DNA of 64,000 nucleotides. It comes from Streptomyces sp. VRA16 Mangrove soil (GTDB lineage Bacteria; Actinomycetota; Actinomycetes; Streptomycetales; Streptomycetaceae). The DNA lies in assembly GCF_017377775.1 (NCBI RefSeq), contig NZ_JAFVLN010000018.1, positions 1 to 64,000 of the forward strand, given 5' to 3'. Made by a program: the position numbers and the translations under genes. The first letter of the stretch is position 1. Every line of letters begins with the position of its first letter. Of this stretch, positions 1-64,000 are shown piece after piece. Under the pieces are notes generated by a model. The model had not been told where the DNA came from, made no database searches, and worked only from the letters and a program-made list of their open reading frames with translations.

Positions 1-76
1 GCCTCGGGCAATCTGCCGCCCGCCCCCGCCGCCTTGGGCAATCTGCCGCCTGGGGCGGCAGGGTGGGCAAGGCGGC
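1..76. repeat. dispersed palindromic repeat, copy A, with an extra half copy
   Basis: A 23-nt arm at 28-50 (begins GCCGCCTTGGGC, ends CTGCCGCC) is followed after 3 nt by an imperfect inverse arm at 54-76 (begins GGCGGCAGGG, ends CAAGGCGGC). A second, slightly diverged half element occupies 1-20. The same arms in the same order recur at 57641-57689, so this is a dispersed intergenic element that can fold into a hairpin. No coding role is seen. Confidence 0.75.
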
Positions 77-194
77 CCCCCGGCGCGGGGCGAGGGCTCC
101 GGCCGGCCCCCGCCCACGGCCCGGGCCACCCACGTGCCCCCCCGACGCCCCCCGACGCCCCCTCACGCCTCCGGGACCAAAGCACCCCCGACCA

Positions 195-208
195 GGGCCA
201 CAGGTCCC
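195..208 (+). promoter_or_regulatory. candidate DevR/DosR-type box upstream of nirB
   Basis: The core reads GGGCC-ACAG-GTCCC. It matches the actinobacterial DosR/DevR dyad GGGAC-N4-GTCCC at 9 of 10 fixed positions and lies about 90 nt before the nirB start. A poorer half site, GGGAC-CAAA-GCACC, is at 173-186. Similar cores occur before narK and pflB. This is a pattern match only, with no statistics run. Confidence 0.4.
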
Positions 209-296
209 CCACCAAGGGGCCCAATTCGGCGCAGCACCCCAAGAGTTCAGGCCTACCGTCGAACACGCCCCCTACGTCGCACCCCCGGAGCGCCCC

Positions 297-3062
297 ATGC
301 CGCACAACCCGGTACACCACCTGGTACTCGTAGGTCACGGCATGGTCGGCCACCACTTCCTCCAGCTCCTCGCGGAGCGCGACGCCCTGAAGACCTGGCA
401 CGTCACCGTCCTCGCCGAAGAGGACCGCCCCGCCTACGACCGTGTCCACCTCTCCTCCGCCTTCACCGGCACGGACCCGTCCGAACTCACCCTCTCCACC
501 CCCGAGTTCCTCGCGGAGCACGGCATCGACCTGCGCCTGGGCGACCCGGCCGAGCACATCGACACGGCCACCCGCACGGTCACCACCACCTCCGGCGCCA
601 CGTTCCGCTACGACGCCCTGGTCCTGGCCACCGGCTCGTACCCGTTCGTGCCGCCCATCGACGGCGCCGACGCCCCGGGCTGCTTCACCTACCGGACCCT
701 GTACGACGTCGAGTCCCTCACCGAGTACGCCGCCCGCGAGGACACCCGCACCGGCGTCGTCATCGGCGGCGGCCTGCTCGGACTGGAGGCGGCCGGCGCC
801 CTGCGCACCCTCGGCCTGGACACCCACGTCGTCGAGTTCGCCCCGCGTCTGATGCCGCTGCAGGTCGACGACGGCGGCTCCGCCGCGCTGCGCGCCACCA
901 TCGAGTCGATGGGCGTCGCGGTGCACACCGGCGTCGGCGCCAAGGCCGTCGAGACCGACACCGACGGCTCGACGCGCGCCCTGCACCTGACCGACGGCCG
1001 CACCCTCGACGCCGACGTCGTCGTCTTCTCGGCAGGCGTCCGCCCCCGCGACCGGCTCGCCCGCGAGGCGGGCCTGGCCGTCGGCGACCGCGGCGGGGTC
1101 GTCGTCGACGAGCACTGCCGGACCACGGACGCGTACGTCTACGCGATCGGCGAGTGCGCCCAGACCACCGACGGCCGCGTCTACGGACTGGTCGCGCCCG
1201 GCTACCAGATGGCCGAGGCCGCCGCCGACGCGCTCGCGGGGCCGGGCACCAGCGTCTTCACCGGCGCCGACACCTCCACCAAGCTGAAGCTGCTCGGCGC
1301 CGACGTCGCCTCGTTCGGCGACCCGTTCGCGCACGAGGGCGAGGACGGCGCCCGGGGCCGGGCCATGGAGGTCGTCTTCTCCGACACCCGCGAGGGCGTC
1401 TACAAGAAGCTCGTCCTCGGCCCCGACGGCCGCCTCCTCGGCGGCATCCTGGTCGGCGACGCCGCCGCGTACGGCACCCTCAAGCCGCACGCCGGCCGCA
1501 CCCTCCCGGCTTCCCCCGAGGCGTACATCCTCCCGTCGTCCACCGGCGAGGAGAACGCGCTCGGCGCCGACGCCCTCCCCGACGACGCCGTCGTCTGCAG
1601 CTGCCACAACGTCACCAAGGGCGCCGTCCGCACCGCCGTCACCGCCGAGGGCCTCACCGACATCGGCGGCATCAAGCGCTGCACCAAGGCCGGCACCGGC
1701 TGCGGCGGCTGCGTCGGCACCCTCCAGTCCGTCCTCGACGCCGAACTCGCCGCCTCCGGGGTCGAGGTCGCCCGCGGCCTGTGCGAACACTTCGCCCAGA
1801 CCCGCGCCGAGCTCTACGACATCGTCCGCACCGAACGCATCGCCTCTTTCAGCGAGCTGCTCGCCCGGCACGGCACCGGCAGCCACGGCATCGCGGACGG
1901 CTGCACCGTCTGCAAGCCGGTCGTCGCCAACATCCTCGGCACCCTCGCCCCCGAACTCGGCCTGACCCACATCCTCCAGGGCGAACAGGCCGCCCTCCAG
2001 GACTCCAACGACCTCTTCCTCGGCAACCTCCAGAAGGACGGCACCTACTCCGTCGTCCCGCGCGTCCCCGGCGGCGAGATCACCCCCGAGCAGCTCATCG
2101 CCATCGGCGAGGTCGCCCGCGACTTCGGCCTCTACTCGAAGATCACCGGCGGCCAGCGCATCGATCTGTTCGGCGCGCGCAAGGAACAACTGCCCGCCAT
2201 CTGGCGCCGGTTGGTCGACGTCGGCCTGGAGTCCGGGCAGGCGTACGGGAAGTCGCTGCGGACCGTGAAGTCCTGTGTCGGCTCCAGGTTCTGCCGGTTC
2301 GGGCAGGGCGACTCCGTCCGGCTCGCCATCGACCTGGAGCTGCGCTACCGCGGCCTGCGCACCCCGCACAAGATCAAGGGCGGTGTCTCGGGCTGTCTGC
2401 GCGAGTGCGCGGAGGCCCGCGGCAAGGACATCGGCGTCATCGCCACCGCCGGCGGCTGGAACCTCTACGTCGGCGGCAACGGCGGCACCAACCCCCGCCA
2501 CGCCGATCTGCTCGCCACCGACCTGTCCACGCCCGAACTGCTGCGCCTGACCGACCGGTTCCTCATGTACTACGTGCGCACCGCCGAGCGCCTGGAGCGC
2601 ACCGCCGCCTGGTTCGAGCGGATCGGCGGCCTCGACCACCTCAAGGCCGTCCTGATCGACGACTCCCTCGGCCTGTGCGCCGCGTGGGAGGCCCAGATGG
2701 ACCGGCACGTCGCCGCCTACCGCGACGAGTGGCAGGCCGTCCTCGCCGACCCGGCCGCCCTGGCCCGCTTCGACGAGCACGTAGCTGCCGACCCGAGCTT
2801 CCTGGAGCCCGGCCGCGGCCGGCCCGCCGTCCTCCCCGACGGCACCGAGGCCGCCCTCTTCAAGGACGCCGAGGGCACCGTCTACGCCGTCGACGCCCGC
2901 GACCCGTTCTCCGGCGCCGCCGTCATCGCGAACGGCATCATGGGCACCCGCGACGGCGCCCCCGTCGTCGCATCGCCCCTGCACAAGCAGGAGTTCGACC
3001 TGCGGACCGGGCAGTGCCTCGACGACCCGTCGGTGCGCCTCGCGGTGCACGAGGCTCCGTAG
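297..3062 (+). CDS. nirB: nitrite reductase [NAD(P)H] large subunit with fused NirD-like tail
   Basis: Cytoplasmic assimilatory/detoxifying nitrite reductase that reduces nitrite to ammonium with NAD(P)H. The 921-residue protein has an FAD/NAD oxidoreductase half (Gly-rich motifs near residues 8-24 and 154-170). BFD-like [2Fe-2S] cysteines follow at about 433-471, with another Cys pair near 536. The sulfite/nitrite reductase half carries siroheme/4Fe-4S ligands C660, C666, C700 and C704. From about residue 834 the sequence is a NirD/Rieske-like domain without Cys-His cluster ligands, as is usual for NirD. NirD is normally a separate protein of about 110 residues, so this looks like a NirB-NirD fusion with a shortened junction. 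The start is the ATG at 297, where homology begins; an upstream in-frame ATG at 63 only adds low-complexity sequence. narK follows 138 nt downstream. Confidence 0.93.
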   Translation: MPHNPVHHLVLVGHGMVGHHFLQLLAERDALKTWHVTVLAEEDRPAYDRVHLSSAFTGTDPSELTLSTPEFLAEHGIDLRLGDPAEHIDTATRTVTTTSGATFRYDALVLATGSYPFVPPIDGADAPGCFTYRTLYDVESLTEYAAREDTRTGVVIGGGLLGLEAAGALRTLGLDTHVVEFAPRLMPLQVDDGGSAALRATIESMGVAVHTGVGAKAVETDTDGSTRALHLTDGRTLDADVVVFSAGVRPRDRLAREAGLAVGDRGGVVVDEHCRTTDAYVYAIGECAQTTDGRVYGLVAPGYQMAEAAADALAGPGTSVFTGADTSTKLKLLGADVASFGDPFAHEGEDGARGRAMEVVFSDTREGVYKKLVLGPDGRLLGGILVGDAAAYGTLKPHAGRTLPASPEAYILPSSTGEENALGADALPDDAVVCSCHNVTKGAVRTAVTAEGLTDIGGIKRCTKAGTGCGGCVGTLQSVLDAELAASGVEVARGLCEHFAQTRAELYDIVRTERIASFSELLARHGTGSHGIADGCTVCKPVVANILGTLAPELGLTHILQGEQAALQDSNDLFLGNLQKDGTYSVVPRVPGGEITPEQLIAIGEVARDFGLYSKITGGQRIDLFGARKEQLPAIWRRLVDVGLESGQAYGKSLRTVKSCVGSRFCRFGQGDSVRLAIDLELRYRGLRTPHKIKGGVSGCLRECAEARGKDIGVIATAGGWNLYVGGNGGTNPRHADLLATDLSTPELLRLTDRFLMYYVRTAERLERTAAWFERIGGLDHLKAVLIDDSLGLCAAWEAQMDRHVAAYRDEWQAVLADPAALARFDEHVAADPSFLEPGRGRPAVLPDGTEAALFKDAEGTVYAVDARDPFSGAAVIANGIMGTRDGAPVVASPLHKQEFDLRTGQCLDDPSVRLAVHEAP

Positions 3063-3099
3063 CAGGCGCCCCACAAGGCTCCGCTGGCGGACCGGGCAG

Positions 3100-3113
3100 G
3101 GGACCTTCGTCGC
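3100..3113 (+). promoter_or_regulatory. candidate DevR/DosR-type box upstream of narK
   Basis: GGGAC-CTTC-GTCGC matches the DosR/DevR core GGGAC-N4-GTCCC at 9 of 10 fixed positions, in the 138-nt nirB-narK gap. A weaker match, GCGAC-CAAG-GCCCC, follows at 3156-3169. This fits hypoxia or nitric-oxide control of nitrate/nitrite transport, but it is only a pattern match. Confidence 0.4.
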
Positions 3114-3200
3114 GGCCGGGCGGGCCCGGAACAGGACCATCAGGCCTTCCGCCCGGCGACCAAGGCCCCTTACGCCTCCCTTATCCCGGCGGGAGTCTGG

Positions 3201-4673
3201 ATGAGCAAGGAAACCCCTCCTCACCTCCGGGAACACGCCATGAGTCCTGCTGTCCGGGACGCCGCCGCGGTCGACGACGTCACCCGTTCCTATGATCCCC
3301 AGCAGTACCGGCCCGGCCGGGCCATCTCCGACTGGGAACCCGAGAACGAACTCTTCTGGAAGTCCGTGGGCAAGCGGGTCGCCACCCGCAACCTGTGGAT
3401 CGCCGTCCCCGCCCTCCTGGTCGCCTTCGTGGTGTGGCAGGTGTGGAGCGTCACCGCGACAAACCTGGCCGACGTCGGCTTCGGCTTCAGCACCTCGCAG
3501 CTGTTCTGGCTGACCGCCGTGCCCGGTCTCACCGGCGGCACGGCCCGGATCTTCTACACCTTCCTCGGCCCGCGCATCGGCCAGCGCCGCTTCACCGCGC
3601 TGTCCACGGTCGTCCTGGTGATCCCGCTGCTGTGGCTCGGCTTCGCGGTGCAGTCCACCTCCACCTCGTACGCCACGTTCGTCGCGATCGCGGCGCTGTG
3701 CGGCTTCGGTGGCGCCAACTTCTCCTCGTCGCTGGCGAACATCGGCTTCTTCTACCCCAAGCGTGAGAAGGGCAACGCGACCGGCATCAACGGCGGCCTC
3801 GGCAACCTCGGCGTCTCCGTCGTCCAGCTGCTGACCCCGATCGTCATCACCTCCTCGGCCTTCGCCCTCGGCTCCGCCCAGGTCAAGGCCGACGGCTCCT
3901 CGGTGTGGCTGCAGAACGCCGCGTTCCTCTGGGTGCCCGTCCTGGTGGTCCTCGCCGTCATCGCCTGGTTCGGCCAGAACGACCTGAAGGTCGCCTCCAC
4001 CCCGTTCAGCCAGCAGAAGGTCATCTTCAAGCGCAAGCACAACTGGCTGATGACCTGGCTCTACGTCGGCACCTTCGGCTCCTTCATCGGCTTCGCGTCC
4101 GCCCTGCCGATGCTGATCAAGACCACCTGGACCCCGATCGACGCGTCCTACACGGCCGCCACCTACGCCTGGATCGGCCCGGCCATCGGCGCCCTCGCCC
4201 GCTGGGGCGGCGGCTGGCTCGGCGACAAGTGGGGCGGCGCGCGCGTCACCATCGTCTCGTTCGTCGGCATGGCCGCCTCGATCATCGGCGTCATCAACTT
4301 CATGCCCACGGGCGGTCAGGGCGGCTCCTTCGCCGGCTTCCTCCTCTGCTTCTACGCGGCCTTCCTGTTCAGCGGCATCGGCAACGGCTCCACGTTCCGC
4401 CAGATCCCGGTGATCTTCCGCAACCAGCACCTGAAGGGCCTGACCGAGGGCACCCCCGAGTACACGAAGGCGCTCAAGCAGGCCGAGATCGAGTCCGGCG
4501 CCGTCACCGGTTTCACCGCCGCGATCGCCGCCTACGGCTTCTTCTTCATCCCGGCGATGTTCGCCAACTTCGCGGTGACCAGCGCCCTGTGGACGTTCGT
4601 CGGCTTCTACGCCACGTGCATCGTCGTCTGCTGGTGGTTCTACGCCCGCAAGGGCGCCGAGTCCCCGAGCTGA
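3201..4673 (+). CDS. narK: nitrate/nitrite MFS transporter NarK
   Basis: Integral membrane nitrate/nitrite transporter (NNP family of the major facilitator superfamily), 490 residues with about 12 hydrophobic segments. The NNP signature is visible as GGLGNLGVSVVQ, and the GTAR segment carries an arginine typical of substrate binding in NarK. A loop of about 25 residues rich in E and K (about residues 408-435) precedes the last two helices. The start at 3201 has GGGAG five nt upstream; the ATG at 3240 is an alternative and would remove 13 poorly conserved residues. Directly downstream of nirB in the same direction, it probably supplies or exports nitrite for that enzyme. Confidence 0.92.
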   Translation: MSKETPPHLREHAMSPAVRDAAAVDDVTRSYDPQQYRPGRAISDWEPENELFWKSVGKRVATRNLWIAVPALLVAFVVWQVWSVTATNLADVGFGFSTSQLFWLTAVPGLTGGTARIFYTFLGPRIGQRRFTALSTVVLVIPLLWLGFAVQSTSTSYATFVAIAALCGFGGANFSSSLANIGFFYPKREKGNATGINGGLGNLGVSVVQLLTPIVITSSAFALGSAQVKADGSSVWLQNAAFLWVPVLVVLAVIAWFGQNDLKVASTPFSQQKVIFKRKHNWLMTWLYVGTFGSFIGFASALPMLIKTTWTPIDASYTAATYAWIGPAIGALARWGGGWLGDKWGGARVTIVSFVGMAASIIGVINFMPTGGQGGSFAGFLLCFYAAFLFSGIGNGSTFRQIPVIFRNQHLKGLTEGTPEYTKALKQAEIESGAVTGFTAAIAAYGFFFIPAMFANFAVTSALWTFVGFYATCIVVCWWFYARKGAESPS

Positions 4674-4681
4674 TTCCCGTA

Positions 4682-4700
4682 GTGCCTCCCCACGAGGCAC
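4682..4700 (+). terminator. short hairpin after narK
   Basis: Perfect 7-bp inverted repeat GTGCCTC-cccac-GAGGCAC starting 9 nt after the narK stop. There is no clear U-tract, which is common for Streptomyces terminators. It separates narK from the pflB regulatory region. Confidence 0.5.
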
Positions 4701-4742
4701 CCCCGCCCCTCGCGACCTGTAACACGGAAAATCGACGAATTT

Positions 4743-4762
4743 CTTGTGAATGCGTTCACAAG
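4743..4762. promoter_or_regulatory. Rex operator (redox-sensing repressor site) upstream of pflB
   Basis: Perfect 8-bp inverted repeat around a 4-nt centre; its core is TTGTGAA-TGCG-TTCACAA. This fits the Rex operator described in Streptomyces (TGTGAACGCGTTCACA) apart from one central base. Rex senses the NADH/NAD+ ratio and releases DNA when NADH rises, that is, at low oxygen. The site lies about 185 nt before the pflB start, in the most AT-rich part of the gap, so the promoter is probably close by. Confidence 0.88.
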
Positions 4763-4769
4763 CGAACTT

Positions 4770-4783
4770 AGGTCGAAAGTCCC
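4770..4783 (+). promoter_or_regulatory. weak DevR-like box beside the Rex site
   Basis: AGGTC-GAAA-GTCCC has one perfect half site (GTCCC) and a 3-of-5 left half against the DosR/DevR core, 7 nt downstream of the Rex operator. It is reported because better matches precede nirB and narK; alone it would not be convincing. Confidence 0.25.
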
Positions 4784-4821
4784 GGAGGAAATCCCAGGTC
4801 AGGGTGGTGATACCCGTCGAT

Positions 4822-4883
4822 GCCGGTCCGCGATAAGGCCCAATGGTCCCGAATTCAGGACCATTGCGGCCCCCCGGACCGGC
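4822..4883 (+). promoter_or_regulatory. nested inverted repeats in the pflB leader
   Basis: Two perfect 9-bp inverted repeats are nested. The outer pair is GCCGGTCCG (4822-4830) with CGGACCGGC (4875-4883). The inner pair is CAATGGTCC (4841-4849) with GGACCATTG (4858-4866) around an 8-nt loop. Transcribed, this would fold into a long interrupted hairpin ending about 60 nt before the pflB start; as DNA the inner dyad could be an operator. The function is unknown. Confidence 0.6.
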
Positions 4884-4946
4884 CCGGCGGGAGTCCAATG
4901 AATACGTAGCAACGAACCGGTCGAACAGATGGGGAAGGTGCCGCAG

Positions 4947-7217
4947 ATGACTGCCACTCCCGCAGAGAAGACGACGCACGGCGAGGCCTGGGAGGGCTTC
5001 AAGGGGGGCCTGTGGCGCGACGCCATCGACGTCCGTGACTTCGTCCAGCAGAACTACACCCCCTACGAGGGCGACGGCTCCTTCCTCGCGGGACCGACCG
5101 AGCGCACGACGGCCATGTGGGACCGGCTCCTCGGCATGTTCCCCACGGAGATCGAGCGCGGCATCTACGACGTGGACGCCAAGACGCCGTCGCGCATCGA
5201 CGCCTTCCGGCCCGGCTACATCGACGGCGACGCCAAGGACCACAAGGACCTCATCGTCGGCCTGCAGACCGACGCCCCGCTGAAGCGCGCGATCATGCCG
5301 AACGGCGGCTGGCGCATGGTCGAGGGCGCCCTCAACGCCTACGGCTACGAGGCCGACCCCGAGGTCAGGGAGATCTACACCCACCTCCGCAAGACCCACA
5401 ACGAGGGCGTCTTCGACGCGTACACCCCCGAGATCCGCGCCTGCCGCTCCTCCGGCATCATCACCGGTCTGCCCGACGCCTACGGCCGCGGCCGGATCAT
5501 CGGCGACTACCGCCGCGTCGCCCTCTACGGCGTCGACCACCTCATCGCCGCCAAGCAGGCCGACAAGGACAGGGCCGGCGCCGAGTGGCCCTCCGAGCAC
5601 GTGATCCGCGACCGCGAGGAGATCTCCGAGCAGATCAAGGCGCTGAACGAGCTGAAGGCCATGGCCCTGTCGTACGGCTACGACATCTCCGGCCCGGCCC
5701 GCACCGGCCGCGAGGCCGTGCAGTGGCTCTACTTCGCCTACCTCGCCGCCGTGAAGGAGCAGAACGGCGCGGCCATGTCGATCGGCCGCATCGACAACTT
5801 CCTCGACATCTACCTGCAGCGCGACATCGAGGCCGGCCTCATCACCGAGGAGCAGGCCCAGGAGTTCATCGACGACTTCGTCATCAAGCTCCGCATCGTC
5901 CGCTTCCTGCGCACCCCCGAGTACAACGACCTCTACTCCGGCGACCCGACCTGGGTGACCTGGTCGATGGCCGGCATCGGCGAGGACGGCCGCCCGCTCG
6001 TCTCGCGCACCACCTTCCGCGCCCTGCAGACCCTCTACAACCTCGGCCCGGCCCCCGAGCCGAACCTGACGGTCTTCTGGTCGCGTGAACTGCCGCGCGG
6101 CTTCAAGGACTTCGCCTCCCAGGTCGCCATCGACACCTCGGCCATCCAGTTCGAGTCCGACGAGCTGATGCGCCCCAAGTACGGCGACGACACCGCCATC
6201 GCCTGCTGCGTCTCCGCGATGGCCGTCGGCAAGCAGATGCAGTTCTTCGGCGCCCGCGTGAACGTCGCCAAGGCGCTCCTCTACGCGATCAACGGCGGCC
6301 GCGACGAGAAGTCCGGCAAGCAGGTCGTCGAGGGCTTCGAGCCCATCGAGGGCGAGTACCTGGACTACGAGACCGTCGCCGCACGCTACGACGCGATGCT
6401 CGACTGGCTGGCGAAGACGTACGTGCACGCGCTCAACGTCATCCACTACATGCACGACAAGTACGCCTACGAGCGCATCGAGATGGCCCTGCACGACCAG
6501 GAGATCCTGCGCACCATGGCCTGCGGCATCGCGGGTCTGTCGGTGGCCGCCGACTCCCTCTCGGCCATCAAGCACGCGAAGGTCAAGGTGATCCGTGACG
6601 AGACCGGACTCGCCGTCGACTACGAGATCGAGGGCGACTACCCGGCCTACGGCAACAACGACGACCGCGCCGACCGGATCGCCAAGTCGATCGTGCACGG
6701 CTTCATGGAGAAGGTCCGCAAGCACCCGACGTACCGCGACGCGGTCCACACCCAGTCGGTGCTGACGATCACCTCGAACGTCGTCTACGGCAAGAAGACC
6801 GGCAACACCCCGGACGGGCGCCGCGCCGGCACCCCGTTCGCCCCCGGTGCCAACCCGATGAACGGGCGCGACGAGCACGGCTACATCGCCTCCGCGCTGT
6901 CGGTCGCGAAGCTGCCCTACGACGACGCCGAGGACGGCATCTCGCTGACCAACACGATCACCCCGGACGCCCTGGGCCGCACCCCCGAGGAGCGGATCGG
7001 CAACCTCTCCGGTGTGCTCGACGGGTTCATGGCCAGCGACGGCTTCCACATGAACGTCAACGTCCTCAACAAGGCGACCCTCGAGGACGCCATGGAACAC
7101 CCGGAGAACTACCCGCAGTTGACCATCCGGGTCTCCGGCTACGCGGTGAACTTCGTCCGTCTGACGCGCGAGCAGCAGCTGGACGTCATCAACCGCACCT
7201 TCCACGGCTCCCTCTGA
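4947..7217 (+). CDS. pflB: formate C-acetyltransferase (pyruvate formate-lyase)
   Basis: Glycyl-radical enzyme that cleaves pyruvate with CoA to acetyl-CoA and formate, normally active only without oxygen; cytoplasmic. The 756-residue protein matches the usual PflB size. The catalytic Cys pair is in IACCVSAM (C420, C421) and the radical glycine is in RVSGYAV (G731) near the C terminus. The start at 4947 was chosen because GGGAAGG sits 8 nt upstream; that ribosome site overlaps the alternative ATG at 4929, which has none of its own. pflA follows 96 nt downstream. Rex control is suggested by the operator at 4743-4762. A fermentative enzyme like this is unexpected in a largely aerobic genus. Confidence 0.95.
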
Positions 7218-7236
7218 GCCGCATCCGAACCGCGGC

Positions 7237-7267
7237 CCCGGGGCCGGGCCCTCACCCCGGCCCCGGG
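7237..7267 (+). promoter_or_regulatory. intercistronic hairpin between pflB and pflA
   Basis: Perfect 11-bp stem, CCCGGGGCCGG (7237-7247) with CCGGCCCCGGG (7257-7267), and a 9-nt loop, 20 nt after the pflB stop. It could partly terminate transcription or protect the pflB end, giving more lyase than activase. This is inferred from structure only. Confidence 0.5.
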
Positions 7268-7313
7268 CACCGCGAACACCCCACCCCCACCTCGGACGTC
7301 GAGGAGCCCTGCC

Positions 7314-8117
7314 ATGACCGTGCTGCTCACCCAGAACCTGGCCGCGAACGACGCCGCCACCCCGGCCGCCGCCGCGACGCACCGCCCCACCGAGGGCTCG
7401 GTGCACTCCTGGGACCTGTCGACCGGCGTCGACGGACCGGGCACACGCTTCGTGACGTTCCTCTCCGGCTGCCCGCTGACCTGCCTGTACTGCCACAACC
7501 CCGACACCTGGCGGATGCGCAACGGCAAGCGCACCTCGGCCGACGCCATCGTCGCGGAGGCCGCCAAGTACACCCGCTTCATCGAGGCGGCGGGCGGCGG
7601 CGCCACGATCAGCGGCGGCGAGCCCCTGCTCCAGCCCGTCTTCGCCGGTGAGCTGCTGCACCGCTTCAAGAACGAGCTGGGCCTGCACACCGCCCTGGAT
7701 ACCTCGGGCTTCCTCGGGGTGCGCGCCACCGACGCCCTGCTGCGCGACGTGGACCTGGTCCTGCTCGACATCAAGTCCTGGGACCGCGACACCTACAAGA
7801 AGGTCACCGGGCGGCCCCTGCGCCCCACCCTGGACTTCGCGCACCGGCTCGCCGACCTCGGCAAGAACGTCTGGGTGCGCTTCGTGCTCGTCCCCGGCCT
7901 CACCGACGACCCCGCCAACATCGAGGGCGTCGCCGCCTTCGCGGGCTCCCTCGGCAACGTCTCCCGGGTCGACGTGCTGCCCTTCCACAAGCTCGGCGAG
8001 GCGAAGTGGGAGGCGCTCGGCAAGAACTTCACGCTGCACGACACGCCCTCGCCCACCCCCGAGCAGGTCGCCACCGCCAAGTCGATCTTCGAGGCCCACG
8101 GCCTCACGGCGGTCTGA
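7314..8117 (+). CDS. pflA: pyruvate formate-lyase activating enzyme
   Basis: Radical-SAM enzyme that installs the glycyl radical on PflB using a 4Fe-4S cluster and S-adenosylmethionine; cytoplasmic. The 267-residue protein carries the cluster motif CPLTCLYC (C53, C57, C60), a GGEP motif in ISGGEPLL, and the WVRFVLVPGLTDD segment typical of PflA. The start has GAGGAG about 10 nt upstream. Its place just downstream of pflB, presumably on the same transcript, identifies the substrate. The N-terminal 20 residues or so are Ala/Thr-rich and not conserved. Confidence 0.94.
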   Translation: MTVLLTQNLAANDAATPAAAATHRPTEGSVHSWDLSTGVDGPGTRFVTFLSGCPLTCLYCHNPDTWRMRNGKRTSADAIVAEAAKYTRFIEAAGGGATISGGEPLLQPVFAGELLHRFKNELGLHTALDTSGFLGVRATDALLRDVDLVLLDIKSWDRDTYKKVTGRPLRPTLDFAHRLADLGKNVWVRFVLVPGLTDDPANIEGVAAFAGSLGNVSRVDVLPFHKLGEAKWEALGKNFTLHDTPSPTPEQVATAKSIFEAHGLTAV

Positions 8118-8163
8118 GCCGCGGCCCGGTCCAGGGCCCGCCCCCGCGACGTACCCTGGATCC

Positions 8164-8352
8164 ATGAGCACCGCCAAGGACCCCGCCCCCGAGCCGCGCG
8201 ACCCGAAGGCCGCGCTGATCTTCGACGACCCGCTGACGGCCCAGTCCGCGGACGACTCGGACCACGGGTGGGGCGATCGGCCGGCAGCGGCCGACAACAG
8301 CGCCGCCGACCTGGCCCGCTTCCTCGACGAGAAGCCGCCCCACCACATCTGA
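8164..8352 (+). CDS. small conserved acidic protein, function unknown
   Basis: A 62-residue ORF starting 46 nt after pflA. It is acidic and has no membrane segment, with a central LIFDDPLTAQS block and a DLARFLDEKPPHHI C terminus. From memory, similar small proteins sit near mscL in other streptomycetes, which supports it as a real gene, but I know no function. It converges on mscL with a 4-nt gap. Confidence 0.7.
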   Translation: MSTAKDPAPEPRDPKAALIFDDPLTAQSADDSDHGWGDRPAAADNSAADLARFLDEKPPHHI

Positions 8353-8356
8353 TCCG

Positions 8357-8821
8357 CTACGGGGTGCTGTGCCCCGAGCCCCGCTGCGAGACGAGCGCGT
8401 CGCGGATCTCGCGCAGCAGCGCGACCTCCGCGGCCTCCGCCTCGACCAGCTCCTCCTCGGCCGTCTTCCTCCGGGAGAGGTACTTCGCCATCGGCAGCAC
8501 CATCAGGAAGTAGACGACGGCGGCCGTGATCACGAAGCTGAGGATCGCGCTGAGGACCGAGCCCCACATGATCGGCACACCGCTGATGACGTCGCCCGCG
8601 TCGTTCGTCTCGCACGGGCCCTTGAGGCAGGAGCTGTAGCCGTCCAGGTCCTTGGTGCCGAGCGCCCCCACCAGCGGGTTGATCACGCCCTTGACCACCG
8701 AGTTCACCACGTTCGTGAACGCGGCACCGATGACCACCGCGACGGCCAGGTCGACGACGTTGCCACGCATGAGGAAGGCCTTGAAGCCTGCCAGTACGCC
8801 CGGTTCCTTCTTCTCGCTCAC
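8357..8821 (-). CDS. mscL: large-conductance mechanosensitive channel MscL
   Basis: Pentameric membrane channel that opens under membrane tension and releases solutes during hypo-osmotic shock. The 154-residue product has the N-terminal amphipathic helix plus first helix (KAFLMRGNVVDLAVAVVIG), a periplasmic loop with two Cys (SSCLKGPCE), a second helix (LSFVITAAVVYFLMV) and a charged C-terminal helix. The start is the GTG at 8821, with AGAGG 7 nt upstream; an ATG at 8839 would add six residues and lacks a better site. Confidence 0.93.
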   Translation of the reverse strand: MSEKKEPGVLAGFKAFLMRGNVVDLAVAVVIGAAFTNVVNSVVKGVINPLVGALGTKDLDGYSSCLKGPCETNDAGDVISGVPIMWGSVLSAILSFVITAAVVYFLMVLPMAKYLSRRKTAEEELVEAEAAEVALLREIRDALVSQRGSGHSTP

Positions 8822-8938
8822 CAGGGAGCCTCTCTTCACATGTGCAGGTTGCGGTGCAAACGACTTCGCAACCTACGACAGTTCGGTGCAGACTCGCCCA
8901 TTTAGGTAACACGAACGGGGGACTTGACGAGACGCAGG

Positions 8939-9505
8939 TCACCACAGGACCACCGCCAGTCGAGAGGTGACGCCCGCACCGGCGAGGCGTGCGGCCGTCG
9001 CGCGCTCGGTCCTCAGCACCACCAACGCCCCACCCCCGGCAGGGGTTTCGCCCACATCGGCGGAGAGCGCGGCGCTCCTCGGCACGGACACCACCCGCAC
9101 CCCGGACGCCAGCGTGCGCACCCCCGGCCCGCCGTCCGCCCGGGCCGCCACCACATCGACCCGGTCCCCTGGCCTGAGCAGCCGCACCGCCTCCGCGTCC
9201 GCGATCCGTACCGGCGCCGACACCAGGGGTGCACGCAGCCGCTCGCCCGGCGGCGCCTGGGCCCGCTCGTGCCCGCCGCCGCCCACCCCGGACGGCCGCG
9301 TACCGGGCGACGGCACCGCGGCCACCAGCGCCGCCGCGGTCAGGATGAGCCCGGCGGCGACGGCGGGCCGGTGCCGGCGCCGGGCGGCGCCGGACCGCCA
9401 CCGTCCACCGCGCACCCGCACGGGCAGGAAGGAGGGGATCTCGGACGTCGGGGGAGTGCTGAACCGGTACGGGGCAGGAGGAGCGGACACGGTCGTCACC
9501 GCCAA
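8939..9505 (-). CDS. SAF-domain membrane-anchored protein (CpaB-like)
   Basis: A 188-residue protein with an N-terminal cytoplasmic Arg-rich stretch, one transmembrane segment (about residues 49-66, VAAGLILTAAALVAAVP), then an extracytoplasmic SAF domain (RAPLVSAPVRIADAEAVRLL, then LRPGDRVDVVAA). SAF domains occur in Flp pilus assembly proteins CpaB/RcpC, where they bind peptidoglycan or pilus parts. No other tad/flp genes are nearby, so the role is open. The upstream gap holds the tandem-repeat tract. Confidence 0.75.
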   Translation of the reverse strand: MAVTTVSAPPAPYRFSTPPTSEIPSFLPVRVRGGRWRSGAARRRHRPAVAAGLILTAAALVAAVPSPGTRPSGVGGGGHERAQAPPGERLRAPLVSAPVRIADAEAVRLLRPGDRVDVVAARADGGPGVRTLASGVRVVSVPRSAALSADVGETPAGGGALVVLRTERATAARLAGAGVTSRLAVVLW

Positions 9506-9658
9506 GTGATCGCAGGGGGCCCGAGGGGGCCGAGCCGGGCACCGCGCCCGTCTCGCCGACCACCCTCCGCCACCGTCCGCGATCCCGCTGACCGCCGTGC
9601 ACTACCCACCGGTTGTGGACAACTCCCTCACCCGAACCGGGAGTCCCGCACCCCTGGC

Positions 9659-9718
9659 CTTGATCCCGGCCTTGATCCGGGCCTCGATCCCGGCCCCGAT
9701 CCGGGCCTCGATCTCGGC
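9659..9718. repeat. five tandem 12-bp repeats
   Basis: Five contiguous 12-mers of the form CYYGATCYSGGC: CTTGATCCCGGC, CTTGATCCGGGC, CTCGATCCCGGC, CCCGATCCGGGC and CTCGATCTCGGC. Each unit contains the self-complementary GATC. Intergenic, 29 nt before a different repeat block. Confidence 0.85.
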
Positions 9719-9747
9719 CCCGGCCTCAGTCCCGGCAACCTCATGCC

Positions 9748-9873
9748 GCAGACCGCAGACCGCAGACCGCAGACTGCAGACTGCAGACTGCAGACCGCAG
9801 ACTGCAGACCGCAGACTGCAGACTGCAGACCGCAGACCGCAGACCGCAGACTGCAGACCGCAGACCGCAGACC
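9748..9873. repeat. eighteen perfect 7-bp tandem repeats (GCAGACY)n
   Basis: Eighteen back-to-back heptamers GCAGACC or GCAGACT, differing only at the last base (order C C C T T T C T C T T C C C T C C C). A degenerate tail with GCAGATCACAGA and CACAGAC units extends to about 9950. A 7-bp period cannot keep a reading frame, so a coding role is unlikely. This is a candidate variable-number tandem repeat. Confidence 0.95.
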
Positions 9874-9973
9874 GCGGTCGGCAGATCACAGATCAGAGAC
9901 CGCAGACCGCAGTCGGCAGATCACAGACCACAGACCACAGACCACACACCTCAGCCCCCACCCCGAACAGCGA

Positions 9974-10828
9974 TCACGGCAGCCGGATCCCCGGGTCCAT
10001 CCCCCCGAGCGCCCCGGCGCACGGACAGTCCCGCTCGCCGGTGGCCGGCAGTCCCGCCACCGCGTCGAACAGCACGGTCCGCAGCCGGTCCACGTTCTGC
10101 GCGAACACCTTGAGGACCTCGTCGTGCGAGACGCCCTCGCCGGTCTCGGCGCCCGCGTCGAGATCCGTGACGAGGGTCAACGACGTGTAGCAGAGCTCCA
10201 GTTCGCGGGCGAGCATCGCCTCGGGGTGCCCGGTCATGCCCACCACGGACCAGCCCATGGAGGCGTGCCACCGGGACTCGGCGCGCGTCGAGAAGCGCGG
10301 CCCCTCGACCACGACGAGCGTGCCGCCGTCCACCGGCTCCCAGCCCTTGCCGCGCGCCGCCTTCACCGCGGCCTTGCGGCCGGCGGGGCAGTACGGGTCG
10401 GCGGGCGAGACGTGCACGACGTTCGGGACGGTGCCGTCCGGCAGCGGGTGCCCGTCGAAGTAGGTCTGCACGCGGGACTTCGTGCGGTCCACGAACTGGT
10501 CCGGCACCAGCAGCGTCCCCGGTCCGTACTCGGGCCGCAGGCCGCCCACCGCGCACGGGCCGAGCACCTGGCGCACGCCCACCGAGCGCAGCGCCCACAG
10601 ATTGGCGCGGTAGTTGATGCGATGCGGCGGCAGATGGTGGCCGCGCCCGTGCCGGGGCAGGAAGGCGACGCGGCGCCCGGCCACCTCGCCGAGGAACAGG
10701 GAGTCGCTCGGCGGACCGTAGGGAGTGTCCACCTGGATCTCGGTGACGTCGTCCAGGAAGGAGTAGAAGCCGGAGCCGCCGATCACGCCGATCTCGGCGC
10801 TGGCACTTGTGTTCGCGTTGGTCGCCAT
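9974..10828 (-). CDS. mtnP: S-methyl-5'-thioadenosine phosphorylase
   Basis: Cytoplasmic purine nucleoside phosphorylase of the MTAP/PNP class. It splits methylthioadenosine with phosphate into adenine and methylthioribose-1-phosphate, starting methionine salvage. The 284-residue protein has the N-terminal GVIGGSGFY motif, the phosphate-binding RHGRGH, the HRINYRANLWAL block, and VVVEGPRFSTRAESRWH with MTGHPEAMLARE. The start at 10828 was preferred over 10846, which only adds six non-conserved residues. No other methionine-salvage genes are adjacent. Confidence 0.9.
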   Translation of the reverse strand: MATNANTSASAEIGVIGGSGFYSFLDDVTEIQVDTPYGPPSDSLFLGEVAGRRVAFLPRHGRGHHLPPHRINYRANLWALRSVGVRQVLGPCAVGGLRPEYGPGTLLVPDQFVDRTKSRVQTYFDGHPLPDGTVPNVVHVSPADPYCPAGRKAAVKAARGKGWEPVDGGTLVVVEGPRFSTRAESRWHASMGWSVVGMTGHPEAMLARELELCYTSLTLVTDLDAGAETGEGVSHDEVLKVFAQNVDRLRTVLFDAVAGLPATGERDCPCAGALGGMDPGIRLP

Positions 10829-10869
10829 GGCCAGCACACTAGCCAAGCGGACCGGCGCGAAAGACGCCC

Positions 10870-10901
10870 GAGACCCTGTCGTCGAGGGACGACAGGGTCT
10901 C
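10870..10901 (-). terminator. strong hairpin terminator after the FmdB-family gene
   Basis: Perfect 14-bp stem, GAGACCCTGTCGTC (10870-10883) with GACGACAGGGTCTC (10888-10901), and a GAGG loop, 17 nt beyond the stop of the minus-strand zinc-ribbon gene and upstream of mtnP. Confidence 0.85.
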
Positions 10902-10918
10902 GTAAGACGTGCGAGGTC

Positions 10919-11245
10919 CTAGGCGGCGGAGGACGAGCTCGAAGAGCTCGACGAGGCCGTCGAGGACGAGGAAGACGAGGACGACTTCGTGTCGGAGGAC
11001 GACGAAGAGGTCGACTTCGTGTCGGAGGACGACTTGGCCGGCGACGCCGGGCTGCTGCTCGACGACGAGCCGCGGCTGTCGTTGCGATAGAAGCCGGAGC
11101 CCTTGAACACGATGCCGACGGCCGAGAACACCTTCTTCAGGCGGCCACCGCAGTTCGGGCACTCGGTCAGAGCGTCATCGGTGAACTTCTGCACCGCCTC
11201 GAGGCCCTCGCCGCACTCGGTGCACTGGTACTGGTAAGTCGGCAC
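10919..11245 (-). CDS. FmdB-family zinc-ribbon protein with poly-Ser tail
   Basis: A 108-residue protein. Residues 1-50 form the FmdB/CxxC zinc ribbon (MPTYQYQCTECGEGLEAVQ, then CPNCGGRLKKVF). The rest is an unstructured tail with long serine runs broken by DTK and AKS. FmdB was named as a putative regulator of formamidase, but the family's true role is unknown. The GTG start at 11245 has AGGAGG upstream. A CIRCE-like dyad sits immediately upstream (11258-11284), which suggests heat-shock control by HrcA. Confidence 0.85.
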   Translation of the reverse strand: MPTYQYQCTECGEGLEAVQKFTDDALTECPNCGGRLKKVFSAVGIVFKGSGFYRNDSRGSSSSSSPASPAKSSSDTKSTSSSSSDTKSSSSSSSSTASSSSSSSSSAA

Positions 11246-11257
11246 TGTGTCTTCCTC

Positions 11258-11284
11258 CTGGCACTCTCACTCAATGAGTGCTAA
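11258..11284 (-). promoter_or_regulatory. CIRCE-like element (HrcA operator) before the FmdB gene
   Basis: Read on the minus strand: TTAGCACTC-N9-GAGTGCCAG. The canonical CIRCE is TTAGCACTC-N9-GAGTGCTAA, so the left arm is perfect, the spacer is exactly 9 nt, and the right arm matches 7 of 9. It ends 12 nt before the GTG start and abuts the ribosome site, so bound HrcA could block expression. Confidence 0.7.
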
Positions 11285-11314
11285 CGACGCTCCATAGTGG
11301 CCTATTCCACGGGA

Positions 11315-12607
11315 TCAGTCCACTGCCACCGGCACTCGGTGACCGACACCACGTGCCACGGTCCGGCCCGCGGACGGCGGTACGAGCCGCGAGCGCAGCA
11401 GGAACATGACCACCAGGGCGAGCACGGTGCCCCCCATGGGGACCAGGAATCCGGCCCCGTCCCAGAAGCGGTCCTCCAGCTGTCCGGCCACTGTCACGGC
11501 GGCCGCCTGACCGAGCGCGACGGCGCCGGTGAGCCAGGTGAAGGCCTCCGTGCGGGAGGTCGCGGGCACGATCTTCTCGACCAGCGTGTAGCCGGTGATC
11601 AGGGACGGCGCGATGCAGACGCCGACCAGCAGGCCGAGCCCGGCGAGCACCACGACGGACTGCGCGGCCCACAGCCCTGACGCGGTGACGGCGAGCGCCG
11701 TGTAGCCGGTCAGGAGGCGCCGCTGCGGGGAGATCTTCCAGGCGACGGCGCCGCAGACCAGGCCGGACAGCATGTTGCCCGCGGCGAAGATCCCGTACAG
11801 GACGCCGTTCAGACCGGGCTGTCCGATCGCCTCGGAGTAGGCGGCGAGCGAGACCTGCATGCCGCCGAAGACGGCGCCGATGCCCAGGAACGTGACGATC
11901 AGGACGCGCACGCCGGGCACCCGCAGCGCGGAGGAGTGCTCCACGCGCGCGTGCTCCTCAGCGCTGCCCACCGGGGGCTGGGTGCGCTTCTGGGCGGCGA
12001 ACAGCAGACCGCCGACCAGGGTCAGCGCGGCTTCGGTGACGAGTCCCGCGGCCGGGTTGATGCCGGTGCACAGCGCGGTGGCGAACAGCGGGCCGAGCAC
12101 GAACGTGAACTCGTCCGTGACCGACTCGAAGGCCGCCGCGGTCTGCAGCAGGGGCGAGCCCTGGAGCTTCATGCCCCAGCGGGCCCGCACCATGGGGCCG
12201 ATCTGCGGGGTGGAGGCACCGGTGGGCACGGCGGCCAGGAACAGGGTCCAGGTCGGCGCCCCGGACAGGGCCAGCACGGTCAGGGTGAGTCCGGCGGCCG
12301 AGTGCACCAGGACACCGGGCACCAGTACGGCCCGCTGCCCGAAGCGGTCGGCCAGCTTGCCGCTGTAGGGCGCGAAGAGCGCCATGGAGACACCGGTCGC
12401 CGCGGAGACGGCGCCCGCGGTGCCGTAGGAGCCGGTGGTGTGCTGTACGAGCAGCACGATCGAGATGGTCAGCATCGCGAACGGCTGGCGCGCGGCGAAG
12501 CCGGGCAGCAGGAACGTCCAGGCTCCGCGGGTGCGCAGCAGCTGTCCGTAGCCGGGGCGCTTGGCTCGCCCCTGGTCGGATCCGGTGACCGTGGCCTTCT
12601 GTGGCAC
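11315..12607 (-). CDS. MFS transporter
   Basis: Major facilitator superfamily permease, about 430 residues with some 12 hydrophobic segments. The signature between helices 2 and 3 is visible as GKLADRFGQRAVL. Substrate unknown; the size and fold resemble drug or metabolite efflux carriers. The start is uncertain: the GTG at 12607 has AAGGCGAGG just upstream and gives MPQKATV, while a GTG or ATG near 12664 would add 19 Arg/Gly-rich residues that look non-coding. Same strand as the FmdB gene, but the CIRCE-like dyad separates them. Confidence 0.82.
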   Translation of the reverse strand: MPQKATVTGSDQGRAKRPGYGQLLRTRGAWTFLLPGFAARQPFAMLTISIVLLVQHTTGSYGTAGAVSAATGVSMALFAPYSGKLADRFGQRAVLVPGVLVHSAAGLTLTVLALSGAPTWTLFLAAVPTGASTPQIGPMVRARWGMKLQGSPLLQTAAAFESVTDEFTFVLGPLFATALCTGINPAAGLVTEAALTLVGGLLFAAQKRTQPPVGSAEEHARVEHSSALRVPGVRVLIVTFLGIGAVFGGMQVSLAAYSEAIGQPGLNGVLYGIFAAGNMLSGLVCGAVAWKISPQRRLLTGYTALAVTASGLWAAQSVVVLAGLGLLVGVCIAPSLITGYTLVEKIVPATSRTEAFTWLTGAVALGQAAAVTVAGQLEDRFWDGAGFLVPMGGTVLALVVMFLLRSRLVPPSAGRTVARGVGHRVPVAVD

Positions 12608-12837
12608 GGCCCTCGCCTTTCTGCCGCCTGGTAGTGCCCGCCGCCCGGTCGGGGAGGGGAGCACCGAGAGCCGTCCTCATGCGCCGGGAACCGAGTGATA
12701 CCTACGGTCCGCGCCAGGAGAGGCCCTGGGCCAAGCAGGACGGTGCTGCAAGGGGACCGCGGCCGCTTTGCGGTCGCGCCGGCTCTACTTCAGGCAGAGT
12801 CGGTGAAACGTGGTTCTAGTGGGTCTGACAGACCATG

Positions 12838-14340
12838 TTAACGGGCGGTTTCCGTGCCCGTGCCCAGCCAGCCGGCGAGCTTGCCGCCGTGTGCGACGGC
12901 CCGCAGCCGGGCCTCGGCGGCGTCCCGCACCGGATCCGTGGCGACCACGAGCAGTTCGTCGCCGCGCCGCAGCACGGTCGTCGGGCCCGGCACGAAGGAC
13001 TGCCCGTCGCGCACGACGAGCGTGACGGAGGCGCCCTTGGGCAGCCGCAACTCCCCGACCTCCACGCCGTGCATGCGCGACCCCTTCGGGATGGCGACGG
13101 ACAGCAGGTGGCCGCGCAGCCGCTCCAGGGGCGCCGATTCGATGCCGAGGTCGGCGGCCTCCGAGGAGTCGCCCAACTCCAGTTTCCTGGCCAGCCAGGG
13201 CAGCGTGGGCCCCTGGATCAGGGTGTAGACGACGACCAGGACGAAGACGATGTTGAAGATCCGCTGACTGTCCGCGACGCCGGTCACCATCGGGATCGTC
13301 GCCAGGATGATGGGCACCGCGCCGCGCAGGCCGGCCCATGACATGAGGACCTCCTCCTGCCATCGCATCCGGAACGGCAGCAGGCTGACGAAGACCTCCA
13401 GGGGTCGGGCGACCATGGTCAGCACGAGCCCGATGATGAGCGCGGGCACGATGTCGTCGGCCAGCGCGTGCGGGGTGACCAGCAGGCCGAGCAGCACGAA
13501 CATGCCGATCTGCGCGATCCAGCCGAGCCCTTCGGCGAACCCGCGCGTGGCCGGCCAGTGCGGCAGCTTGGCGTTGCCCATCACCATGGCGGCCAGATAC
13601 ACGGCCAGGAAGCCACTGCCGTGGGCCATGGCGCCCGCGGCGTAGGCGACGGTGGCGATGGCCATCACGGCGATCGGGTAGAGGCCGGAGGCGGGCAGCG
13701 CGACGTGCCGCAGCCCGTAGGAGCCGAGCCACCCGACCGCGAGACCGATGGCGGCACCGATCGCGAGCTCCAGGGCGATCTCGCCGATGAGCACGTACCA
13801 GTGCTCCACCGGGCCGGAGGCGGAGAACGCGACGACGAGGATGACGACAGGGGCGTCGTTGAAGCCGGACTCGGCCTCCAGGACGCCCGTCACGCGCGCG
13901 GGCAGCGGCACCTTGCGCAGCACCGAGAAGACGGCCGCGGCGTCCGTGGAGGACACCACCGCGCCGATGATCAGGGACGGCCGCCAGTCCAGGCCCACCA
14001 GATAGTGCGCGCCCGCCGCCGTCACACCCACACTCACCGCGACCCCTACGAGCGACAGCGCGGCGGCTGCCGGGAGCGCGGGTCTGATCTCCTTCCACTT
14101 CGTGCCCAGGCCGCCCTCGGCCAGAATCACGACAAGTGCCGCGTATCCGATGACCTGGGTCAACTCGGCGTTGCTGAAGGAGACATTGCCGATGCCGTCC
14201 TGGCCCATGGCGATACCGATGCCGAGGTACAGCAGGAGGCTGGGCAGCCCGCTGCGCGAGGAGACGCGCACCGCGGCAACCGCGATGAGCAGCACAAGCG
14301 CGCTGACGAGCAGAAGCTGGTTGAGGTGGTGGACAGTCAG
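12838..14340 (-). CDS. potassium/sodium-proton antiporter, CPA1 type with TrkA-C domain
   Basis: Membrane cation/H+ antiporter related to NhaP2/CvrA, 500 residues. Helical domain first (about residues 1-390), including SSTDAAAVFSVL and LEAESGFNDAPVVI with acidic ion-site residues. It is followed by a cytoplasmic TrkA-C/RCK-C regulatory domain (HLLSVAIPKGSRMHGVEV onward, to about 490). I place the start at the CTG at 14340, which encodes MTVHHLNQLLL, completes the first helix and has GGAAGGA 7 nt upstream. A GTG at 14295 would begin mid-helix and lacks a ribosome site. Divergent from the acylase gene. Confidence 0.85.
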   Translation of the reverse strand: MTVHHLNQLLLVSALVLLIAVAAVRVSSRSGLPSLLLYLGIGIAMGQDGIGNVSFSNAELTQVIGYAALVVILAEGGLGTKWKEIRPALPAAAALSLVGVAVSVGVTAAGAHYLVGLDWRPSLIIGAVVSSTDAAAVFSVLRKVPLPARVTGVLEAESGFNDAPVVILVVAFSASGPVEHWYVLIGEIALELAIGAAIGLAVGWLGSYGLRHVALPASGLYPIAVMAIATVAYAAGAMAHGSGFLAVYLAAMVMGNAKLPHWPATRGFAEGLGWIAQIGMFVLLGLLVTPHALADDIVPALIIGLVLTMVARPLEVFVSLLPFRMRWQEEVLMSWAGLRGAVPIILATIPMVTGVADSQRIFNIVFVLVVVYTLIQGPTLPWLARKLELGDSSEAADLGIESAPLERLRGHLLSVAIPKGSRMHGVEVGELRLPKGASVTLVVRDGQSFVPGPTTVLRRGDELLVVATDPVRDAAEARLRAVAHGGKLAGWLGTGTETAR

Positions 14341-14613
14341 GGGCCGTTCCTTCCGCGAGGAGTCTTCGCACGGTCGACGTGGGGGGAGCGTGAGGGAGTT
14401 ACTTCGTTACCTTACCTAATCTTTGACGCTTTCTTGACGCGAAGGGCGTCCCTGCGGCCACCCGCCGGCCCCTCCTTCCTGACTCCGCGTCCGAGCCCGC
14501 ACCGCACTGCTCGTATGGTTGCTCTCGCCCGCCCGCCCGTCGCCCACCACCACCCTTGTACGAGGGCCCTGCGGGCCCGCCCAAGTCGTCTGCGAAGGAC
14601 AGCAAGGATCGCG

Positions 14614-17370
14614 ATGCCCTCCACTACGAACGCCTCTGCCGGCCCCAAGCCCGGCAAGAAGAAGGGGCGCCGAGCCCGACTGATCGTGATCGTCCTGGTG
14701 TTGGCCGTCATCGCGGGCATCGGATACGGCGCGTACTGGAGCGTCGACAGCGTCCGCGCCTCCTTGCCGCAGACCACGGGCTCGATCCAGCTCGACGGTC
14801 TCGACGGCCCGGTCCAGGTCAAGCGGGACGGCTACGGCGTCCCGCAGATCTACGCCGCCTCGGACGAGGACCTGTTCATGGCGCAGGGCTTCGTGCAGGC
14901 GCAGGACCGGTTCTACGAGATGGACGTGCGCCGCCATACGACCTCCGGGCGGCTCTCCGAGATGTTCGGCAAGAGCCAGGTCAAGACCGATGAGTTCCTG
15001 CGCACGCTCGGCTGGCACCGGGTGGCGAAGGAGGAGTACGACTCCAAGCTCTCGCCGGAGACGAAGAAGTACCTCCAGGCGTACTCCAAGGGAGTCAACG
15101 CCTACCTGGCGGGCAAGAGCGGCAAGGAGATCTCGGCCGAGTACGTGGCACTCGGCTTCGAGAACGACTACAAGCCGCAGCAGTGGACGCCGGTCGACTC
15201 GGTGGCCTGGCTGAAGGCGATGGCCTGGGACCTGCGCGGCAACATGCAGGACGAGATCGACCGCTCCCTGATGACGAGCCGCCTCGGCCCGAAGCAGATC
15301 GCCGAGCTCTACCCCGAGTACCCGTACAGCCGGAACAAGACGATCGTCCAGGAGGGCGCCTACAACAGCGCCACCAAGAGGTACGAGCAGAGCGCCTCCG
15401 GCACCGCCACGCAGTCGTCCACGAGCGGGGCGGCGGGTACCGGTCTCACGGACGGCGTCGAGGCCCCCAGCAGCCTCCAGAGCCAGCTCGGCGGCCTCTC
15501 CGACGTCCTGGACCAGATCCCCGACTCCGCGGGCCTGGGACCGAACGGCAACGGCATCGGGTCGAACTCCTGGGTCGTCGGCGGCAGCCACACCGTCAGC
15601 GGCAAGCCGCTGCTCGCCAACGACCCGCACCTGGCGCCGCAACTGCCGTCCGTCTGGTACCAGATGGGCCTGCACTGCACGACCGTGTCCAGCAAGTGCC
15701 AGTACGACGTGACGGGTTACACGTTCGCCGGCATGCCGGGCGTGGTCATCGGCCACAACCAGAACATGTCCTGGGGCCTGACCAACTCGGGCGTCGACGT
15801 CACGGACCTCTACCTGGAGAAGTTCAGCGGCGACGGCTACCTGTACGACGACAAGACGGTGCCGTTCACGACCCGCAAGGAGACCATCAAGGTCGCCGGC
15901 GGCGACTCCAAGACCATCACGGTCCGCGAGACGAACAACGGCCCGCTGCTGTCCGACCGTGACGACGAGCTCGTGAAGGTCGGCAAGAAGGCGTCCGTCG
16001 GCACCGCGGCGCCCGACCGCGGCGACGGCTACGGCATCGCGCTGCGCTGGACCGCGCTGCAGCCCGGCACCACCATGGACGCCGTCTTCGAGATCGACAA
16101 GGCGAAGGACTGGACCGAGTTCCGCGAGGCCGCCAAGGGCTTCCAGGTGCCCTCGCAGAACCTCGTGTACGCCGACACCGAGGGCAACATCGGCTACACG
16201 CTGCCCGGCCGCATCCCGGTCCGCGGCGAGGGCGACGGCTCGCTGCCCTCGCCCGGCTGGGACTCGAAGTACAAGTGGACCGGTTACATCCAGCCGGAAG
16301 AGCTGCCCCACGAGTACAACCCCAAGCGGGGCTACATCGTGACCGCCAACCAGGCCGTCGTGGGCAAGGACTACCCGTACACGCTCACCACGGACTGGGG
16401 CTACGGCACCCGCAGCCAGCGCATCACCGACCTGATCGAGTCGAAGATCAAGGACGGCGGCAAGATCTCCACCGATGACATGCGCACCATGCAGATGGAC
16501 AACAGCAGCGAGATCGCCAAGCTGCTCGTGCCCTACCTGCTGAAGATCGACGTCGACGACCCGGACGTCCGCGATGCGCAGCAGCTCCTGGAGAACTGGG
16601 ACTACACCCAGAACCCGGACTCGGCCGCGGCCGCGTACTTCAACTCGGTCTGGCGCAACATCCTGAAGCTCGCCTTCGGCAACAAGCTGCCCAAGGAACT
16701 GCGCGTCGAGGGCCAGTGCCTGACGGTCGACCCGGTCGACAACACGGGCCCGGCCGACGAGGACCGCAAGGTCCGCGAGTGCGGCGAGCGGGACACCGAC
16801 TCGGCGCAGCCGGACGGCGGCGACCGCTGGTTCCAGGTCGTGCGCAACATCCTCAAGAACGAGAACAGCGACTGGTGGAAGGCCCCCAAGTCCCGTACGG
16901 ACAAGGCCACGCACAACCGTGACGAGCTGTTCGCGCGGGCCCTGGGCGACGCCCGCTGGGACCTGACGGCCAAGCTCGGCAAGGACATCGACACCTGGAG
17001 CTGGGGCCGCCTGCACAAGCTGGAGCTGAAGAACCAGACCCTCGGCACCGAGGGCCCGGGCTGGCTGCAGTACGTGCTCAACCGCGGTCCCTGGAAGCTC
17101 GGTGGCGGCGAGGCCGCGGTCGACGCGACCGGCTGGAACGCGGCGGGCGGCTACGGCGTCGACTGGGTGCCGTCGATGCGGATGGTGGTGAACCTGGCCG
17201 ACCTGGACAAGTCCCAGTGGATCAACCTGACCGGCGCCTCGGGCCACACCTTCAGCGCGCACTACACGGACCAGACGGACAAGTGGGTCAAGGGCGAGCT
17301 GCTGCCGTGGCACTTCAGTGAGAAGGCCGTCGACGACAGCACCTCGGACACCCTGGTCCTCAAGCCGTAG
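14614..17370 (+). CDS. penicillin acylase family protein (Ntn hydrolase)
   Basis: Membrane-anchored or exported amidase of the penicillin-acylase family (N-terminal nucleophile hydrolases), 918 residues. A Lys/Arg-rich N terminus and one transmembrane segment (about residues 23-42, RLIVIVLVLAVIAGIGYGAY) precede the alpha-chain region. The predicted self-cleavage site and nucleophile is S317 in GIGSNSWVVGG, starting the beta chain; NDPHLAPQLPSVWYQ and SWGLTNSGVDVTDLY follow. The natural substrate cannot be told; relatives cleave beta-lactam side chains or acyl-homoserine lactones. ATG at 14614 with AAGGA upstream. A perfect terminator follows. Confidence 0.9.
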   Translation: MPSTTNASAGPKPGKKKGRRARLIVIVLVLAVIAGIGYGAYWSVDSVRASLPQTTGSIQLDGLDGPVQVKRDGYGVPQIYAASDEDLFMAQGFVQAQDRFYEMDVRRHTTSGRLSEMFGKSQVKTDEFLRTLGWHRVAKEEYDSKLSPETKKYLQAYSKGVNAYLAGKSGKEISAEYVALGFENDYKPQQWTPVDSVAWLKAMAWDLRGNMQDEIDRSLMTSRLGPKQIAELYPEYPYSRNKTIVQEGAYNSATKRYEQSASGTATQSSTSGAAGTGLTDGVEAPSSLQSQLGGLSDVLDQIPDSAGLGPNGNGIGSNSWVVGGSHTVSGKPLLANDPHLAPQLPSVWYQMGLHCTTVSSKCQYDVTGYTFAGMPGVVIGHNQNMSWGLTNSGVDVTDLYLEKFSGDGYLYDDKTVPFTTRKETIKVAGGDSKTITVRETNNGPLLSDRDDELVKVGKKASVGTAAPDRGDGYGIALRWTALQPGTTMDAVFEIDKAKDWTEFREAAKGFQVPSQNLVYADTEGNIGYTLPGRIPVRGEGDGSLPSPGWDSKYKWTGYIQPEELPHEYNPKRGYIVTANQAVVGKDYPYTLTTDWGYGTRSQRITDLIESKIKDGGKISTDDMRTMQMDNSSEIAKLLVPYLLKIDVDDPDVRDAQQLLENWDYTQNPDSAAAAYFNSVWRNILKLAFGNKLPKELRVEGQCLTVDPVDNTGPADEDRKVRECGERDTDSAQPDGGDRWFQVVRNILKNENSDWWKAPKSRTDKATHNRDELFARALGDARWDLTAKLGKDIDTWSWGRLHKLELKNQTLGTEGPGWLQYVLNRGPWKLGGGEAAVDATGWNAAGGYGVDWVPSMRMVVNLADLDKSQWINLTGASGHTFSAHYTDQTDKWVKGELLPWHFSEKAVDDSTSDTLVLKP

Positions 17371-17386
17371 CCCGGCAGGACAGACA

Positions 17387-17426
17387 CCGGAAGGGGCCTC
17401 CACGCACGCGTGGAGGCCCCTTCCGG
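17387..17426. terminator. bidirectional hairpin terminator
   Basis: Perfect 18-bp stem (17387-17404 with 17409-17426; arms CCGGAAGGGGCCTCCACG and its complement) and a 4-nt loop, between the convergent acylase and 5-formyl-THF cyclo-ligase genes. It can serve both. Confidence 0.9.
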
Positions 17427-17455
17427 CTGTGTGCCGCCAGCAGGGCCGCCGGCCG

Positions 17456-18085
17456 TCAGGGCCGCCGGAAGTGGCGTACGCCCGACGGCGTCACGACCGC
17501 GTGCACGGCCTGGTCGTGCGCCTCTTCCGGGACGTGCGCGACGACTTCACCGTCGTACAGCAGCACGACGAGGGCCGGACGCGCGCCGGCCGCCGCCAGA
17601 CGCGCCAGGACCCGGTCGTACGAGCCCCCGCCCCGCCCGAGCCGCATCCCGCGCGCGTCCACGGCGAGGCCCGGCAGCAGCACCACGTCGGCGGCGAGCA
17701 CGGCGTCCGGGCCGAGCCGCTCGCCGCCCGGCTCCAGCAGCGCCATCTTCCCCGGGTGCCGCACGCGGACGAGGGAGTCGGCTCCGTCGTACGCCCCCCA
17801 GTCCAGGTCGTTGTCGGGCAGCAGCACCGGCAGCAGAACACGCGTCCCGCGCGCGTGGAGCGCGTCCAGGAGGGCGCCCGTCCCCGGCTCGTTCCCGACG
17901 GAGACATAGGCCGCGACGGTGCCCGCCGTGGCCAGTTCGTCGAGGTCCAGCGCGCGCCGGGCGAGAACCGTCCGCGTCTTTCGTACGTCATCCTTTGGCA
18001 ACGCGCTCCTCATCGCGAGGAACTCCCGCCGCAACGTGCGCTTGTCAGGATGGGTGTCCCGCACGTCATGAGTGTGTGGGTTCAT
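17456..18085 (-). CDS. ygfA: 5-formyltetrahydrofolate cyclo-ligase
   Basis: Cytoplasmic ATP-dependent enzyme (methenyl-THF synthetase) that converts 5-formyl-THF to 5,10-methenyl-THF. The 209-residue protein has the basic N-terminal DKRTLRREFLAMRSALP, the substrate/ATP loop VSVGNEPGTGALLDALHARG, and the diagnostic MRLGRGGGSYDRVLA. The start is the ATG at 18085, where family similarity begins. Divergent from galU across a 94-nt gap. Confidence 0.9.
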   Translation of the reverse strand: MNPHTHDVRDTHPDKRTLRREFLAMRSALPKDDVRKTRTVLARRALDLDELATAGTVAAYVSVGNEPGTGALLDALHARGTRVLLPVLLPDNDLDWGAYDGADSLVRVRHPGKMALLEPGGERLGPDAVLAADVVLLPGLAVDARGMRLGRGGGSYDRVLARLAAAGARPALVVLLYDGEVVAHVPEEAHDQAVHAVVTPSGVRHFRRP

Positions 18086-18179
18086 AGCCGACTCACAAAC
18101 CTTTCCCAATCGACGCATATGTGTGCCAACAAAGCGGACCCACAGATTCCGCCCATGGGGGGCGGATATGGTGACGGGC

Positions 18180-19082
18180 ATGACTGACTCGCACACCAGG
18201 ATCACCAAGGCTGTCATCCCCGCCGCGGGCCTCGGCACCCGGTTCCTGCCGGCCACCAAGGCGACTCCCAAGGAGATGCTCCCGGTCGTCGACAAGCCGG
18301 CGATCCAGTACGTGGTCGAAGAGGCCGTGTCGGCGGGTCTCGATGACGTACTCATGATCACCGGTCGTAACAAGCGTCCCCTGGAGGACCACTTCGACCG
18401 CAACTACGAGCTGGAGTCGGCCCTCCAGCGCAAGGGCGACGCCTCCCGTCTCGCGAAGGTCCAGGAGTCCAGCGACCTCGCGACCATGCACTACGTGCGC
18501 CAGGGCGACCCCAGGGGCCTCGGCCACGCCGTCCTGTGCGCCGCCCCGCACGTCGGCCACGAGCCCTTCGCGGTGCTCCTCGGCGACGACCTGATCGACC
18601 CGCGCGACCCGCTGCTCGCGCGCATGGTCGAGGTCCAGGAGCAGCACGGCGGCTCCGTGATCGCGCTCATGGAGGTCGACCCCGCGCAGATCCACCTCTA
18701 CGGCTGCGCCGCGGTGGAGACCACCGCCGACAGCGACGTCGTCAAGGTCACCGACCTCGTGGAGAAGCCGGACCCGTCGGACGCCCCGTCCAACTACGCG
18801 ATCATCGGGCGCTACGTCCTCGACCCGAACATCTTCGACATACTGCGCAAGACCGAGCCGGGCCGCGGCGGCGAGATCCAGCTCACCGACGCCCTGCAGA
18901 AGCTCGCGGCGGACGAGCAGGTCGGCGGCCCGGTGCACGGCGTCGTCTTCAAGGGCCGCCGCTATGACACCGGTGACCGCGGCGACTATCTGCGTGCCAT
19001 TGTCAGACTCGCGTGCGAACGTGAAGACCTGGGCCCGGACTTCCGGACCTGGCTTCGCAGTTACGTCACCGAGGAGATGTAG
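18180..19082 (+). CDS. galU: UTP--glucose-1-phosphate uridylyltransferase
   Basis: Makes UDP-glucose for cell-wall glycans and trehalose; cytoplasmic. The 300-residue protein has the nucleotidyl-transferase signature KAVIPAAGLGTRFLPATKA, the KEMLPVVDKPAIQYVVEEA block, LGDDLIDP for metal and substrate, and the RRYDTGDRGDYLRA tail. The ATG at 18180 is preferred by similarity; an ATG at 18168 would add four residues. It is the first gene of a run that continues through moeA to sepX, a neighbourhood conserved in actinobacteria. Only 4 nt separate its stop from the moeA start. Confidence 0.95.
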   Translation: MTDSHTRITKAVIPAAGLGTRFLPATKATPKEMLPVVDKPAIQYVVEEAVSAGLDDVLMITGRNKRPLEDHFDRNYELESALQRKGDASRLAKVQESSDLATMHYVRQGDPRGLGHAVLCAAPHVGHEPFAVLLGDDLIDPRDPLLARMVEVQEQHGGSVIALMEVDPAQIHLYGCAAVETTADSDVVKVTDLVEKPDPSDAPSNYAIIGRYVLDPNIFDILRKTEPGRGGEIQLTDALQKLAADEQVGGPVHGVVFKGRRYDTGDRGDYLRAIVRLACEREDLGPDFRTWLRSYVTEEM

Positions 19083-19086
19083 CACC

Positions 19087-20445
19087 TTGAGCAGCGCGAC
19101 CCCGCCGGCAGTCTCGTCCACCAGTCACGGCCAGCTCTGGTCGGTGGACGAGCACCTGGACGACATCCTCTCCAGCGTCCACCCGCTCGACCCGATCGAG
19201 CTCCAACTCCTGGACGCCCAGGGCTGTGTGCTCGTCGAGGACGTCACGGTGCCGGTCTCGCTGCCCCCGTTCGACAACAGCTCGATGGACGGATACGCGG
19301 TGCGCGTCGCCGATGTCGCGGGCGCGAGCGAGGAGTTCCCCGCCGTGCTCACGGTGATCGGCGACGTCGCGGCGGGTCAGGGCGAGCAGCCCACCGTCGG
19401 CCCCGGCCAGGCCGCGCGCATCATGACCGGCGCCCCGCTGCCGCCCGGCGCCGAGGCCGTCGTCCCCGTGGAATGGACCGACGGAGGGCTCGGCGCGGGC
19501 CCGGTCACCTCCATGACCGCCCACAGCGCGGCCCCCGATGGCGCCTCGGGCGAGGTCCGCGTGCATCGCCCCGCCGAGGCGCGCGCGCACGTCCGCGCGC
19601 GGGGCAGCGACGTCCGGGCCGGCGACAAGGCGCTCGCCGCCGGCACCGTGCTCGGCCCGCCGCAGATCGCGCTGCTCGCCGCCATCGGCCGCGGCAGCGT
19701 ACGGGTGCGGCCGCGCCCGCGCGTGGTCGTCGTCTCCACCGGCAGTGAACTCGTGCAGCCCGGCGAGCAGTTGGCCGACGGCCAGATCTACGACTCCAAC
19801 AGCTTCGCGCTGACCGCGGCCGCCCGCGACGCCGGAGCCCTCGCCTACCGGGTCGGCGCGGTCGCCGACGACGCCGAGACGCTCCGCTCCACCATCGAGG
19901 ACCAGCTGATCCGGGCCGACCTCATCGTCACCACGGGCGGCGTCAGCGTCGGCGCGTACGACGTCGTCAAGGAGGCCCTCACCGCCGTCGCCGATCCGGA
20001 CGAGGAGGGTGGCCTGGGCGCGGGCAGCGGCGTGGAGTTCCGCAAGCTCGCCATGCAGCCGGGCAAGCCGCAGGGCTTCGGCTCGGTCGGCCCCGACCAC
20101 ACCCCGCTGCTGGCCCTGCCCGGCAACCCGGTGTCGTCGTATGTCTCCTTCGAACTGTTCGTCCGCCCGGCCGTGCGCACCCTGATGGGGCTGCCCGCCG
20201 AGTCCGTCCAGCGGCCGCGGGTCCGCGCGCGCCTCACCGTCGACAAGGCGCTGACCTCGCCCGCCGGGCGCCGCCAGTTCCTGCGCGGCGTGTACGACGC
20301 GGAGGCGGGCACCGTCGCCCCCGTCGGCGGCTCCGGATCGCACCTGATCGCGGCGCTCGCCCACGCGGACGCGCTGATCGTGGTGCCCGAGGACACGGCG
20401 TCCGTGGAGCCCGGCACCGACGTGGAAGTGGTTCTCCTGGGCTGA
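19087..20445 (+). CDS. moeA: MoeA/gephyrin-like molybdopterin molybdenumtransferase (Glp-like)
   Basis: The 452-residue protein has MoeA architecture: an N-terminal region with [14 protein letters not shown], domain II, the MPT-binding domain III with VVSTGSELV and [14 protein letters not shown] plus [16 protein letters not shown], then a small C-terminal domain. Classically it inserts molybdate into molybdopterin. Next to sepX and galU it corresponds in position to the Corynebacterium gephyrin-like protein Glp, reported to bind FtsZ, so a division role is plausible here. The start is the TTG at 19087 (LSSATPPAV) with GAGGAG upstream; no ATG or GTG fits. Confidence 0.88.
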
Positions 20446-20540
20446 CCGGCCCGGACGCCGCGGGCTCGCGATACCGTGTCGCGCACAACAGTCCGGCGCG
20501 CCGCACCGCGCACGGCTCGGATCGGGAGCGGCACGAGGCC

Positions 20541-21023
20541 ATGAGCACTTCGCAGGACCACCTGACCCACCTCGACGAGGCGGGCGCGGCCCGCATGGTC
20601 GACGTGTCGGACAAGGACGTCACCGCGCGCACCGCGCGCGCCAGCGGCCGCGTCCTCGTGTCGCCGCGCGTGGTGGAACTGCTGCGCGGCGAGGGGGTCC
20701 CCAAGGGCGACGCCCTCGCGACCGCGCGCATCGCCGGGATCATGGGTGCCAAGCGCACCCCCGACCTGATCCCGCTCTGCCACCCGCTCGCCGTGTCCGG
20801 CGTGAAGCTGGACCTCTCCGTGGCCGACGACGCCGTGGAGATCCTGGCCACCGTGAGGACGACGGACCGCACGGGCGTGGAGATGGAGGCCCTCACGGCG
20901 GTCTCGGTCGCCGCGCTCACCGTGATCGACATGGTGAAGGCCGTCGACAAGGGCGCCGTCATCACGGACGTCCGGGTCGAGGAGAAGACCGGGGGCAAGT
21001 CGGGGAACTGGAGCCGGGGATGA
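20541..21023 (+). CDS. moaC: cyclic pyranopterin monophosphate synthase
   Basis: Second step of molybdenum cofactor synthesis: converts 3',8-cyclo-7,8-dihydro-GTP to cyclic pyranopterin monophosphate. The 160-residue cytoplasmic protein shows [18 protein letters not shown], the [20 protein letters not shown] block and an [14 protein letters not shown] terminus, all typical. It overlaps the next gene by an ATGA, which indicates translational coupling with mogA. It lies 95 nt after moeA. Confidence 0.95.
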
Positions 21024-21550
21024 CCGGCACCGGCACCTACCGCGCCCTCGTCGTCACCGCCTCCAACCGGGCCGCCGCCGGCGTCTACGAGGACAAGGGC
21101 GGGCCCCTGATCGCCGCGGGCCTGACGGAGTTGGGATTCGCCGTCGACGGGCCGCAGGTCGTGCCCGACGGTGATCCGGTCGAGGCCGCGCTGCGGGCCG
21201 CGGTCGAGGCGGCGTACGACGTCGTGATCACCACCGGCGGCACCGGCATCTCGCCCACCGACCGCACGCCCGAGGCGACCGCCCGCGTCATCGACCACGA
21301 AGTCCCGGGCATCCCCGAGGCGATCCGTGCGTACGGCCGGGAGAAAGTGCCCACGGCGGCGCTCTCCCGTGGCCTCGCCGGGGTCGCCGGGCGCACACTG
21401 ATCGTGAACCTGCCGGGTTCGAGCGGGGGAGTGAAGGACGGCCTCGCCGTCCTCGCGCCGCTGCTCACCCACGCCGTCGACCAACTCCGCGGCGGCGACC
21501 ACCCGAGACCGGACGCCAGACCGGATGCCCACGCCGGGGGTGCGCACTGA
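21020..21550 (+). CDS. mogA: molybdopterin adenylyltransferase (MogA/MoaB family)
   Basis: Adenylates molybdopterin before molybdate insertion; cytoplasmic, 176 residues. Motifs are [21 protein letters not shown] at the N terminus, [19 protein letters not shown] for pterin binding, and [19 protein letters not shown]. It starts within the moaC stop (ATGA). Whether it acts as MogA or MoaB cannot be told from sequence. With moaC it forms the true Moco part of this run. Confidence 0.9.
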
Positions 21551-21570
21551 ACAGCCCGTCCTGGCCCGTC

Positions 21571-22215
21571 GTGCTGGCGGAGGGCGATGTCGTCCTCCGC
21601 CCGATAAGGCTGCGCGACCAGCGTGCCTGGCGCGAAGTGAACCGGCGCAACCGCGACTGGCTGCGCCCCTGGGAGGCGACGATCCCGCCGCCCACGCCCA
21701 GCGGTCCGATCACGCACCGCCCGACCTACCGGCAGATGGTGCGCCATCTGCGCTCGGAGGCGAACGCGGGCCGGATGCTGCCCTTCGTCATCGAGTACCA
21801 GGGGCGTCTGGTCGGCCAGTTGACCGTCGCCGGGATCACCTGGGGATCGATGTGCTCGGGGCACGTCGGGTACTGGGTCGACCAGTCCGTGGCCGGGCGC
21901 GGGGTGATGCCGACGTCCGTCGCGCTCGCCGTCGACCACTGCTTCCGCACCGTGGGCCTGCACCGCATCGAGGTCTGCATTCGGCCGGAGAACGGGCCGA
22001 GCCGCCGGGTCGTGGAGAAACTCGGATTCCGCGAGGAGGGGCTTCGTCCACGGTATCTTCACATCGACGGGGCCTGGCGCGATCATCTCGTCTTCGCGCT
22101 GACCGCCGAGGAGGTCCCGGAGGGCATCCTCAACCGCTGGCGGCGCAAGCGGAGCGACAACACCGCAGGTCCGGGGGCGCCCAACGCGGTGGATCCGGGC
22201 GCACCCTCGAAATGA
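21571..22215 (+). CDS. GNAT acetyltransferase, RimJ/RimL-like
   Basis: Acetyl-CoA-dependent N-acetyltransferase related to ribosomal-protein alanine acetyltransferases, about 214 residues, cytoplasmic. Motifs: VVLRPIRLRDQRAWREVNRRN at the N terminus, VGYWVDQSVAGRGVMPTSVALAV for acetyl-CoA binding, and PENGPSRRVVEKLGFREEG. Its target is unknown. In corynebacteria a rimJ-like gene lies between the glp and glpR genes, the same order as here. The start is uncertain: the GTG at 21571 has no ribosome site, while an in-frame CTG at 21547, overlapping the mogA stop, would restore eight residues and has GGGGG upstream. Confidence 0.85.
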   Translation: MLAEGDVVLRPIRLRDQRAWREVNRRNRDWLRPWEATIPPPTPSGPITHRPTYRQMVRHLRSEANAGRMLPFVIEYQGRLVGQLTVAGITWGSMCSGHVGYWVDQSVAGRGVMPTSVALAVDHCFRTVGLHRIEVCIRPENGPSRRVVEKLGFREEGLRPRYLHIDGAWRDHLVFALTAEEVPEGILNRWRRKRSDNTAGPGAPNAVDPGAPSK

Positions 22216-22387
22216 AATAAATGTTCGAAATTGATCGCCGGTGGACCGTGTGAGTCATTGAATTCCCGCCCCGGTCGGCCAGTTGATCGCATCAGTCACA
22301 AGAAAAGTTCGAAATATCAGCCAGATCGTGCGACACACCGGCCCAATTGGCGGATGGCCTCACGCAAACCCCTCTACGGTGTGAGGC

Positions 22388-23596
22388 GTGAGCAGCAGCG
22401 GCCTCATCTACGCAGTCATCGTCGGGGCCTGGGCCGCCTACTTGGTGCCGATGTGGCTCCGTAGGCAGGACGAGCTGAACGAAGCCCGTCCGACGGAACG
22501 CTTCAGCACCGCGATCCGACTTCTCTCCGGTCGGGCGGGCATGGAGCGCCGGTACGCCAAGGACCTGCAGGCGCGCTCGCCCGAGACGGACGAGCGGCGC
22601 GGCGACCCGGCCGACCCGGATGTGCCCACCGACCCGGTGGACGTCCGGGCCTTCGTCATGTCCCCGGACGGCGAGGACCACCCGGCACCGGCCCCGGCCC
22701 CGGCACACGCCAAGGCGCCGGCCAAGGCGCACGCCAAGGCGCAGGCCAAGGCCGCCGAGCGGGAGCGCCCCGAGCCCGTCCGGGCGCAGGTCCCCGAACC
22801 GGCCCCGGAGCCCGCCGCCCCCAAGTCCCGCCCCCCGCGCGCCGCTTCCGCCGAGGCGCAGGCCCGCGCCCGCCGCTCCAAGGTGCTCGCCCGCCGCCGC
22901 CGTACCACCGTGCTGCTCTTCGTCGCCTTCACCGCAGGAGCCGTGGTCGCCGGGGTCGGCGGCATCACGTTCCTGTGGGCACCCGCGGCACCGGCCGTGC
23001 TGCTGAGCGCGTACATCGTCTATCTGCGCGCCCAGGAGCGCCGCCGCTTCGCCTACGTCATGGACCGGCGCCGCGCCGAGATCGCCGCGCAGCGGCTGCG
23101 GGAGCGCCAGCCCCGCCGCAGGCAGCCGGCCGCGGGCCGGCCCGCGGCCGAGGACGCGGAGGAAGGACCAGGCGCCGCGGAGACGGCCACCGATCCGGGC
23201 CTCGAGGCGCTCGCCGCCGACCGGCGCGCGCTCGTCGAGCAGACCGACCACGCCGAGTGGGTCGACCAGCAGCGCGAGCGGCAGCGCCGCCCCGGCCCCG
23301 GCGACAGCTGGGACCCGGTACCGGTGCCGCTGCCCACGTACGTGACCGCGCCCGTCGCCCCACGCGCCGGTGGCGGCATCGACTACGGTGCCCCCGAGAC
23401 CTGGAGCGCGGCCCGCTCCTCCGCCGTGGAGGAGACCCGGGCCGCCGCCGAGGAGCAGTCCGCCGACGACGGCCGCAGCGACGCCCGCCGCGCCGCCTCC
23501 GCCCGCCGCTCGCGCGAGCGCGGCCGCACCCCGCTCTTCGACCAGTACGACGTGGGCGCCGGAGCGGACGGCCGGCCGCGCGCCGCCAACGAGTGA
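22388..23596 (+). CDS. sepX: SepX-like cell-division membrane protein
   Basis: A 402-residue protein with an N-terminal transmembrane helix (about residues 3-21, SGLIYAVIVGAWAAYLVPMW). The conserved LRRQDELNEARPTERFSTAIRLL follows. A long Ala/Pro/Lys linker (about residues 95-165) leads to a second hydrophobic hairpin (about 175-218) and a charged, partly helical C terminus. This layout matches Streptomyces SepX, a divisome protein needed for normal cross-walls and sporulation septa, and the corynebacterial GlpR receptor. The gene order galU-moeA-GNAT-sepX supports the call. The start is the GTG at 22388. The 172-nt upstream gap is notably AT-richer than its surroundings and may hold a separate promoter. 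Confidence 0.85.
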   Translation: MSSSGLIYAVIVGAWAAYLVPMWLRRQDELNEARPTERFSTAIRLLSGRAGMERRYAKDLQARSPETDERRGDPADPDVPTDPVDVRAFVMSPDGEDHPAPAPAPAHAKAPAKAHAKAQAKAAERERPEPVRAQVPEPAPEPAAPKSRPPRAASAEAQARARRSKVLARRRRTTVLLFVAFTAGAVVAGVGGITFLWAPAAPAVLLSAYIVYLRAQERRRFAYVMDRRRAEIAAQRLRERQPRRRQPAAGRPAAEDAEEGPGAAETATDPGLEALAADRRALVEQTDHAEWVDQQRERQRRPGPGDSWDPVPVPLPTYVTAPVAPRAGGGIDYGAPETWSAARSSAVEETRAAAEEQSADDGRSDARRAASARRSRERGRTPLFDQYDVGAGADGRPRAANE

Positions 23597-23687
23597 CCGG
23601 GCCGGTCCCGGAGGTCCCCCGGCTGACCAGCTCGGGAACGGATTTCCAAGCACCCTGATCGGGGTGCTAGAGTTTCACTCGTTGCAA

Positions 23688-23761
23688 GGGCCTGTGGCGC
23701 AGTCTGGTAGCGCACCTCGTTCGCATCGAGGGGGCCAGGGGTTCGAATCCCCTCAGGTCCA
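23688..23761 (+). tRNA. tRNA-Ala (anticodon CGC)
   Basis: Full cloverleaf: acceptor GGGCCTG/CAGGTCC with a G3-U70 pair (the alanine identity element), D-arm GCGC-AGTCTGGTA-GCGC, anticodon stem CCTCG/CGAGG around TTCGCAT (anticodon CGC), and T-arm AGGGG-TTCGAAT-CCCCT. CCA is not encoded; the discriminator base is A. Confidence 0.97.
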
Positions 23762-23800
23762 CTGCAACATCGTCAGCGGGGCAACTCGCAGGCGGTGGAC

Positions 23801-23837
23801 GAGATCCCGTCCGATCACTTCGATCGGACGGGATCTC
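23801..23837 (+). terminator. hairpin terminator after tRNA-Ala
   Basis: Perfect 16-bp stem, GAGATCCCGTCCGATC (23801-23816) with GATCGGACGGGATCTC (23822-23837), and a 5-nt loop, 40 nt past the tRNA 3' end. Confidence 0.85.
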
Positions 23838-23926
23838 TGCGTTTCACCGGTCGTGCGGCAGGCCCCCGAGGGGCGGCGCCGGCCGTCCTCTGTTCGCCGT
23901 GTCCTTCGCGAGCAAGAATCGTCCGC

Positions 23927-25939
23927 ATGCCTGCGATGCCCGGTGGCACAACCACCTTCCACGACCTGCCCGCCTTCCTCGCCCAGCCCCGCGTCAACTC
24001 CCTTGCGCTGTCCACCGACGGCAGCCGTCTGGTCGCCGCCGTGCAGACGCTTTCGGAGGACCGGACCAGGTTCGTGTCCGGGCTGTGGGAGCTCGATCCG
24101 GCCGGGGAGCGCGCGGCGCAGCGGCTGACCAGGTCGGGCAAGGGCGAGTCCGGGCCCGCGTTCGGCGCGGACGGGACGCTGTACTTCCTGTCGGGCCGCG
24201 CGGACGACGGCGACAAGGACCAGCACGAGGGCGCCGCCCTGTGGGCGCTGCCCGAGCGCGGGGAGGCCGCCGTCGTGGCCCGGCACCCGGGCGGGATCAC
24301 CGCGTACACGCTCGCCCGGGACTCCGGCGCGCTCTCCCACACCGCCGGGCTGCTGCCCGGGGCCGCCGACGCCGAGGCGCACGGCAAGCTGCGCACGGCG
24401 CGCAAGGACGCGAAGGTCACCGCGATCCTCTACGAGGCAGGGCCGACCCGCGCCTGGGACCGCGATCTCGGTCCCGAGGAGCAGCACACCTTCGTGCGCT
24501 CCGGCGCCGGCGCCGCCGTGGTGGACGCCGGCGGGCAGGGCGTCGGCCTGGAGCACCCCGGGGACGTGGCGCTGTCGCCCGACGGGACGCGGGTCGCGTA
24601 CACCCGGTTCGTGCCCGGCAGGGTGCCCGCCGAGAACCGCACCGCCGTCGTGGTGGCCGACGCGGCGAGCGGCGAGGAGATCTTCGTCCTCGGCGATGTG
24701 GAGCACCTCTACGAGGCGCCGGTGTTCACCCGCGACGGTTCGGCCGTCGTGTGCTCGCGGATGGCCTGGCCGACGTACGACGAGCCGATGGACATGACGC
24801 TCGTGCAGGTCGGCGTGGACGGCGGCAAGGCGGTCGATCTGCTGCCCGGGTTCGACAACTGGCCCGGCGGCGCCGTCTGCTCGCCGGCCGACGACACCGT
24901 CTTCTTCGTGGCCGACGTGGCGGGGCACGCGCCCGTCTTCCGGCGCGACGGGGACGGCACCGTGACCCGGCTCACCGCGTCGGGCGCGTACGGATCGCTG
25001 TGCGTGGCCCCCGACGGGCGGACCCTGTACGCGCTGCGCAACGCGATCGACGCGCCGCCGCGGCCGGTCCGCTTCGAGGCGCACGTCGCCGACCAGACGC
25101 CGGTCGAGCTGCCCGCCCCCGGCGCGTTCGACGCGCTGCCCGGCACGCTCACCGAGGTGTACGCCGACGCGGCCGACGGGTACCGGCTGCGCGGCTGGCT
25201 CGTGCTGCCCGAGGGGGCGTCGGCCGAGAACCCGGCGCCGCTGCTCGTCGCCGTGCACGGCGGGCCGCAGGGCAGCTGGAACGCCTGGACCTGGCGGTGG
25301 AACCCCTGGCCGTTCGCGGCGCGCGGCTACGCGGTGCTGCTGCCCGACCCGGCCCTGTCGACCGGCTACGGGCAGGAGGGCCACCGGCGCGGCTGGGGCC
25401 AGTGGGGCGGCGTGCCCTACACGGACGTGATGGCGCTGACCGACGCCACCGAGGCCCGCGACGACATCGACGCAGCACGCACCGCGCTCGGCGGCGGCTC
25501 CTACGGCGGCTACATGGCCAACCGGGTCGCCACGAGCACCGACCGTTTCAAGGCGATCGTGAGCCACGCGGGCCTGTGGGACCTGCGGTCCTTCCAGGGC
25601 GACACCGACGCGCCCTGGTACTTCCAGTGCATCTTCGGGGACCCGGTGGCCCGGCCCGAGCGGTACGAGGCGAACTCCCCGTACCCGGACGCCGCGAAGG
25701 TCCGTACGCCGATGCTCGTCATCCACGGCGCGAAGGACTACCGGGTGCCGGTCGGGCAGGGCGCCGCGCTCTTCCAGGACCTGCAGCGGTTCGAGGTCCC
25801 CGCGAAGTATCTGTACTTCCCGGACGAGAACCACTGGATCCTCTCCCCGAACCACATCCAGGTCTGGTACGAGACGTTCCTGAACTTCCTCGACCACCAC
25901 GTCCTCGGCGCCGAGTGGCAGCGGCCCGGACTGCTGTGA
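23927..25939 (+). CDS. S9-family serine peptidase (dipeptidyl/acylaminoacyl peptidase-like)
   Basis: Prolyl-oligopeptidase-family hydrolase, 670 residues, without a signal peptide, so probably cytoplasmic. An N-terminal beta-propeller (about residues 15-400, with WD40-like VALSPDGTRVAYTR and LCVAPDGRTLYAL) covers a C-terminal alpha/beta-hydrolase. The catalytic triad is S525 in GGGSYGGYM, D604 in GAKDYRVP and H636 in DENHWI; the oxyanion region is AVHGGPQGSWN. It would release dipeptides or acyl-amino acids from short peptides. ATG at 23927. It stands alone after the tRNA and converges on a GNAT gene. Confidence 0.92.
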   Translation: MPAMPGGTTTFHDLPAFLAQPRVNSLALSTDGSRLVAAVQTLSEDRTRFVSGLWELDPAGERAAQRLTRSGKGESGPAFGADGTLYFLSGRADDGDKDQHEGAALWALPERGEAAVVARHPGGITAYTLARDSGALSHTAGLLPGAADAEAHGKLRTARKDAKVTAILYEAGPTRAWDRDLGPEEQHTFVRSGAGAAVVDAGGQGVGLEHPGDVALSPDGTRVAYTRFVPGRVPAENRTAVVVADAASGEEIFVLGDVEHLYEAPVFTRDGSAVVCSRMAWPTYDEPMDMTLVQVGVDGGKAVDLLPGFDNWPGGAVCSPADDTVFFVADVAGHAPVFRRDGDGTVTRLTASGAYGSLCVAPDGRTLYALRNAIDAPPRPVRFEAHVADQTPVELPAPGAFDALPGTLTEVYADAADGYRLRGWLVLPEGASAENPAPLLVAVHGGPQGSWNAWTWRWNPWPFAARGYAVLLPDPALSTGYGQEGHRRGWGQWGGVPYTDVMALTDATEARDDIDAARTALGGGSYGGYMANRVATSTDRFKAIVSHAGLWDLRSFQGDTDAPWYFQCIFGDPVARPERYEANSPYPDAAKVRTPMLVIHGAKDYRVPVGQGAALFQDLQRFEVPAKYLYFPDENHWILSPNHIQVWYETFLNFLDHHVLGAEWQRPGLL

Positions 25940-25955
25940 CCGCGGGCGAGCGGCC

Positions 25956-26477
25956 TCAGCCCTGCAGCGGCTTCGCGTAGCAGCGGCTGAGGTCCTCGAA
26001 GCGGTAGTGGCCGAACTTGGCGCAGGGCTCGTACCCGCTGGACAGATAGAGGGCGATCGCCTCCGGCTGCTTGGTGCCGGTCTCCAGGACCATGCGGGTG
26101 CGGCCCGCCGCGCGGGCGTCCGCCTCCAGGGCGGCGAGGATGCGGCGGGCCAGGCCCAGGCCGCGCGCCTCGGGCGTGACGTACATGCGCTTGAGCTCGG
26201 CGTCGCCGTCCGCGTACGCCTCGTCGTTCTCGTCCTGGGTGCGCCAGCCGCCCGTGGCGAGCGGGGTGCCCTCGGCGTCGTACGCGATGAGGTACAGGCC
26301 CTGCGGCGGGGCGAACATCGTGGGGTCGAGGGGTGTGACATCGCCCTCGTCGCCGTAGCGCTCCGCGTACTCCAGCTGGACGCGGTCGTTCAGGGCGATC
26401 GCGTCCGGGTGTCCGAAGGAGACCGGGTGCAGGGTGATCTCGGCCGTGGGGCCGGACGGTGCGGACTGTATGGTCAT
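25956..26477 (-). CDS. GNAT family N-acetyltransferase
   Basis: A 173-residue cytoplasmic acetyltransferase. The acetyl-CoA motif is LKRMYVTPEARGLGLARRIL, followed by MVLETGTKQPEAIALYLSSG. The C terminus SRCYAKPL is typical of a subgroup of small actinobacterial GNATs. Substrate unknown. The ATG at 26477 gives MTIQSAPS and similarity starts soon after. Divergent from exonuclease III with a 70-nt gap. Confidence 0.87.
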   Translation of the reverse strand: MTIQSAPSGPTAEITLHPVSFGHPDAIALNDRVQLEYAERYGDEGDVTPLDPTMFAPPQGLYLIAYDAEGTPLATGGWRTQDENDEAYADGDAELKRMYVTPEARGLGLARRILAALEADARAAGRTRMVLETGTKQPEAIALYLSSGYEPCAKFGHYRFEDLSRCYAKPLQG

Positions 26478-26547
26478 GCGCTCGATCGTATCTCTATGCC
26501 TGAAGTGGTTGCGACTGAGTTGTCCAGTGTGCCGGTACCGTGGCCGG

Positions 26548-27351
26548 GTGCTGACTGTGACCTCTGTGAATGTGAACGGGCTGCGGGCCGCCGCCAAGAA
26601 GGGCTTCGTGGAGTGGCTCGCCGAGACCTCCGCCGACGTGCTCTGTCTTCAGGAGGTGCGCGCCGAGCCGCATCAGCTGCCGGACGAGGTCCGTGAGCCC
26701 GAGGGCTGGCACGTCGTGCACGCCCCGGCCGGTGCCAAGGGCCGGGCCGGTGTCTCCCTCTACACGCGGCGTGAGCCGGAGCGGGTGCAGGTCGGGTTCG
26801 GGTCGGAGGAGTTCGACGGCAGCGGCCGGTACGTCGAGGTGGACCTGCCGGGCGTCACCGTCGCGTCGCTGTACCTGCCCTCCGGCGAGGTCGGCACCGA
26901 GCGCCAGGACGAGAAGATCCGCTTCATGGGCGAGTTCCTCGGCTACCTGAAGGGGCTGCGCGAGCGGGCCGCCGCCGACGGCCGTGAGGTCGTCGTCTGC
27001 GGCGACTGGAACATCGCCCACCGCGAGGCGGACCTCAAGAACTGGAGGGGGAACCGGAAGTCCTCCGGGTTCCTGCCCGAGGAACGGGAGTGGCTCGGGC
27101 AGGTCTTCGACGCCGCCGACGGCGGGTACGTCGACGTCGTGCGGGCGCTGCACCCGGATGTCGAGGGGCCGTACTCGTGGTGGTCGTATCGCGGACGTGC
27201 GTTCGACAATGACACGGGATGGAGAATTGACCTGGTCGTGTCAACTCCGGGGCTGGCGGTCAAGGCGCGCAAGGCCTACGTGGAGCGCGCGGCCACGCAC
27301 GACGAGCGGTGGTCGGATCACGCCCCTGTGACGGTGGTGTTCGACCGCTAG
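26548..27351 (+). CDS. xth: exodeoxyribonuclease III
   Basis: AP endonuclease/3'-exonuclease of the ExoIII (EEP) family for base-excision repair; cytoplasmic. The 267-residue protein has VTSVNVNGLRAA at the N terminus, the metal ligand Glu in LCLQEVRAEP, the catalytic VVVCGDWNIAHREADLKNW, WRIDLVV, and the terminal WSDHAPVTV His/Asp motif. The GTG at 26548 is chosen because the fold begins there; there is almost no leader. Confidence 0.93.
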   Translation: MLTVTSVNVNGLRAAAKKGFVEWLAETSADVLCLQEVRAEPHQLPDEVREPEGWHVVHAPAGAKGRAGVSLYTRREPERVQVGFGSEEFDGSGRYVEVDLPGVTVASLYLPSGEVGTERQDEKIRFMGEFLGYLKGLRERAAADGREVVVCGDWNIAHREADLKNWRGNRKSSGFLPEEREWLGQVFDAADGGYVDVVRALHPDVEGPYSWWSYRGRAFDNDTGWRIDLVVSTPGLAVKARKAYVERAATHDERWSDHAPVTVVFDR

Positions 27352-27582
27352 GCCCGAGGGGGCGTGTCCGCCGCGGATCGCACTGCGCGGTCGGCGCGGG
27401 ACCGGACGGCGGCGGCGTGGTCGGTGGGGCGTCGCAGCCACGGCCCTGGTGGAAAGCGGGCGTAGGTGACGGGCGCGTCACAAAGTCCCGCCGAGGTCTT
27501 ACATCCCCCCGTAGGGCATGGCAGTTTCGGGTCGCGTACATGACGAGTCCGTGATCAACTGCCGTTTCCGCGGGGGGATTTC

Positions 27583-28617
27583 GTGTCTCAGTACTCTCAT
27601 GCCGGTGCCCGTGTGCCGTCGCGCCGCAGCATGCTGCTCGGTGCCGCCGGGGCCGGGGCCGGGCTTGCGGTCGGGGGCGCGAGGGGAGCGGCGGCCGAGG
27701 GGGTCGGGGTGCCGCCGGTGCTGGTCACCGAGCAGGCGAGCAAGCGGGTGCTGGTGCTTGATCCGGGGGTGCGGGTGTGGGACCCGGTGGCCGATCCGGG
27801 GGTGGTGAAGTGGGCGTTCTCGCCGGTCGGTGATGCCCGGTACCGGGATACGCGGCCCGAGGTGAGCTGGGTCTATCCGAGTGAGGCGAAGGTGCGGCGC
27901 CATCGTGGGCGGACGTTCCTGCTGACCACGGCGTCGTTCGGGTTCGTGGGGGTCGTCGAGTGTCCGTCGCGGCGTCGGTACTGGGCCACGGCCGTCGGGC
28001 CCGGTGACGATCTCTTCAATCCGCACACCGCCGAGATCCTGCCGGACGGCAACGTCGTCGTCGCGTGCAGCACAGGGGCTCGGGTGCGGTTGTACGCGGC
28101 TTCGCTCGGGCCGCATGAACGGCGTTGTGCCGAGGCCGAGTTGAAGGGCGCGCACGGGCTGCACTGGGACCAGGAGCGCGGTGTGCTGTGGGCCATGGGG
28201 GACGACGAGCTGGTCGCGTTCGGGGTGGAGGGGACACGGGTGCGGCCCGCGCTGGTGCGGCGGTTCGCCGTGCCGCTGCCGGTGGCCGCCCCGGGGAAGT
28301 CGGCGGGCGGGCACGATCTGTTCCCGGTGGCGGGGCGGCCGGGGCGGATGTGGGTGAGTACGAGCGCTTCCGTCTTCCAGTACGACGTCGGGGGCGATGT
28401 GTTCGTGCAGGACTTCGCCGGGGCCGACGAGATCGTGCGGAAGTCGGTGAAGTGTGTGGGTGACGATCCGAGGACGGGGCAGGTCGTCACCACCGTCCCG
28501 GAGAAGGGGCTCGGCGAGACCTGGTGGACGACGACCGTGAGCGTCCATCGGCCGGCGAGTGCGTACAGGTTGGTCAACGGCGGTATCTACAAGGCGCGTT
28601 GGTGGCTTCCGGTCTGA
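27583..28617 (+). CDS. exported protein, DUF6528-like, copy 1 (Tat-type signal)
   Basis: A 344-residue protein. The N terminus has a twin-arginine-like signal (VPSRRSMLLGAAGAGAGLAVGG, residues 11-32), so it is likely exported. The body reads like a beta-propeller: repeated short blocks such as KRVLVLDP, PSEAKVRRHRGRTFLLTT, NPHTAEILPDGNVVVA and AHGLHWDQERGVLWAMG. It ends IYKARWWLPV. The family resembles proteins labelled DUF6528; no function is known to me. The next gene is a diverged paralogue, so this is a tandem duplication. GTG start with GGGGGGAT upstream. Confidence 0.78.
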   Translation: MSQYSHAGARVPSRRSMLLGAAGAGAGLAVGGARGAAAEGVGVPPVLVTEQASKRVLVLDPGVRVWDPVADPGVVKWAFSPVGDARYRDTRPEVSWVYPSEAKVRRHRGRTFLLTTASFGFVGVVECPSRRRYWATAVGPGDDLFNPHTAEILPDGNVVVACSTGARVRLYAASLGPHERRCAEAELKGAHGLHWDQERGVLWAMGDDELVAFGVEGTRVRPALVRRFAVPLPVAAPGKSAGGHDLFPVAGRPGRMWVSTSASVFQYDVGGDVFVQDFAGADEIVRKSVKCVGDDPRTGQVVTTVPEKGLGETWWTTTVSVHRPASAYRLVNGGIYKARWWLPV

Positions 28618-28658
28618 CCGGCCGGAGGGGCACGTCGTGTCGTGAACGGGGGAACGGG

Positions 28659-29756
28659 ATGAGGGGCAGGAGTGTGCGCGCGGGGGTTGCCTGCGCCGTC
28701 GCGGGGGGCGTTCTGGCGGCCGTCGCGGGGTGCGGCGGCGGGGCGGGTGACAGTAAAGCGGAGGCGCGTACGGGGCATGCGCGTACGGGGCATGCGCGTA
28801 CGGGCGTCGAGGCCAAGGACGCCGCCGTGCAGGCCGCGGGGCCGCCGGTCATCGTCTCCGCCCGGAAGCGGCTGATGGTGCTCGACCCGGCGCGGAGCAC
28901 CTGGGATCCCCGGGCGGACCCGTCGGTGGTGAAGTGGTCGTTCGATCCGCGGCACACGCCGGGGTACGCCGATCTCCAGCCGGACAGGACGTGGACGCCC
29001 AACGAGGCGAAGGTGCGGTCCTGGCGCGGGAAGACGTACGTGCTGACGTCGGCGTCGAAGGGGTTCGCGGCCGTCGTCGAGTACCCCTCGAAGAAGCGGT
29101 ACTGGGGTGCCACGCTCGGCGCGGGCACCTCGGACTACAACCCGCACAGCGTCGAGCTGCTGCCCAACGGCGATGTGGCGGTGGCCAGTTCGGCGGGCAA
29201 CGAGGGCGTCGCGCTGTTCGCCCGCTCGCAGGGGCCCGCCCCCAAGTGGGCCGACCGGGTGCGGATCACCGGGGCGCACGGGCTGTACTGGGACGCGGGG
29301 CGCAAGCGGCTGTGGGCGCTGGGGAGCGCGTATCTCGTGGCGTTCCGGATCGGGGGCACCGCGGCGCACCCGAAGCTGATCCAGGACAAGGCGCTCGGCG
29401 GGAGCACGCCCACGCCCAACGGGCACGACCTCGGGCCGGTCGCCGGGCACCCCGGGCGGATGTGGGTGGCGACGGGCTCGCACGTCTACCAGTACGACCA
29501 GGCCAATCCCGAGAAGCAGCGGTGGATCACCGACTACCCGGGGTCCGGCGTGCTGCTCGGGCAGGGCGGTGTGAAGTCCGTGATGAACGACCCGGTGACC
29601 GGGCGCATCGTCTTCACCGTGCCGTACGGGACGGTGAAGACCAACCCCTGGCAGCACACGCGCACCGCGCGCCTGCTGCTGCCCAAGGGCGCGTACGTGA
29701 TCAAGGGCGACACCTTCTACAAGGCGCGCTGGTTCAGGGCTTTGCCGGTGGGGTGA
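28659..29756 (+). CDS. lipoprotein, DUF6528-like, copy 2
   Basis: A 365-residue lipoprotein. The signal peptide ends in lipobox VAGC (about residues 22-25). A short linker carries a tandem repeat (RTGHARTGHARTG, encoded by 15-bp DNA repeats near 28770-28805). The propeller-like body matches its neighbour block for block: KRLMVLDP, PNEAKVRSWRGKTYVLTS, NPHSVELLPNGDVAVA, AHGLYWDAGRKRLWALG, and an FYKARWF end. So one paralogue is predicted to be Tat-exported and the other lipid-anchored. Function unknown. The 3' end overlaps the convergent MerR gene by 23 nt. Confidence 0.8.
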   Translation: MRGRSVRAGVACAVAGGVLAAVAGCGGGAGDSKAEARTGHARTGHARTGVEAKDAAVQAAGPPVIVSARKRLMVLDPARSTWDPRADPSVVKWSFDPRHTPGYADLQPDRTWTPNEAKVRSWRGKTYVLTSASKGFAAVVEYPSKKRYWGATLGAGTSDYNPHSVELLPNGDVAVASSAGNEGVALFARSQGPAPKWADRVRITGAHGLYWDAGRKRLWALGSAYLVAFRIGGTAAHPKLIQDKALGGSTPTPNGHDLGPVAGHPGRMWVATGSHVYQYDQANPEKQRWITDYPGSGVLLGQGGVKSVMNDPVTGRIVFTVPYGTVKTNPWQHTRTARLLLPKGAYVIKGDTFYKARWFRALPVG

Positions 29757-30429
29757 TCCTGCGGTCCAGGGCCATGGACAGTTCTGCCTCCACCACCGAG
29801 CGGGCGAGCGGGCGCAGGCGCTGGACGTCCTTCTCGGAGCCGTGGGCGAGGATCAGATCGGTGAAGAGGGCGGCGAGGGCGTTCGCGTGGTCGCGGACCG
29901 TCCGCGCCGCCGCGAGCACCTCGGCGAGCGGGATGCCCTCGCGGACCAGGGCCGCCGACACGTCGAGCAGCCGACGGCTGACGTGCACGATCTCCTCGCC
30001 GTCGGTGCCCAGGTAGCCGAGGTCGAGGGCGGCCTGCAGGTTCTCCGTGGTGACGTCGTCGGCGAAGTAGTCGGCGAGTTCGGTGGCGGTCAGCCGGACC
30101 GGGACCTCCTCGGTGGGCTCGCCGAGGCCGAGGAGTTCGGCGACGTCGCGGCCGCGGTCGAACGCCTCGGAGAGTTCGACGATGCCGTTGAGGGTGTGGC
30201 CGCGCTCCAGGAGCTGGGCGATCGTGTGCAGCCGGGCCAGGTGCGTGTCGTCGTACCAGGCGATGCGGCCCTCGCGGCGCGGGGGCTTGATGAGGCCGCG
30301 CTCGCGGTAGAAGCGCACGGTGCGCACGGTGATGCCGGCCGCCTTGGCCAGCTCCTCCATGCGGTACTCGCGCTTCTCGCCGTGCTGGGCGCCTCGCTTG
30401 TCGCCGGGTTGCGTCGCTTCTCTGGGCAC
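29734..30429 (-). CDS. MerR family transcriptional regulator
   Basis: A 231-residue DNA-binding regulator. The N-terminal MerR helix-turn-helix is at about residues 22-90 (YRMEELAKAAGITVRTVRFY, RERGLIKPPRREGRIAWYDD). A long helical C-terminal effector region follows without Cys pairs, so metal sensing is unlikely and an organic ligand is more plausible. GTG start at 30429. Divergent from the monooxygenase operon, with two dyads in the 151-nt gap, so it is the likely local regulator. Confidence 0.87.
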   Translation of the reverse strand: MPREATQPGDKRGAQHGEKREYRMEELAKAAGITVRTVRFYRERGLIKPPRREGRIAWYDDTHLARLHTIAQLLERGHTLNGIVELSEAFDRGRDVAELLGLGEPTEEVPVRLTATELADYFADDVTTENLQAALDLGYLGTDGEEIVHVSRRLLDVSAALVREGIPLAEVLAAARTVRDHANALAALFTDLILAHGSEKDVQRLRPLARSVVEAELSMALDRRITPPAKP

Positions 30430-30442
30430 GGCACGACCTTAT

Positions 30443-30482
30443 GTTGTGCCGCCGGTACCCGCGGCGGAGCCGCCGGCGCAAC
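30443..30482. promoter_or_regulatory. imperfect dyad in the merR/monooxygenase intergenic region
   Basis: GTTGTGCCGCCGG (30443-30455) and CCGCCGGCGCAAC (30470-30482) are complementary at 11 of 13 positions with a 14-nt spacer, just upstream of the merR start. It is a candidate MerR operator. A short perfect dyad, CCAGT-attc-ACTGG, lies at 30540-30553, 27 nt before the monooxygenase start. Confidence 0.4.
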
Positions 30483-30580
30483 TTCCCCCGGCCCAACCCC
30501 TACCGCTCAGTAGGTTGCTGCTCTACCCTCCGAACTGCGCCAGTATTCACTGGCAGAGTCGCGGCTAGGGAGGCGCCGGG

Positions 30581-32119
30581 ATGGCTGAGCACGAGCACGT
30601 ACGGGTGGCGGTGATCGGGTCCGGGTTCGGCGGGCTCGGGGCGGCGGTGAGGCTGCGCCGCGAGGGCGTCACCGACTTCGTGGTCCTGGAGCGGGCGAGC
30701 GCCGTCGGCGGGACCTGGCGGGACAACAGCTACCCGGGCTGCGCCTGCGACGTGCCGTCGCACCTGTACTCGTTCTCGTTCGCCCCGAACCCGGACTGGC
30801 CGCGGACGTTCTCCGGGCAGGAGCGCATCCATGAGTACCTGGAGCACGTCGCCGACACCTTCCGGCTGCGCCCGCACATCCGCTTCGACTCCGAGGTGAA
30901 GCAGGCGCGCTGGGACAACGACAAGCTGTGGTGGGAAATCGAGACCACAGGGACCGCGAGCGGGACGCTCACCGCGGACGTCGTCGTCTCGGCCACCGGG
31001 CCGCTGTCCGACCCGAAGGTCCCGGACATCAAGGGTCTTGACGGCTTCGGGGGCAAGGTCTTCCACTCGGCCCGCTGGGACCACGACTACGACCTGCGCG
31101 GCAAGCGCGTCGCCATGATCGGCACCGGCGCGTCCGCGATCCAGATCGTGCCGGCCATCCAGAAGGAGGTCGGGAAGCTCACTCTCTTCCAGCGCACCCC
31201 GCCGTGGGTCATGCCGCGCGCCGACCGTGCCATCACGAAGGCCGAGCGCTGGCTGCACCGTCAGCTGCCCTTCACCACGCAGGCCCGCCGCGGACTCCTG
31301 TGGGGCATCCGGGAGTTGCAGGTCCAGGCGTTCACCAAGCGCCCCGACGAGCTGGGCATGGTCGAGCGGCTGGCCAAGCGGAACATGTACCGGGCGATCA
31401 AGGACCCGGCGCTGCGCGCCAAGCTCACCCCCGACTACCGCATCGGCTGCAAGCGCATCCTGCTGTCGAACGCCTACTACCCGGCGCTGGCCCAGCCGAA
31501 TGTCGACGTCGTCGCGTCCGGCCTGAGCGAGATCCGCGGGAACACGCTGGTGGCCGCGGACGGCACCGAGGCCGAGGTCGACGCGATCGTCTTCGGCACC
31601 GGCTTCCACGTCACGGACATGCCGATCGCCGACCGCGTCATCGGCGCCGAGGGCGTCAGCCTCGCGCAGAGCTGGAAGGGCGGCATGGCGGCGCTGCGCG
31701 GCGCGACCGCCGCCGGGTTCCCGAACTTCATGACGATCATCGGGCCCAACACCGGCCTCGGGAACTCCTCGATGATCCTGATGATCGAGTCGCAGCTGAA
31801 CTACATGGCCGACTACCTGCGGCAGTTGAACGTGCTCGGTGGCCGCGTCGCCCTCACCCCGCGGCAGGGCGCCGTCAACGGCTGGAACAACCGCGTCCAG
31901 GACCGGATGAAGCGCACCGTGTGGAACACCGGCGGCTGCGACAGCTGGTACCTCGACGAGAACGGCCGCAACACCACCGTGTGGCCCGGCACGACCACCG
32001 AGTTCCGGCAGGCCACGCGCCATGTGGACGTGGGGGAGTACGAGGTGGTGCGCCCGCCCGCGCAGGCGGCGCCCGGCACGTCCCGCAGGAAGAAGAAGGC
32101 CGGGGTGAGTGCCGCGTGA
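30581..32119 (+). CDS. flavin-containing Baeyer-Villiger-type monooxygenase
   Basis: NADPH- and FAD-dependent monooxygenase, 512 residues, cytoplasmic. FAD Rossmann motif VIGSGFGGLGAA (about residues 9-20), NADPH motif MIGTGASAIQ (about 179-188), and between them the type-I Baeyer-Villiger fingerprint FGGKVFHSARWD (residues 156-167, fitting FxGxxxHxxxW). Such enzymes insert oxygen next to a ketone to give an ester or lactone. The stop overlaps the start of a hydrolase gene, and a dehydrogenase follows, which together form a plausible ketone-to-ester route. First gene of the operon, divergent from merR. Confidence 0.9.
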   Translation: MAEHEHVRVAVIGSGFGGLGAAVRLRREGVTDFVVLERASAVGGTWRDNSYPGCACDVPSHLYSFSFAPNPDWPRTFSGQERIHEYLEHVADTFRLRPHIRFDSEVKQARWDNDKLWWEIETTGTASGTLTADVVVSATGPLSDPKVPDIKGLDGFGGKVFHSARWDHDYDLRGKRVAMIGTGASAIQIVPAIQKEVGKLTLFQRTPPWVMPRADRAITKAERWLHRQLPFTTQARRGLLWGIRELQVQAFTKRPDELGMVERLAKRNMYRAIKDPALRAKLTPDYRIGCKRILLSNAYYPALAQPNVDVVASGLSEIRGNTLVAADGTEAEVDAIVFGTGFHVTDMPIADRVIGAEGVSLAQSWKGGMAALRGATAAGFPNFMTIIGPNTGLGNSSMILMIESQLNYMADYLRQLNVLGGRVALTPRQGAVNGWNNRVQDRMKRTVWNTGGCDSWYLDENGRNTTVWPGTTTEFRQATRHVDVGEYEVVRPPAQAAPGTSRRKKKAGVSAA

Positions 32120-33048
32120 GCCGGAATGTGCAGGTGCGGACGGGGCCGTTCGCCCCGCCCGTGCCCGAGCGGGAGCCGGCCGTGGAGTCGGCCGACGGGG
32201 CGCGGCTGCACGTGGAGGTGCACGGCGCCGAGGGCGCGCCCGCCGTCGTGCTCGCGCACGGGTGGACCTGCTCGACCGCGTTCTGGGCCGCGCAGGTGCG
32301 CTCGCTCGCCCGGGACCACCGGGTGATCGTGTACGACCAGCGGGGCCACGGCCGCTCGCCCGCGCATCAACTCCCTTACAGCACCGACATGTTGGCCGAC
32401 GACCTGGAAGCCGTGCTGGCGGCGACGCTCGCTCCCGGCGAGCGGGCGGTGGTCGCCGGGCACTCCATGGGCGGGATGACGATCATGGCCGCGGCGGGCC
32501 GGGAGCGGTTCCGGGAGCATGCCGCCGCCGTACTGCTGTGCAGCACGGGGAGTTCGCGGCTCGTCGCCGAGTCGACGGTGGTGCCGCTGCTGCCCGCGAG
32601 CGCGCTGCGCACCCGCCTGACGCGGGCGATCCTCGGGTCGAAGGCGCCGCTGGGGCCCGTGACGCCGCTCGCCAAGCGGATCCTGCGGTACGCGACGATG
32701 GGGCCGGCGTCGGCCGGCGACCGGGTCGAGGTGTGCGCGCGGATCGTGCACGCGTGCCCGCGCCAGGTGCGCCACGGCTGGTCGCAGGTGCTGGACGGGC
32801 TGCAACTGGACGCCGGGGTCGGCGAGTTGACGATGCCGGTGGCGGTCGTCGGCGGCACCGCGGACCGGATGACGCCGATCGCGCTGGCCCGGCGGATCGC
32901 CGCGGGGCTGCCGGACTGTGTGGGCCTGACCGAACTGCCGGGCCTCGGCCATATGACGCCGATCGAGGCGCCCGAGGCGATCACGGACAGGATCCGTGCA
33001 CTCGTGGAGGATTACGTGCAGAGGGAGAAGGGGTCGGACGTCGCATGA
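32116..33048 (+). CDS. alpha/beta hydrolase (esterase/lactonase candidate)
   Basis: A 310-residue alpha/beta-hydrolase. Oxyanion segment LAHGWTCSTAFW, YDQRGHGRSP, nucleophile S117 in AGHSMGGM, a late acid near GGTADRMTP and histidine in GLGHMTPIEAPE. No signal peptide. It begins with a GTGA overlapping the monooxygenase stop and ends in an ATGA overlapping the dehydrogenase, so it is translationally coupled on both sides. The likely role is to hydrolyse the ester or lactone made by the monooxygenase (inferred from context). Confidence 0.9.
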   Translation: MSRNVQVRTGPFAPPVPEREPAVESADGARLHVEVHGAEGAPAVVLAHGWTCSTAFWAAQVRSLARDHRVIVYDQRGHGRSPAHQLPYSTDMLADDLEAVLAATLAPGERAVVAGHSMGGMTIMAAAGRERFREHAAAVLLCSTGSSRLVAESTVVPLLPASALRTRLTRAILGSKAPLGPVTPLAKRILRYATMGPASAGDRVEVCARIVHACPRQVRHGWSQVLDGLQLDAGVGELTMPVAVVGGTADRMTPIALARRIAAGLPDCVGLTELPGLGHMTPIEAPEAITDRIRALVEDYVQREKGSDVA

Positions 33049-33920
33049 GCAAGGTGAGTCTCGAAGGACAGGTCGCGGTCGTCACGGGCGCGGCGCGTGG
33101 GGTCGGCGAACTGCTGGCCCGCAAGCTGTCGGCGCGTGGCGCCAAGATCGCGCTCGTCGGCCTGGAGCCGGACGAGCTGAAGCAGGTCGCGGGGCGGCTG
33201 CACTCCGACGCCGACTGGTGGCACGCCGATGTCACCGACCACGAGGCGATGGCGCAGGTCGCGCGGGAGGTGAAGGAGCGGTTCGGGAAGGTCGACATCG
33301 TCGTGGCCAACGCCGGTGTCGCCACCGGCGGGCCCTTCGTGGACTCCGACCCCGACGCCTGGCGGCGGGTCATCGAGGTCAACCTCATCGGGTCGGCCGT
33401 CACGGCCCGCGCCTTCCTCCCCGTACTGATGGAGTCGCGCGGCTATCTGCTGCAGATCGCCTCGCTCGCCGCGATCACCCCGGCGCCGATGATGACCGCG
33501 TACTGCGCGTCCAAGTCGGGCGTCGAGGCGTACGCGCACAGCCTGCGTGCCGAGGTCGGCTACAAGGGCGTACGGGTCGGCGTCGGGTACCTGTCGTGGA
33601 CCGACACCGACATGGTGCGCGGCGCCGACCAGGACGACGTGATGCGCGAGCTGCGCCAGCGGCTGCCGTGGCCGTCGAACAAGACGTATCCGCTGGGCCC
33701 GGCCGTCGACCGGATCGTGGACGGCATCGAGCGCCGCTCCTCGCACGTGTACGCCCAGTGGTGGCTGCGCGGCATGCAGGGGGTCCGGGGCTATCTGCCG
33801 GCGCTCATCGGCACGGTCGGGCAGCGCGAGATGCGCCGCTTCGAGGGGCGGCTCGGCACCGTCTCGAAGGGTCTCGTCGGGGCGGGCGGCGCCGCCGACG
33901 AGTCCGTACGAGCGCGCTGA
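33045..33920 (+). CDS. short-chain dehydrogenase/reductase
   Basis: Classical SDR, 291 residues, longer than usual by a C-terminal extension of about 40. Cofactor motif TGAARGVGEL, NAG motif VVANAGVA, catalytic S140, Y153 and K157 (AYCASKSG). It probably oxidises an alcohol to the ketone used by the upstream monooxygenase, or reduces a related carbonyl (inferred). It starts inside the hydrolase stop. The C-terminal extension includes WWLRGMQGVRGYLPALIG, which may be an amphipathic or membrane-associating helix. Confidence 0.9.
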   Translation: MSKVSLEGQVAVVTGAARGVGELLARKLSARGAKIALVGLEPDELKQVAGRLHSDADWWHADVTDHEAMAQVAREVKERFGKVDIVVANAGVATGGPFVDSDPDAWRRVIEVNLIGSAVTARAFLPVLMESRGYLLQIASLAAITPAPMMTAYCASKSGVEAYAHSLRAEVGYKGVRVGVGYLSWTDTDMVRGADQDDVMRELRQRLPWPSNKTYPLGPAVDRIVDGIERRSSHVYAQWWLRGMQGVRGYLPALIGTVGQREMRRFEGRLGTVSKGLVGAGGAADESVRAR

Positions 33921-34034
33921 CCTGCGGTTATTACGTCCTCGCACGCTCCGTCATTGATCGAAATGCGACGTATGTCGGGTCGTGGCAGGCTGGTCGAGGC
34001 CCCATCCCCTCACCCAATCACGGGAGTGAAAAGC

Positions 34035-34235
34035 ATGGGCATCATGGACCAGTTCAAGGACAAGGCCGATCAACTGCAGGAGCAGGCGAAGGAGAAGCTC
34101 GGCGGCGCCAAGGACGAGGCGGGTGAGCGCGCTCAGCAGGGGCAGGACCAGGTGAGCGAGCGTGCTCAGCAGGCCCAGGACGAAGCGAGCGAGCGCGCCC
34201 AGCAGGCCCGGGACAAGTTCCAGCAGGATTCCTGA
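34035..34235 (+). CDS. small coiled-coil stress-type protein
   Basis: A 66-residue, highly charged, Gln/Glu/Ala-rich protein predicted to be one long helix. It contains near-repeats SERAQQAQDEASERAQQARD and opens with MGIMDQFKDKADQLQEQAKE. Related small proteins are annotated as CsbD-like or antitoxin-like; I cannot choose, and no toxin partner is adjacent. The ATG at 34035 has GGGAG upstream. A perfect terminator follows 9 nt after the stop. Confidence 0.75.
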   Translation: MGIMDQFKDKADQLQEQAKEKLGGAKDEAGERAQQGQDQVSERAQQAQDEASERAQQARDKFQQDS

Positions 34236-34244
34236 TCGCGCACG

Positions 34245-34280
34245 GTCGGGCCCCACCCGGATCGCCGGGTGGGGCCCGAC
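34245..34280. terminator. hairpin terminator
   Basis: Perfect 16-bp stem, GTCGGGCCCCACCCGG (34245-34260) with CCGGGTGGGGCCCGAC (34265-34280), and an ATCG loop, followed by TTCGTTGT. It can serve the small coiled-coil gene and, in reverse, the convergent protease gene. Confidence 0.9.
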
Positions 34281-34348
34281 TTCGTTGTGCGGGGCGGCTG
34301 TTCCGAAGGGTGAAGCGGGGTGTGCTGAGCGGGCCGGGGGATGTGCCG

Positions 34349-37300
34349 CTACTTCCCCCGACCCGCGTGGCGGGGCGGCAGCTTCGGGCGGCGTCGGTCC
34401 GGTACGTCGGAGTGGTCGGGCGGGGTGAGCGCACCCTGTTCCCTGAGCAGGTCCAGGGCCAGTTCGACCGCGTCGTCGAGCTGGGCGTGCCGGCCCTCGG
34501 CCCAGTCGAGCGGGGTGCGCAGCACCTCGATGTCGGGGTCGACGCCCCGGTTCTCGACGGACCAGCCGTACTCGGGGAACCACGCCGCGTTCATCGGCAC
34601 GGTGATCACGGTGCCGTCGCCGAGGGTGTGCCGCCCGGTCATCCCGACGACGCCGCCCCAGGTGCGCTGCCCGACGACCGGGCCGAGCGCGAGCAGCTTG
34701 AACGCGGCGGTGATCATGTCGCCGTCGGACGAGGTCGCCTCGTCGGCGAGGGCGACGACCGGTCCCCGAGGGGCGTTCGACGCGTACGACACGGCCTGCG
34801 CGTTGCGCGTGAGGTCCCAGCCGATGATGCGCCGGGTCAGCTTCTCCACGACGAGCTCGCTGATGTTGCCGCCCGCGTTGCCGCGCACGTCGACGATGAG
34901 CGCGGGCCGGGCGACCTCCATGCGTAGATCGCGGTTGAACTGGGCCCAGCCGGAGCCGCCCATGTCGGGGATGTGCAGATAGCCGCACTTGCCGCCGCTC
35001 AACTCCCGTACGACGGCGCGGCGTTTGGCCACCCAGTCCTGGTAGCGCAGCGGCCGTTCGTCGACCAGCGGGACGACGGCGACCCGGCGGGCCCGGCCCT
35101 CGCCCTCGGCCGGACGCGAGGGGCCCGAAGGGCCTTCCTCGGAAGGGGGGTGGTGGGCGACGGTGTGGGCGAAGGTGAGCTCGACCGTCGTGCCGCCGGA
35201 CCCGGCGAGCAGCGGGAACGGGCCCGTCACCGCGTCGACCGGGCGGCCGTCCACATGCGTGAGGACGGCGCCCTCGCGGATGCCGGTGCCGGCCAGCGGG
35301 GACCGCGCCTTGGAGTCGGACGAGTCGCCGGGCAGGATCCGCGCCAGCTGCCAACCGCCTTCCCGGCACACGAAGTTGGCGCCGAGCAGGCCCTGGGCGC
35401 GCTGGTAGTGCGGCGGCCCCTCGTTGCGGCGCGCGGCGGAGACGTAGGCGTGCGAGGTGCCGAGCTCGCCCAGGACCTCTCGCAGCAGGTCGGCGAACTC
35501 GTCGGGCGAGGCGACCCGCTCCACCAGCGGCCGGTACTGGGCGAGGACGCCGTCCCAGTCGATGCCGCACATCTTCGGTTCCCAGAAGTAGGCGCGGATG
35601 ATCCGGCCCGCCTCCTCGAACGCCTGGCGCCACTCGGCGGCCGGGTCGGCCTCGTGCAGGATGCGGCGCAGATCGATCCAGACCGTGGAGTCGTTGTCGC
35701 CGGCCTCCGTCGAGGGGACGGCCTGGAGGTCGCCCTCGTCGCCGACGACGAGCCGGGTGCCGTCGCCGCTGACCGCGAACCAGTCCATGTGGTCGACGAG
35801 TTGGGTCTTCTTGCCCTTCGCCGGATTGAAGTGCTCCAGGGTCGGCTGCGAGGAGGTGTCGGCAGGGTTGGCGAACGTCTCGCCGAGCGCGCCCGAGATC
35901 GGCCAGCGCAGCCAGACCAGGCCGCCGCCCGAGACCGGGTGCAGCGCCGAGTACTTGGAGGCGGCGACCGGGAACGGGAAGACACGGTTGGCGAGGCCCT
36001 CGATCTCCACGGTCGGCGTGCCTCCCCCAGTGCCGAAAGCCTGGGAGGTGCCCTCTCCGGTGTCCTCGCCCGGGTCCAGACCCCCGGCGGCGGTCCGCCC
36101 GTCGGGCGAGAGCGCGAACGGTGACGGCGTCGCCGACGACAGCGGTACGAGGTAGGGGCGGCAGCCCAGCGGGAACGACAGGTCGCCGGTGTGCACGTCG
36201 TAGACCGGGTCGAAGCCGCGCCAGGACAGGAAGGCCAGATAGCGGCCGTCGCGGGTGAAGACCGGATTCTCGTCCTCGAAGCGGCCGTTGGTGACGTCGA
36301 CGATGACCCGGTCCTTGATCCGGGCCATCTTGATCTGCCGCAGCGAGCGGCCCACCCCCGGGTGCGACCAGGTCAGCCAGGCGCCGTCGGGGGAGAACGC
36401 GAGATCGCGGACCGGGCCGTTCGTGGACCGGATCAGCTCGGTGACCTCGCCGTCGGACTCCTCCGTCGCGTCGATGAGCAGCACCCGCCCGTCGTTCGAC
36501 GCGATGGCGAGCCGCTCCCCGTCCGGGTCCGAGACCAGCTCCTGGACGCGGCCGAGCCTGCCGGAGGCGAGCCGCCTCGGCTCCCGGTCGCCGCTGGCGC
36601 GCGGCAGGTACGCGATCTCGACGGCGTCCTCGCCCTCGGCGTCGGTGACGTACGCGACCTGTCCGCCGCTGCCGAGCATCTCCGGCAGCCGGACGCGCAC
36701 GCCCGGCGTCGCGGTGATGGTGCGGGCCGGGCCGTCGCGGTGGGTCAGCCAGTACAGCGAGCCGCGCACGACGACCGCGCTGGCCCGGCCCGTCTCGTCG
36801 ACGGAGAGCGAGTCGACGTGGTGGGCGGCCGGCACCTGGTAGCTGCGGCGCCCGGCGCGCGGCCCGCCGAGGCGCACGTCGAGGCGGCGCGGCTCGGAGT
36901 CCGGGCCGAGCGAGTCCAGGATCCACAGGTCGCCCGCGCACTGGTAGACGATGCGGGCGCCGTCGGTCGAGGCGTGCCGGGCGTAGAAGGCGTCGTGGTC
37001 GGTGTGCCGGGTGAGGCCGGTGCCGTCGGGACGGCAGGAGTAGACGTTGCCGACGCCCTCGTGGTCGGAGAGGAACGCGATGCGGCCGCCGACGAACATC
37101 GGGGCGTCCAGGTGCCCGTCGAGATCGGCGAGGATCCGCTGACCGTGCACCCACAGCCGGCCCTGCGCGCCGCCCCGGTACCGCTTCCAGGCGGCCGGCT
37201 CGTGCGGCGGGGTCCCGGTCAGCAGCAGCGTCCGCCGCTCCCCGTCGATGTCGGCGACCTGGATGTCGGAGACCGGCCCCCAGGGCAGCTTGCCGCCGGG

Positions 37301-37705
37301 GGAGCCGTCGGTCGGCACGCTGTAGGCGAAGGTGAAGTAGGAGAACGGCTCCCCGTGCGAGGCGACCGCGAGGATGTCGCTGCGCCCGTCCTTGTCCGGG
37401 GGCGTCCACCCCCTGACCTGGGTGTCGACGCTGCCCCAGTAGGTGAGCCTACGGGCGGCCCCGCCGTCGACCGGGGCCAGGTGGATCTCCGGGTCGAGGC
37501 TGCGCCAGTTCGTGTACGCGATGTGGCGGCCGTCGGGCGAGAAGCGCGGGTGCCCGACCTTCGTGCGGTCGACGGTGACCCGCCAGGCGCGGGCCGATCC
37601 GTCGAGCGGGGCGACCCACAGGTCGTCCTCGGCGACGAAACACAGTCGCTCGCCGCTCAGGTGCGGGAATCTCAGGTAGGCCCGGTCCTCTGCTTCCTCA
37701 GTCAC
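34349..37705 (-). CDS. tricorn-like protease (S41 family with beta-propellers and PDZ)
   Basis: Large cytoplasmic peptidase of about 1118 residues. N-terminal WD40/tricorn beta-propellers (repeats such as PRFSPDGRHIAYTN, VSDPDGERLAIASND and LAFSPDGAWLTWS, to about residue 660) are followed by the C1 helical domain, a PDZ domain (GAVLTHVDGRPVDAV), and the S41 core with GNAGGNISELVVEKL and ALADEATSSDGDMITAAFK (nucleophile Ser in the last). It would degrade peptides from upstream proteases. The start is uncertain: the GTG at 37705 gives VTEEAEDR but its Shine-Dalgarno runs into the codon, while the GTG at 37762 lies inside the TetR operator. Confidence 0.88.
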   Translation of the reverse strand: MTEEAEDRAYLRFPHLSGERLCFVAEDDLWVAPLDGSARAWRVTVDRTKVGHPRFSPDGRHIAYTNWRSLDPEIHLAPVDGGAARRLTYWGSVDTQVRGWTPPDKDGRSDILAVASHGEPFSYFTFAYSVPTDGSPGGKLPWGPVSDIQVADIDGERRTLLLTGTPPHEPAAWKRYRGGAQGRLWVHGQRILADLDGHLDAPMFVGGRIAFLSDHEGVGNVYSCRPDGTGLTRHTDHDAFYARHASTDGARIVYQCAGDLWILDSLGPDSEPRRLDVRLGGPRAGRRSYQVPAAHHVDSLSVDETGRASAVVVRGSLYWLTHRDGPARTITATPGVRVRLPEMLGSGGQVAYVTDAEGEDAVEIAYLPRASGDREPRRLASGRLGRVQELVSDPDGERLAIASNDGRVLLIDATEESDGEVTELIRSTNGPVRDLAFSPDGAWLTWSHPGVGRSLRQIKMARIKDRVIVDVTNGRFEDENPVFTRDGRYLAFLSWRGFDPVYDVHTGDLSFPLGCRPYLVPLSSATPSPFALSPDGRTAAGGLDPGEDTGEGTSQAFGTGGGTPTVEIEGLANRVFPFPVAASKYSALHPVSGGGLVWLRWPISGALGETFANPADTSSQPTLEHFNPAKGKKTQLVDHMDWFAVSGDGTRLVVGDEGDLQAVPSTEAGDNDSTVWIDLRRILHEADPAAEWRQAFEEAGRIIRAYFWEPKMCGIDWDGVLAQYRPLVERVASPDEFADLLREVLGELGTSHAYVSAARRNEGPPHYQRAQGLLGANFVCREGGWQLARILPGDSSDSKARSPLAGTGIREGAVLTHVDGRPVDAVTGPFPLLAGSGGTTVELTFAHTVAHHPPSEEGPSGPSRPAEGEGRARRVAVVPLVDERPLRYQDWVAKRRAVVRELSGGKCGYLHIPDMGGSGWAQFNRDLRMEVARPALIVDVRGNAGGNISELVVEKLTRRIIGWDLTRNAQAVSYASNAPRGPVVALADEATSSDGDMITAAFKLLALGPVVGQRTWGGVVGMTGRHTLGDGTVITVPMNAAWFPEYGWSVENRGVDPDIEVLRTPLDWAEGRHAQLDDAVELALDLLREQGALTPPDHSDVPDRRRPKLPPRHAGRGK

Positions 37706-37764
37706 CTCCTCATGCTTTTCCGTGTCGGGGGCTCCGGCAACCGCTCGTGTGGCAGAGAGCACGT

Positions 37765-37779
37765 ACGAAACGGTTTCGT
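37765..37779. promoter_or_regulatory. TetR-type operator upstream of the TetR gene
   Basis: Palindrome ACGAAAC-G-GTTTCGT, with a further GTTTCGTT directly after it, in the gap between the tricorn-like protease and the divergent TetR gene. Similar dyads are typical autoregulatory sites of TetR repressors paired with exporters. Confidence 0.65.
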
Positions 37780-37832
37780 TTCGTTAGCGCGGAGGGTATG
37801 TTCATGGCGTACGAACCCGGAGAGGTGAGGTC

Positions 37833-38420
37833 ATGGTCGCCGAAGCCGCAGCGAGACGCAGCCGGATCACGCCGGAGCGCGAGGCCGAGCTGTACGGCGC
37901 CGTGCTCGATCTGCTCCGTGAGGTCGGTTACGACGCCCTGACGATGGACGCCGTGGCGACCAGGACCAGGTCCAGCAAGGCGACGCTCTACCGCCAGTGG
38001 GGCGGCAAGGCCGAGCTGGTCGTGAAGGCGCTGCGGAGCCAGAAGCCGCAGTTCGACGAGATCGACACCGGGTCGCTCCGCGGCGATCTGCACGCCATGG
38101 TGCTCCGTGACGACGACTGTCACATGGAGCAGAACAGCGCGCTGATGCGGGGCCTGATGGTGGCGGTGCACGCCAACCCCGATCTGCTGGCCGCCTTCAA
38201 GGAGTGGGTCGTCGCCCCCGAGATCTCCGGTCTCGACCGGATGCTGCGGCGGGCGGTGGACCGGGGCGAGATCCGGGCCGACAACCCGGCGCTCGACTAC
38301 GTGATCCACATGCTGATCGGCGCGTTCGCCACCAGAACGCTCATCGACGAGCAGCCACCCACCCAGGTCTACCTCGCCTCGTACATCGACGCTGTGGTCC
38401 TCCCCGCCCTCAGCGCGTAA
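37833..38420 (+). CDS. TetR family transcriptional regulator
   Basis: A 195-residue repressor. N-terminal helix-turn-helix at about residues 13-60 (LYGAVLDLLREVGYDALTMD, then RSSKATLYRQWGGKAELV). The C-terminal ligand domain is of the TetR_C type. The ATG at 37833 is preceded by GAGAGGTGAGG. It probably represses the MMPL exporter 116 nt downstream and itself through the dyad at 37765-37779. The inducer is unknown. Confidence 0.92.
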   Translation: MVAEAAARRSRITPEREAELYGAVLDLLREVGYDALTMDAVATRTRSSKATLYRQWGGKAELVVKALRSQKPQFDEIDTGSLRGDLHAMVLRDDDCHMEQNSALMRGLMVAVHANPDLLAAFKEWVVAPEISGLDRMLRRAVDRGEIRADNPALDYVIHMLIGAFATRTLIDEQPPTQVYLASYIDAVVLPALSA

Positions 38421-38536
38421 CGCCCCGCCGACCCCCTTTCGCACCACCCCTGTTCACCTGACGCGCCCCGCTCGCGTCGTCGGGCCGATGCCCCCTGCCC
38501 AGATCCACCCCCCGACCCGACCGGGAGTACGCCCTC

Positions 38537-40759
38537 GTGGCCACGTTCCTCTACAAACTCGGCAAACTCGCCTTTCGCCGACGGCACTTCGTCGCCCTGA
38601 TCTGGGTGGCGCTGCTCACGCTCGCGGGCGTGGGCGCGGCCTCCGCGCCGACCGCCGCCTCCAGCTCCTTCTCGATCCCGGGCACCGAGGCCCAGAAGGC
38701 CTTCGACCTGCTCGACCAGCGCTTCCCCGGCTCGGCCGCCGACGGCGCCACCGCCCGGGTCGTCTTCCGGGCCCCGGCCGGCGAGAAGCTCTCCGACGCC
38801 GCCAACAAGGCGGACATCGAGAAGACCGTCGCCGACATCAAGACCAGCTCGAAGCAGGTCGCCTCCGTCGCCGACCCGTTCGTCGCCAAGACGATCAGCA
38901 AGGACGGCACGATCGGCTACTCCTCGGCCTCGTACAAGGTCTCCTCGATGGAGCTGACCGACGCCGACCGGGACGCGCTGCAGCAGGTCATCGACGAGGC
39001 CAAGAAGACCGGCCTGACCGTCGAGGTCGGCGGTGACGCGCTGCAGGCCATGCCGGAGACCGGCGCCACCGAGGTGATCGGCATCGCGGTCGCCGCCGTG
39101 GTCCTGATCGTCACCTTCGGCTCGCTCGTCGCCGCGGGCCTGCCGCTGCTGACCGCGATCATCGGCGTCGGCATCGGCGTCTCCACCATCACGGCCCTGG
39201 CCGACGCGCTCGACCTCGGCACCACCACCTCCACGCTCGCGATGATGATCGGCCTCGCGGTCGGCATCGACTACGCGCTGTTCATCGTCTCCCGCTACCG
39301 CGCCGAGCTGGCCGAGGGCCGCGAGCGCGAGGAGGCCGCGGGCCGGGCCGTGGGCACCGCCGGATCGGCCGTCGTCTTCGCCGGTCTGACCGTCGTCATC
39401 GCGCTCGTCGGCCTCGCCGTCGTCAACATCCCGATGCTCACCAAGATGGGCATCGCGGCCGCCGGCACCGTCGCGATCGCCGTGCTCATCGCGCTCACCC
39501 TGATCCCGGCCCTGCTCGGATACGCGGGCAAGCGCGTCCACGGCCGCAAGGCGCGCGAGCGCCTCGGCACGGACGCGCCGCAGAAGACGAACATGGGCAC
39601 CCGCTGGGCCAGCTTCGTGCTGCGCCGCCCGGTCGCCGTCCTGGTCGCCGGCATCGTCGGCCTCGGCGCCATGGCGATCCCGGTCGCCTCGCTGGAGCTG
39701 GGCCTGCCCGACGACGGCGCCCAGCCCACCGACACCACCCAGCGCAAGGCGTACGACCTGCTCTCCGACGGCTTCGGCCCCGGGTTCAACGGTCCGCTGA
39801 TGACGGTCGTGGACGCCCGCGGCGCAGACGACCCGAAGGCCGCGGTCGACCAGGTCGTCTCCACGATCAAGAAGACCGACGGCGTCGCGGCCGTCGCCCC
39901 CGCCACCTTCAACAAGGCGGGCGACACCGCGATCATCAGCGTCGTCTCGAAGTACAAGCCCTCCTCGGTGGAGACCGAGGACGTCGTGCACGCCATCCGT
40001 GACGCGGGCCAGGACATCAAGGCGGACACCGGCGCCGAGCTGAGCGTCACCGGCTCGACGGCCATGAACATCGACGTCTCGCAGAAGCTGAACGACGCCC
40101 TCGTGCCCTATCTGGCCCTGGTCGTCGGCCTCGCCTTCCTGCTCCTGATGGTGGTCTTCCGCTCGGTCCTCGTCCCGCTGAAGGCGGCCCTCGGCTTCCT
40201 GCTCTCGGTGCTCGCCGCGCTCGGCGCCGTCGTCGCCGTCTACCAGTGGGGCTGGCTCGGCTCGCTCTTCGGTGTGGAGCAGACCGGCCCTGTCATGTCG
40301 ATGATGCCGATCTTCATGGTGGGCGTGGTCTTCGGTCTCGCGATGGACTACGAGGTCTTCCTCGTGACCCGGATGCGGGAGGCGTACGTGCACGGGGAGC
40401 GCCCGGCGCAGGCGATCGTCACCGGGTTCCGGCACGGGGCGCGGGTGGTCACGGCCGCGGCGATCATCATGATCGCGGTGTTCGCGGGCTTCATCGGCTC
40501 GTCCGAGCAGATGGTGAAGATGATCGGCTTCGGCCTCGCGATCGCCGTCTTCTTCGACGCGTTCGTCGTCCGCATGACGATCGTGCCCGCCGTGCTCGCG
40601 CTGCTCGGCAAGCGTGCCTGGTGGCTGCCGAAGTGGCTGGACCGCGCGCTGCCGAACGTGGACGTGGAGGGCGAGGGTCTCAAGGACGCCGTCGCCGGCG
40701 AGGACGGCACGGACGACGCGGGCGACGCGGACGGCGACCGGGAGCTCGTCAGGGCGTGA
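38537..40759 (+). CDS. MMPL/RND-superfamily exporter
   Basis: A 740-residue membrane transporter of the MMPL family. It has two repeats of six helices, each with a large extracytoplasmic loop after the first helix. The proton-relay motifs are GLAVGIDYALFIVSRYR (first half) and GLAMDYEVFLVTRMRE (second half). In actinobacteria such proteins export lipids, siderophores or drugs. The last 35 residues are a hydrophilic acidic tail. GTG start at 38537. Adjacent to its probable TetR repressor. The 3' end overlaps the convergent ssgE by 11 nt. Confidence 0.92.
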   Translation: MATFLYKLGKLAFRRRHFVALIWVALLTLAGVGAASAPTAASSSFSIPGTEAQKAFDLLDQRFPGSAADGATARVVFRAPAGEKLSDAANKADIEKTVADIKTSSKQVASVADPFVAKTISKDGTIGYSSASYKVSSMELTDADRDALQQVIDEAKKTGLTVEVGGDALQAMPETGATEVIGIAVAAVVLIVTFGSLVAAGLPLLTAIIGVGIGVSTITALADALDLGTTTSTLAMMIGLAVGIDYALFIVSRYRAELAEGREREEAAGRAVGTAGSAVVFAGLTVVIALVGLAVVNIPMLTKMGIAAAGTVAIAVLIALTLIPALLGYAGKRVHGRKARERLGTDAPQKTNMGTRWASFVLRRPVAVLVAGIVGLGAMAIPVASLELGLPDDGAQPTDTTQRKAYDLLSDGFGPGFNGPLMTVVDARGADDPKAAVDQVVSTIKKTDGVAAVAPATFNKAGDTAIISVVSKYKPSSVETEDVVHAIRDAGQDIKADTGAELSVTGSTAMNIDVSQKLNDALVPYLALVVGLAFLLLMVVFRSVLVPLKAALGFLLSVLAALGAVVAVYQWGWLGSLFGVEQTGPVMSMMPIFMVGVVFGLAMDYEVFLVTRMREAYVHGERPAQAIVTGFRHGARVVTAAAIIMIAVFAGFIGSSEQMVKMIGFGLAIAVFFDAFVVRMTIVPAVLALLGKRAWWLPKWLDRALPNVDVEGEGLKDAVAGEDGTDDAGDADGDRELVRA

Positions 40760-41105
40760 CCGTCGCCGACGGGTGAGGGGTGACGGCCGTGTACGTACGA
40801 CGCAGGAAGCGGATCAAGGGCTTCACGTCGAACTGCACGACCGTCACCCCTTCCCGCGTGTGGAACTCGATGACCGTCTGCACCCGGCCGCACGGCCAGA
40901 CCCGCACGTCACCGCCGGTGGCCGGGGCGCGCAGACCGCGCTCCAGGAGATCGCGGGGGAAGACCCACTCGCCGGTGCCGGGCAGGGTCACCCGGATCCG
41001 GCCGTCGTAGCGCAGCACGACCGGGATCGCCCGGTGCGCCTCGGGGGAGTCGGTGACGAGATGGGCGCGGGCGTACTGCTCGACGTACTGCTCGACGGCA
41101 CTCAT
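40749..41105 (-). CDS. ssgE: SsgA-like sporulation/cell-division protein (SsgE-like)
   Basis: An SALP (SsgA-like protein) of 118 residues, a family found only in morphologically complex actinomycetes that guides septum placement and spore-wall events. Characteristic text: VVLRYDGRIRVTLPGTGEWVFPRDLL and GDVRVWPC, then VIEFHTREGVTVVQFDVKPLIRFL. I favour SsgE because, as I recall, Streptomyces coelicolor ssgE lies beside the same penicillin-binding-protein and cobalt-transport genes. SsgE is linked to correct autolytic spore separation. An imperfect 20-bp palindrome lies just upstream. Confidence 0.82.
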   Translation of the reverse strand: MSAVEQYVEQYARAHLVTDSPEAHRAIPVVLRYDGRIRVTLPGTGEWVFPRDLLERGLRAPATGGDVRVWPCGRVQTVIEFHTREGVTVVQFDVKPLIRFLRRTYTAVTPHPSATVTP

Positions 41106-41111
41106 AGGTCA

Positions 41112-41131
41112 AATGTCGCATATGTGGCATT
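41112..41131. promoter_or_regulatory. 20-bp imperfect palindrome upstream of ssgE
   Basis: AATGTCGCATATGTGGCATT is identical to its reverse complement at 16 of 20 positions, the four differences being symmetric. It begins 7 nt before the ssgE start, so it could be an operator over the ribosome site or promoter. No regulator is recognised. Confidence 0.35.
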
Positions 41132-41175
41132 GCTGGGCCCAGGTTTCACCGGCCTCAATTGGACTTGAGACGCTC

Positions 41176-41192
41176 TTGCAAGGTGTTCGCAA
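41176..41192. promoter_or_regulatory. Nur (nickel uptake regulator) box and promoter for cbiMQO
   Basis: TTGCAA-GGTGT-TCGCAA fits the Streptomyces Nur consensus tTGCaa-N5-ttGCAA with one mismatch. It overlaps a possible -35 (TTGCAA, 41176-41181) paired with -10 TATCAT (41201-41206), so nickel-loaded Nur could repress the transporter. About 70 nt before the cbiM start. Confidence 0.65.
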
Positions 41193-41264
41193 CAAGCCAC
41201 TATCATCGAACGGTTACCCGCCCGAGCGATGACCGGATCACCAGCGGAGAGTCGAGCCCCTGCC

Positions 41265-42317
41265 ATGCATGTCCCCGACGGATTCATCAACGCCCCCGTG
41301 TCGGCGGCCGCCGGTGTCGTCGCCGCGGGCGCCGTCGCCGTCAGCCTGCGCGGCGCGCGGCGCGAACTCGACGAGCGCACGGCCCCGCTCGCGGGCCTGG
41401 TCGCGGCGTTCATCTTCGCCGTGCAGATGCTGAACTTCCCGGTGGCCGCCGGTACCAGCGGCCACCTCCTGGGCGGCGCGCTCGCGGCGATACTCGTGGG
41501 CCCCTACACAGGGGTCCTCTGTGTCTCCGTGGTCCTGCTGATGCAGGGCGTCCTCTTCGCCGACGGCGGCCTGACGGCCCTCGGCGTGAACATCACCGAC
41601 ATGGCGATCACCACCACCGTCGTCGCCTACCTGGTCTTCCGCGGCCTGGTGAAGGTGCTGCCGCGCACCCGCCGCTCGATCACCGTGGCGTCGTTCGTGG
41701 CGGCGCTGCTCTCGGTCCCGGCCGCCGCGGTCGTCTTCACCCTCATCTACGCCGTCGGAGGGACCACCGACGTCTCGCTCGGCAAGGTCGCCACCGCCAT
41801 GGTCGGCGTGCACGTCCTGATCGGCATCGGCGAGGCCGTCATCACGGCGCTCACCGTCGGCGCGGTCGTGGCCGTCCGCCCCGACCTGGTGCACGGGGCG
41901 CGCGGCCTGCACAAGCCGCTGAAGCTGAAGGTCGCCGGGGAACTGGTCGACGCGCCCGCGCCCGCCGCCCCGGTGGCCGCCCGTTCGCACCGCAAGGTCT
42001 GGGCGATCGGCCTGGTCACCTCCCTCGTCCTGGCCGGCTTCGTCTCCTTCTACGCCTCCGCCAACCCGGACGGCCTGGAGAAGGTCGCCCACGACCAGGG
42101 CATCGACAAGAAGACGAAGCCGCACCACACCTCCGACTCCCCGCTCGCCGACTACGGCGTCAAGGACATCACCGACGCCCGCATCTCCGGCGGTCTCGCC
42201 GGGGTCATCGGCGTCGGCGTGACGGTCGTCGCGGGCTCGGGCGTCTTCTGGGCGCTGCGCAGGCGCCGCACCGGCGACGCGGCCTCCACCGAGGTCCGCA
42301 CCCAGGAGACTGTCTGA
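41265..42317 (+). CDS. cbiM: ECF transporter S component CbiM/NikM, fused to a PDGLE (CbiN-like) domain
   Basis: Membrane substrate-binding subunit of a cobalt or nickel uptake ECF transporter, 350 residues. It begins MHVPDGFINAPV, where the N-terminal Met-His is the metal site of CbiM/NikM, so the ATG at 41265 is the right start although an in-frame ATG lies at 41229. Six or so helices follow, with NFPVAAGTSGHLLGGALAA. The C-terminal 110 residues carry the CbiN-like PDGLE block (ANPDGLEKVAHDQG) and a last helix, so M and N parts are fused. The Nur-like box suggests nickel. Confidence 0.92.
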   Translation: MHVPDGFINAPVSAAAGVVAAGAVAVSLRGARRELDERTAPLAGLVAAFIFAVQMLNFPVAAGTSGHLLGGALAAILVGPYTGVLCVSVVLLMQGVLFADGGLTALGVNITDMAITTTVVAYLVFRGLVKVLPRTRRSITVASFVAALLSVPAAAVVFTLIYAVGGTTDVSLGKVATAMVGVHVLIGIGEAVITALTVGAVVAVRPDLVHGARGLHKPLKLKVAGELVDAPAPAAPVAARSHRKVWAIGLVTSLVLAGFVSFYASANPDGLEKVAHDQGIDKKTKPHHTSDSPLADYGVKDITDARISGGLAGVIGVGVTVVAGSGVFWALRRRRTGDAASTEVRTQETV

Positions 42318-42318
42318 C

Positions 42319-43080
42319 ATGGGCGCGGGACACGCGCACCGCCTCTACCGCGCGGGCACCTCGCCGGTGCACGCGCTGCCGCCGCACACCAAGCTGGCCG
42401 CGGTCTTCTGCTTCGTGGTCGTGGTGGTCTCCACCCCGCGTGAGGCGATGTGGGCCTTCGCGCTCTACGCGGTCCTGCTCGCGACGGTCGCGTACGCGGC
42501 CCGGGTGCCCGCCGGGTTTCTGCTGAAGCGGCTGCTCATCGAGATCCCGTTCGTGGCCTTCGCCGTGCTGATGCCGTTCGTGGCGGAGGGCGAGAAGGTG
42601 CAGGTCCTCGGCCTGTCGCTGAGCGAGAGCGGCCTGTGGGGCGCCTGGAACGTCCTGGCCAAGGGCACGCTCGGCGTCGCGGCCTCCGTCCTCCTCGCCT
42701 CGACGACGGAACTGCGCGAACTGCTCCTCGGCCTCCAGCGCCTCAAGCTCCCCCCGCTCCTCGTCCAGATCGCGTCCTTCATGATCCGGTACGGGGATGT
42801 GATCACGGACGAGATGCGGCGGATGCGGATCGCGCGGGAGTCGCGCGGCTTCGAGGCGAAGGGCGTCCGCCACTGGGGCGTCCTCGCGAAGTCCGCGGGC
42901 GCCCTCTTCATCCGCTCCTACGAACGGGGCGAACGCGTGCACCTGGCGATGGTCAGCCGGGGGTACGCGGGCTCGATGCCGGTGATCGACGAGGTCACGG
43001 CGTCGCGCGCGCAATGGTCGTACGCGCTGACCCTGCCGGGGGCGGCGCTCGTGGTGTGCCTGCTGGGATGGATGCTGTGA
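42319..43080 (+). CDS. cbiQ: ECF transporter T component CbiQ
   Basis: Energy-coupling transmembrane subunit, 253 residues with about six helices. The two coupling motifs that contact the ATPase are visible as ARESRGFEAKG and MVSRGYAG. It starts 1 nt after the cbiM stop and overlaps the ATPase gene. It links ATP hydrolysis by CbiO to metal release by CbiM in the membrane. Confidence 0.92.
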   Translation: MGAGHAHRLYRAGTSPVHALPPHTKLAAVFCFVVVVVSTPREAMWAFALYAVLLATVAYAARVPAGFLLKRLLIEIPFVAFAVLMPFVAEGEKVQVLGLSLSESGLWGAWNVLAKGTLGVAASVLLASTTELRELLLGLQRLKLPPLLVQIASFMIRYGDVITDEMRRMRIARESRGFEAKGVRHWGVLAKSAGALFIRSYERGERVHLAMVSRGYAGSMPVIDEVTASRAQWSYALTLPGAALVVCLLGWML

Positions 43081-43838
43081 CCGTGACTGCTTCTCTCGAG
43101 GTCTCCGGCCTCGCCTTCGCCTACCCCGACGGCCACCAGGCCCTCTTCGGCGTGGACTTCTCCATCGCCCGGGGCGAACGCGTGGCCCTGCTCGGCCCGA
43201 ACGGCGCGGGCAAGACCACCCTGGTCCTGCACCTGAACGGCATCCTGACCGGCGGCGCGGGGACGGTGACCGTCGCCGGGCTGCCCGTCGGCCGCGCCCA
43301 CATGGCCGAGATCCGCCGCAAGGTCGGCATCGTCTTCCAGGACCCCGACGACCAGCTGTTCATGCCGACGGTCCGCGAGGACGTCGCGTTCGGCCCGGCG
43401 GCGGCTGGCCTGAAGGGCGCCGATCTTGAGGCCCGCGTCCACAAGGCGCTCACCCTCGTCGGCATGGAGGACTTCGCGGACCGCCCGCCGCACCACCTGT
43501 CCTTCGGCCAGCGCCGCCGGGTGGCGGTCGCCACGGTCCTGGCCATGGAGCCCGAGATCCTCGTCCTCGACGAGCCGTCCTCCAACCTCGACCCGGCCTC
43601 GCGCCGCGAACTGGCCGACATCCTGCGCTCGCTCGACGTGACGGTGCTGATGGTCACCCACGACCTCCCGTACGCCCTGGAGCTCTGCCCCCGCTCCCTG
43701 ATCCTCAGCGGCGGTGTCATCGCGGCGGACGGCACGACCGGCGACCTTCTCGCGGACGAGGAGCTGATGGGCGAGCACCGCCTTGAACTGCCGTTCGGGT
43801 TCGATCCGAAGTCGGTTGCGGGGCGTACGGCGGGCTGA
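43077..43838 (+). CDS. cbiO: ECF transporter ATP-binding protein CbiO
   Basis: ABC ATPase of the nickel/cobalt transporter, about 253 residues. Walker A GPNGAGKTT, Q-loop FQDPDDQLF, signature LSFGQRRRVA, Walker B ILVLDEPSSNLD and H-loop VTHDL. The GTG at 43077 overlaps the cbiQ stop (GTGA) and has GGATGG 5 nt upstream; an ATG at 43068 would add three residues. No separate substrate-binding protein is present, as expected for ECF systems. End of the cbiMQO operon. Confidence 0.93.
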   Translation: MTVTASLEVSGLAFAYPDGHQALFGVDFSIARGERVALLGPNGAGKTTLVLHLNGILTGGAGTVTVAGLPVGRAHMAEIRRKVGIVFQDPDDQLFMPTVREDVAFGPAAAGLKGADLEARVHKALTLVGMEDFADRPPHHLSFGQRRRVAVATVLAMEPEILVLDEPSSNLDPASRRELADILRSLDVTVLMVTHDLPYALELCPRSLILSGGVIAADGTTGDLLADEELMGEHRLELPFGFDPKSVAGRTAG

Positions 43839-43894
43839 GCCCGGCAGGTCGGCGGGCCCGCCCCGATGTCGTACCCCGCTTCTATGCTCCAGCG

Positions 43895-44413
43895 ATGACG
43901 ACCTACGAAGGCACGCACCCCACCGTCCTGGTCCGGGTGGCGGACCGGCAGGCCCGGATCGACGAGCGGCTCGCCCCGGCGATCGAGGCGATATGGGAGT
44001 GCGGGTTCGACACCTTCACCTGCTGCCAGGATCTCGCGGAGAGCAACGCGGACTGGCCGCGGAAGCTGCCGCACATGGCGCAGTGGGTGGAATCCCGGCG
44101 TGGCTGGATGCTCATCGACTTCCCGGTCACCGACGGACTCGCCTTCCTCTCCGCCGTGGCCAACGCCGGCCCGCGGGACGCGTTCTACGTGCGGATGACC
44201 CACTGGGCGGCCCCGGACGCCTGGCGCGTGAACGTCAAACCGATGGACGCGGCGATGTTCCAGGACGACCTGCCGTCCCGGTTCCGCCTGCAACTGCTCC
44301 AGGTCAGCTTCCCCGGCTCCGACCTGCCGGAGATCGTCCGGCGGCTGCGCGCACACGCCGAAGGCCGCTCGGTGCCGCCGGCCCCCGCCGACTGGAGCAC
44401 GGTCGGCCGCTGA
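43895..44413 (+). CDS. conserved hypothetical protein
   Basis: A 172-residue soluble protein I do not recognise. It has a CGFDTFTCCQDLAESN segment with three Cys, FLSAVANAGPRDAFYVRMTHW, and a basic/acidic C-terminal helix. No signal peptide or membrane segment. Codon use looks normal for the neighbourhood. It lies 56 nt after cbiO in the same direction, but a link to metal uptake is not supported. Confidence 0.72.
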   Translation: MTTYEGTHPTVLVRVADRQARIDERLAPAIEAIWECGFDTFTCCQDLAESNADWPRKLPHMAQWVESRRGWMLIDFPVTDGLAFLSAVANAGPRDAFYVRMTHWAAPDAWRVNVKPMDAAMFQDDLPSRFRLQLLQVSFPGSDLPEIVRRLRAHAEGRSVPPAPADWSTVGR

Positions 44414-44464
44414 GTTCCGGCTCCGCACCGGAATCAACCCGATGCGCTGCCTGTTGCACCCACC

Positions 44465-45634
44465 GTGGACACAGCAGTGAACGGCACGACCGACCCCCGA
44501 TTCGAAGGCATACGCACCGCTTTCGCCGAGAATTTCATGGCGCGGGGAGAGCGGGGTGGCGCTGTCGTCGTCTACGAGGGCGGGCGCAAGGTCGTCGACC
44601 TGTGGGCCGGGGCGCGGGACGCCGACGGGGGCGGGACCTGGGCGCCGGACACCGCGCAGATCCTGCGGTCCGCCACCAAGGGCGTCGCCGCCGCGGCCCT
44701 GCTCCTGCTCCACCAGCGCGGGGAGCTCGACCTGGACGCGCCCGTCGGGGCGTACTGGCCCGAGTTCAAGGCGCGGGGCAAGGAGGACGCCCGGGTACGG
44801 GACGTGCTCGCGCACCGCGTCGGCGTCCCCGCGCTCGACCGGCCGCTCACGCCCGCCGAGGCCGCCGACCCGGACCTGGGCGCCGCGGCCGTCGCCGCGC
44901 AGGCCCCGTTCTGGGCGCCCGGCACCGATCACGGCTACCACGCGCAGACGTACAGCTGGCTCACCGGCGAGCTGGTCCGGCGGATCACCGGGCGGGACAT
45001 CGGGTCCTTCGTCGCGGACGAGATCGCCGGTCCGGCCCGCGCCGACGTGTGGATCGGGCTGCCGGACGACCAGGCCCACCGCGTCGGACGCGTCGGGCCC
45101 GTCGAGGTCCCGGCCGTCGCCGGCGGCCTCAAGGCCCGCCCCAAGCGCAGCCTCACCGAGGCGTACACGAACCCCGAGTCGCTCACCCGGCGCGCCTTCG
45201 GGTCGATCAGCCCGTCGCCGGACGAGAACGACCCCGGCTACCGCGCGGCCCAGCTGCCCGGCTCCAACGGCATCGGTACGGCGGACGGGCTCGCCCGGTT
45301 CCACGCCTCGCTGATCGGTGACGTGGCGGGCGGGGCACGGCTGTTCACCGAGGAGACCCTGCGGCTCGCCCGCACCGAGACGTCGTCGGGGCCCGACCGG
45401 ATCCTCGTCGTGCCGTCCCGCTTCGGGCTCGGCTACATGCTGCACGGCGTCGCCTCGCCGCTGCTCGGCCCCGGCTCCTTCGGTCACCCCGGCCGCGGCG
45501 GCGCCCTCGGCTTCGCCGACCCGGAGACCGGTATCGCGTTCGGGTACGTGACGAACGGGATGCAGAAGGGCGTCACCGCCGACCCGCGCGCCCAGGCGCT
45601 GGTGAAGGCGGTGCGGGGCGCGGTCGGCCGCTGA
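44465..45634 (+). CDS. serine hydrolase, beta-lactamase/EstB type
   Basis: Class-C-beta-lactamase-fold hydrolase of about 389 residues, without an obvious signal peptide. The nucleophile motif is SATK (SxxK) in LRSATKGVAAAALLLLHQRG. The second motif Tyr is probably in GYHAQTYSWLTGELV, and a C-terminal FGHPGRGGALGFADPETG matches the HxG region of esterase EstB-like enzymes. More likely an esterase or peptidase than a resistance enzyme. The GTG at 44465 lacks a good ribosome site; a GTG at 44477 is an alternative. Confidence 0.85.
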   Translation: MDTAVNGTTDPRFEGIRTAFAENFMARGERGGAVVVYEGGRKVVDLWAGARDADGGGTWAPDTAQILRSATKGVAAAALLLLHQRGELDLDAPVGAYWPEFKARGKEDARVRDVLAHRVGVPALDRPLTPAEAADPDLGAAAVAAQAPFWAPGTDHGYHAQTYSWLTGELVRRITGRDIGSFVADEIAGPARADVWIGLPDDQAHRVGRVGPVEVPAVAGGLKARPKRSLTEAYTNPESLTRRAFGSISPSPDENDPGYRAAQLPGSNGIGTADGLARFHASLIGDVAGGARLFTEETLRLARTETSSGPDRILVVPSRFGLGYMLHGVASPLLGPGSFGHPGRGGALGFADPETGIAFGYVTNGMQKGVTADPRAQALVKAVRGAVGR

Positions 45635-45716
45635 GGTCCGCCCGCCGTGCCCGGCCCGTGTGACGACGGTGCGCGGGGCATGGGCCCGGGGCCGGGGCCC
45701 CGGGTAGCGTCGGGGC

Positions 45717-46511
45717 ATGGAGCGCTTCGCGGGACACACGGCACTGATCACCGGGGCGGGACGCGGCATCGGCGCCGCCGTCGCCCAGCGGCTCGCCGCC
45801 GAGGGGGCCGGGGTCCTCGTCACCGACATCGACCCGGCCGCCGCGCGCAGAAGCGCCGCCGAGATCCGTGAACAGGGCGGCAACGCACGGGAGTTCACCT
45901 GCGACGTCGGTGACAGGGCGTCCGTCGAAGCGGCCGTCGCGCACGCCGTCGAGACCTTCGGCGCCCTGGACGTCCTCGTCAACAACGCCTACTCGTGCCA
46001 GCCCGACGCCCCGCTCTTCGAGGACGAGGACGACGAGGTCTGGGCCCGCGACCTCGACCTCACGCTCACCGGCGCCTACCGCTGCAGCCGCGCCGCCCTC
46101 CCGCACCTCGCCGCGTCCGGGCGCGGCGCCATCGTCAGCATCGGCTCGGTGAACGGGCTCCAGGACTTCGGCAACCACGCCTACAGCGCCGCCAAGGCCG
46201 GACTCGGCTCGCTGACCCGCACCCTCGCCGGGCACGCGGGCCCGCGCGGGGTGCGGGTCAATCTCGTGGCGCCCGGCACGGTGCGCACGCCCGCCTGGAC
46301 GTCCAACGGCCAGGACCCGGACTCCGTAAGCCAGTTGTATCCCCTGGGCCGGGTCGGCGAGCCCGCGGACATCGCGGCGGCCGTCGCCTTCCTCGCCTCC
46401 CGCGACGCCTCCTGGATCACCGGCGTCGTGCTCCCCGTCGACGGCGGCATCACGGCCGTCAACACCGCTTTCCGCAGCACGCGCAGGGCCGCCGAGCGGG
46501 ACGGGGACTGA
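45717..46511 (+). CDS. SDR family oxidoreductase
   Basis: Classical short-chain dehydrogenase, 264 residues. Cofactor motif TGAGRGIGAA, DVLVNNAYS, catalytic S144 with Y156 and K160 (HAYSAAKAG), and the C-terminal VVLPVDGGITAVN. An Asp after beta-2 (VTDIDPA) favours NAD(H) over NADP(H). Substrate unknown. It converges on the DMT transporter with a 9-nt gap. Confidence 0.88.
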   Translation: MERFAGHTALITGAGRGIGAAVAQRLAAEGAGVLVTDIDPAAARRSAAEIREQGGNAREFTCDVGDRASVEAAVAHAVETFGALDVLVNNAYSCQPDAPLFEDEDDEVWARDLDLTLTGAYRCSRAALPHLAASGRGAIVSIGSVNGLQDFGNHAYSAAKAGLGSLTRTLAGHAGPRGVRVNLVAPGTVRTPAWTSNGQDPDSVSQLYPLGRVGEPADIAAAVAFLASRDASWITGVVLPVDGGITAVNTAFRSTRRAAERDGD

Positions 46512-46520
46512 CCCGGGCTC

Positions 46521-47372
46521 TCACCCCGCGTGCAGCATCAGCCCGATCCCGGCGACCATCACCCCGGCGGCGACCACCCGCGGCGCCCCGAACCGCTCCT
46601 TGAAGAACACCGCGCCGATCGCCGCGCCCACGATGATGGAGGACTCCCGCAGCGCCGAGATCGGGGCCAGGTCGGCGCGCGTCTGCGCCCACAGCACCAG
46701 GCCGTACGCGGTCACCGACAGGATCGCGCCGATCAGCCCGCGTACGGCGAACGGCCTTATTTTCGCGACCAGTTCACCGCGCCAGCGGTACGCCGCGAAC
46801 ACCGGCACCACGATCCCCTCCAGGACCATCAGCCACGCGATGTACCCGAGCGAGGACCCCGAGGCGCGCACCCCGAGCCCGTCCACCACCGTGTACGAGG
46901 CGATCGAGACGCCGGTCGCGAGCGCGGCGCCGAGCGCCCGCCAGTCGGGGCGGCTGCCCGCACCTCGCAGACCCCACAGCGCCAGCCCGGTCAGGCCCGC
47001 GCAGGACACCGCGACCCCCGCCGCCTGCCAGCCGCCCGGCACCTCGCCCGCGAAGAGCGCCGCGAGCACCGTCACCACCAGCGGCGCCGTGCCGCGCGCG
47101 ATCGGATACGCCTGCCCGAAGTCGCCCAGCCGGAACGACGTCATGAGCAGCACGTAGTAGCCGATGTGGATGACGGCCGAGACGATCAGATACGGCCACG
47201 CGGCCGCCGCGGGGACCGGCGCGAACACCGCCATCACCAGCCCGATCAGCGTCCCGCCGCCCGAGATGAGGGTGAACCCGACGAGCTTGTCGGTGATGTG
47301 GTGGGCCAGCGCGTTCCAGGACGCGTGGGTCACCGCGGCGAGCAGCACGGCCGCGGCGACGAGCGGGGTCAT
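46521..47372 (-). CDS. DMT/EamA family transporter
   Basis: Integral membrane protein of 283 residues with about ten helices in two EamA repeats. Visible features: HASWNALAHHITDK at the N terminus, FGQAYPIARGTAPLVV ending repeat one, and LRESSIIVGAAIGAVFFKERFGAPR in repeat two. Substrate unknown; the family moves amino acids, nucleotides or drugs. Its ATG overlaps the stop of the upstream YbaK gene (ATGA), so the two are co-translated. Confidence 0.88.
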   Translation of the reverse strand: MTPLVAAAVLLAAVTHASWNALAHHITDKLVGFTLISGGGTLIGLVMAVFAPVPAAAAWPYLIVSAVIHIGYYVLLMTSFRLGDFGQAYPIARGTAPLVVTVLAALFAGEVPGGWQAAGVAVSCAGLTGLALWGLRGAGSRPDWRALGAALATGVSIASYTVVDGLGVRASGSSLGYIAWLMVLEGIVVPVFAAYRWRGELVAKIRPFAVRGLIGAILSVTAYGLVLWAQTRADLAPISALRESSIIVGAAIGAVFFKERFGAPRVVAAGVMVAGIGLMLHAG

Positions 47373-47887
47373 GCGCCCGGCCGTTCACGCCCGTCGTGCT
47401 CCCGTACGTCCACGAGCGCGGCGCCCGCGTGCGCGATCAACTCCGTGGGCTCCATCGGGAAGACGGTGTGCGGGGTGCCGGCCGCCGCCCACACCGTGGT
47501 GTGCGCGAGCAGCGAGCGGTCGGCGAGGACCCGGGTGCGGTTGACGTGCCCGAAGGGCGGGATCCCGCCGATCGCGTACCCGGTGAACTCCCGGACCACG
47601 TCCGCCTTCGCCCGGGTCACCTTCTCCGCGCCCAGCTCGCTGCGGACCAGCTCGACGTCGACGCGCGAGGCGCCGTCCATGAGGACGAGGACCGGCACCC
47701 CGTCCGCGGCGAAGATCAGGGACTTGCAGATCTGGCTGAGCTCACAGCCGATCGCGTCCGCCGCCTCCTGCGCGGTGCGGGCCCCCTCGGGGAAGTTCCG
47801 CACGCGCGGGAGGAGTTCGGCGAGTCCCATGGCGGTGACGGCCTCGGCGAAACGCGGATGGGCCGGGGTGTGGGCGGGCGTCGTCAT
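47369..47887 (-). CDS. YbaK/EbsC-family aminoacyl-tRNA deacylase
   Basis: A 172-residue cytoplasmic protein of the YbaK/ProX editing family, which hydrolyses mischarged tRNAs. Motifs: EGARTAQEAADAIGCELSQI, the conserved Lys in CKSLIFAADGVPVLVLMDG, and TGYAIGGIPPFGH, which is the characteristic G-x-x-P loop. ATG at 47887. It is translationally coupled to the DMT transporter, an association seen in other genomes as I recall, but a joint function is not known. Confidence 0.88.
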   Translation of the reverse strand: MTTPAHTPAHPRFAEAVTAMGLAELLPRVRNFPEGARTAQEAADAIGCELSQICKSLIFAADGVPVLVLMDGASRVDVELVRSELGAEKVTRAKADVVREFTGYAIGGIPPFGHVNRTRVLADRSLLAHTTVWAAAGTPHTVFPMEPTELIAHAGAALVDVREHDGRERPGA

Positions 47888-47931
47888 GGGCGGCACGTTA
47901 GTGGTGCGCGTACCGCCCGTGCGACCGGGTA

Positions 47932-49623
47932 TCAGCTGCCGGTCAGCAGCATCTGTCGCACGATCGGGCCCGCCGAGTCGCCGCCGTGCCCGCCGCCCTG
48001 CACCACGGCCGCCGACGCCAGGTCGCCCCGGTACGCCGTGAACCAGCCGTTGGGTTCCTTCTGACCGTCGACCTCCGCCGAACCGGTCTTCGCGCCCATG
48101 TCGGCGCCGAGCCCGGACATCGGCTTCACCGCGGTGCCCGCGACCGCCGTGTAGTGCATCAGCTCCCGCAGATCCGCCGCGGTCTTGGCGGACAGCGTGC
48201 GGGACGCGTGCGCGAGCGTGCGGTGGTCGGTGTCCGGCGAGACGAGGTAGGGCTGGTGGAAGGTGCCGTTCTTCACGGTCGCCGCGACCGACGCCATGTT
48301 CAGCGGGTTCATCCGCACCCCGCCCTGCCCGATCAGCGAGGCCGCCATCTGCGCCTGCGACTGCACGGGCACCGCGCCGTCGAAACTCGGCACCCCGATC
48401 GCCCAGTTGTCGAGCCCCAGCCCGAAGACCTGCTGCGCCTGCTTGGTCAGCGAGTCGTCGTCGAGCTTGGGCGCCTGGCTGATGAAGGCCGTGTTGCAGG
48501 AGACCGCGAAGCTCGTCCTGAACGTGCCGTTCTTGATCGCGAACTTGTCGTCGTTGTGGAACTTCCAGTGCCCGTACGTGAAGTACTTCGGGCACGGATG
48601 GGTCTTGTCGACCCCCGCGAGCCCCTTCTCCAGGAGCATCGACGACGTGATGATCTTCATCGTCGAGCCCGGTGCGAGGGAGCCCTGGAACGCGGTGTTG
48701 AACCCCGGCGAGGAGTTGGCGACCGCGAGGATCTCACCGGTCGACGGCCGGATCACCACGACCGAGGCGCGCTTGCGCGAGGCGACCTGGCTCTCGGCCG
48801 CGGCCTGAAGGGTGGGCGAGAGCGTGGTCTTCACGGTGCCGGGGGTGCCCTCGGAGAGGGTGACGAGCGTCTTGTCCGGCAGCGCGTTCTTCCTCGCCGA
48901 GCCCGCTGCGTCCTCCGAGCCCTTGCGCACGACCCGCAGTTCGATCCCCGCGGTGCCGCCGGCCGTCTTGCCGTACTTCTCGCGCAGGCCGTCGACGACG
49001 GTGGCGAGCGACGGGTACTTCTTCACGTCAAGGTCGCCGCCGGCGCGGTCCACCGCCTTGACGGGCGGGTCGCCCGCCGCGCCGGTCACCAGCCTGTCGC
49101 CGTCCTTCAGGTCCGGGTGCAGCACCGACGCGTGCCAGCCCACCAGCACCTTGCCGTCGCTCTTGCGGCGCACCGCGGTGAGCGAGGAGTCGTACGCGAA
49201 GGGCTTGCTCTTCTTCTTGTACGCGATCGTGGACGTGACGTGGAAGGGGACCTCGGCGCCCGTGCGGGTGCCCGGGGTGATCTTCACGTCGGTGAGGTGG
49301 GCGTCCTTGGTCAGTCCGGTCAGCGCCTTCTCGGCCGCGCTCGGGTCGTCGGTGTACCCGGCCGCCTTCGCCGCGTCGCCCGACTGCCAGGCGGTGAGGA
49401 AGCGCTCGGCGGCGGTGCGGGTCTCCTTGGCGGACGGCGGGCCCGTCTCGACCTCGGGCTTCTCGTCCGCCGACGCGGAACTGCCGGTCTTCGACCCGGA
49501 GCCGTCCATCAGGGCGTAGGCGCCGACGCCCGCCCCGACGACGGCGATGACAGCGGCGCCGCCGATCACCAGGGCGTTCATGTTGCGGCGCGCCGGTTCG
49601 CGGCGCTTGCCTCTGGTGCCCAA
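47932..49623 (-). CDS. class B penicillin-binding protein, copy 1
   Basis: Membrane-anchored D,D-transpeptidase that crosslinks peptidoglycan, 563 residues. Short basic N terminus, transmembrane anchor (about residues 16-40), MecA_N/NTF2-like domain (about 60-190), dimer-type linker, then the transpeptidase: S320 in PGSTMK, S375 in SCN, and K512 in KTGSAE. NTF2-like domains of this kind are also found in low-affinity PBPs. It is a tandem paralogue of the next gene; the pair lies beside pmt and near ssgE. Confidence 0.92.
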   Translation of the reverse strand: MGTRGKRREPARRNMNALVIGGAAVIAVVGAGVGAYALMDGSGSKTGSSASADEKPEVETGPPSAKETRTAAERFLTAWQSGDAAKAAGYTDDPSAAEKALTGLTKDAHLTDVKITPGTRTGAEVPFHVTSTIAYKKKSKPFAYDSSLTAVRRKSDGKVLVGWHASVLHPDLKDGDRLVTGAAGDPPVKAVDRAGGDLDVKKYPSLATVVDGLREKYGKTAGGTAGIELRVVRKGSEDAAGSARKNALPDKTLVTLSEGTPGTVKTTLSPTLQAAAESQVASRKRASVVVIRPSTGEILAVANSSPGFNTAFQGSLAPGSTMKIITSSMLLEKGLAGVDKTHPCPKYFTYGHWKFHNDDKFAIKNGTFRTSFAVSCNTAFISQAPKLDDDSLTKQAQQVFGLGLDNWAIGVPSFDGAVPVQSQAQMAASLIGQGGVRMNPLNMASVAATVKNGTFHQPYLVSPDTDHRTLAHASRTLSAKTAADLRELMHYTAVAGTAVKPMSGLGADMGAKTGSAEVDGQKEPNGWFTAYRGDLASAAVVQGGGHGGDSAGPIVRQMLLTGS

Positions 49624-49753
49624 CGTGTCCCTCCGGGGGTGTGGCGGACGATCAGATTAAGCCCCCTCAGGGGCGCGAGGAACCGCGCGCTCAGGCAGAG
49701 ACAAGCCGCACTCGCCGTACGTCATAACGCCGCAGACGCGGCTGCGGTTTCGT

Positions 49754-49783
49754 GGGGCTGGTCGCGCAGTTCCCCGCGCCCCT
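49754..49783 (+). repeat. 30-nt dispersed intergenic repeat, copy 1
   Basis: A 30-nt sequence beginning GGGGCTGGTCGCGCAGTT and ending CCCCGCGCCCCT, identical to 57767-57796. GGGGC at one end and GCCCC near the other can pair. It touches the stop codon of the minus-strand PBP gene, so it may act as a terminator. The motif is a familiar intergenic repeat in streptomycetes. Confidence 0.8.
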
Positions 49784-51429
49784 TACAGGCCGCTCCGCAG
49801 GATGGCCGCGACGATCGGCCCGGCCGCGTCCCCGCCGTGGCCACCGCGTTCCACGGTCGCCGCGGCAGCGATGTCGTTGCCGCGGAACCCCGCGAACCAG
49901 GAGTTCGCGGTGCCCTGCCCGTCGACCTCGGCGGAGCCGGTCTTGGCACCTTTGTCGTACCCGGGCACCGACGCCATGGCGACCCGGGCCGTACCCGACG
50001 TCGCGGTGATCCGCATCATCTGGCGCAACTGCGTCGCGGTGCCCGGCCGCAGGCCCTGCGCGGTGGCCAGTCGGCGGCCGTCGATGCTCTGCGGGACGAT
50101 CACCGGCTGGTGGAACGTGCCGGTGATCGCGGTCGCCGTCACCGACGCCATGTTGAGCGGGTTCATCTTCACCAGGCCCTGGCCGATCACCGAGGCCGCG
50201 TCGTTCGAGGTCCCGTCGGTCTGCACGGAGCCGTCCCGGGAGGCGATTCCGGTCTTCCAGTCCTTGCCGAGGCCGAAGCGGTTCGTCGCCTCGTCCACGA
50301 ACCGCTCCGGCTTCAGGTCGTCGTAGAGCTTGATGAAGGCGGTGTTGCAGGAGCGGGAGAAGCTGTCGGCCAGCGTCGCGTTCTCGTTGGCCTGCAGGCC
50401 CTGGAGGTTGTGGAAGGTCTGGCCCCGCGCGAGGACCGAGTCGGGGCAGGGCGCCGGGCCGTTCATCGAGGAGACGACACCGTTGTCGAGCAGTCCCGCG
50501 GCGGTCACGATCTTCATCACGGAGCCGGGCGGAGTGCCCCCGGAGAGGGCGCCGTTGAACTCGCCCTTCTCCTGGTTGGCGACCGCGAGCACCTCACCGG
50601 TGGTCGGCCTGAGGGCCACCACGGACGACTTGGGGTACTTGTTCACCTGCTGCTCGGCCACCGCCTGCACGCTCGCGCTGAGCGTCGTGCGCACCTTGCC
50701 CGCCTTCCCCTTGGCGAGGGTCAGCAGCGTCTTCGCGGTGGTCTCCGTGCCGTCGGCGTCCATGCGCTGGATGTACGTCTCCACGCCCGCCGAACCACCG
50801 GCCCGCTCCCCGTACTTGGCGCGCAGGTCGTCCAGGACCGGGCCGAGGGACGGGTACTTGGCGGCGGTCAGCACCGCCCCGCTCCGGTCCACCGCCTCGA
50901 TGGCCGGCGCCGCGGACTCGCCGGTGACGATGTCGTCGCCCTTCTCCATGGCGGGGTGGACGACGGCGGGGAGCCAGTCGACCAGGGCCCGGCCCGTGGT
51001 CTGGCCGCGGACGACCGTCAGCGCCGAGTCGTACGTCATGGTTCTGGACTTGCCGTGGTACGACACCGTGGCCTTGACCTTGAACGGGACCTTGGCGCCG
51101 ACCGGACTGCCCGCCGTCAGGACGGTGTGCGTGACGTGCGCCTTGTCGTGCCAGTCCGTGAGCAGGGCGCTCGCGTCGGTGGCGTTGTTGGTGAAGGACG
51201 ACGCCTTCTCCGGGTCGTTCTTCTCCCACGCGGCGAGGAACTTCGTCGCCGTCTCCTTGATCTCGCCGGACGACGGCGGGCCGGTTCTGTGGGCTTCCGA
51301 ACCGCTCAGCGTCGTCCCGTCGCCGCCCCCGGTGACCGCCGTGACGATGTTGTACGCCCCGTATCCGGCGCCGCCCACCATCACGGTGAACACCCCGCCG
51401 ACGATCCCGATCTTGACCCCTCTGCGCAT
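49783..51429 (-). CDS. class B penicillin-binding protein, copy 2
   Basis: A 548-residue membrane-anchored transpeptidase, paralogous to its downstream neighbour. Transmembrane anchor at about residues 7-30, MecA_N/NTF2-like domain, then the catalytic motifs S303 in PGSVMK, SRSCNTAF (SxN), and KTGSAEVDG. Both paralogues end in the same GGHGGDxAGPIV block, so they share a recent common ancestor. Two copies may act in different growth phases (vegetative versus sporulation), which is inference. ATG at 51429. Confidence 0.92.
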   Translation of the reverse strand: MRRGVKIGIVGGVFTVMVGGAGYGAYNIVTAVTGGGDGTTLSGSEAHRTGPPSSGEIKETATKFLAAWEKNDPEKASSFTNNATDASALLTDWHDKAHVTHTVLTAGSPVGAKVPFKVKATVSYHGKSRTMTYDSALTVVRGQTTGRALVDWLPAVVHPAMEKGDDIVTGESAAPAIEAVDRSGAVLTAAKYPSLGPVLDDLRAKYGERAGGSAGVETYIQRMDADGTETTAKTLLTLAKGKAGKVRTTLSASVQAVAEQQVNKYPKSSVVALRPTTGEVLAVANQEKGEFNGALSGGTPPGSVMKIVTAAGLLDNGVVSSMNGPAPCPDSVLARGQTFHNLQGLQANENATLADSFSRSCNTAFIKLYDDLKPERFVDEATNRFGLGKDWKTGIASRDGSVQTDGTSNDAASVIGQGLVKMNPLNMASVTATAITGTFHQPVIVPQSIDGRRLATAQGLRPGTATQLRQMMRITATSGTARVAMASVPGYDKGAKTGSAEVDGQGTANSWFAGFRGNDIAAAATVERGGHGGDAAGPIVAAILRSGL

Positions 51430-51552
51430 GTGCGTCCCCTCCCCGGGTTACGGAGGGGACTGTATGCATGCCGTGCGCCCGTTGTGCGGGGTGTTTTTCA
51501 GTTGGTGTCCGAAGGTGTCCGAAGAGTGATCAGAAATGCGGCCGAAACAGGC

Positions 51553-53334
51553 CTAGACCCAAGTGTCCAGCCACATACGTGAACGCCATGAGTCGATCGG
51601 GATCGCGTTGCCGGTGTAGATGGGCCAGAAGTAGATGAAGTTCCAGACGATCAGCAGCACGAGCACACCGGCGCTCGCGGCCCCGACGACCCTTCTGCGT
51701 TCGGTCGAGCCCGGTGTGCCGATGATCGCGCCGAGCCACATCGCGAGGGCCAGGCACAGGAACGGCACGAAGACGACCGCGTAGAAGTAGAAGATCGTCC
51801 GCTCCTGGTACTTGAACCAGGGCAGATAGCCGGCCGCGACGGCGCACGCGATCGCTCCGGCCCGCCAGTCCCGCTTGAAGAACCAGCGCCACAGCACGTA
51901 CAGCACCGCGAAGCAGGCCGCCCACCACAGCAGTGGGGTGCCGAGGGCGAGGACCTCGCGGGCGCACTTGTCCGTCGCGTCCGCGGGGCAGCCGTCCCGG
52001 CCCGCCGCCGGGGACTCGTAGAAGTACGAGACCGGGCGGCCGTCGACGATCCAGCTCCAGGGGTTGGACTGGTAGGTGTGCGGCGAGTGGAGGTTGGTGT
52101 TGAAATTCCAGACCTCGTTCTCGTAGTGCCACAGGCTGCGCACCCAGTCCGGCAGCCAGGCCCAGTTGCCGCCCTTGCCCGCGGTCGCCGCCCAGTTGCG
52201 GAAGTAGCCGCCGGTGCCGTCGTCCGGGGAGAGGATCCAGCCGAGCCACGACACGAGGTACGTGGCGACCGCGACCGGGACCGTGGCCAGGAACGCCGGG
52301 AAGACGTCGTGCCGCAGCACCGCGCGGTAGGGGCGGTCTGCACCCGCCACCCGCCGCGAGCCGACGTCCCACAGCACCGACAGGACGGCGAAGAACGCCA
52401 GATAGATGAAGCCGTTCCACTTCGTGCCGGCCGCGAGGCCCAGGCACAGGCCCGCGAGCAGCCGCCACGGACGCCATCCCAGCTTCAGTGTCGCGGCGAT
52501 GTGCACGTCCGGGCGGACCAGTCCGTGCTCGTCGACCGGCAGCGCGGCCGCCAGCCGTTCCCTGGTGCGGTCCCGGTCCACGATCAGGCAGCCGAACGCC
52601 GCGACGACGAAGAAGACGAGGACCGAGTCGAGCAGCGCGGTGCGGCTCATCACGAACGCGAGGCCGTCCACGGTGAGCAGTAGACCGGCGAGGCAGCCGA
52701 GGAACGTCGAGCGGAAGAGCCGCCGGCCGATCCGGCACACCATCAGCACGCACAACGTGCCGAGCAGCGCCGTCATGAACCGCCAGCCGAACGGGTTGAA
52801 CCCGAACATCCATTCGCCGATACCGATGACGTACTTGCCGACCGGCGGATGCACGACGTACGAGGCGTCGGTGGGAATCGGGATGTCGCCGTTGTTCTGC
52901 AGAATCAGGTCATTGGCGTTCTTCGGCCAATTCACCTCGAATCCGCGGTGGATGAGCGCCCACGCGTCCTTGGCGTAATACGTCTCGTCGAATATCACGG
53001 CCTTCGGGCTGCCGAGATTCCAGAAACGCAGCAGGCCGGCGACGAGGGTGACGAGCAGCGGCCCCGCCCAGCCGACGAGCCTGGCCGCTCCGGCGTCGGT
53101 GAACCGGCTCAGCCCGAACGACGCCCACAGCGGCGACGACGGCTCGGAGTACGAGGGCGTGAGGCGCTCGCGGACGTCGCCGCCTCTGACGCCCTCGGCC
53201 TCCGGGCCCCGGTAGCCGAACCTGCGCAGACCGCGCAGCCAGGCCGAGGCCTGCGCCGTGCGGTCCGCCGCGGGCGGCTGGTCCGGCGGGGAACTGGTCG
53301 GGTTCGCCTTGGCCGACGACGAGGTACTGGTCAC
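51553..53334 (-). CDS. pmt: dolichyl-phosphate-mannose--protein mannosyltransferase
   Basis: Polytopic membrane glycosyltransferase (GT39/PMT) that moves mannose from polyprenyl phosphate to secreted proteins, 593 residues with about 10-11 helices. The first extracytoplasmic loop has the catalytic acidic pair in VIFDETYYAKDAW, followed by VVHPPVGKYVIG; SWIVDGRPVSYFY is also typical. In Streptomyces coelicolor Pmt is needed for protein O-mannosylation and phiC31 infection. GTG start at 53334, divergent from rsmI. The long N-terminal tail is Pro/Ser-rich and cytoplasmic. Confidence 0.94.
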   Translation of the reverse strand: MTSTSSSAKANPTSSPPDQPPAADRTAQASAWLRGLRRFGYRGPEAEGVRGGDVRERLTPSYSEPSSPLWASFGLSRFTDAGAARLVGWAGPLLVTLVAGLLRFWNLGSPKAVIFDETYYAKDAWALIHRGFEVNWPKNANDLILQNNGDIPIPTDASYVVHPPVGKYVIGIGEWMFGFNPFGWRFMTALLGTLCVLMVCRIGRRLFRSTFLGCLAGLLLTVDGLAFVMSRTALLDSVLVFFVVAAFGCLIVDRDRTRERLAAALPVDEHGLVRPDVHIAATLKLGWRPWRLLAGLCLGLAAGTKWNGFIYLAFFAVLSVLWDVGSRRVAGADRPYRAVLRHDVFPAFLATVPVAVATYLVSWLGWILSPDDGTGGYFRNWAATAGKGGNWAWLPDWVRSLWHYENEVWNFNTNLHSPHTYQSNPWSWIVDGRPVSYFYESPAAGRDGCPADATDKCAREVLALGTPLLWWAACFAVLYVLWRWFFKRDWRAGAIACAVAAGYLPWFKYQERTIFYFYAVVFVPFLCLALAMWLGAIIGTPGSTERRRVVGAASAGVLVLLIVWNFIYFWPIYTGNAIPIDSWRSRMWLDTWV

Positions 53335-53420
53335 CGCGCCATCGTAGGGAACACGACTGTGCGAGTCCCGTGTGAGGGCGCGGCCGAGTCGGCCCGGCCC
53401 CTCCCTGCGAGGATGGAACC

Positions 53421-54296
53421 GTGACAGGAACCGCAGATTCAGCCGGAACGCTCGTCCTCGCGGGCACCCCCATCGGCACCGTCTCCGACGCGCCGCCGCG
53501 GCTCGCCCAGGAGCTGGCCGTCGCCGACGTCGTCGCAGCCGAGGACACCCGCCGCATGAAGCGGCTCGCGCAGGCGCTCGGGGTGCAGGTCGGCGGACGC
53601 GTCGTGTCGTACTTCGAGGGCAACGAGAGCGCCCGTACGCCGGAGCTGGTCGAGGCGCTGGCGGGCGGCGCGCGGGTGCTGCTCGTCACCGACGCCGGGA
53701 TGCCGTCGGTCTCCGACCCCGGGTACCGGCTGGTGGCCGCGTGCGTGGAGCGTGACATCCGGGTCACGGCCGTCCCCGGCCCCTCCGCCGTGCTCACCGC
53801 GCTCGCCCTGTCGGGGCTGCCCGTCGACCGGTTCTGCTTCGAGGGCTTCCTGCCGCGCAAGGCGGGCGAGCGGCTGAGCCGCCTCAAAGAAGTGGCCGAA
53901 GAACGCCGCACCCTTGTCTACTTCGAGGCCCCGCACCGCCTCGACGACACCCTCGCCGCGATGGTCGAGGCGTTCGGCCCCGAGCGCAGGGCCGCCGTCT
54001 GCCGCGAGCTGACCAAGACGTACGAGGAGGTCAAGCGGGGCCCCCTGAAGGACCTCGCGGAGTGGGCCGCCGAGGGCGTGCGCGGCGAGATCACCGTCGT
54101 CGTCGAGGGCGCCCCGGAGAAGTCCGCCGCCGACCTCACCCCCGCTGAGCTGGTACGCAGGGTGCGGGTGCGGGAGGAGGCGGGGGAGCGGCGCAAGGAG
54201 GCCATTGCGGCCGTCGCGGCCGATGCGGGGCTACCCAAGCGCGAGGTCTTCGATGCGGTGGTCGCGGCAAAGAATGCGGATCAAGCCACCCCATAG
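53421..54296 (+). CDS. rsmI: 16S rRNA (cytidine-1402-2'-O)-methyltransferase
   Basis: SAM-dependent tetrapyrrole-methylase-fold enzyme that 2'-O-methylates C1402 in the ribosomal P site; cytoplasmic, 291 residues. Motifs: LVLAGTPIGTVSD, AAEDTRRMKRLAQ, VTDAGMPSVSDPGYRLV, VPGPSAVLTALALSGLP, and the C-terminal PKREVFDAVV. GTG start at 53421. Divergent from pmt by 86 nt. Confidence 0.95.
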   Translation: MTGTADSAGTLVLAGTPIGTVSDAPPRLAQELAVADVVAAEDTRRMKRLAQALGVQVGGRVVSYFEGNESARTPELVEALAGGARVLLVTDAGMPSVSDPGYRLVAACVERDIRVTAVPGPSAVLTALALSGLPVDRFCFEGFLPRKAGERLSRLKEVAEERRTLVYFEAPHRLDDTLAAMVEAFGPERRAAVCRELTKTYEEVKRGPLKDLAEWAAEGVRGEITVVVEGAPEKSAADLTPAELVRRVRVREEAGERRKEAIAAVAADAGLPKREVFDAVVAAKNADQATP

Positions 54297-54493
54297 GGGC
54301 GTAAAGGACTAGCCTGGAATGCAAAGCGAAGACCGGGTGCCAGGACCCTTTCGGCAGGGAAATGCCAAATCGGCTCCAACAGTCGACAGGTCTTTTGCGC
54401 ATCGAGCGGCGGAGGCGTCCACTGGTTGAAGGGACGCACCCGTCCCCACGCTGCCTCCGGGCAGCGCTTGTCCAGCGGACAAGAGGAGCTGGC

Positions 54494-54985
54494 ATGAGCG
54501 AGTTCGCAGCCTCCAAGACGGCCACCACGGCGTCGGCGGCCACCCCTTCATCGACGGCCACCACTGCTTCGACACCTCCGGTACCGAATCGCAGCGGAGC
54601 GATATCCATCGCCCACGAGTCGTATTCGTTCGCCTGCATGCGATGCGGGCACGGCTGGGAGCAGTCGTACGAGATAGAGCACCACGTCGACGGAGAGGGA
54701 GCGGAGTTCGTGATGTACGTGGCGGACGGCGAGCGGGTGCCGTCGCCGCTGTCCAGCCCGACCTGTCTGAACTGCGGCGGCCACGTCGTGCGGATCATGC
54801 GGGCCGGCCGCGTCTCGTCGGTGCGCGACGTGATGCACCGCAAGCACACCCCGCCGGCCGCCGGGCCCGTCGAGGTCCCGGACCAGGCCGTCGCCGAGCC
54901 CGGCGAGCGCCACCACTGGCACCTCTCCGACCTGCTGCACCCGTTCAGCCACCACCACCGCAAGGACGAGCCGAAGGCGTCCTAG
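54494..54985 (+). CDS. zinc-ribbon protein, function unknown
   Basis: A 163-residue soluble protein. The Ser/Thr/Ala-rich N terminus (about 1-35) is followed by a zinc ribbon with FACMRCGHGWEQSYE and SPTCLNCGGHVVRIMRAGR (two CxxC pairs about 45 apart), then a Pro-rich stretch and a His-rich end (GERHHWHLSDLLHPFSHHHR). The His cluster could also bind metal. Known to me only as a conserved streptomycete protein. ATG with AAGAGGAG upstream. The preceding 197-nt gap holds no gene. Confidence 0.78.
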   Translation: MSEFAASKTATTASAATPSSTATTASTPPVPNRSGAISIAHESYSFACMRCGHGWEQSYEIEHHVDGEGAEFVMYVADGERVPSPLSSPTCLNCGGHVVRIMRAGRVSSVRDVMHRKHTPPAAGPVEVPDQAVAEPGERHHWHLSDLLHPFSHHHRKDEPKAS

Positions 54986-55020
54986 GCCCTGTCCGGCCCG
55001 GGCTTCGTAGGATCGGGGGC

Positions 55021-55899
55021 ATGAGCCCCAGTACCAAGGACGTCACCCCGCCGCCGCTGCCCGCACCGCTCACGGTCGAGGTCGCCGACTCCCACACCCA
55101 CCTGGACATGCAGGCGGGCACCGTGGAGGAGGCCCTCGCCAAGGCGGCGTCGGTGGGGGTGACGACCGTGGTGCAGGTCGGCTGCGACCTCGCCGGTTCG
55201 CGGTGGGCCGCCGACACGGCGGCCGCCTTCGCGCAGGTGCACGCCACCGTCGCCCTGCATCCCAACGAGGCGCCCCGCATCGTCCACGGCGACCCCGACG
55301 GGTGGTCGCGCCAGGGCGCCCGCGAGCCGCTCGGGGACGCGGGCCTGGACGAGGCCCTCGCCGAGATCGACCGGCTCGCCGCGCTCCCGCACGTCAAGGG
55401 CGTCGGCGAGACGGGCCTCGACCACTTCCGCACCGGCCCGGAGGGCAAGGCCGCCCAGGAGAGGTCCTTCCGCGCCCACATCGAGATCGCCAAGCGGCAC
55501 GGCAAGGCGCTGGTCATCCACGACCGCGAGGCCCACGAGGACGTGCTACGCGTCCTGAAGGAGGAGGGCGCCCCCGAGCGCACCGTCTTCCACTGCTACT
55601 CGGGCGACGCGGACATGGCCCAAGTCTGCGCCGAGAACGGCTACTTCATGTCGTTCGCGGGCAACATGACGTTCAAGAACGCGCAGCCGCTGCGCGACGC
55701 GCTCGCCGTGGCGCCGCTGGAACTGGTCCTGGTGGAGACCGACGCACCGTTCCTGACCCCCGCCCCGTACCGCGGTCGGCCTAACGCCCCGTATCTCATT
55801 CCGGTCACGGTGCGCGCGATGGCGGCGGTCAAGGGCGTCACCGAGGAAGCCCTCGCGACGTCGGTCTCCGCCAATACGGCCCGCGCTTTTGGTTACTGA
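55021..55899 (+). CDS. tatD: TatD-family metal-dependent deoxyribonuclease
   Basis: TIM-barrel hydrolase of 292 residues, cytoplasmic. Metal ligands: the HTH motif in DSHTHLDM, the Glu in KGVGETGLD, H in LVIHDREAHED, H in FHCYSG, and D in VETDAPFLTP. Family members act as 3'-exonucleases in DNA repair. ATG at 55021, 35 nt after the zinc-ribbon gene. A small GACCG-ATAA-CGGTC hairpin overlaps the stop (55898-55911). Confidence 0.92.
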   Translation: MSPSTKDVTPPPLPAPLTVEVADSHTHLDMQAGTVEEALAKAASVGVTTVVQVGCDLAGSRWAADTAAAFAQVHATVALHPNEAPRIVHGDPDGWSRQGAREPLGDAGLDEALAEIDRLAALPHVKGVGETGLDHFRTGPEGKAAQERSFRAHIEIAKRHGKALVIHDREAHEDVLRVLKEEGAPERTVFHCYSGDADMAQVCAENGYFMSFAGNMTFKNAQPLRDALAVAPLELVLVETDAPFLTPAPYRGRPNAPYLIPVTVRAMAAVKGVTEEALATSVSANTARAFGY

Positions 55900-55961
55900 C
55901 CGATAACGGTCCGACCCGTTCACCTTCGGGCACGATCGCGACACTGAGTAGTCGCGCTGCT

Positions 55962-55990
55962 TTGGAGAGTGAGGGTTGCTCCGCTAGGTT
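55962..55990 (+). promoter_or_regulatory. candidate promoter for rpf
   Basis: TTGGAG (55962-55967), 17-nt spacer, TAGGTT (55985-55990), about 55 nt before the rpf GTG. It resembles a housekeeping-sigma promoter by spacing and sequence only. Confidence 0.35.
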
Positions 55991-56046
55991 CTGCTCGCCC
56001 GATCCGCCCGCCGGGGCCGGACCCTTGGAGCGCCTGGAGCCTCGTC

Positions 56047-57480
56047 GTGAGCAAATCGCCGTACGAGACGTATCCGTCGTACGAGACGCCGTACCAGCCG
56101 TACGAGACGCCGTACGAGCCGGTGCCGGCGGCGGCGCCGGTGTCCGCGCCCGAGCGCGAGCCGTACGCCGCGTATCCACAGGGTGTGCACAGCGCGCAGG
56201 GCGAGCCCGGTGCGGCGGGCGCCCCGTACGGCGACCCGTACCGCGCCGCGTACGAGTACGCCGAGTACCCGACGCAGGTCGCCGCGGACGCGTACGAGCC
56301 GAGGCTGCCCCGGCAGTCCGGGGCCGCCCCGGACTCCGGGCGGGCCGCGGCCCGGCGCGCCGCCCGCCGCAAGAAGGCCGACCAGCGCCCCGACACGCTG
56401 CGCAAGCTGCTGCCGCAGGCGCTGGTCGTGGCGTTCCTGGCGGGCGGCACCTCCGCGTTCGTCGCCAACGACAAGGCCATCCACCTCACCGTCGACGGCA
56501 AGGAACGCACCCTGCACACCTTCGCCGACGACGTCACCGAGCTGCTCTCCGACGAGGGTGTCGACGTCGGCGACCACGACCTGGTGGCCCCCGCCGCCGA
56601 TACCGCCCTGGCCAGCGGCGACGAGGTCTCCGTGCACTACGGCCGGCCCGTCCGGCTGACCCTCGACGGACAGCGCCGCGAGGTGTGGACGACCGCCCGC
56701 ACCGTCGACGGGGCGCTGCGCCAGCTCGGGGTGCGGGCCGAGGGCGCGTACGTCTCCGCGTCCCGCTCGCACCGCATCGAACGGCACGGACTCGATCTCG
56801 ACGTCCGCACCGAGCGCAGCGTCACGGTGATGGCCGACGGGCGGCGCCGCACCATCCGCACCAACGCGGCCACCGTGCGCGAGGCCGTCGACGAGGCGGG
56901 CATCACGCTGCGCGGCCAGGACACCACCTCCGTGCCGCTGAGCAGCTTCCCGCGCGACGGGCAGACCGTCACCGTGATGCGGGTGACCGGCGCGCGGGAG
57001 ACACGGGAGGAAGCCATCCCGTACGCGACCGAGCGCACCCAGGACCCGACGCTGTTCCACGGCACCGAGGTCGTGCAGCGGGCCGGTTCGGAAGGGGTCA
57101 AGCGGGTCACGTACGAGCTGCGCACCGTCAACGGGGTCAAGCAGAAGCCGCGCCGGGTGAACACCGAGGTGGTCCGGGAGCCGCGCACGCAGCTGGTCAA
57201 GGTCGGCACGAAGCCGCTGCCCACGTCCGTCGACGGGGCCGAGTCGCTGAACTGGTCCGGGCTCGCCGCCTGCGAGTCGGGCGGGCGGCCGAACGCCACG
57301 GATGCCTCCGGCACGTACGGGGGGCTCTATCAGTTCGACACCCGGACCTGGCAGAGCCTGGGCGGCTCGGGCCGCCCCCAGGACGCGCCCGCCTCCGAGC
57401 AGACGTACCGGGCGAAGAAGCTGTACGTCCGCCGCGGCGCAAGCCCCTGGCCCCACTGCGGCCCCCGCCTCCACGGCTGA
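56047..57480 (+). CDS. resuscitation-promoting factor (DUF348-G5-transglycosylase)
   Basis: Exported or membrane-anchored peptidoglycan hydrolase of 477 residues. Cytoplasmic N terminus with Tyr/Pro/Glu repeats (YETPYQPYETPYEP), Arg/Lys stretch, transmembrane helix (about 121-140), three DUF348 repeats (each with the VTVDGxxRTxxT style), a G5 domain (EEAIPYATERTQDPTLFHGT), and a C-terminal lysozyme-like Rpf domain with catalytic E410 in AACESGG. It helps spores or dormant cells regrow. GTG at 56047 with GGAG upstream. The N-terminal repeats are unusual in being intracellular. Confidence 0.92.
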   Translation: MSKSPYETYPSYETPYQPYETPYEPVPAAAPVSAPEREPYAAYPQGVHSAQGEPGAAGAPYGDPYRAAYEYAEYPTQVAADAYEPRLPRQSGAAPDSGRAAARRAARRKKADQRPDTLRKLLPQALVVAFLAGGTSAFVANDKAIHLTVDGKERTLHTFADDVTELLSDEGVDVGDHDLVAPAADTALASGDEVSVHYGRPVRLTLDGQRREVWTTARTVDGALRQLGVRAEGAYVSASRSHRIERHGLDLDVRTERSVTVMADGRRRTIRTNAATVREAVDEAGITLRGQDTTSVPLSSFPRDGQTVTVMRVTGARETREEAIPYATERTQDPTLFHGTEVVQRAGSEGVKRVTYELRTVNGVKQKPRRVNTEVVREPRTQLVKVGTKPLPTSVDGAESLNWSGLAACESGGRPNATDASGTYGGLYQFDTRTWQSLGGSGRPQDAPASEQTYRAKKLYVRRGASPWPHCGPRLHG

Positions 57481-57580
57481 CGCTCCGCTCGCCCCGCCCA
57501 ATCCGCCGCGCCCCGATGCCGCGGACAATCCGCCACCGATCGCCCCCGCCGTGGGCGCTCCGCCGCTGCTCGGCTGCCGC

Positions 57581-57689
57581 GCCGCCTTGGGCAATCTGCC
57601 GCCGTCCCATCCCGCCTTGGGTAAGCCGCCGCGTGCCCCCGCCGCCTTGGGCAATCTGCCGCCATGGGCGGCAGGGTGGGCAAGGCGGC
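57581..57689. repeat. dispersed palindromic repeat, copy B with extra half copy
   Basis: One arm (GCCGCCTTGGGC...CTGCCGCC) at 57581-57603, a diverged arm near 57612-57630, then the full element: arm 57641-57663, 3-nt centre, inverse arm 57667-57689. The full unit is nearly identical to 28-76 at the start of the window. Confidence 0.75.
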
Positions 57690-57766
57690 ACCCCGGCGCG
57701 GGGTGAGCGCTCCCGGGCGGCGTCCAGCTCGGTCCGGCCCCGCCATCGCCGGGTGCAGCTCCGGTG

Positions 57767-57796
57767 GGGGCTGGTCGCGCAGTTCCCCGCGCCCCT
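57767..57796 (+). repeat. 30-nt dispersed intergenic repeat, copy 2
   Basis: Identical over 30 nt to 49754-49783 (GGGGCTGGTCGCGCAGTT...GCGCCCCT). Here it lies 92 nt before ksgA and is followed by GCGGGGCTCG, extending the potential hairpin. Confidence 0.8.
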
Positions 57797-57888
57797 GCGG
57801 GGCTCGACCACCGTCGGTCGCGTCCGCGCGGCGGGGCCGTGGATCGATGCCGCCCCGCGCCCCTTCAGGGCGCGGCTACCCTTGAACG

Positions 57889-58764
57889 GTGAGCACCACA
57901 GACCCCCAGGGCCCCCTCCTCGGCGCCGCGGACATCCGCGAACTGGCCGCCGCACTGAACGTCCGGCCGACCAAACAGCGCGGCCAGAACTTCGTGATCG
58001 ACGCGAACACGGTCCGCCGCATCGTCCGCACCGCGGACGTCACCGAGAACGACAACGTCGTAGAGGTCGGCCCGGGCCTCGGCTCACTCACCCTCGCTCT
58101 GCTCGAAGCGGCCCGCCACGTCACCGCCGTCGAGATCGACGACACCCTCGCCGCGGCCCTCCCCGCGACCATCGCGGCCCGCATCCCGGCCAAGAAGGAC
58201 GCCTTCGACCTGGTCAACATCGACGCGATGCAGGTCACCGAGCTCCCCGGCCCGGCCCCGACAGCGCTCGTCGCGAACCTGCCGTACAACGTCGCCGTCC
58301 CGGTCCTGCTCCACATGCTCGACACCTTCCCGACCATCGAGCGCACCCTCGTCATGGTCCAGGCCGAGGTCGCCGACCGCCTCGCGGCCCGCCCGGGCAA
58401 CAAGGTCTACGGCGTCCCCTCCGTGAAGGCCAACTGGTACGCGGACGTCAAGCGCGCCGGCTCCATCGGCCGCAACGTCTTCTGGCCCGCCCCGAACGTC
58501 GACTCCGGCCTCGTCTCCCTGGTCCGCCGCGGCGAACCGGTCGCGACCACGGCCACCAAGGAACAGGTCTTCGCGGTGGTCGACGCCGCGTTCGCCCAGC
58601 GCCGCAAGACGCTGCGCGCCGCCCTCGCGGGCTGGGCCGGTTCGGCCGCCGCCGCCGAGGCCGCCCTGGTCGCGGCCGGCATCTCGCCGCAGGCCCGCGG
58701 CGAGGCGCTGACGGTGGAGGAGTTCGCGCGGATCGCGGAGAACAAGGAGGCCGGGCAGCAGTGA
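57889..58764 (+). CDS. ksgA: 16S rRNA (adenine-1518/1519-N6)-dimethyltransferase
   Basis: SAM-dependent dimethylation of A1518 and A1519 in 16S rRNA during small-subunit maturation; cytoplasmic, 291 residues. Motifs: [13 protein letters not shown] at the N terminus, [17 protein letters not shown] for SAM, VTAVEID, and catalytic NLPYN (N130-N134). Loss of this enzyme gives kasugamycin resistance. GTG start at 57889. Its stop overlaps the ispE start (GTGA), so the pair is coupled. Confidence 0.96.
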
Positions 58765-59651
58765 CTTCCGTGACCGTCCGCGTACCCGCCAAGGTCAACG
58801 TCCAGCTCGCGGTCGGCGCCGCCCGCCCCGACGGCTTCCACGACCTGGCCAACGTCTTCCTCGCCGTCGGCCTGTACGACGAGGTGACGGTGGCGCCCGC
58901 CGACACCCTCGGCCTCACGTGCACCGGCCCGGGCAGCGATCAGGTCCCCCTGGACCGCACGAACCTGGCGGCCCGCGCCGCCGTCGCGCTCGCCGAGCGG
59001 CACGGCATCAGCCCCGACGTCCGTATCCACATCGCCAAGGACATCCCCGTCGCGGGCGGCATGGCGGGCGGTTCCGCGGACGCGGCGGGCGCGCTCGTGG
59101 CGTGCGACGCGCTGTGGGGCACGAACGCATCGCGCGAGGAACTCCTCGACATCTGCGCCGAGTTGGGCAGCGACGTGCCGTTCAGCCTGGTCGGCGGCGC
59201 GGCGCTCGGCACCGGCCGCGGTGAGAAGCTCCAACTCCTCGACGTGGGAGGGGAGTTCTGGTGGGTGTTCGCGGCCGCGGACGGCGGGCTCTCGACCCCG
59301 GCCGTGTACCGGGAGTTCGACCGGCTCAGCCCCGAGGCGCCCGAGCCGGTCGCCTCGCCCGCGCTGCTCGACGCGCTGCGCACCGGCGACGTGCACGCCC
59401 TCGCGGCGACCGTCACCAACGACCTGCAGCCCGCCGCGCTCTCCCTCTTCCCCTCCCTGAAGGCCACGCTCGACGCCGGTACGGCGGCCGGCGCGCTGGC
59501 CGCGCTGGTCTCCGGGTCCGGCCCGACGACCGCGTTCCTCGTGGCCGACGAGGCGGCGGCGCGGCAGGTGGCCGAGGGGCTCACGGCGTCCGGCACGTGC
59601 CGTGCCGTGCGCGTGGCGCCGTCCCCGGCGCCGGGCGCGACGCTGCTCTGA
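58761..59651 (+). CDS. ispE: 4-diphosphocytidyl-2-C-methyl-D-erythritol kinase
   Basis: GHMP kinase of the MEP isoprenoid pathway that phosphorylates CDP-methylerythritol with ATP; cytoplasmic, 296 residues. Motifs: [14 protein letters not shown] at the N terminus with the catalytic Lys, the ATP loop [33 protein letters not shown] with its Asp, and [15 protein letters not shown] at 58761 overlapping ksgA. The ksgA-ispE order is widely conserved. Confidence 0.95.
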
Positions 59652-59656
59652 GCCGC

Positions 59657-59681
59657 GCTACTCAGCGCCGAGTTGAGTAGC
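59657..59681. promoter_or_regulatory. inverted repeat after ispE
   Basis: Perfect 8-bp dyad GCTACTCA-gcgccgagt-TGAGTAGC, starting 6 nt after the ispE stop. The arms are unusually AT-rich for this genome, so it looks more like a protein-binding site than a terminator. No known regulator is matched. Confidence 0.4.
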
Positions 59682-59725
59682 AGCGCCCTGCCGGGGTGAT
59701 CGCCGGACGCGCCACTCTTGCGTCC

Positions 59726-60040
59726 ATGAAGACAACCGGACGCCGGCGCCACCAACTGCGCCGGGCCGCGCTCCCGCTGAGCGTCCCGCTGGGTACGGCC
59801 GCCCTGTTCGGTCTGCACGCGGCACTCGCCGCCCGCGGCCATCCGATGCCGCCGCCGTCCCTCGGTGCCGGCGGCGGCCGGATCGCGCGGCCGCGGGAGG
59901 TCGCGGTGCTCGGGCGGGCCGCGGTGGGGGTTGTCCACAGGCGGCGGGTTTTCCACAGGGTGGCGCGGGGTGAGACGCGCCGCCGTAACCTGATGGAGTC
60001 CCGGGGTGGGGCGCGCAGGACGGGGGATCGGGGGATCTGA
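59726..60040 (+). CDS. possible small Arg-rich protein, doubtful
   Basis: A 104-codon open frame starting with [16 protein letters not shown] and a short hydrophobic stretch ([21 protein letters not shown]) that could be a membrane or signal segment. It then becomes Arg-rich without clear pattern. No ribosome site precedes the ATG, and two DnaA-box-like nonamers fall inside it. It ends 2 nt before the DUF4328 gene. I think it is more likely non-coding, but I record it because it would be the only gene in a 391-nt gap. Confidence 0.2.
59931..59957 (+). promoter_or_regulatory. pair of DnaA-box-like nonamers
   Basis: TTGTCCACA (59931-59939) equals the preferred Streptomyces DnaA box, and TTTTCCACA (59949-59957) differs by one base; same orientation, 9 nt apart. 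They lie about 90 nt before the DUF4328 gene. Possible DnaA regulatory or titration site. Confidence 0.4.
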
Positions 60041-60042
60041 CG

Positions 60043-61083
60043 ATGGAGTGCACACGCTGCCGTGCGGCGTTCGTGGGGGCGGACGGCCGCTGCCCGCGCT
60101 GCGACGGTTCCCCGCAGCAGTCGGCCCCCGACCCGTACGCACCACCCTCGTCGCAGCCGCCCCAGGCACCCGGGGCTCCGTACGGTCAGGCGCCCTACGG
60201 TCAGACCCCTTACGCCGGCCGGCCCGGGTACGGCCAGGCCCAGGCTCCCCAAGGGCAGACCCCGTACGGCCAGGCCCCCTACGGCCAGGACCCGTACGGC
60301 CAGGCTCCCCAGGGCCAGGACCCGTACGGCCAGGCTCCCCAGGGCCAGGCCCCGTACGGCCAGGCCCCGTACGGGCAGGCCCCCGGCATGTATCCGCCCC
60401 CGGCTGCGCCCCATGCCCCGTACGGCATGGGCCCGGGGATGATGCCGCCGCGCCCGCCGGCCCGGCTGTCCGGGCTGAGCACGGCGGTCACGGTGCTCTT
60501 CGCGGTCATGGCGGTCCTCGCGCTGCTGCGCGTCGTCGCGGACTACCGGCTGTACGACGCGCTGGGCAGCATCTGGACGACCGACCTCGCCGAGGCCGAG
60601 TCCATCGACGACTTCCGCCGGATCTCGATCCTGCTGCTGTTCCTCGGCTTCCTCGCCGCGGCGCCGGTCTTCCTGGTCTGGTTCTACAAGGCGCGGGCCA
60701 ACGCGGAGGGGCTCGCCCCCGGCCGGCTGCGGCACAGCCGGGGCATGGCGATAGGCGCCTGGTTCATCCCGTTCGCCAACTGGTGGATACCGAAGGCGAT
60801 GGCCGACGACATCGCCGCCGCGAGCCAGGGCACCCCGCGCCCCACCGGACTCGGCGTGATCAACGCCTGGTGGGCGTGCTGGGTGGTCTCCAGCGTCCTG
60901 GCCGGATTCGGCTGGCCGATGTATGCGAGCGCGATGGACGACCACAACCCGTCCCTGGAGGGTGCCCGCACCGCGAGCCTGATCCTGATGGGCTCGAACC
61001 TGGCGCTGCTGGCGGCCGCTGTCTGCGGCCTCCTGATGGTGCGCGCCGTCTCCGCGCTCCAGGACGCGCGGCCGCGCTACTGA
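60043..61083 (+). CDS. DUF4328 membrane protein with zinc ribbon and PYGQ repeats
   Basis: A 346-residue protein in three parts: an N-terminal zinc ribbon ([20 protein letters not shown]), a Pro/Gly/Tyr/Gln repeat region (about 30-135; about a dozen PYGQ units), and a C-terminal DUF4328 domain with four membrane helices. The domain carries the family signature [20 protein letters not shown] and [10 protein letters not shown]. Function unknown. The repeat arm is presumably cytoplasmic and disordered. It may signal or scaffold at the membrane (inference). Confidence 0.85.
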
Positions 61084-61199
61084 GCGGGCCGTGACCGGTC
61101 CGGTGCGCCCACCGGCTGTCCACCTGCACCCGGCACCCCTGCCACCCCGACTACGCTAGAACGTCGGCCCAACCCCGTGGTCCCCGTGGCAGGAGCGAA

Positions 61200-63002
61200 A
61201 TGGCAGTCAACCTGGTCAATGTCGAGGCAGTCAGCAAGGTGTACGGCACCCGTGCCCTGCTCGACGGCGTGTCGCTCGGCGTGTCCGAGGGCGATCGCAT
61301 CGGCGTGGTCGGGCGCAACGGCGACGGCAAGACGACCCTCATCCGCATGCTCGCCAAGCTGGAGGAGGCCGACACCGGACGCGTCACGCACAACGGCGGG
61401 CTGCGCCTGGGCGTGCTCACGCAGCACGACTCGCTCGACCCGGAGGCGACGGTCCGGCACGAGGTGATCGGCGACCTCGCCGACCACGAGTGGGCGGGCA
61501 ACGCCAAGATCCGCGACGTGCTGACCGGCCTCTTCGGCGGCCTGGACCTGCCCGGCTTCCCGCAGGGCCTGGACACCGTGATCGGTCCGCTCTCCGGTGG
61601 CGAGCGGCGCCGTATCGCGCTGGCTCAGCTGCTCATCGCCGAGCAGGACCTGATCGTCCTCGACGAGCCGACGAACCACCTCGACGTCGAGGGCATCAGC
61701 TGGCTCGCCCAGCACCTGCGGGGCCGCCGCTCCGCGCTCGTCTGCGTCACCCACGACCGCTGGTTCCTCGACCAGGTCTGCACGCGCATGTGGGACGTGC
61801 AGAAGGGCGACGTCTACGAGTACGAGGGCGGCTACTCGGACTACGTGTTCGCGCGCGCCGAGCGTGAGCGGATCGCCGCGACCGAGGAGGCCAAGCGGCA
61901 GAACCTGATGCGCAAGGAGCTGGCCTGGCTGCGCCGCGGCGCCCCGGCCCGTACCTCCAAGCCGCGCTTCCGCATCGAGGCGGCCAACGCGCTGATCGAG
62001 GACGTGCCGGAGCCGCGCGACAAGAGCGAGCTGATGAAGTTCGCGGGCGCCCGGCTCGGCAAGACCGTCTTCGAATTGGAGGACGTGACGGTCCAGGCCG
62101 GACCGAAGGTGCTGCTCAAGCACCTCACCTGGCAGCTCGGCCCGGGCGACCGCATCGGCCTGGTGGGGGTGAACGGGGCGGGCAAGACGTCCCTGCTGCG
62201 CGCCCTCGCCGACGCCGCCCGCAGCCAGGGCGACATCCAGCCCGCCGCCGGGAAGATCGTCGTCGGCAAGACCGTCAGGCTCGCCTACCTGTCGCAGGAC
62301 GTCACCGAACTCCCGGCCACCCTGCGGGTCCTGGAGGCCGTGCAGCAGATCCGTGACCGAGTCGACCTCGGCAAGGGCCGCGAGATGACCGCGGGCCAGC
62401 TGTGCGAGCAGTTCGGGTTCAGCAAGGAGAAGCAGTGGACGCCGGTCGGTGACCTGTCCGGTGGTGAGCGGCGCCGGCTCCAGCTGCTCCGCCTCCTCAT
62501 GGACGAGCCGAACGTGCTCTTCCTCGACGAGCCCACCAACGACCTCGACATCGAGACCCTGACCCAGCTGGAGGACCTGCTCGACGGCTGGCCGGGCTCC
62601 ATGATCGTGATCTCCCACGACCGGTTCTTCATCGAGCGCACCACCGACAACACCTTCGCGCTGCTCGGCGACGCGACGCTGCGGATGCTGCCGCGCGGCA
62701 TCGACGAGTACCTGGAGCGCAGGCAGCGCATGATCGAGGCGGCAGCTCCTGCGCCCGCCCCCGCGCCCGCCGCGAAGTCCGGCCCCTCCGCCGCCGACGT
62801 GCGCGCCGCGAAGAAGGAACTGCAGAAGATCGAGCGGCAGATGGACAAGATCTCCGAGAGGGAGACCAAGCTGCACACCCAGATCGCGGACAACGCCACG
62901 GACTTCGCGAAGGTGGCCAAGCTCGACGCGGAGCTGCGCGAACTGATCGCCGAGCGCGAGGAGTTGGAGATGCGCTGGTTGGAGCTCGCCGAAGACGCGT
63001 GA
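61200..63002 (+). CDS. ABC-F family ATPase (ribosome-associated)
   Basis: Soluble double ABC ATPase of 600 residues without membrane segments. Walker A motifs GRNGDGKTTLI (from G38) and GVNGAGKTSLL (from G323), two signature motifs LSGGERRRIAL and LSGGERRRLQL, and Walker B LDEPTNHLD and LDEPTNDLD. The linker between domains is charged. The C-terminal extension is a coiled coil (about 530-600, AKKELQKIERQMDKISERE). ABC-F proteins act on the ribosomal E site in translation control or antibiotic resistance; which role applies here is not clear. The first Walker A has Asp where Ala is usual. Confidence 0.92.
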   Translation: MAVNLVNVEAVSKVYGTRALLDGVSLGVSEGDRIGVVGRNGDGKTTLIRMLAKLEEADTGRVTHNGGLRLGVLTQHDSLDPEATVRHEVIGDLADHEWAGNAKIRDVLTGLFGGLDLPGFPQGLDTVIGPLSGGERRRIALAQLLIAEQDLIVLDEPTNHLDVEGISWLAQHLRGRRSALVCVTHDRWFLDQVCTRMWDVQKGDVYEYEGGYSDYVFARAERERIAATEEAKRQNLMRKELAWLRRGAPARTSKPRFRIEAANALIEDVPEPRDKSELMKFAGARLGKTVFELEDVTVQAGPKVLLKHLTWQLGPGDRIGLVGVNGAGKTSLLRALADAARSQGDIQPAAGKIVVGKTVRLAYLSQDVTELPATLRVLEAVQQIRDRVDLGKGREMTAGQLCEQFGFSKEKQWTPVGDLSGGERRRLQLLRLLMDEPNVLFLDEPTNDLDIETLTQLEDLLDGWPGSMIVISHDRFFIERTTDNTFALLGDATLRMLPRGIDEYLERRQRMIEAAAPAPAPAPAAKSGPSAADVRAAKKELQKIERQMDKISERETKLHTQIADNATDFAKVAKLDAELRELIAEREELEMRWLELAEDA

Positions 63003-63036
63003 AGGACGCGTGGAAAGCGCGTAACAGACGCATCAC

Positions 63037-63075
63037 GGGCCGGTCCTCCCTTGGGTACAGGGGAAGGACCGGCCC
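63037..63075 (+). terminator. hairpin terminator after the ABC-F gene
   Basis: GGGCCGGTCCT (63037-63047) pairs with AGGACCGGCCC (63065-63075), and inner CCC/GGG pairs extend the stem; 34 nt past the stop codon. Confidence 0.8.
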
Positions 63076-63197
63076 CGCGTGCAAGGGGCGCCGGGTGGTA
63101 GAAAGAGGGCTTTGGGAAGCCTGTGGGCGTACGAAACGCGCCACGCGCGCCCGACGCCTCGCCACAGAGGGCCATCAGTGAAGAAGGGGGAGCGCTG

Positions 63198-64000
63198 ATG
63201 ACTCAGCCGCCCAACCAGCCGCCGGCCGGCGGCTTCGGAGCTCCGCAGGACCAGCCGTCACAACAGCCGCCGCAGCCGCCGCCCGCGGCCCCGCAGCCCG
63301 GATACGGCTACCCCCAGCAGCCGCCGACGCAGCCGCAGCAGCCGGGCCCGTACGGCCAGCAGCCGCAGCAGCCCGGCCCGTACGGCCAGCAGCCCCAGCA
63401 GCCGGGCCCCTACGGCCAGCCGCAGCAGCCCGGCCCGTACGCGCAGCAGCCCGGTCCGTACGCGCAGCAGCCCGGCCCCTACGGGCAGCAGCCGCAGTAC
63501 GGCTACCCGCCGCAGCAGCCGCCCGGTCCGCCCGGGCCCGGTGGCAACGGCTCGGGGCCCGGCGGCATCCCGAAGAAGACCTGGGCGATCGCCGCCTCCG
63601 CGCTGGCCCTGCTGCTCGTCGCGGGCGGCGTCGTCTGGGCGGTGGCCGGCAGCGGCGACAAGGAACCGGTCGCCGAGAAGACCGACGACCCCAAGAGCTC
63701 CTCGTCCGCCCCGGTCAACCCGGGCGACGGGCAGGGCGACGGCCACGCGGGCACCGAGGACCTCAACAGCGGCCGGCAGAGCGACGAGTCGAAGATCCTC
63801 TGGTACAAGACCGCCCCGAAGGTCCCCGGCGACGGCGCCGACGCCCCCGGCATGTGGATCACCGACAAGGTGGCCGTGAAGGCCGCGTACAAGGAGATCC
63901 TCGGCTACAACGTCGCGGACGGAAAGATCAGCTGGCCCGCGGTCAAGCTGCCGCAGAAGATCTGCGGCGTCACCGAGACCCCGTCCGCCGACGGCAAGAT
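63198..64000 (+). CDS. Pro/Gln-rich membrane protein, cut by the window end
   Basis: Incomplete gene, 267 codons visible. The N-terminal ~115 residues are Pro/Gln/Gly/Tyr-rich with repeated QQPGPYGQ units. One transmembrane helix follows (about residues 128-153, KKTWAIAASALALLLVAGGVVWAVAG), then a Ser/Asp-rich linker and the start of an extracytoplasmic domain (KILWYKTAPKVPGDGADAPGMW, VTETPSADGK). The last part resembles the beginning of PQQ-like beta-propeller proteins common in streptomycetes, but too little is present to be sure. The ATG at 63198 has GAAGGGGGAG upstream. Confidence 0.8.
   Translation, partial: MTQPPNQPPAGGFGAPQDQPSQQPPQPPPAAPQPGYGYPQQPPTQPQQPGPYGQQPQQPGPYGQQPQQPGPYGQPQQPGPYAQQPGPYAQQPGPYGQQPQYGYPPQQPPGPPGPGGNGSGPGGIPKKTWAIAASALALLLVAGGVVWAVAGSGDKEPVAEKTDDPKSSSSAPVNPGDGQGDGHAGTEDLNSGRQSDESKILWYKTAPKVPGDGADAPGMWITDKVAVKAAYKEILGYNVADGKISWPAVKLPQKICGVTETPSADGK

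Follow-up and report, generated by a model that had tools for sequence, protein, structure and literature searches.

A predicted HrcA operator fused to a sigma-R-type promoter upstream of a probable ruc gene in Streptomyces

In Streptomyces, a gene for an FmdB-type zinc-ribbon protein appears to be governed by two stress regulators. The region upstream of it is best read as the control region of a streptomycete ruc, subject to HrcA repression and sigma-R induction, and the combined analysis of gene, operator, promoter and homologues gives this reading a probability of about 0.88. The window (the whole stretch of DNA analysed, 64,000 nt long) carries a conserved CIRCE-type dyad before the gene, with a promoter sequence of the sigma-R/SigH type running into it; the same genome has an hrcA and a sigR-type gene, and the product combines an FmdB-type domain with a tail composed largely of serine. 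The central idea has already been published for the ruc gene of Mycobacterium tuberculosis, which supports regarding the interpretation as largely known. What is added here is the proposed extension to Streptomyces, the distribution of the predicted operator at the level of families, and its apparent contact with -10 elements.

The predicted HrcA operator, TTAGCACTC-N9-GAGTGCCAG, lies on the minus strand at 11258..11284 (11284..11258 when read toward the gene). On the gene's strand its left arm, TTAGCACTC, matches CIRCE at 9/9 positions, the spacer is 9 nt long, and the right arm, GAGTGCCAG, agrees with GAGTGCTAA at 7/9 positions, giving 2 mismatches in 18 against the consensus TTAGCACTC-N9-GAGTGCTAA. 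This is the dyad that an earlier note on this DNA had described, down to its one perfect arm, its spacer and the seven matches in the other arm; the note placed it immediately before the start codon, and 12 nt indeed separate the end of the dyad from the GTG start of the FmdB-type gene. The Shine-Dalgarno sequence AGGAGG (11254..11259, minus) has two bases in common with the right arm, the last two of the dyad. At up to 3 mismatches, the dyad is the sole CIRCE match in the window, and 100 dinucleotide shuffles produce none.

The candidate promoter is directly fused to this operator. Read along the minus strand, the order is GGAAT, 18 nt, GTT, the CIRCE dyad, AGGAGG and the GTG of the 108-aa FmdB-type protein. 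GGAAT (11304..11308), the predicted -35 element, has a mean major-base frequency of 0.99 across 121 loci, and the predicted -10 element, GTT (11283..11285), shares its TT with the operator, whose first two bases they are. Written as GGAATA-N17-GTT (11308..11283, minus), the sequence fits the sigma-R/SigH consensus GGAAYR-N17-GTT, which is that printed for SigH of M. tuberculosis (PMC4803200). A second, housekeeping-type promoter may also be present: CACTAT (11294..11299, minus) is a faint candidate for its -10 element, picked out by eye and partly conserved in Streptomycetaceae, and TGGACT (11317..11322, minus), likewise chosen by eye and 17 nt from CACTAT, is a possible -35 element. As TGGACT runs into the stop codon of the MFS gene upstream, its conservation may reflect coding.

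The regulators that these sites call for are encoded in the same genome. A single match to hrcA is found (E 1.5e-58). Sigma-factor matches number 32, one of which exceeds the cut-off of the SigH/sigma-R model TIGR02947, and a GGAAT-N18-GTT sequence stands about 0.3 kb before the domain match of that gene. The whole genome (9.75 Mb) contains five CIRCE sites at up to 3 mismatches, as compared to none in the reversed control; the four others are arranged as tandem pairs, two sites ahead of groES-groEL and two ahead of a second groEL. These groE sites share the dyad type and the 9-nt spacer with the FmdB-gene site and differ from it in being paired, the latter being single. The two groE stretches, scanned on the coding strand, contain no GGAAY-N17-19-GTT. 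The contig that bears hrcA in this genome shows no CIRCE at up to 3 mismatches; in three other genomes (G034, G062 and G115) a CIRCE lies about 0.4-0.6 kb before the HrcA domain match, which suggests hrcA autoregulation there. The earlier note's proposal that the FmdB-type gene belongs to the heat-shock regulon gains support from the conserved dyad and the one hrcA; it is not new, given M. tuberculosis ruc, and it overlooked the sigma-R-type promoter.

The distribution of the operator was assessed by scoring upstream stretches of up to 400 nt against TTRGCASTC-N9-GAGTGCYAR, with up to 3 mismatches counted as presence; the 400-nt limit is needed, as the sites in two genomes (G447 and G115) are missed at 150 nt. 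Within Streptomycetaceae, CIRCE precedes the gene at 121/121 loci, the window's own among them, and all 18 arm positions are invariant across these loci, among which 109 different sequences occur over 106 nt. Conservation in this family is high throughout the region (a mean of 0.82 upstream, about 0.9 in N18 and 0.88 at third codon positions), so that invariance within the family proves, on its own, less than it seems. The spacer of the dyad (11267-11275) is conserved there as well, with 7/9 positions above 85% of the 121 loci, and adds a third GAGTG; it is much more variable in other families. Same-genus loci carry the operator without exception (30/30 in the class search, the window's own counted, and 15/15 in the order search), as do 80/80 named loci, which are the best 80 of at least 587 and comprise 75 from Streptomycetaceae and five others, one labelled Acidimicrobiaceae MAG. 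A strict pattern detects 107/150 same-genus genomes, a lower bound since three of the unmatched ones (G035, G050 and G076) do carry the dyad; the 30 loci from that strict-pattern search (L040-L069) stand outside the re-scored counts.

In the rest of the class, outside Streptomycetaceae and the named set, the operator is present at 116/143 loci: 48/52 in other families, 36/38 in family f4, 11/11 in two other families of the order and 21/42 in a supplementary set. The f4 set takes in every genome of its search with a match, the two other families of the order are represented by 11 of 14 matches, and the supplementary set unites 30 loci mostly from lower-scoring families with 12 others, nine of them from the mixed family f22. 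The loci are a hand-picked spread, some possibly of the same species, and the class search itself matched 291/296 genomes. Among the 27 class loci that lack the operator are all those of families f21 (6/6) and f31 (3/3), f22 being mixed. Control windows in the named loci yield 0/480 sites at up to 3 mismatches and 6/480 at 4, and one locus with 4 mismatches (L362) is counted as lacking the operator because control windows also reach this score; in two supplementary scans, most scores fall at 0-2 or at 5-8 mismatches, which makes presence easy to tell from absence. The 48/52 of the higher-scoring matches would, taken alone, overstate the case for the class as a whole, given the supplementary result; judged from sequence, the association between operator and gene is widespread in the class and not universal. 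Conservation of the dyad upstream of homologues, which the earlier note had proposed as a check, thus holds across Streptomycetaceae and at most other class loci; outside the class it falls to 7/59 loci, hand-picked and mostly better matches from 125 genomes with a match. Loss of the operator in the wake of HrcA loss was also considered and is not supported: hrcA is found in 22/22 genomes tested, including six without the operator at the FmdB-type gene, so a genome can retain HrcA and still lose the link.

It is hardly credible that the dyad plays no part in regulation and owes its palindromic form to chance or inheritance: general conservation of the region within Streptomycetaceae, and nothing else, speaks for this view, and it is opposed by the empty shuffles, the empty control windows and the positive majority of class loci outside the family. 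Nor is the dyad likely to work chiefly at the RNA level, as a hairpin in the 5' leader, hiding the Shine-Dalgarno sequence or setting mRNA stability, a reading that we consider very improbable. In favour of this reading, the dyad shares bases with AGGAGG, should be part of the transcript and allows a 6-bp stem, whose six pairs are intact at 121/121 Streptomycetaceae loci; the full invariance of the arms in this family, taken alone, fits a function in DNA and a function in RNA equally. The other families are more telling, as the pair at left base 7 is broken without compensation at 38/59 of their loci and, in f4, the pair at left base 9 at 15/36; such uncompensated changes of inner pairs point to a protein-DNA site instead of an RNA stem. 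The folding is ordinary as well (z -0.84, with 36/200 shuffles as good), and the distance from dyad to start codon ranges from 10 to 147 nt in other families. The RNA reading is rejected on account of the uncompensated arm changes and the ordinary folding.

A further alternative accepts the operator as real and HrcA-bound and treats the sigma-R promoter as vestigial or due to chance, with transcription solely from TGGACT-N17-CACTAT and a response to heat but not to thiol stress. Its candidate promoter is partly conserved in Streptomycetaceae. In other families, a housekeeping-type -10 hexamer, [TC]ANNNT, has the first T of CIRCE as its last base at 43/59 loci versus 6/826 background hexamers, and the fused sigma-R register is found at 0/48 of their CIRCE-bearing loci, 0/11 loci of sister families and 0/42 loci of the supplementary set. 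On the other hand, GGAAT-N18-GTT (up to 1 mismatch) holds the same register at 30/30 and 15/15 same-genus loci, at 74/80 named loci (the six exceptions are the five from outside Streptomycetaceae and L222, where the spacing is 19) and at 17/38 loci of f4, and the M. tuberculosis ruc is reported to be SigH-dependent (PMC4803200). Weighing these observations, we regard transcription from the housekeeping-type promoter alone as unlikely.

If ruc is indeed under the dual control of HrcA and sigma-R, the order of events may be sketched as follows, with repression, release, induction and chaperone activity carried over from M. tuberculosis and general knowledge. HrcA would bind the CIRCE dyad and block the overlapping promoter; since the -10 trimer GTT reaches into the operator, repressor and polymerase would compete for the same bases. 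Heat or unfolded protein would remove HrcA, and thiol-oxidative stress would free sigma-R to read GGAAT-N18-GTT. The product, a zinc-ribbon protein whose Ser-rich tail is presumably disordered, would lose its zinc on oxidation, and the oxidised form would hold unfolded proteins and hand them to the DnaK system.

Across families, the operator tends to contact a predicted -10 element while the apparent class of the promoter differs. A broader proposal, to which we give slightly less than an even chance, is that the ruc CIRCE constitutes a fixed module in the class: its first T residues would serve as the end of the -10 element, and the promoter class would have been swapped around it, being of the housekeeping type in most other families examined and of the sigma-R/SigH type in Streptomycetaceae and part of f4. 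By this proposal ruc would work as a two-input gate, opening only when HrcA is released and sigma-R is active as well, and separate lineages would have arrived at it in identical register. A G before CIRCE suffices to make GTT, so repeated origin of the sigma-R form would be easy.

The gene itself (10919..11245, minus) encodes a Ruc-like protein of 108 aa, assigned by its domain profiles, cysteines and tail. It matches TIGR02605 at 75.1 bits (cut-off 31.3) and Zn_ribbon_8 at 58.1 bits (cut-off 34.4), its only cysteines are at positions 8, 11, 29 and 32, and 33 residues of its 50-residue tail are Ser, all of which bears out the description of an FmdB-type protein with a poly-Ser tail given in the earlier note. 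The CxxC-CxxC arrangement is present in 147/147 homologues, and named relatives are up to 98% identical across the zinc ribbon; no relative with a solved structure is found at E up to 0.1. The tails of homologues are alike in composition and unlike in sequence, averaging 50% Ser over the 144/147 that are complete, with few hydrophobic residues except Ala. Two homologues in f4 (L144 and L147) are almost tail-less, with open frames of 69 and 70 aa and a homologue of 65 aa in L147, and are without CIRCE, tail and operator being absent together. The genome also has a second, shorter FmdB-type gene on contig 38 (L007:1405-1611, G000), a contig that carries none of the five CIRCE sites.

Downstream of the gene, a terminator-like hairpin of 15 bp (10869..10902, minus) folds with -34.9 kcal/mol over a 58-nt stretch (z -5.96); with this hairpin at its 3' side, the gene is probably transcribed alone, as a monocistronic mRNA. 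Next downstream lies a gene for S-methyl-5'-thioadenosine phosphorylase. Elsewhere in the window, the plus strand encodes a pyruvate formate-lyase (4929-7217; TIGR01255, 1154 bits) and its activating enzyme (7314-8117; TIGR02493), two enzymes that usually go with an anaerobic way of life and that stand here in an apparent Streptomyces genome, and about 30 copies of the 7-bp repeat CCGCAGA (9746-9954) adjoin a 12/24-bp repeat at 9656-9722.

Searches of the open-licence literature, which leaves most subscription journals outside, find no paper that joins FmdB with HrcA, none that joins FmdB, heat shock and Streptomyces, nothing under the locus tag SCO3187 and, among the papers listed, no catalogue of sigma-R targets in Streptomyces; given this coverage, we make no claim to be the first to describe the Streptomyces case. 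The analysis puts a protein whose sole annotation is 'FmdB family zinc ribbon protein' in a likely proteostasis regulon of Streptomyces and many related families, and the work on M. tuberculosis Ruc is therefore probably relevant far outside the mycobacteria. Harmless laboratory strains would also provide a two-signal promoter open to testing, predicted to respond to heat and thiol oxidation, and the gene is a case of an operator that seems to hold its place while families differ in the sigma-factor class of the promoter next to it.

The best-described counterpart is Rv0991c (Ruc) of M. tuberculosis, which is reported to be a redox-activated chaperone directly repressed by HrcA; its level goes up on heating and in an hrcA mutant, and its SigH and HrcA sites overlap (PMC7448276). 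In a table of SigH-dependent genes/expression, Rv0991c stands at 40.3 +/- 12.2 (PMC4803200). Oxidised Ruc keeps proteins from aggregating and assists the DnaK system; it requires its tail, and the cysteines mutated are C8, C11, C29 and C32 (PMC7448276). Compared through this published description, the window gene is a probable Ruc relative: both proteins have their zinc ribbon at the N-terminus, its cysteines lying at 8, 11, 29 and 32, followed by a hydrophilic, apparently disordered tail, and just upstream of both genes a predicted or known HrcA site overlaps a promoter of the SigH type. They differ downstream, where the window has a hairpin whereas M. tuberculosis has Rv0990c directly (PMC7448276). 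Redox-regulated chaperones of the Hsp33 type share with Ruc zinc-binding cysteines and the logic of an oxidation-activated holdase, yet, as the same paper states, they have no sequence similarity to it (PMC7448276).
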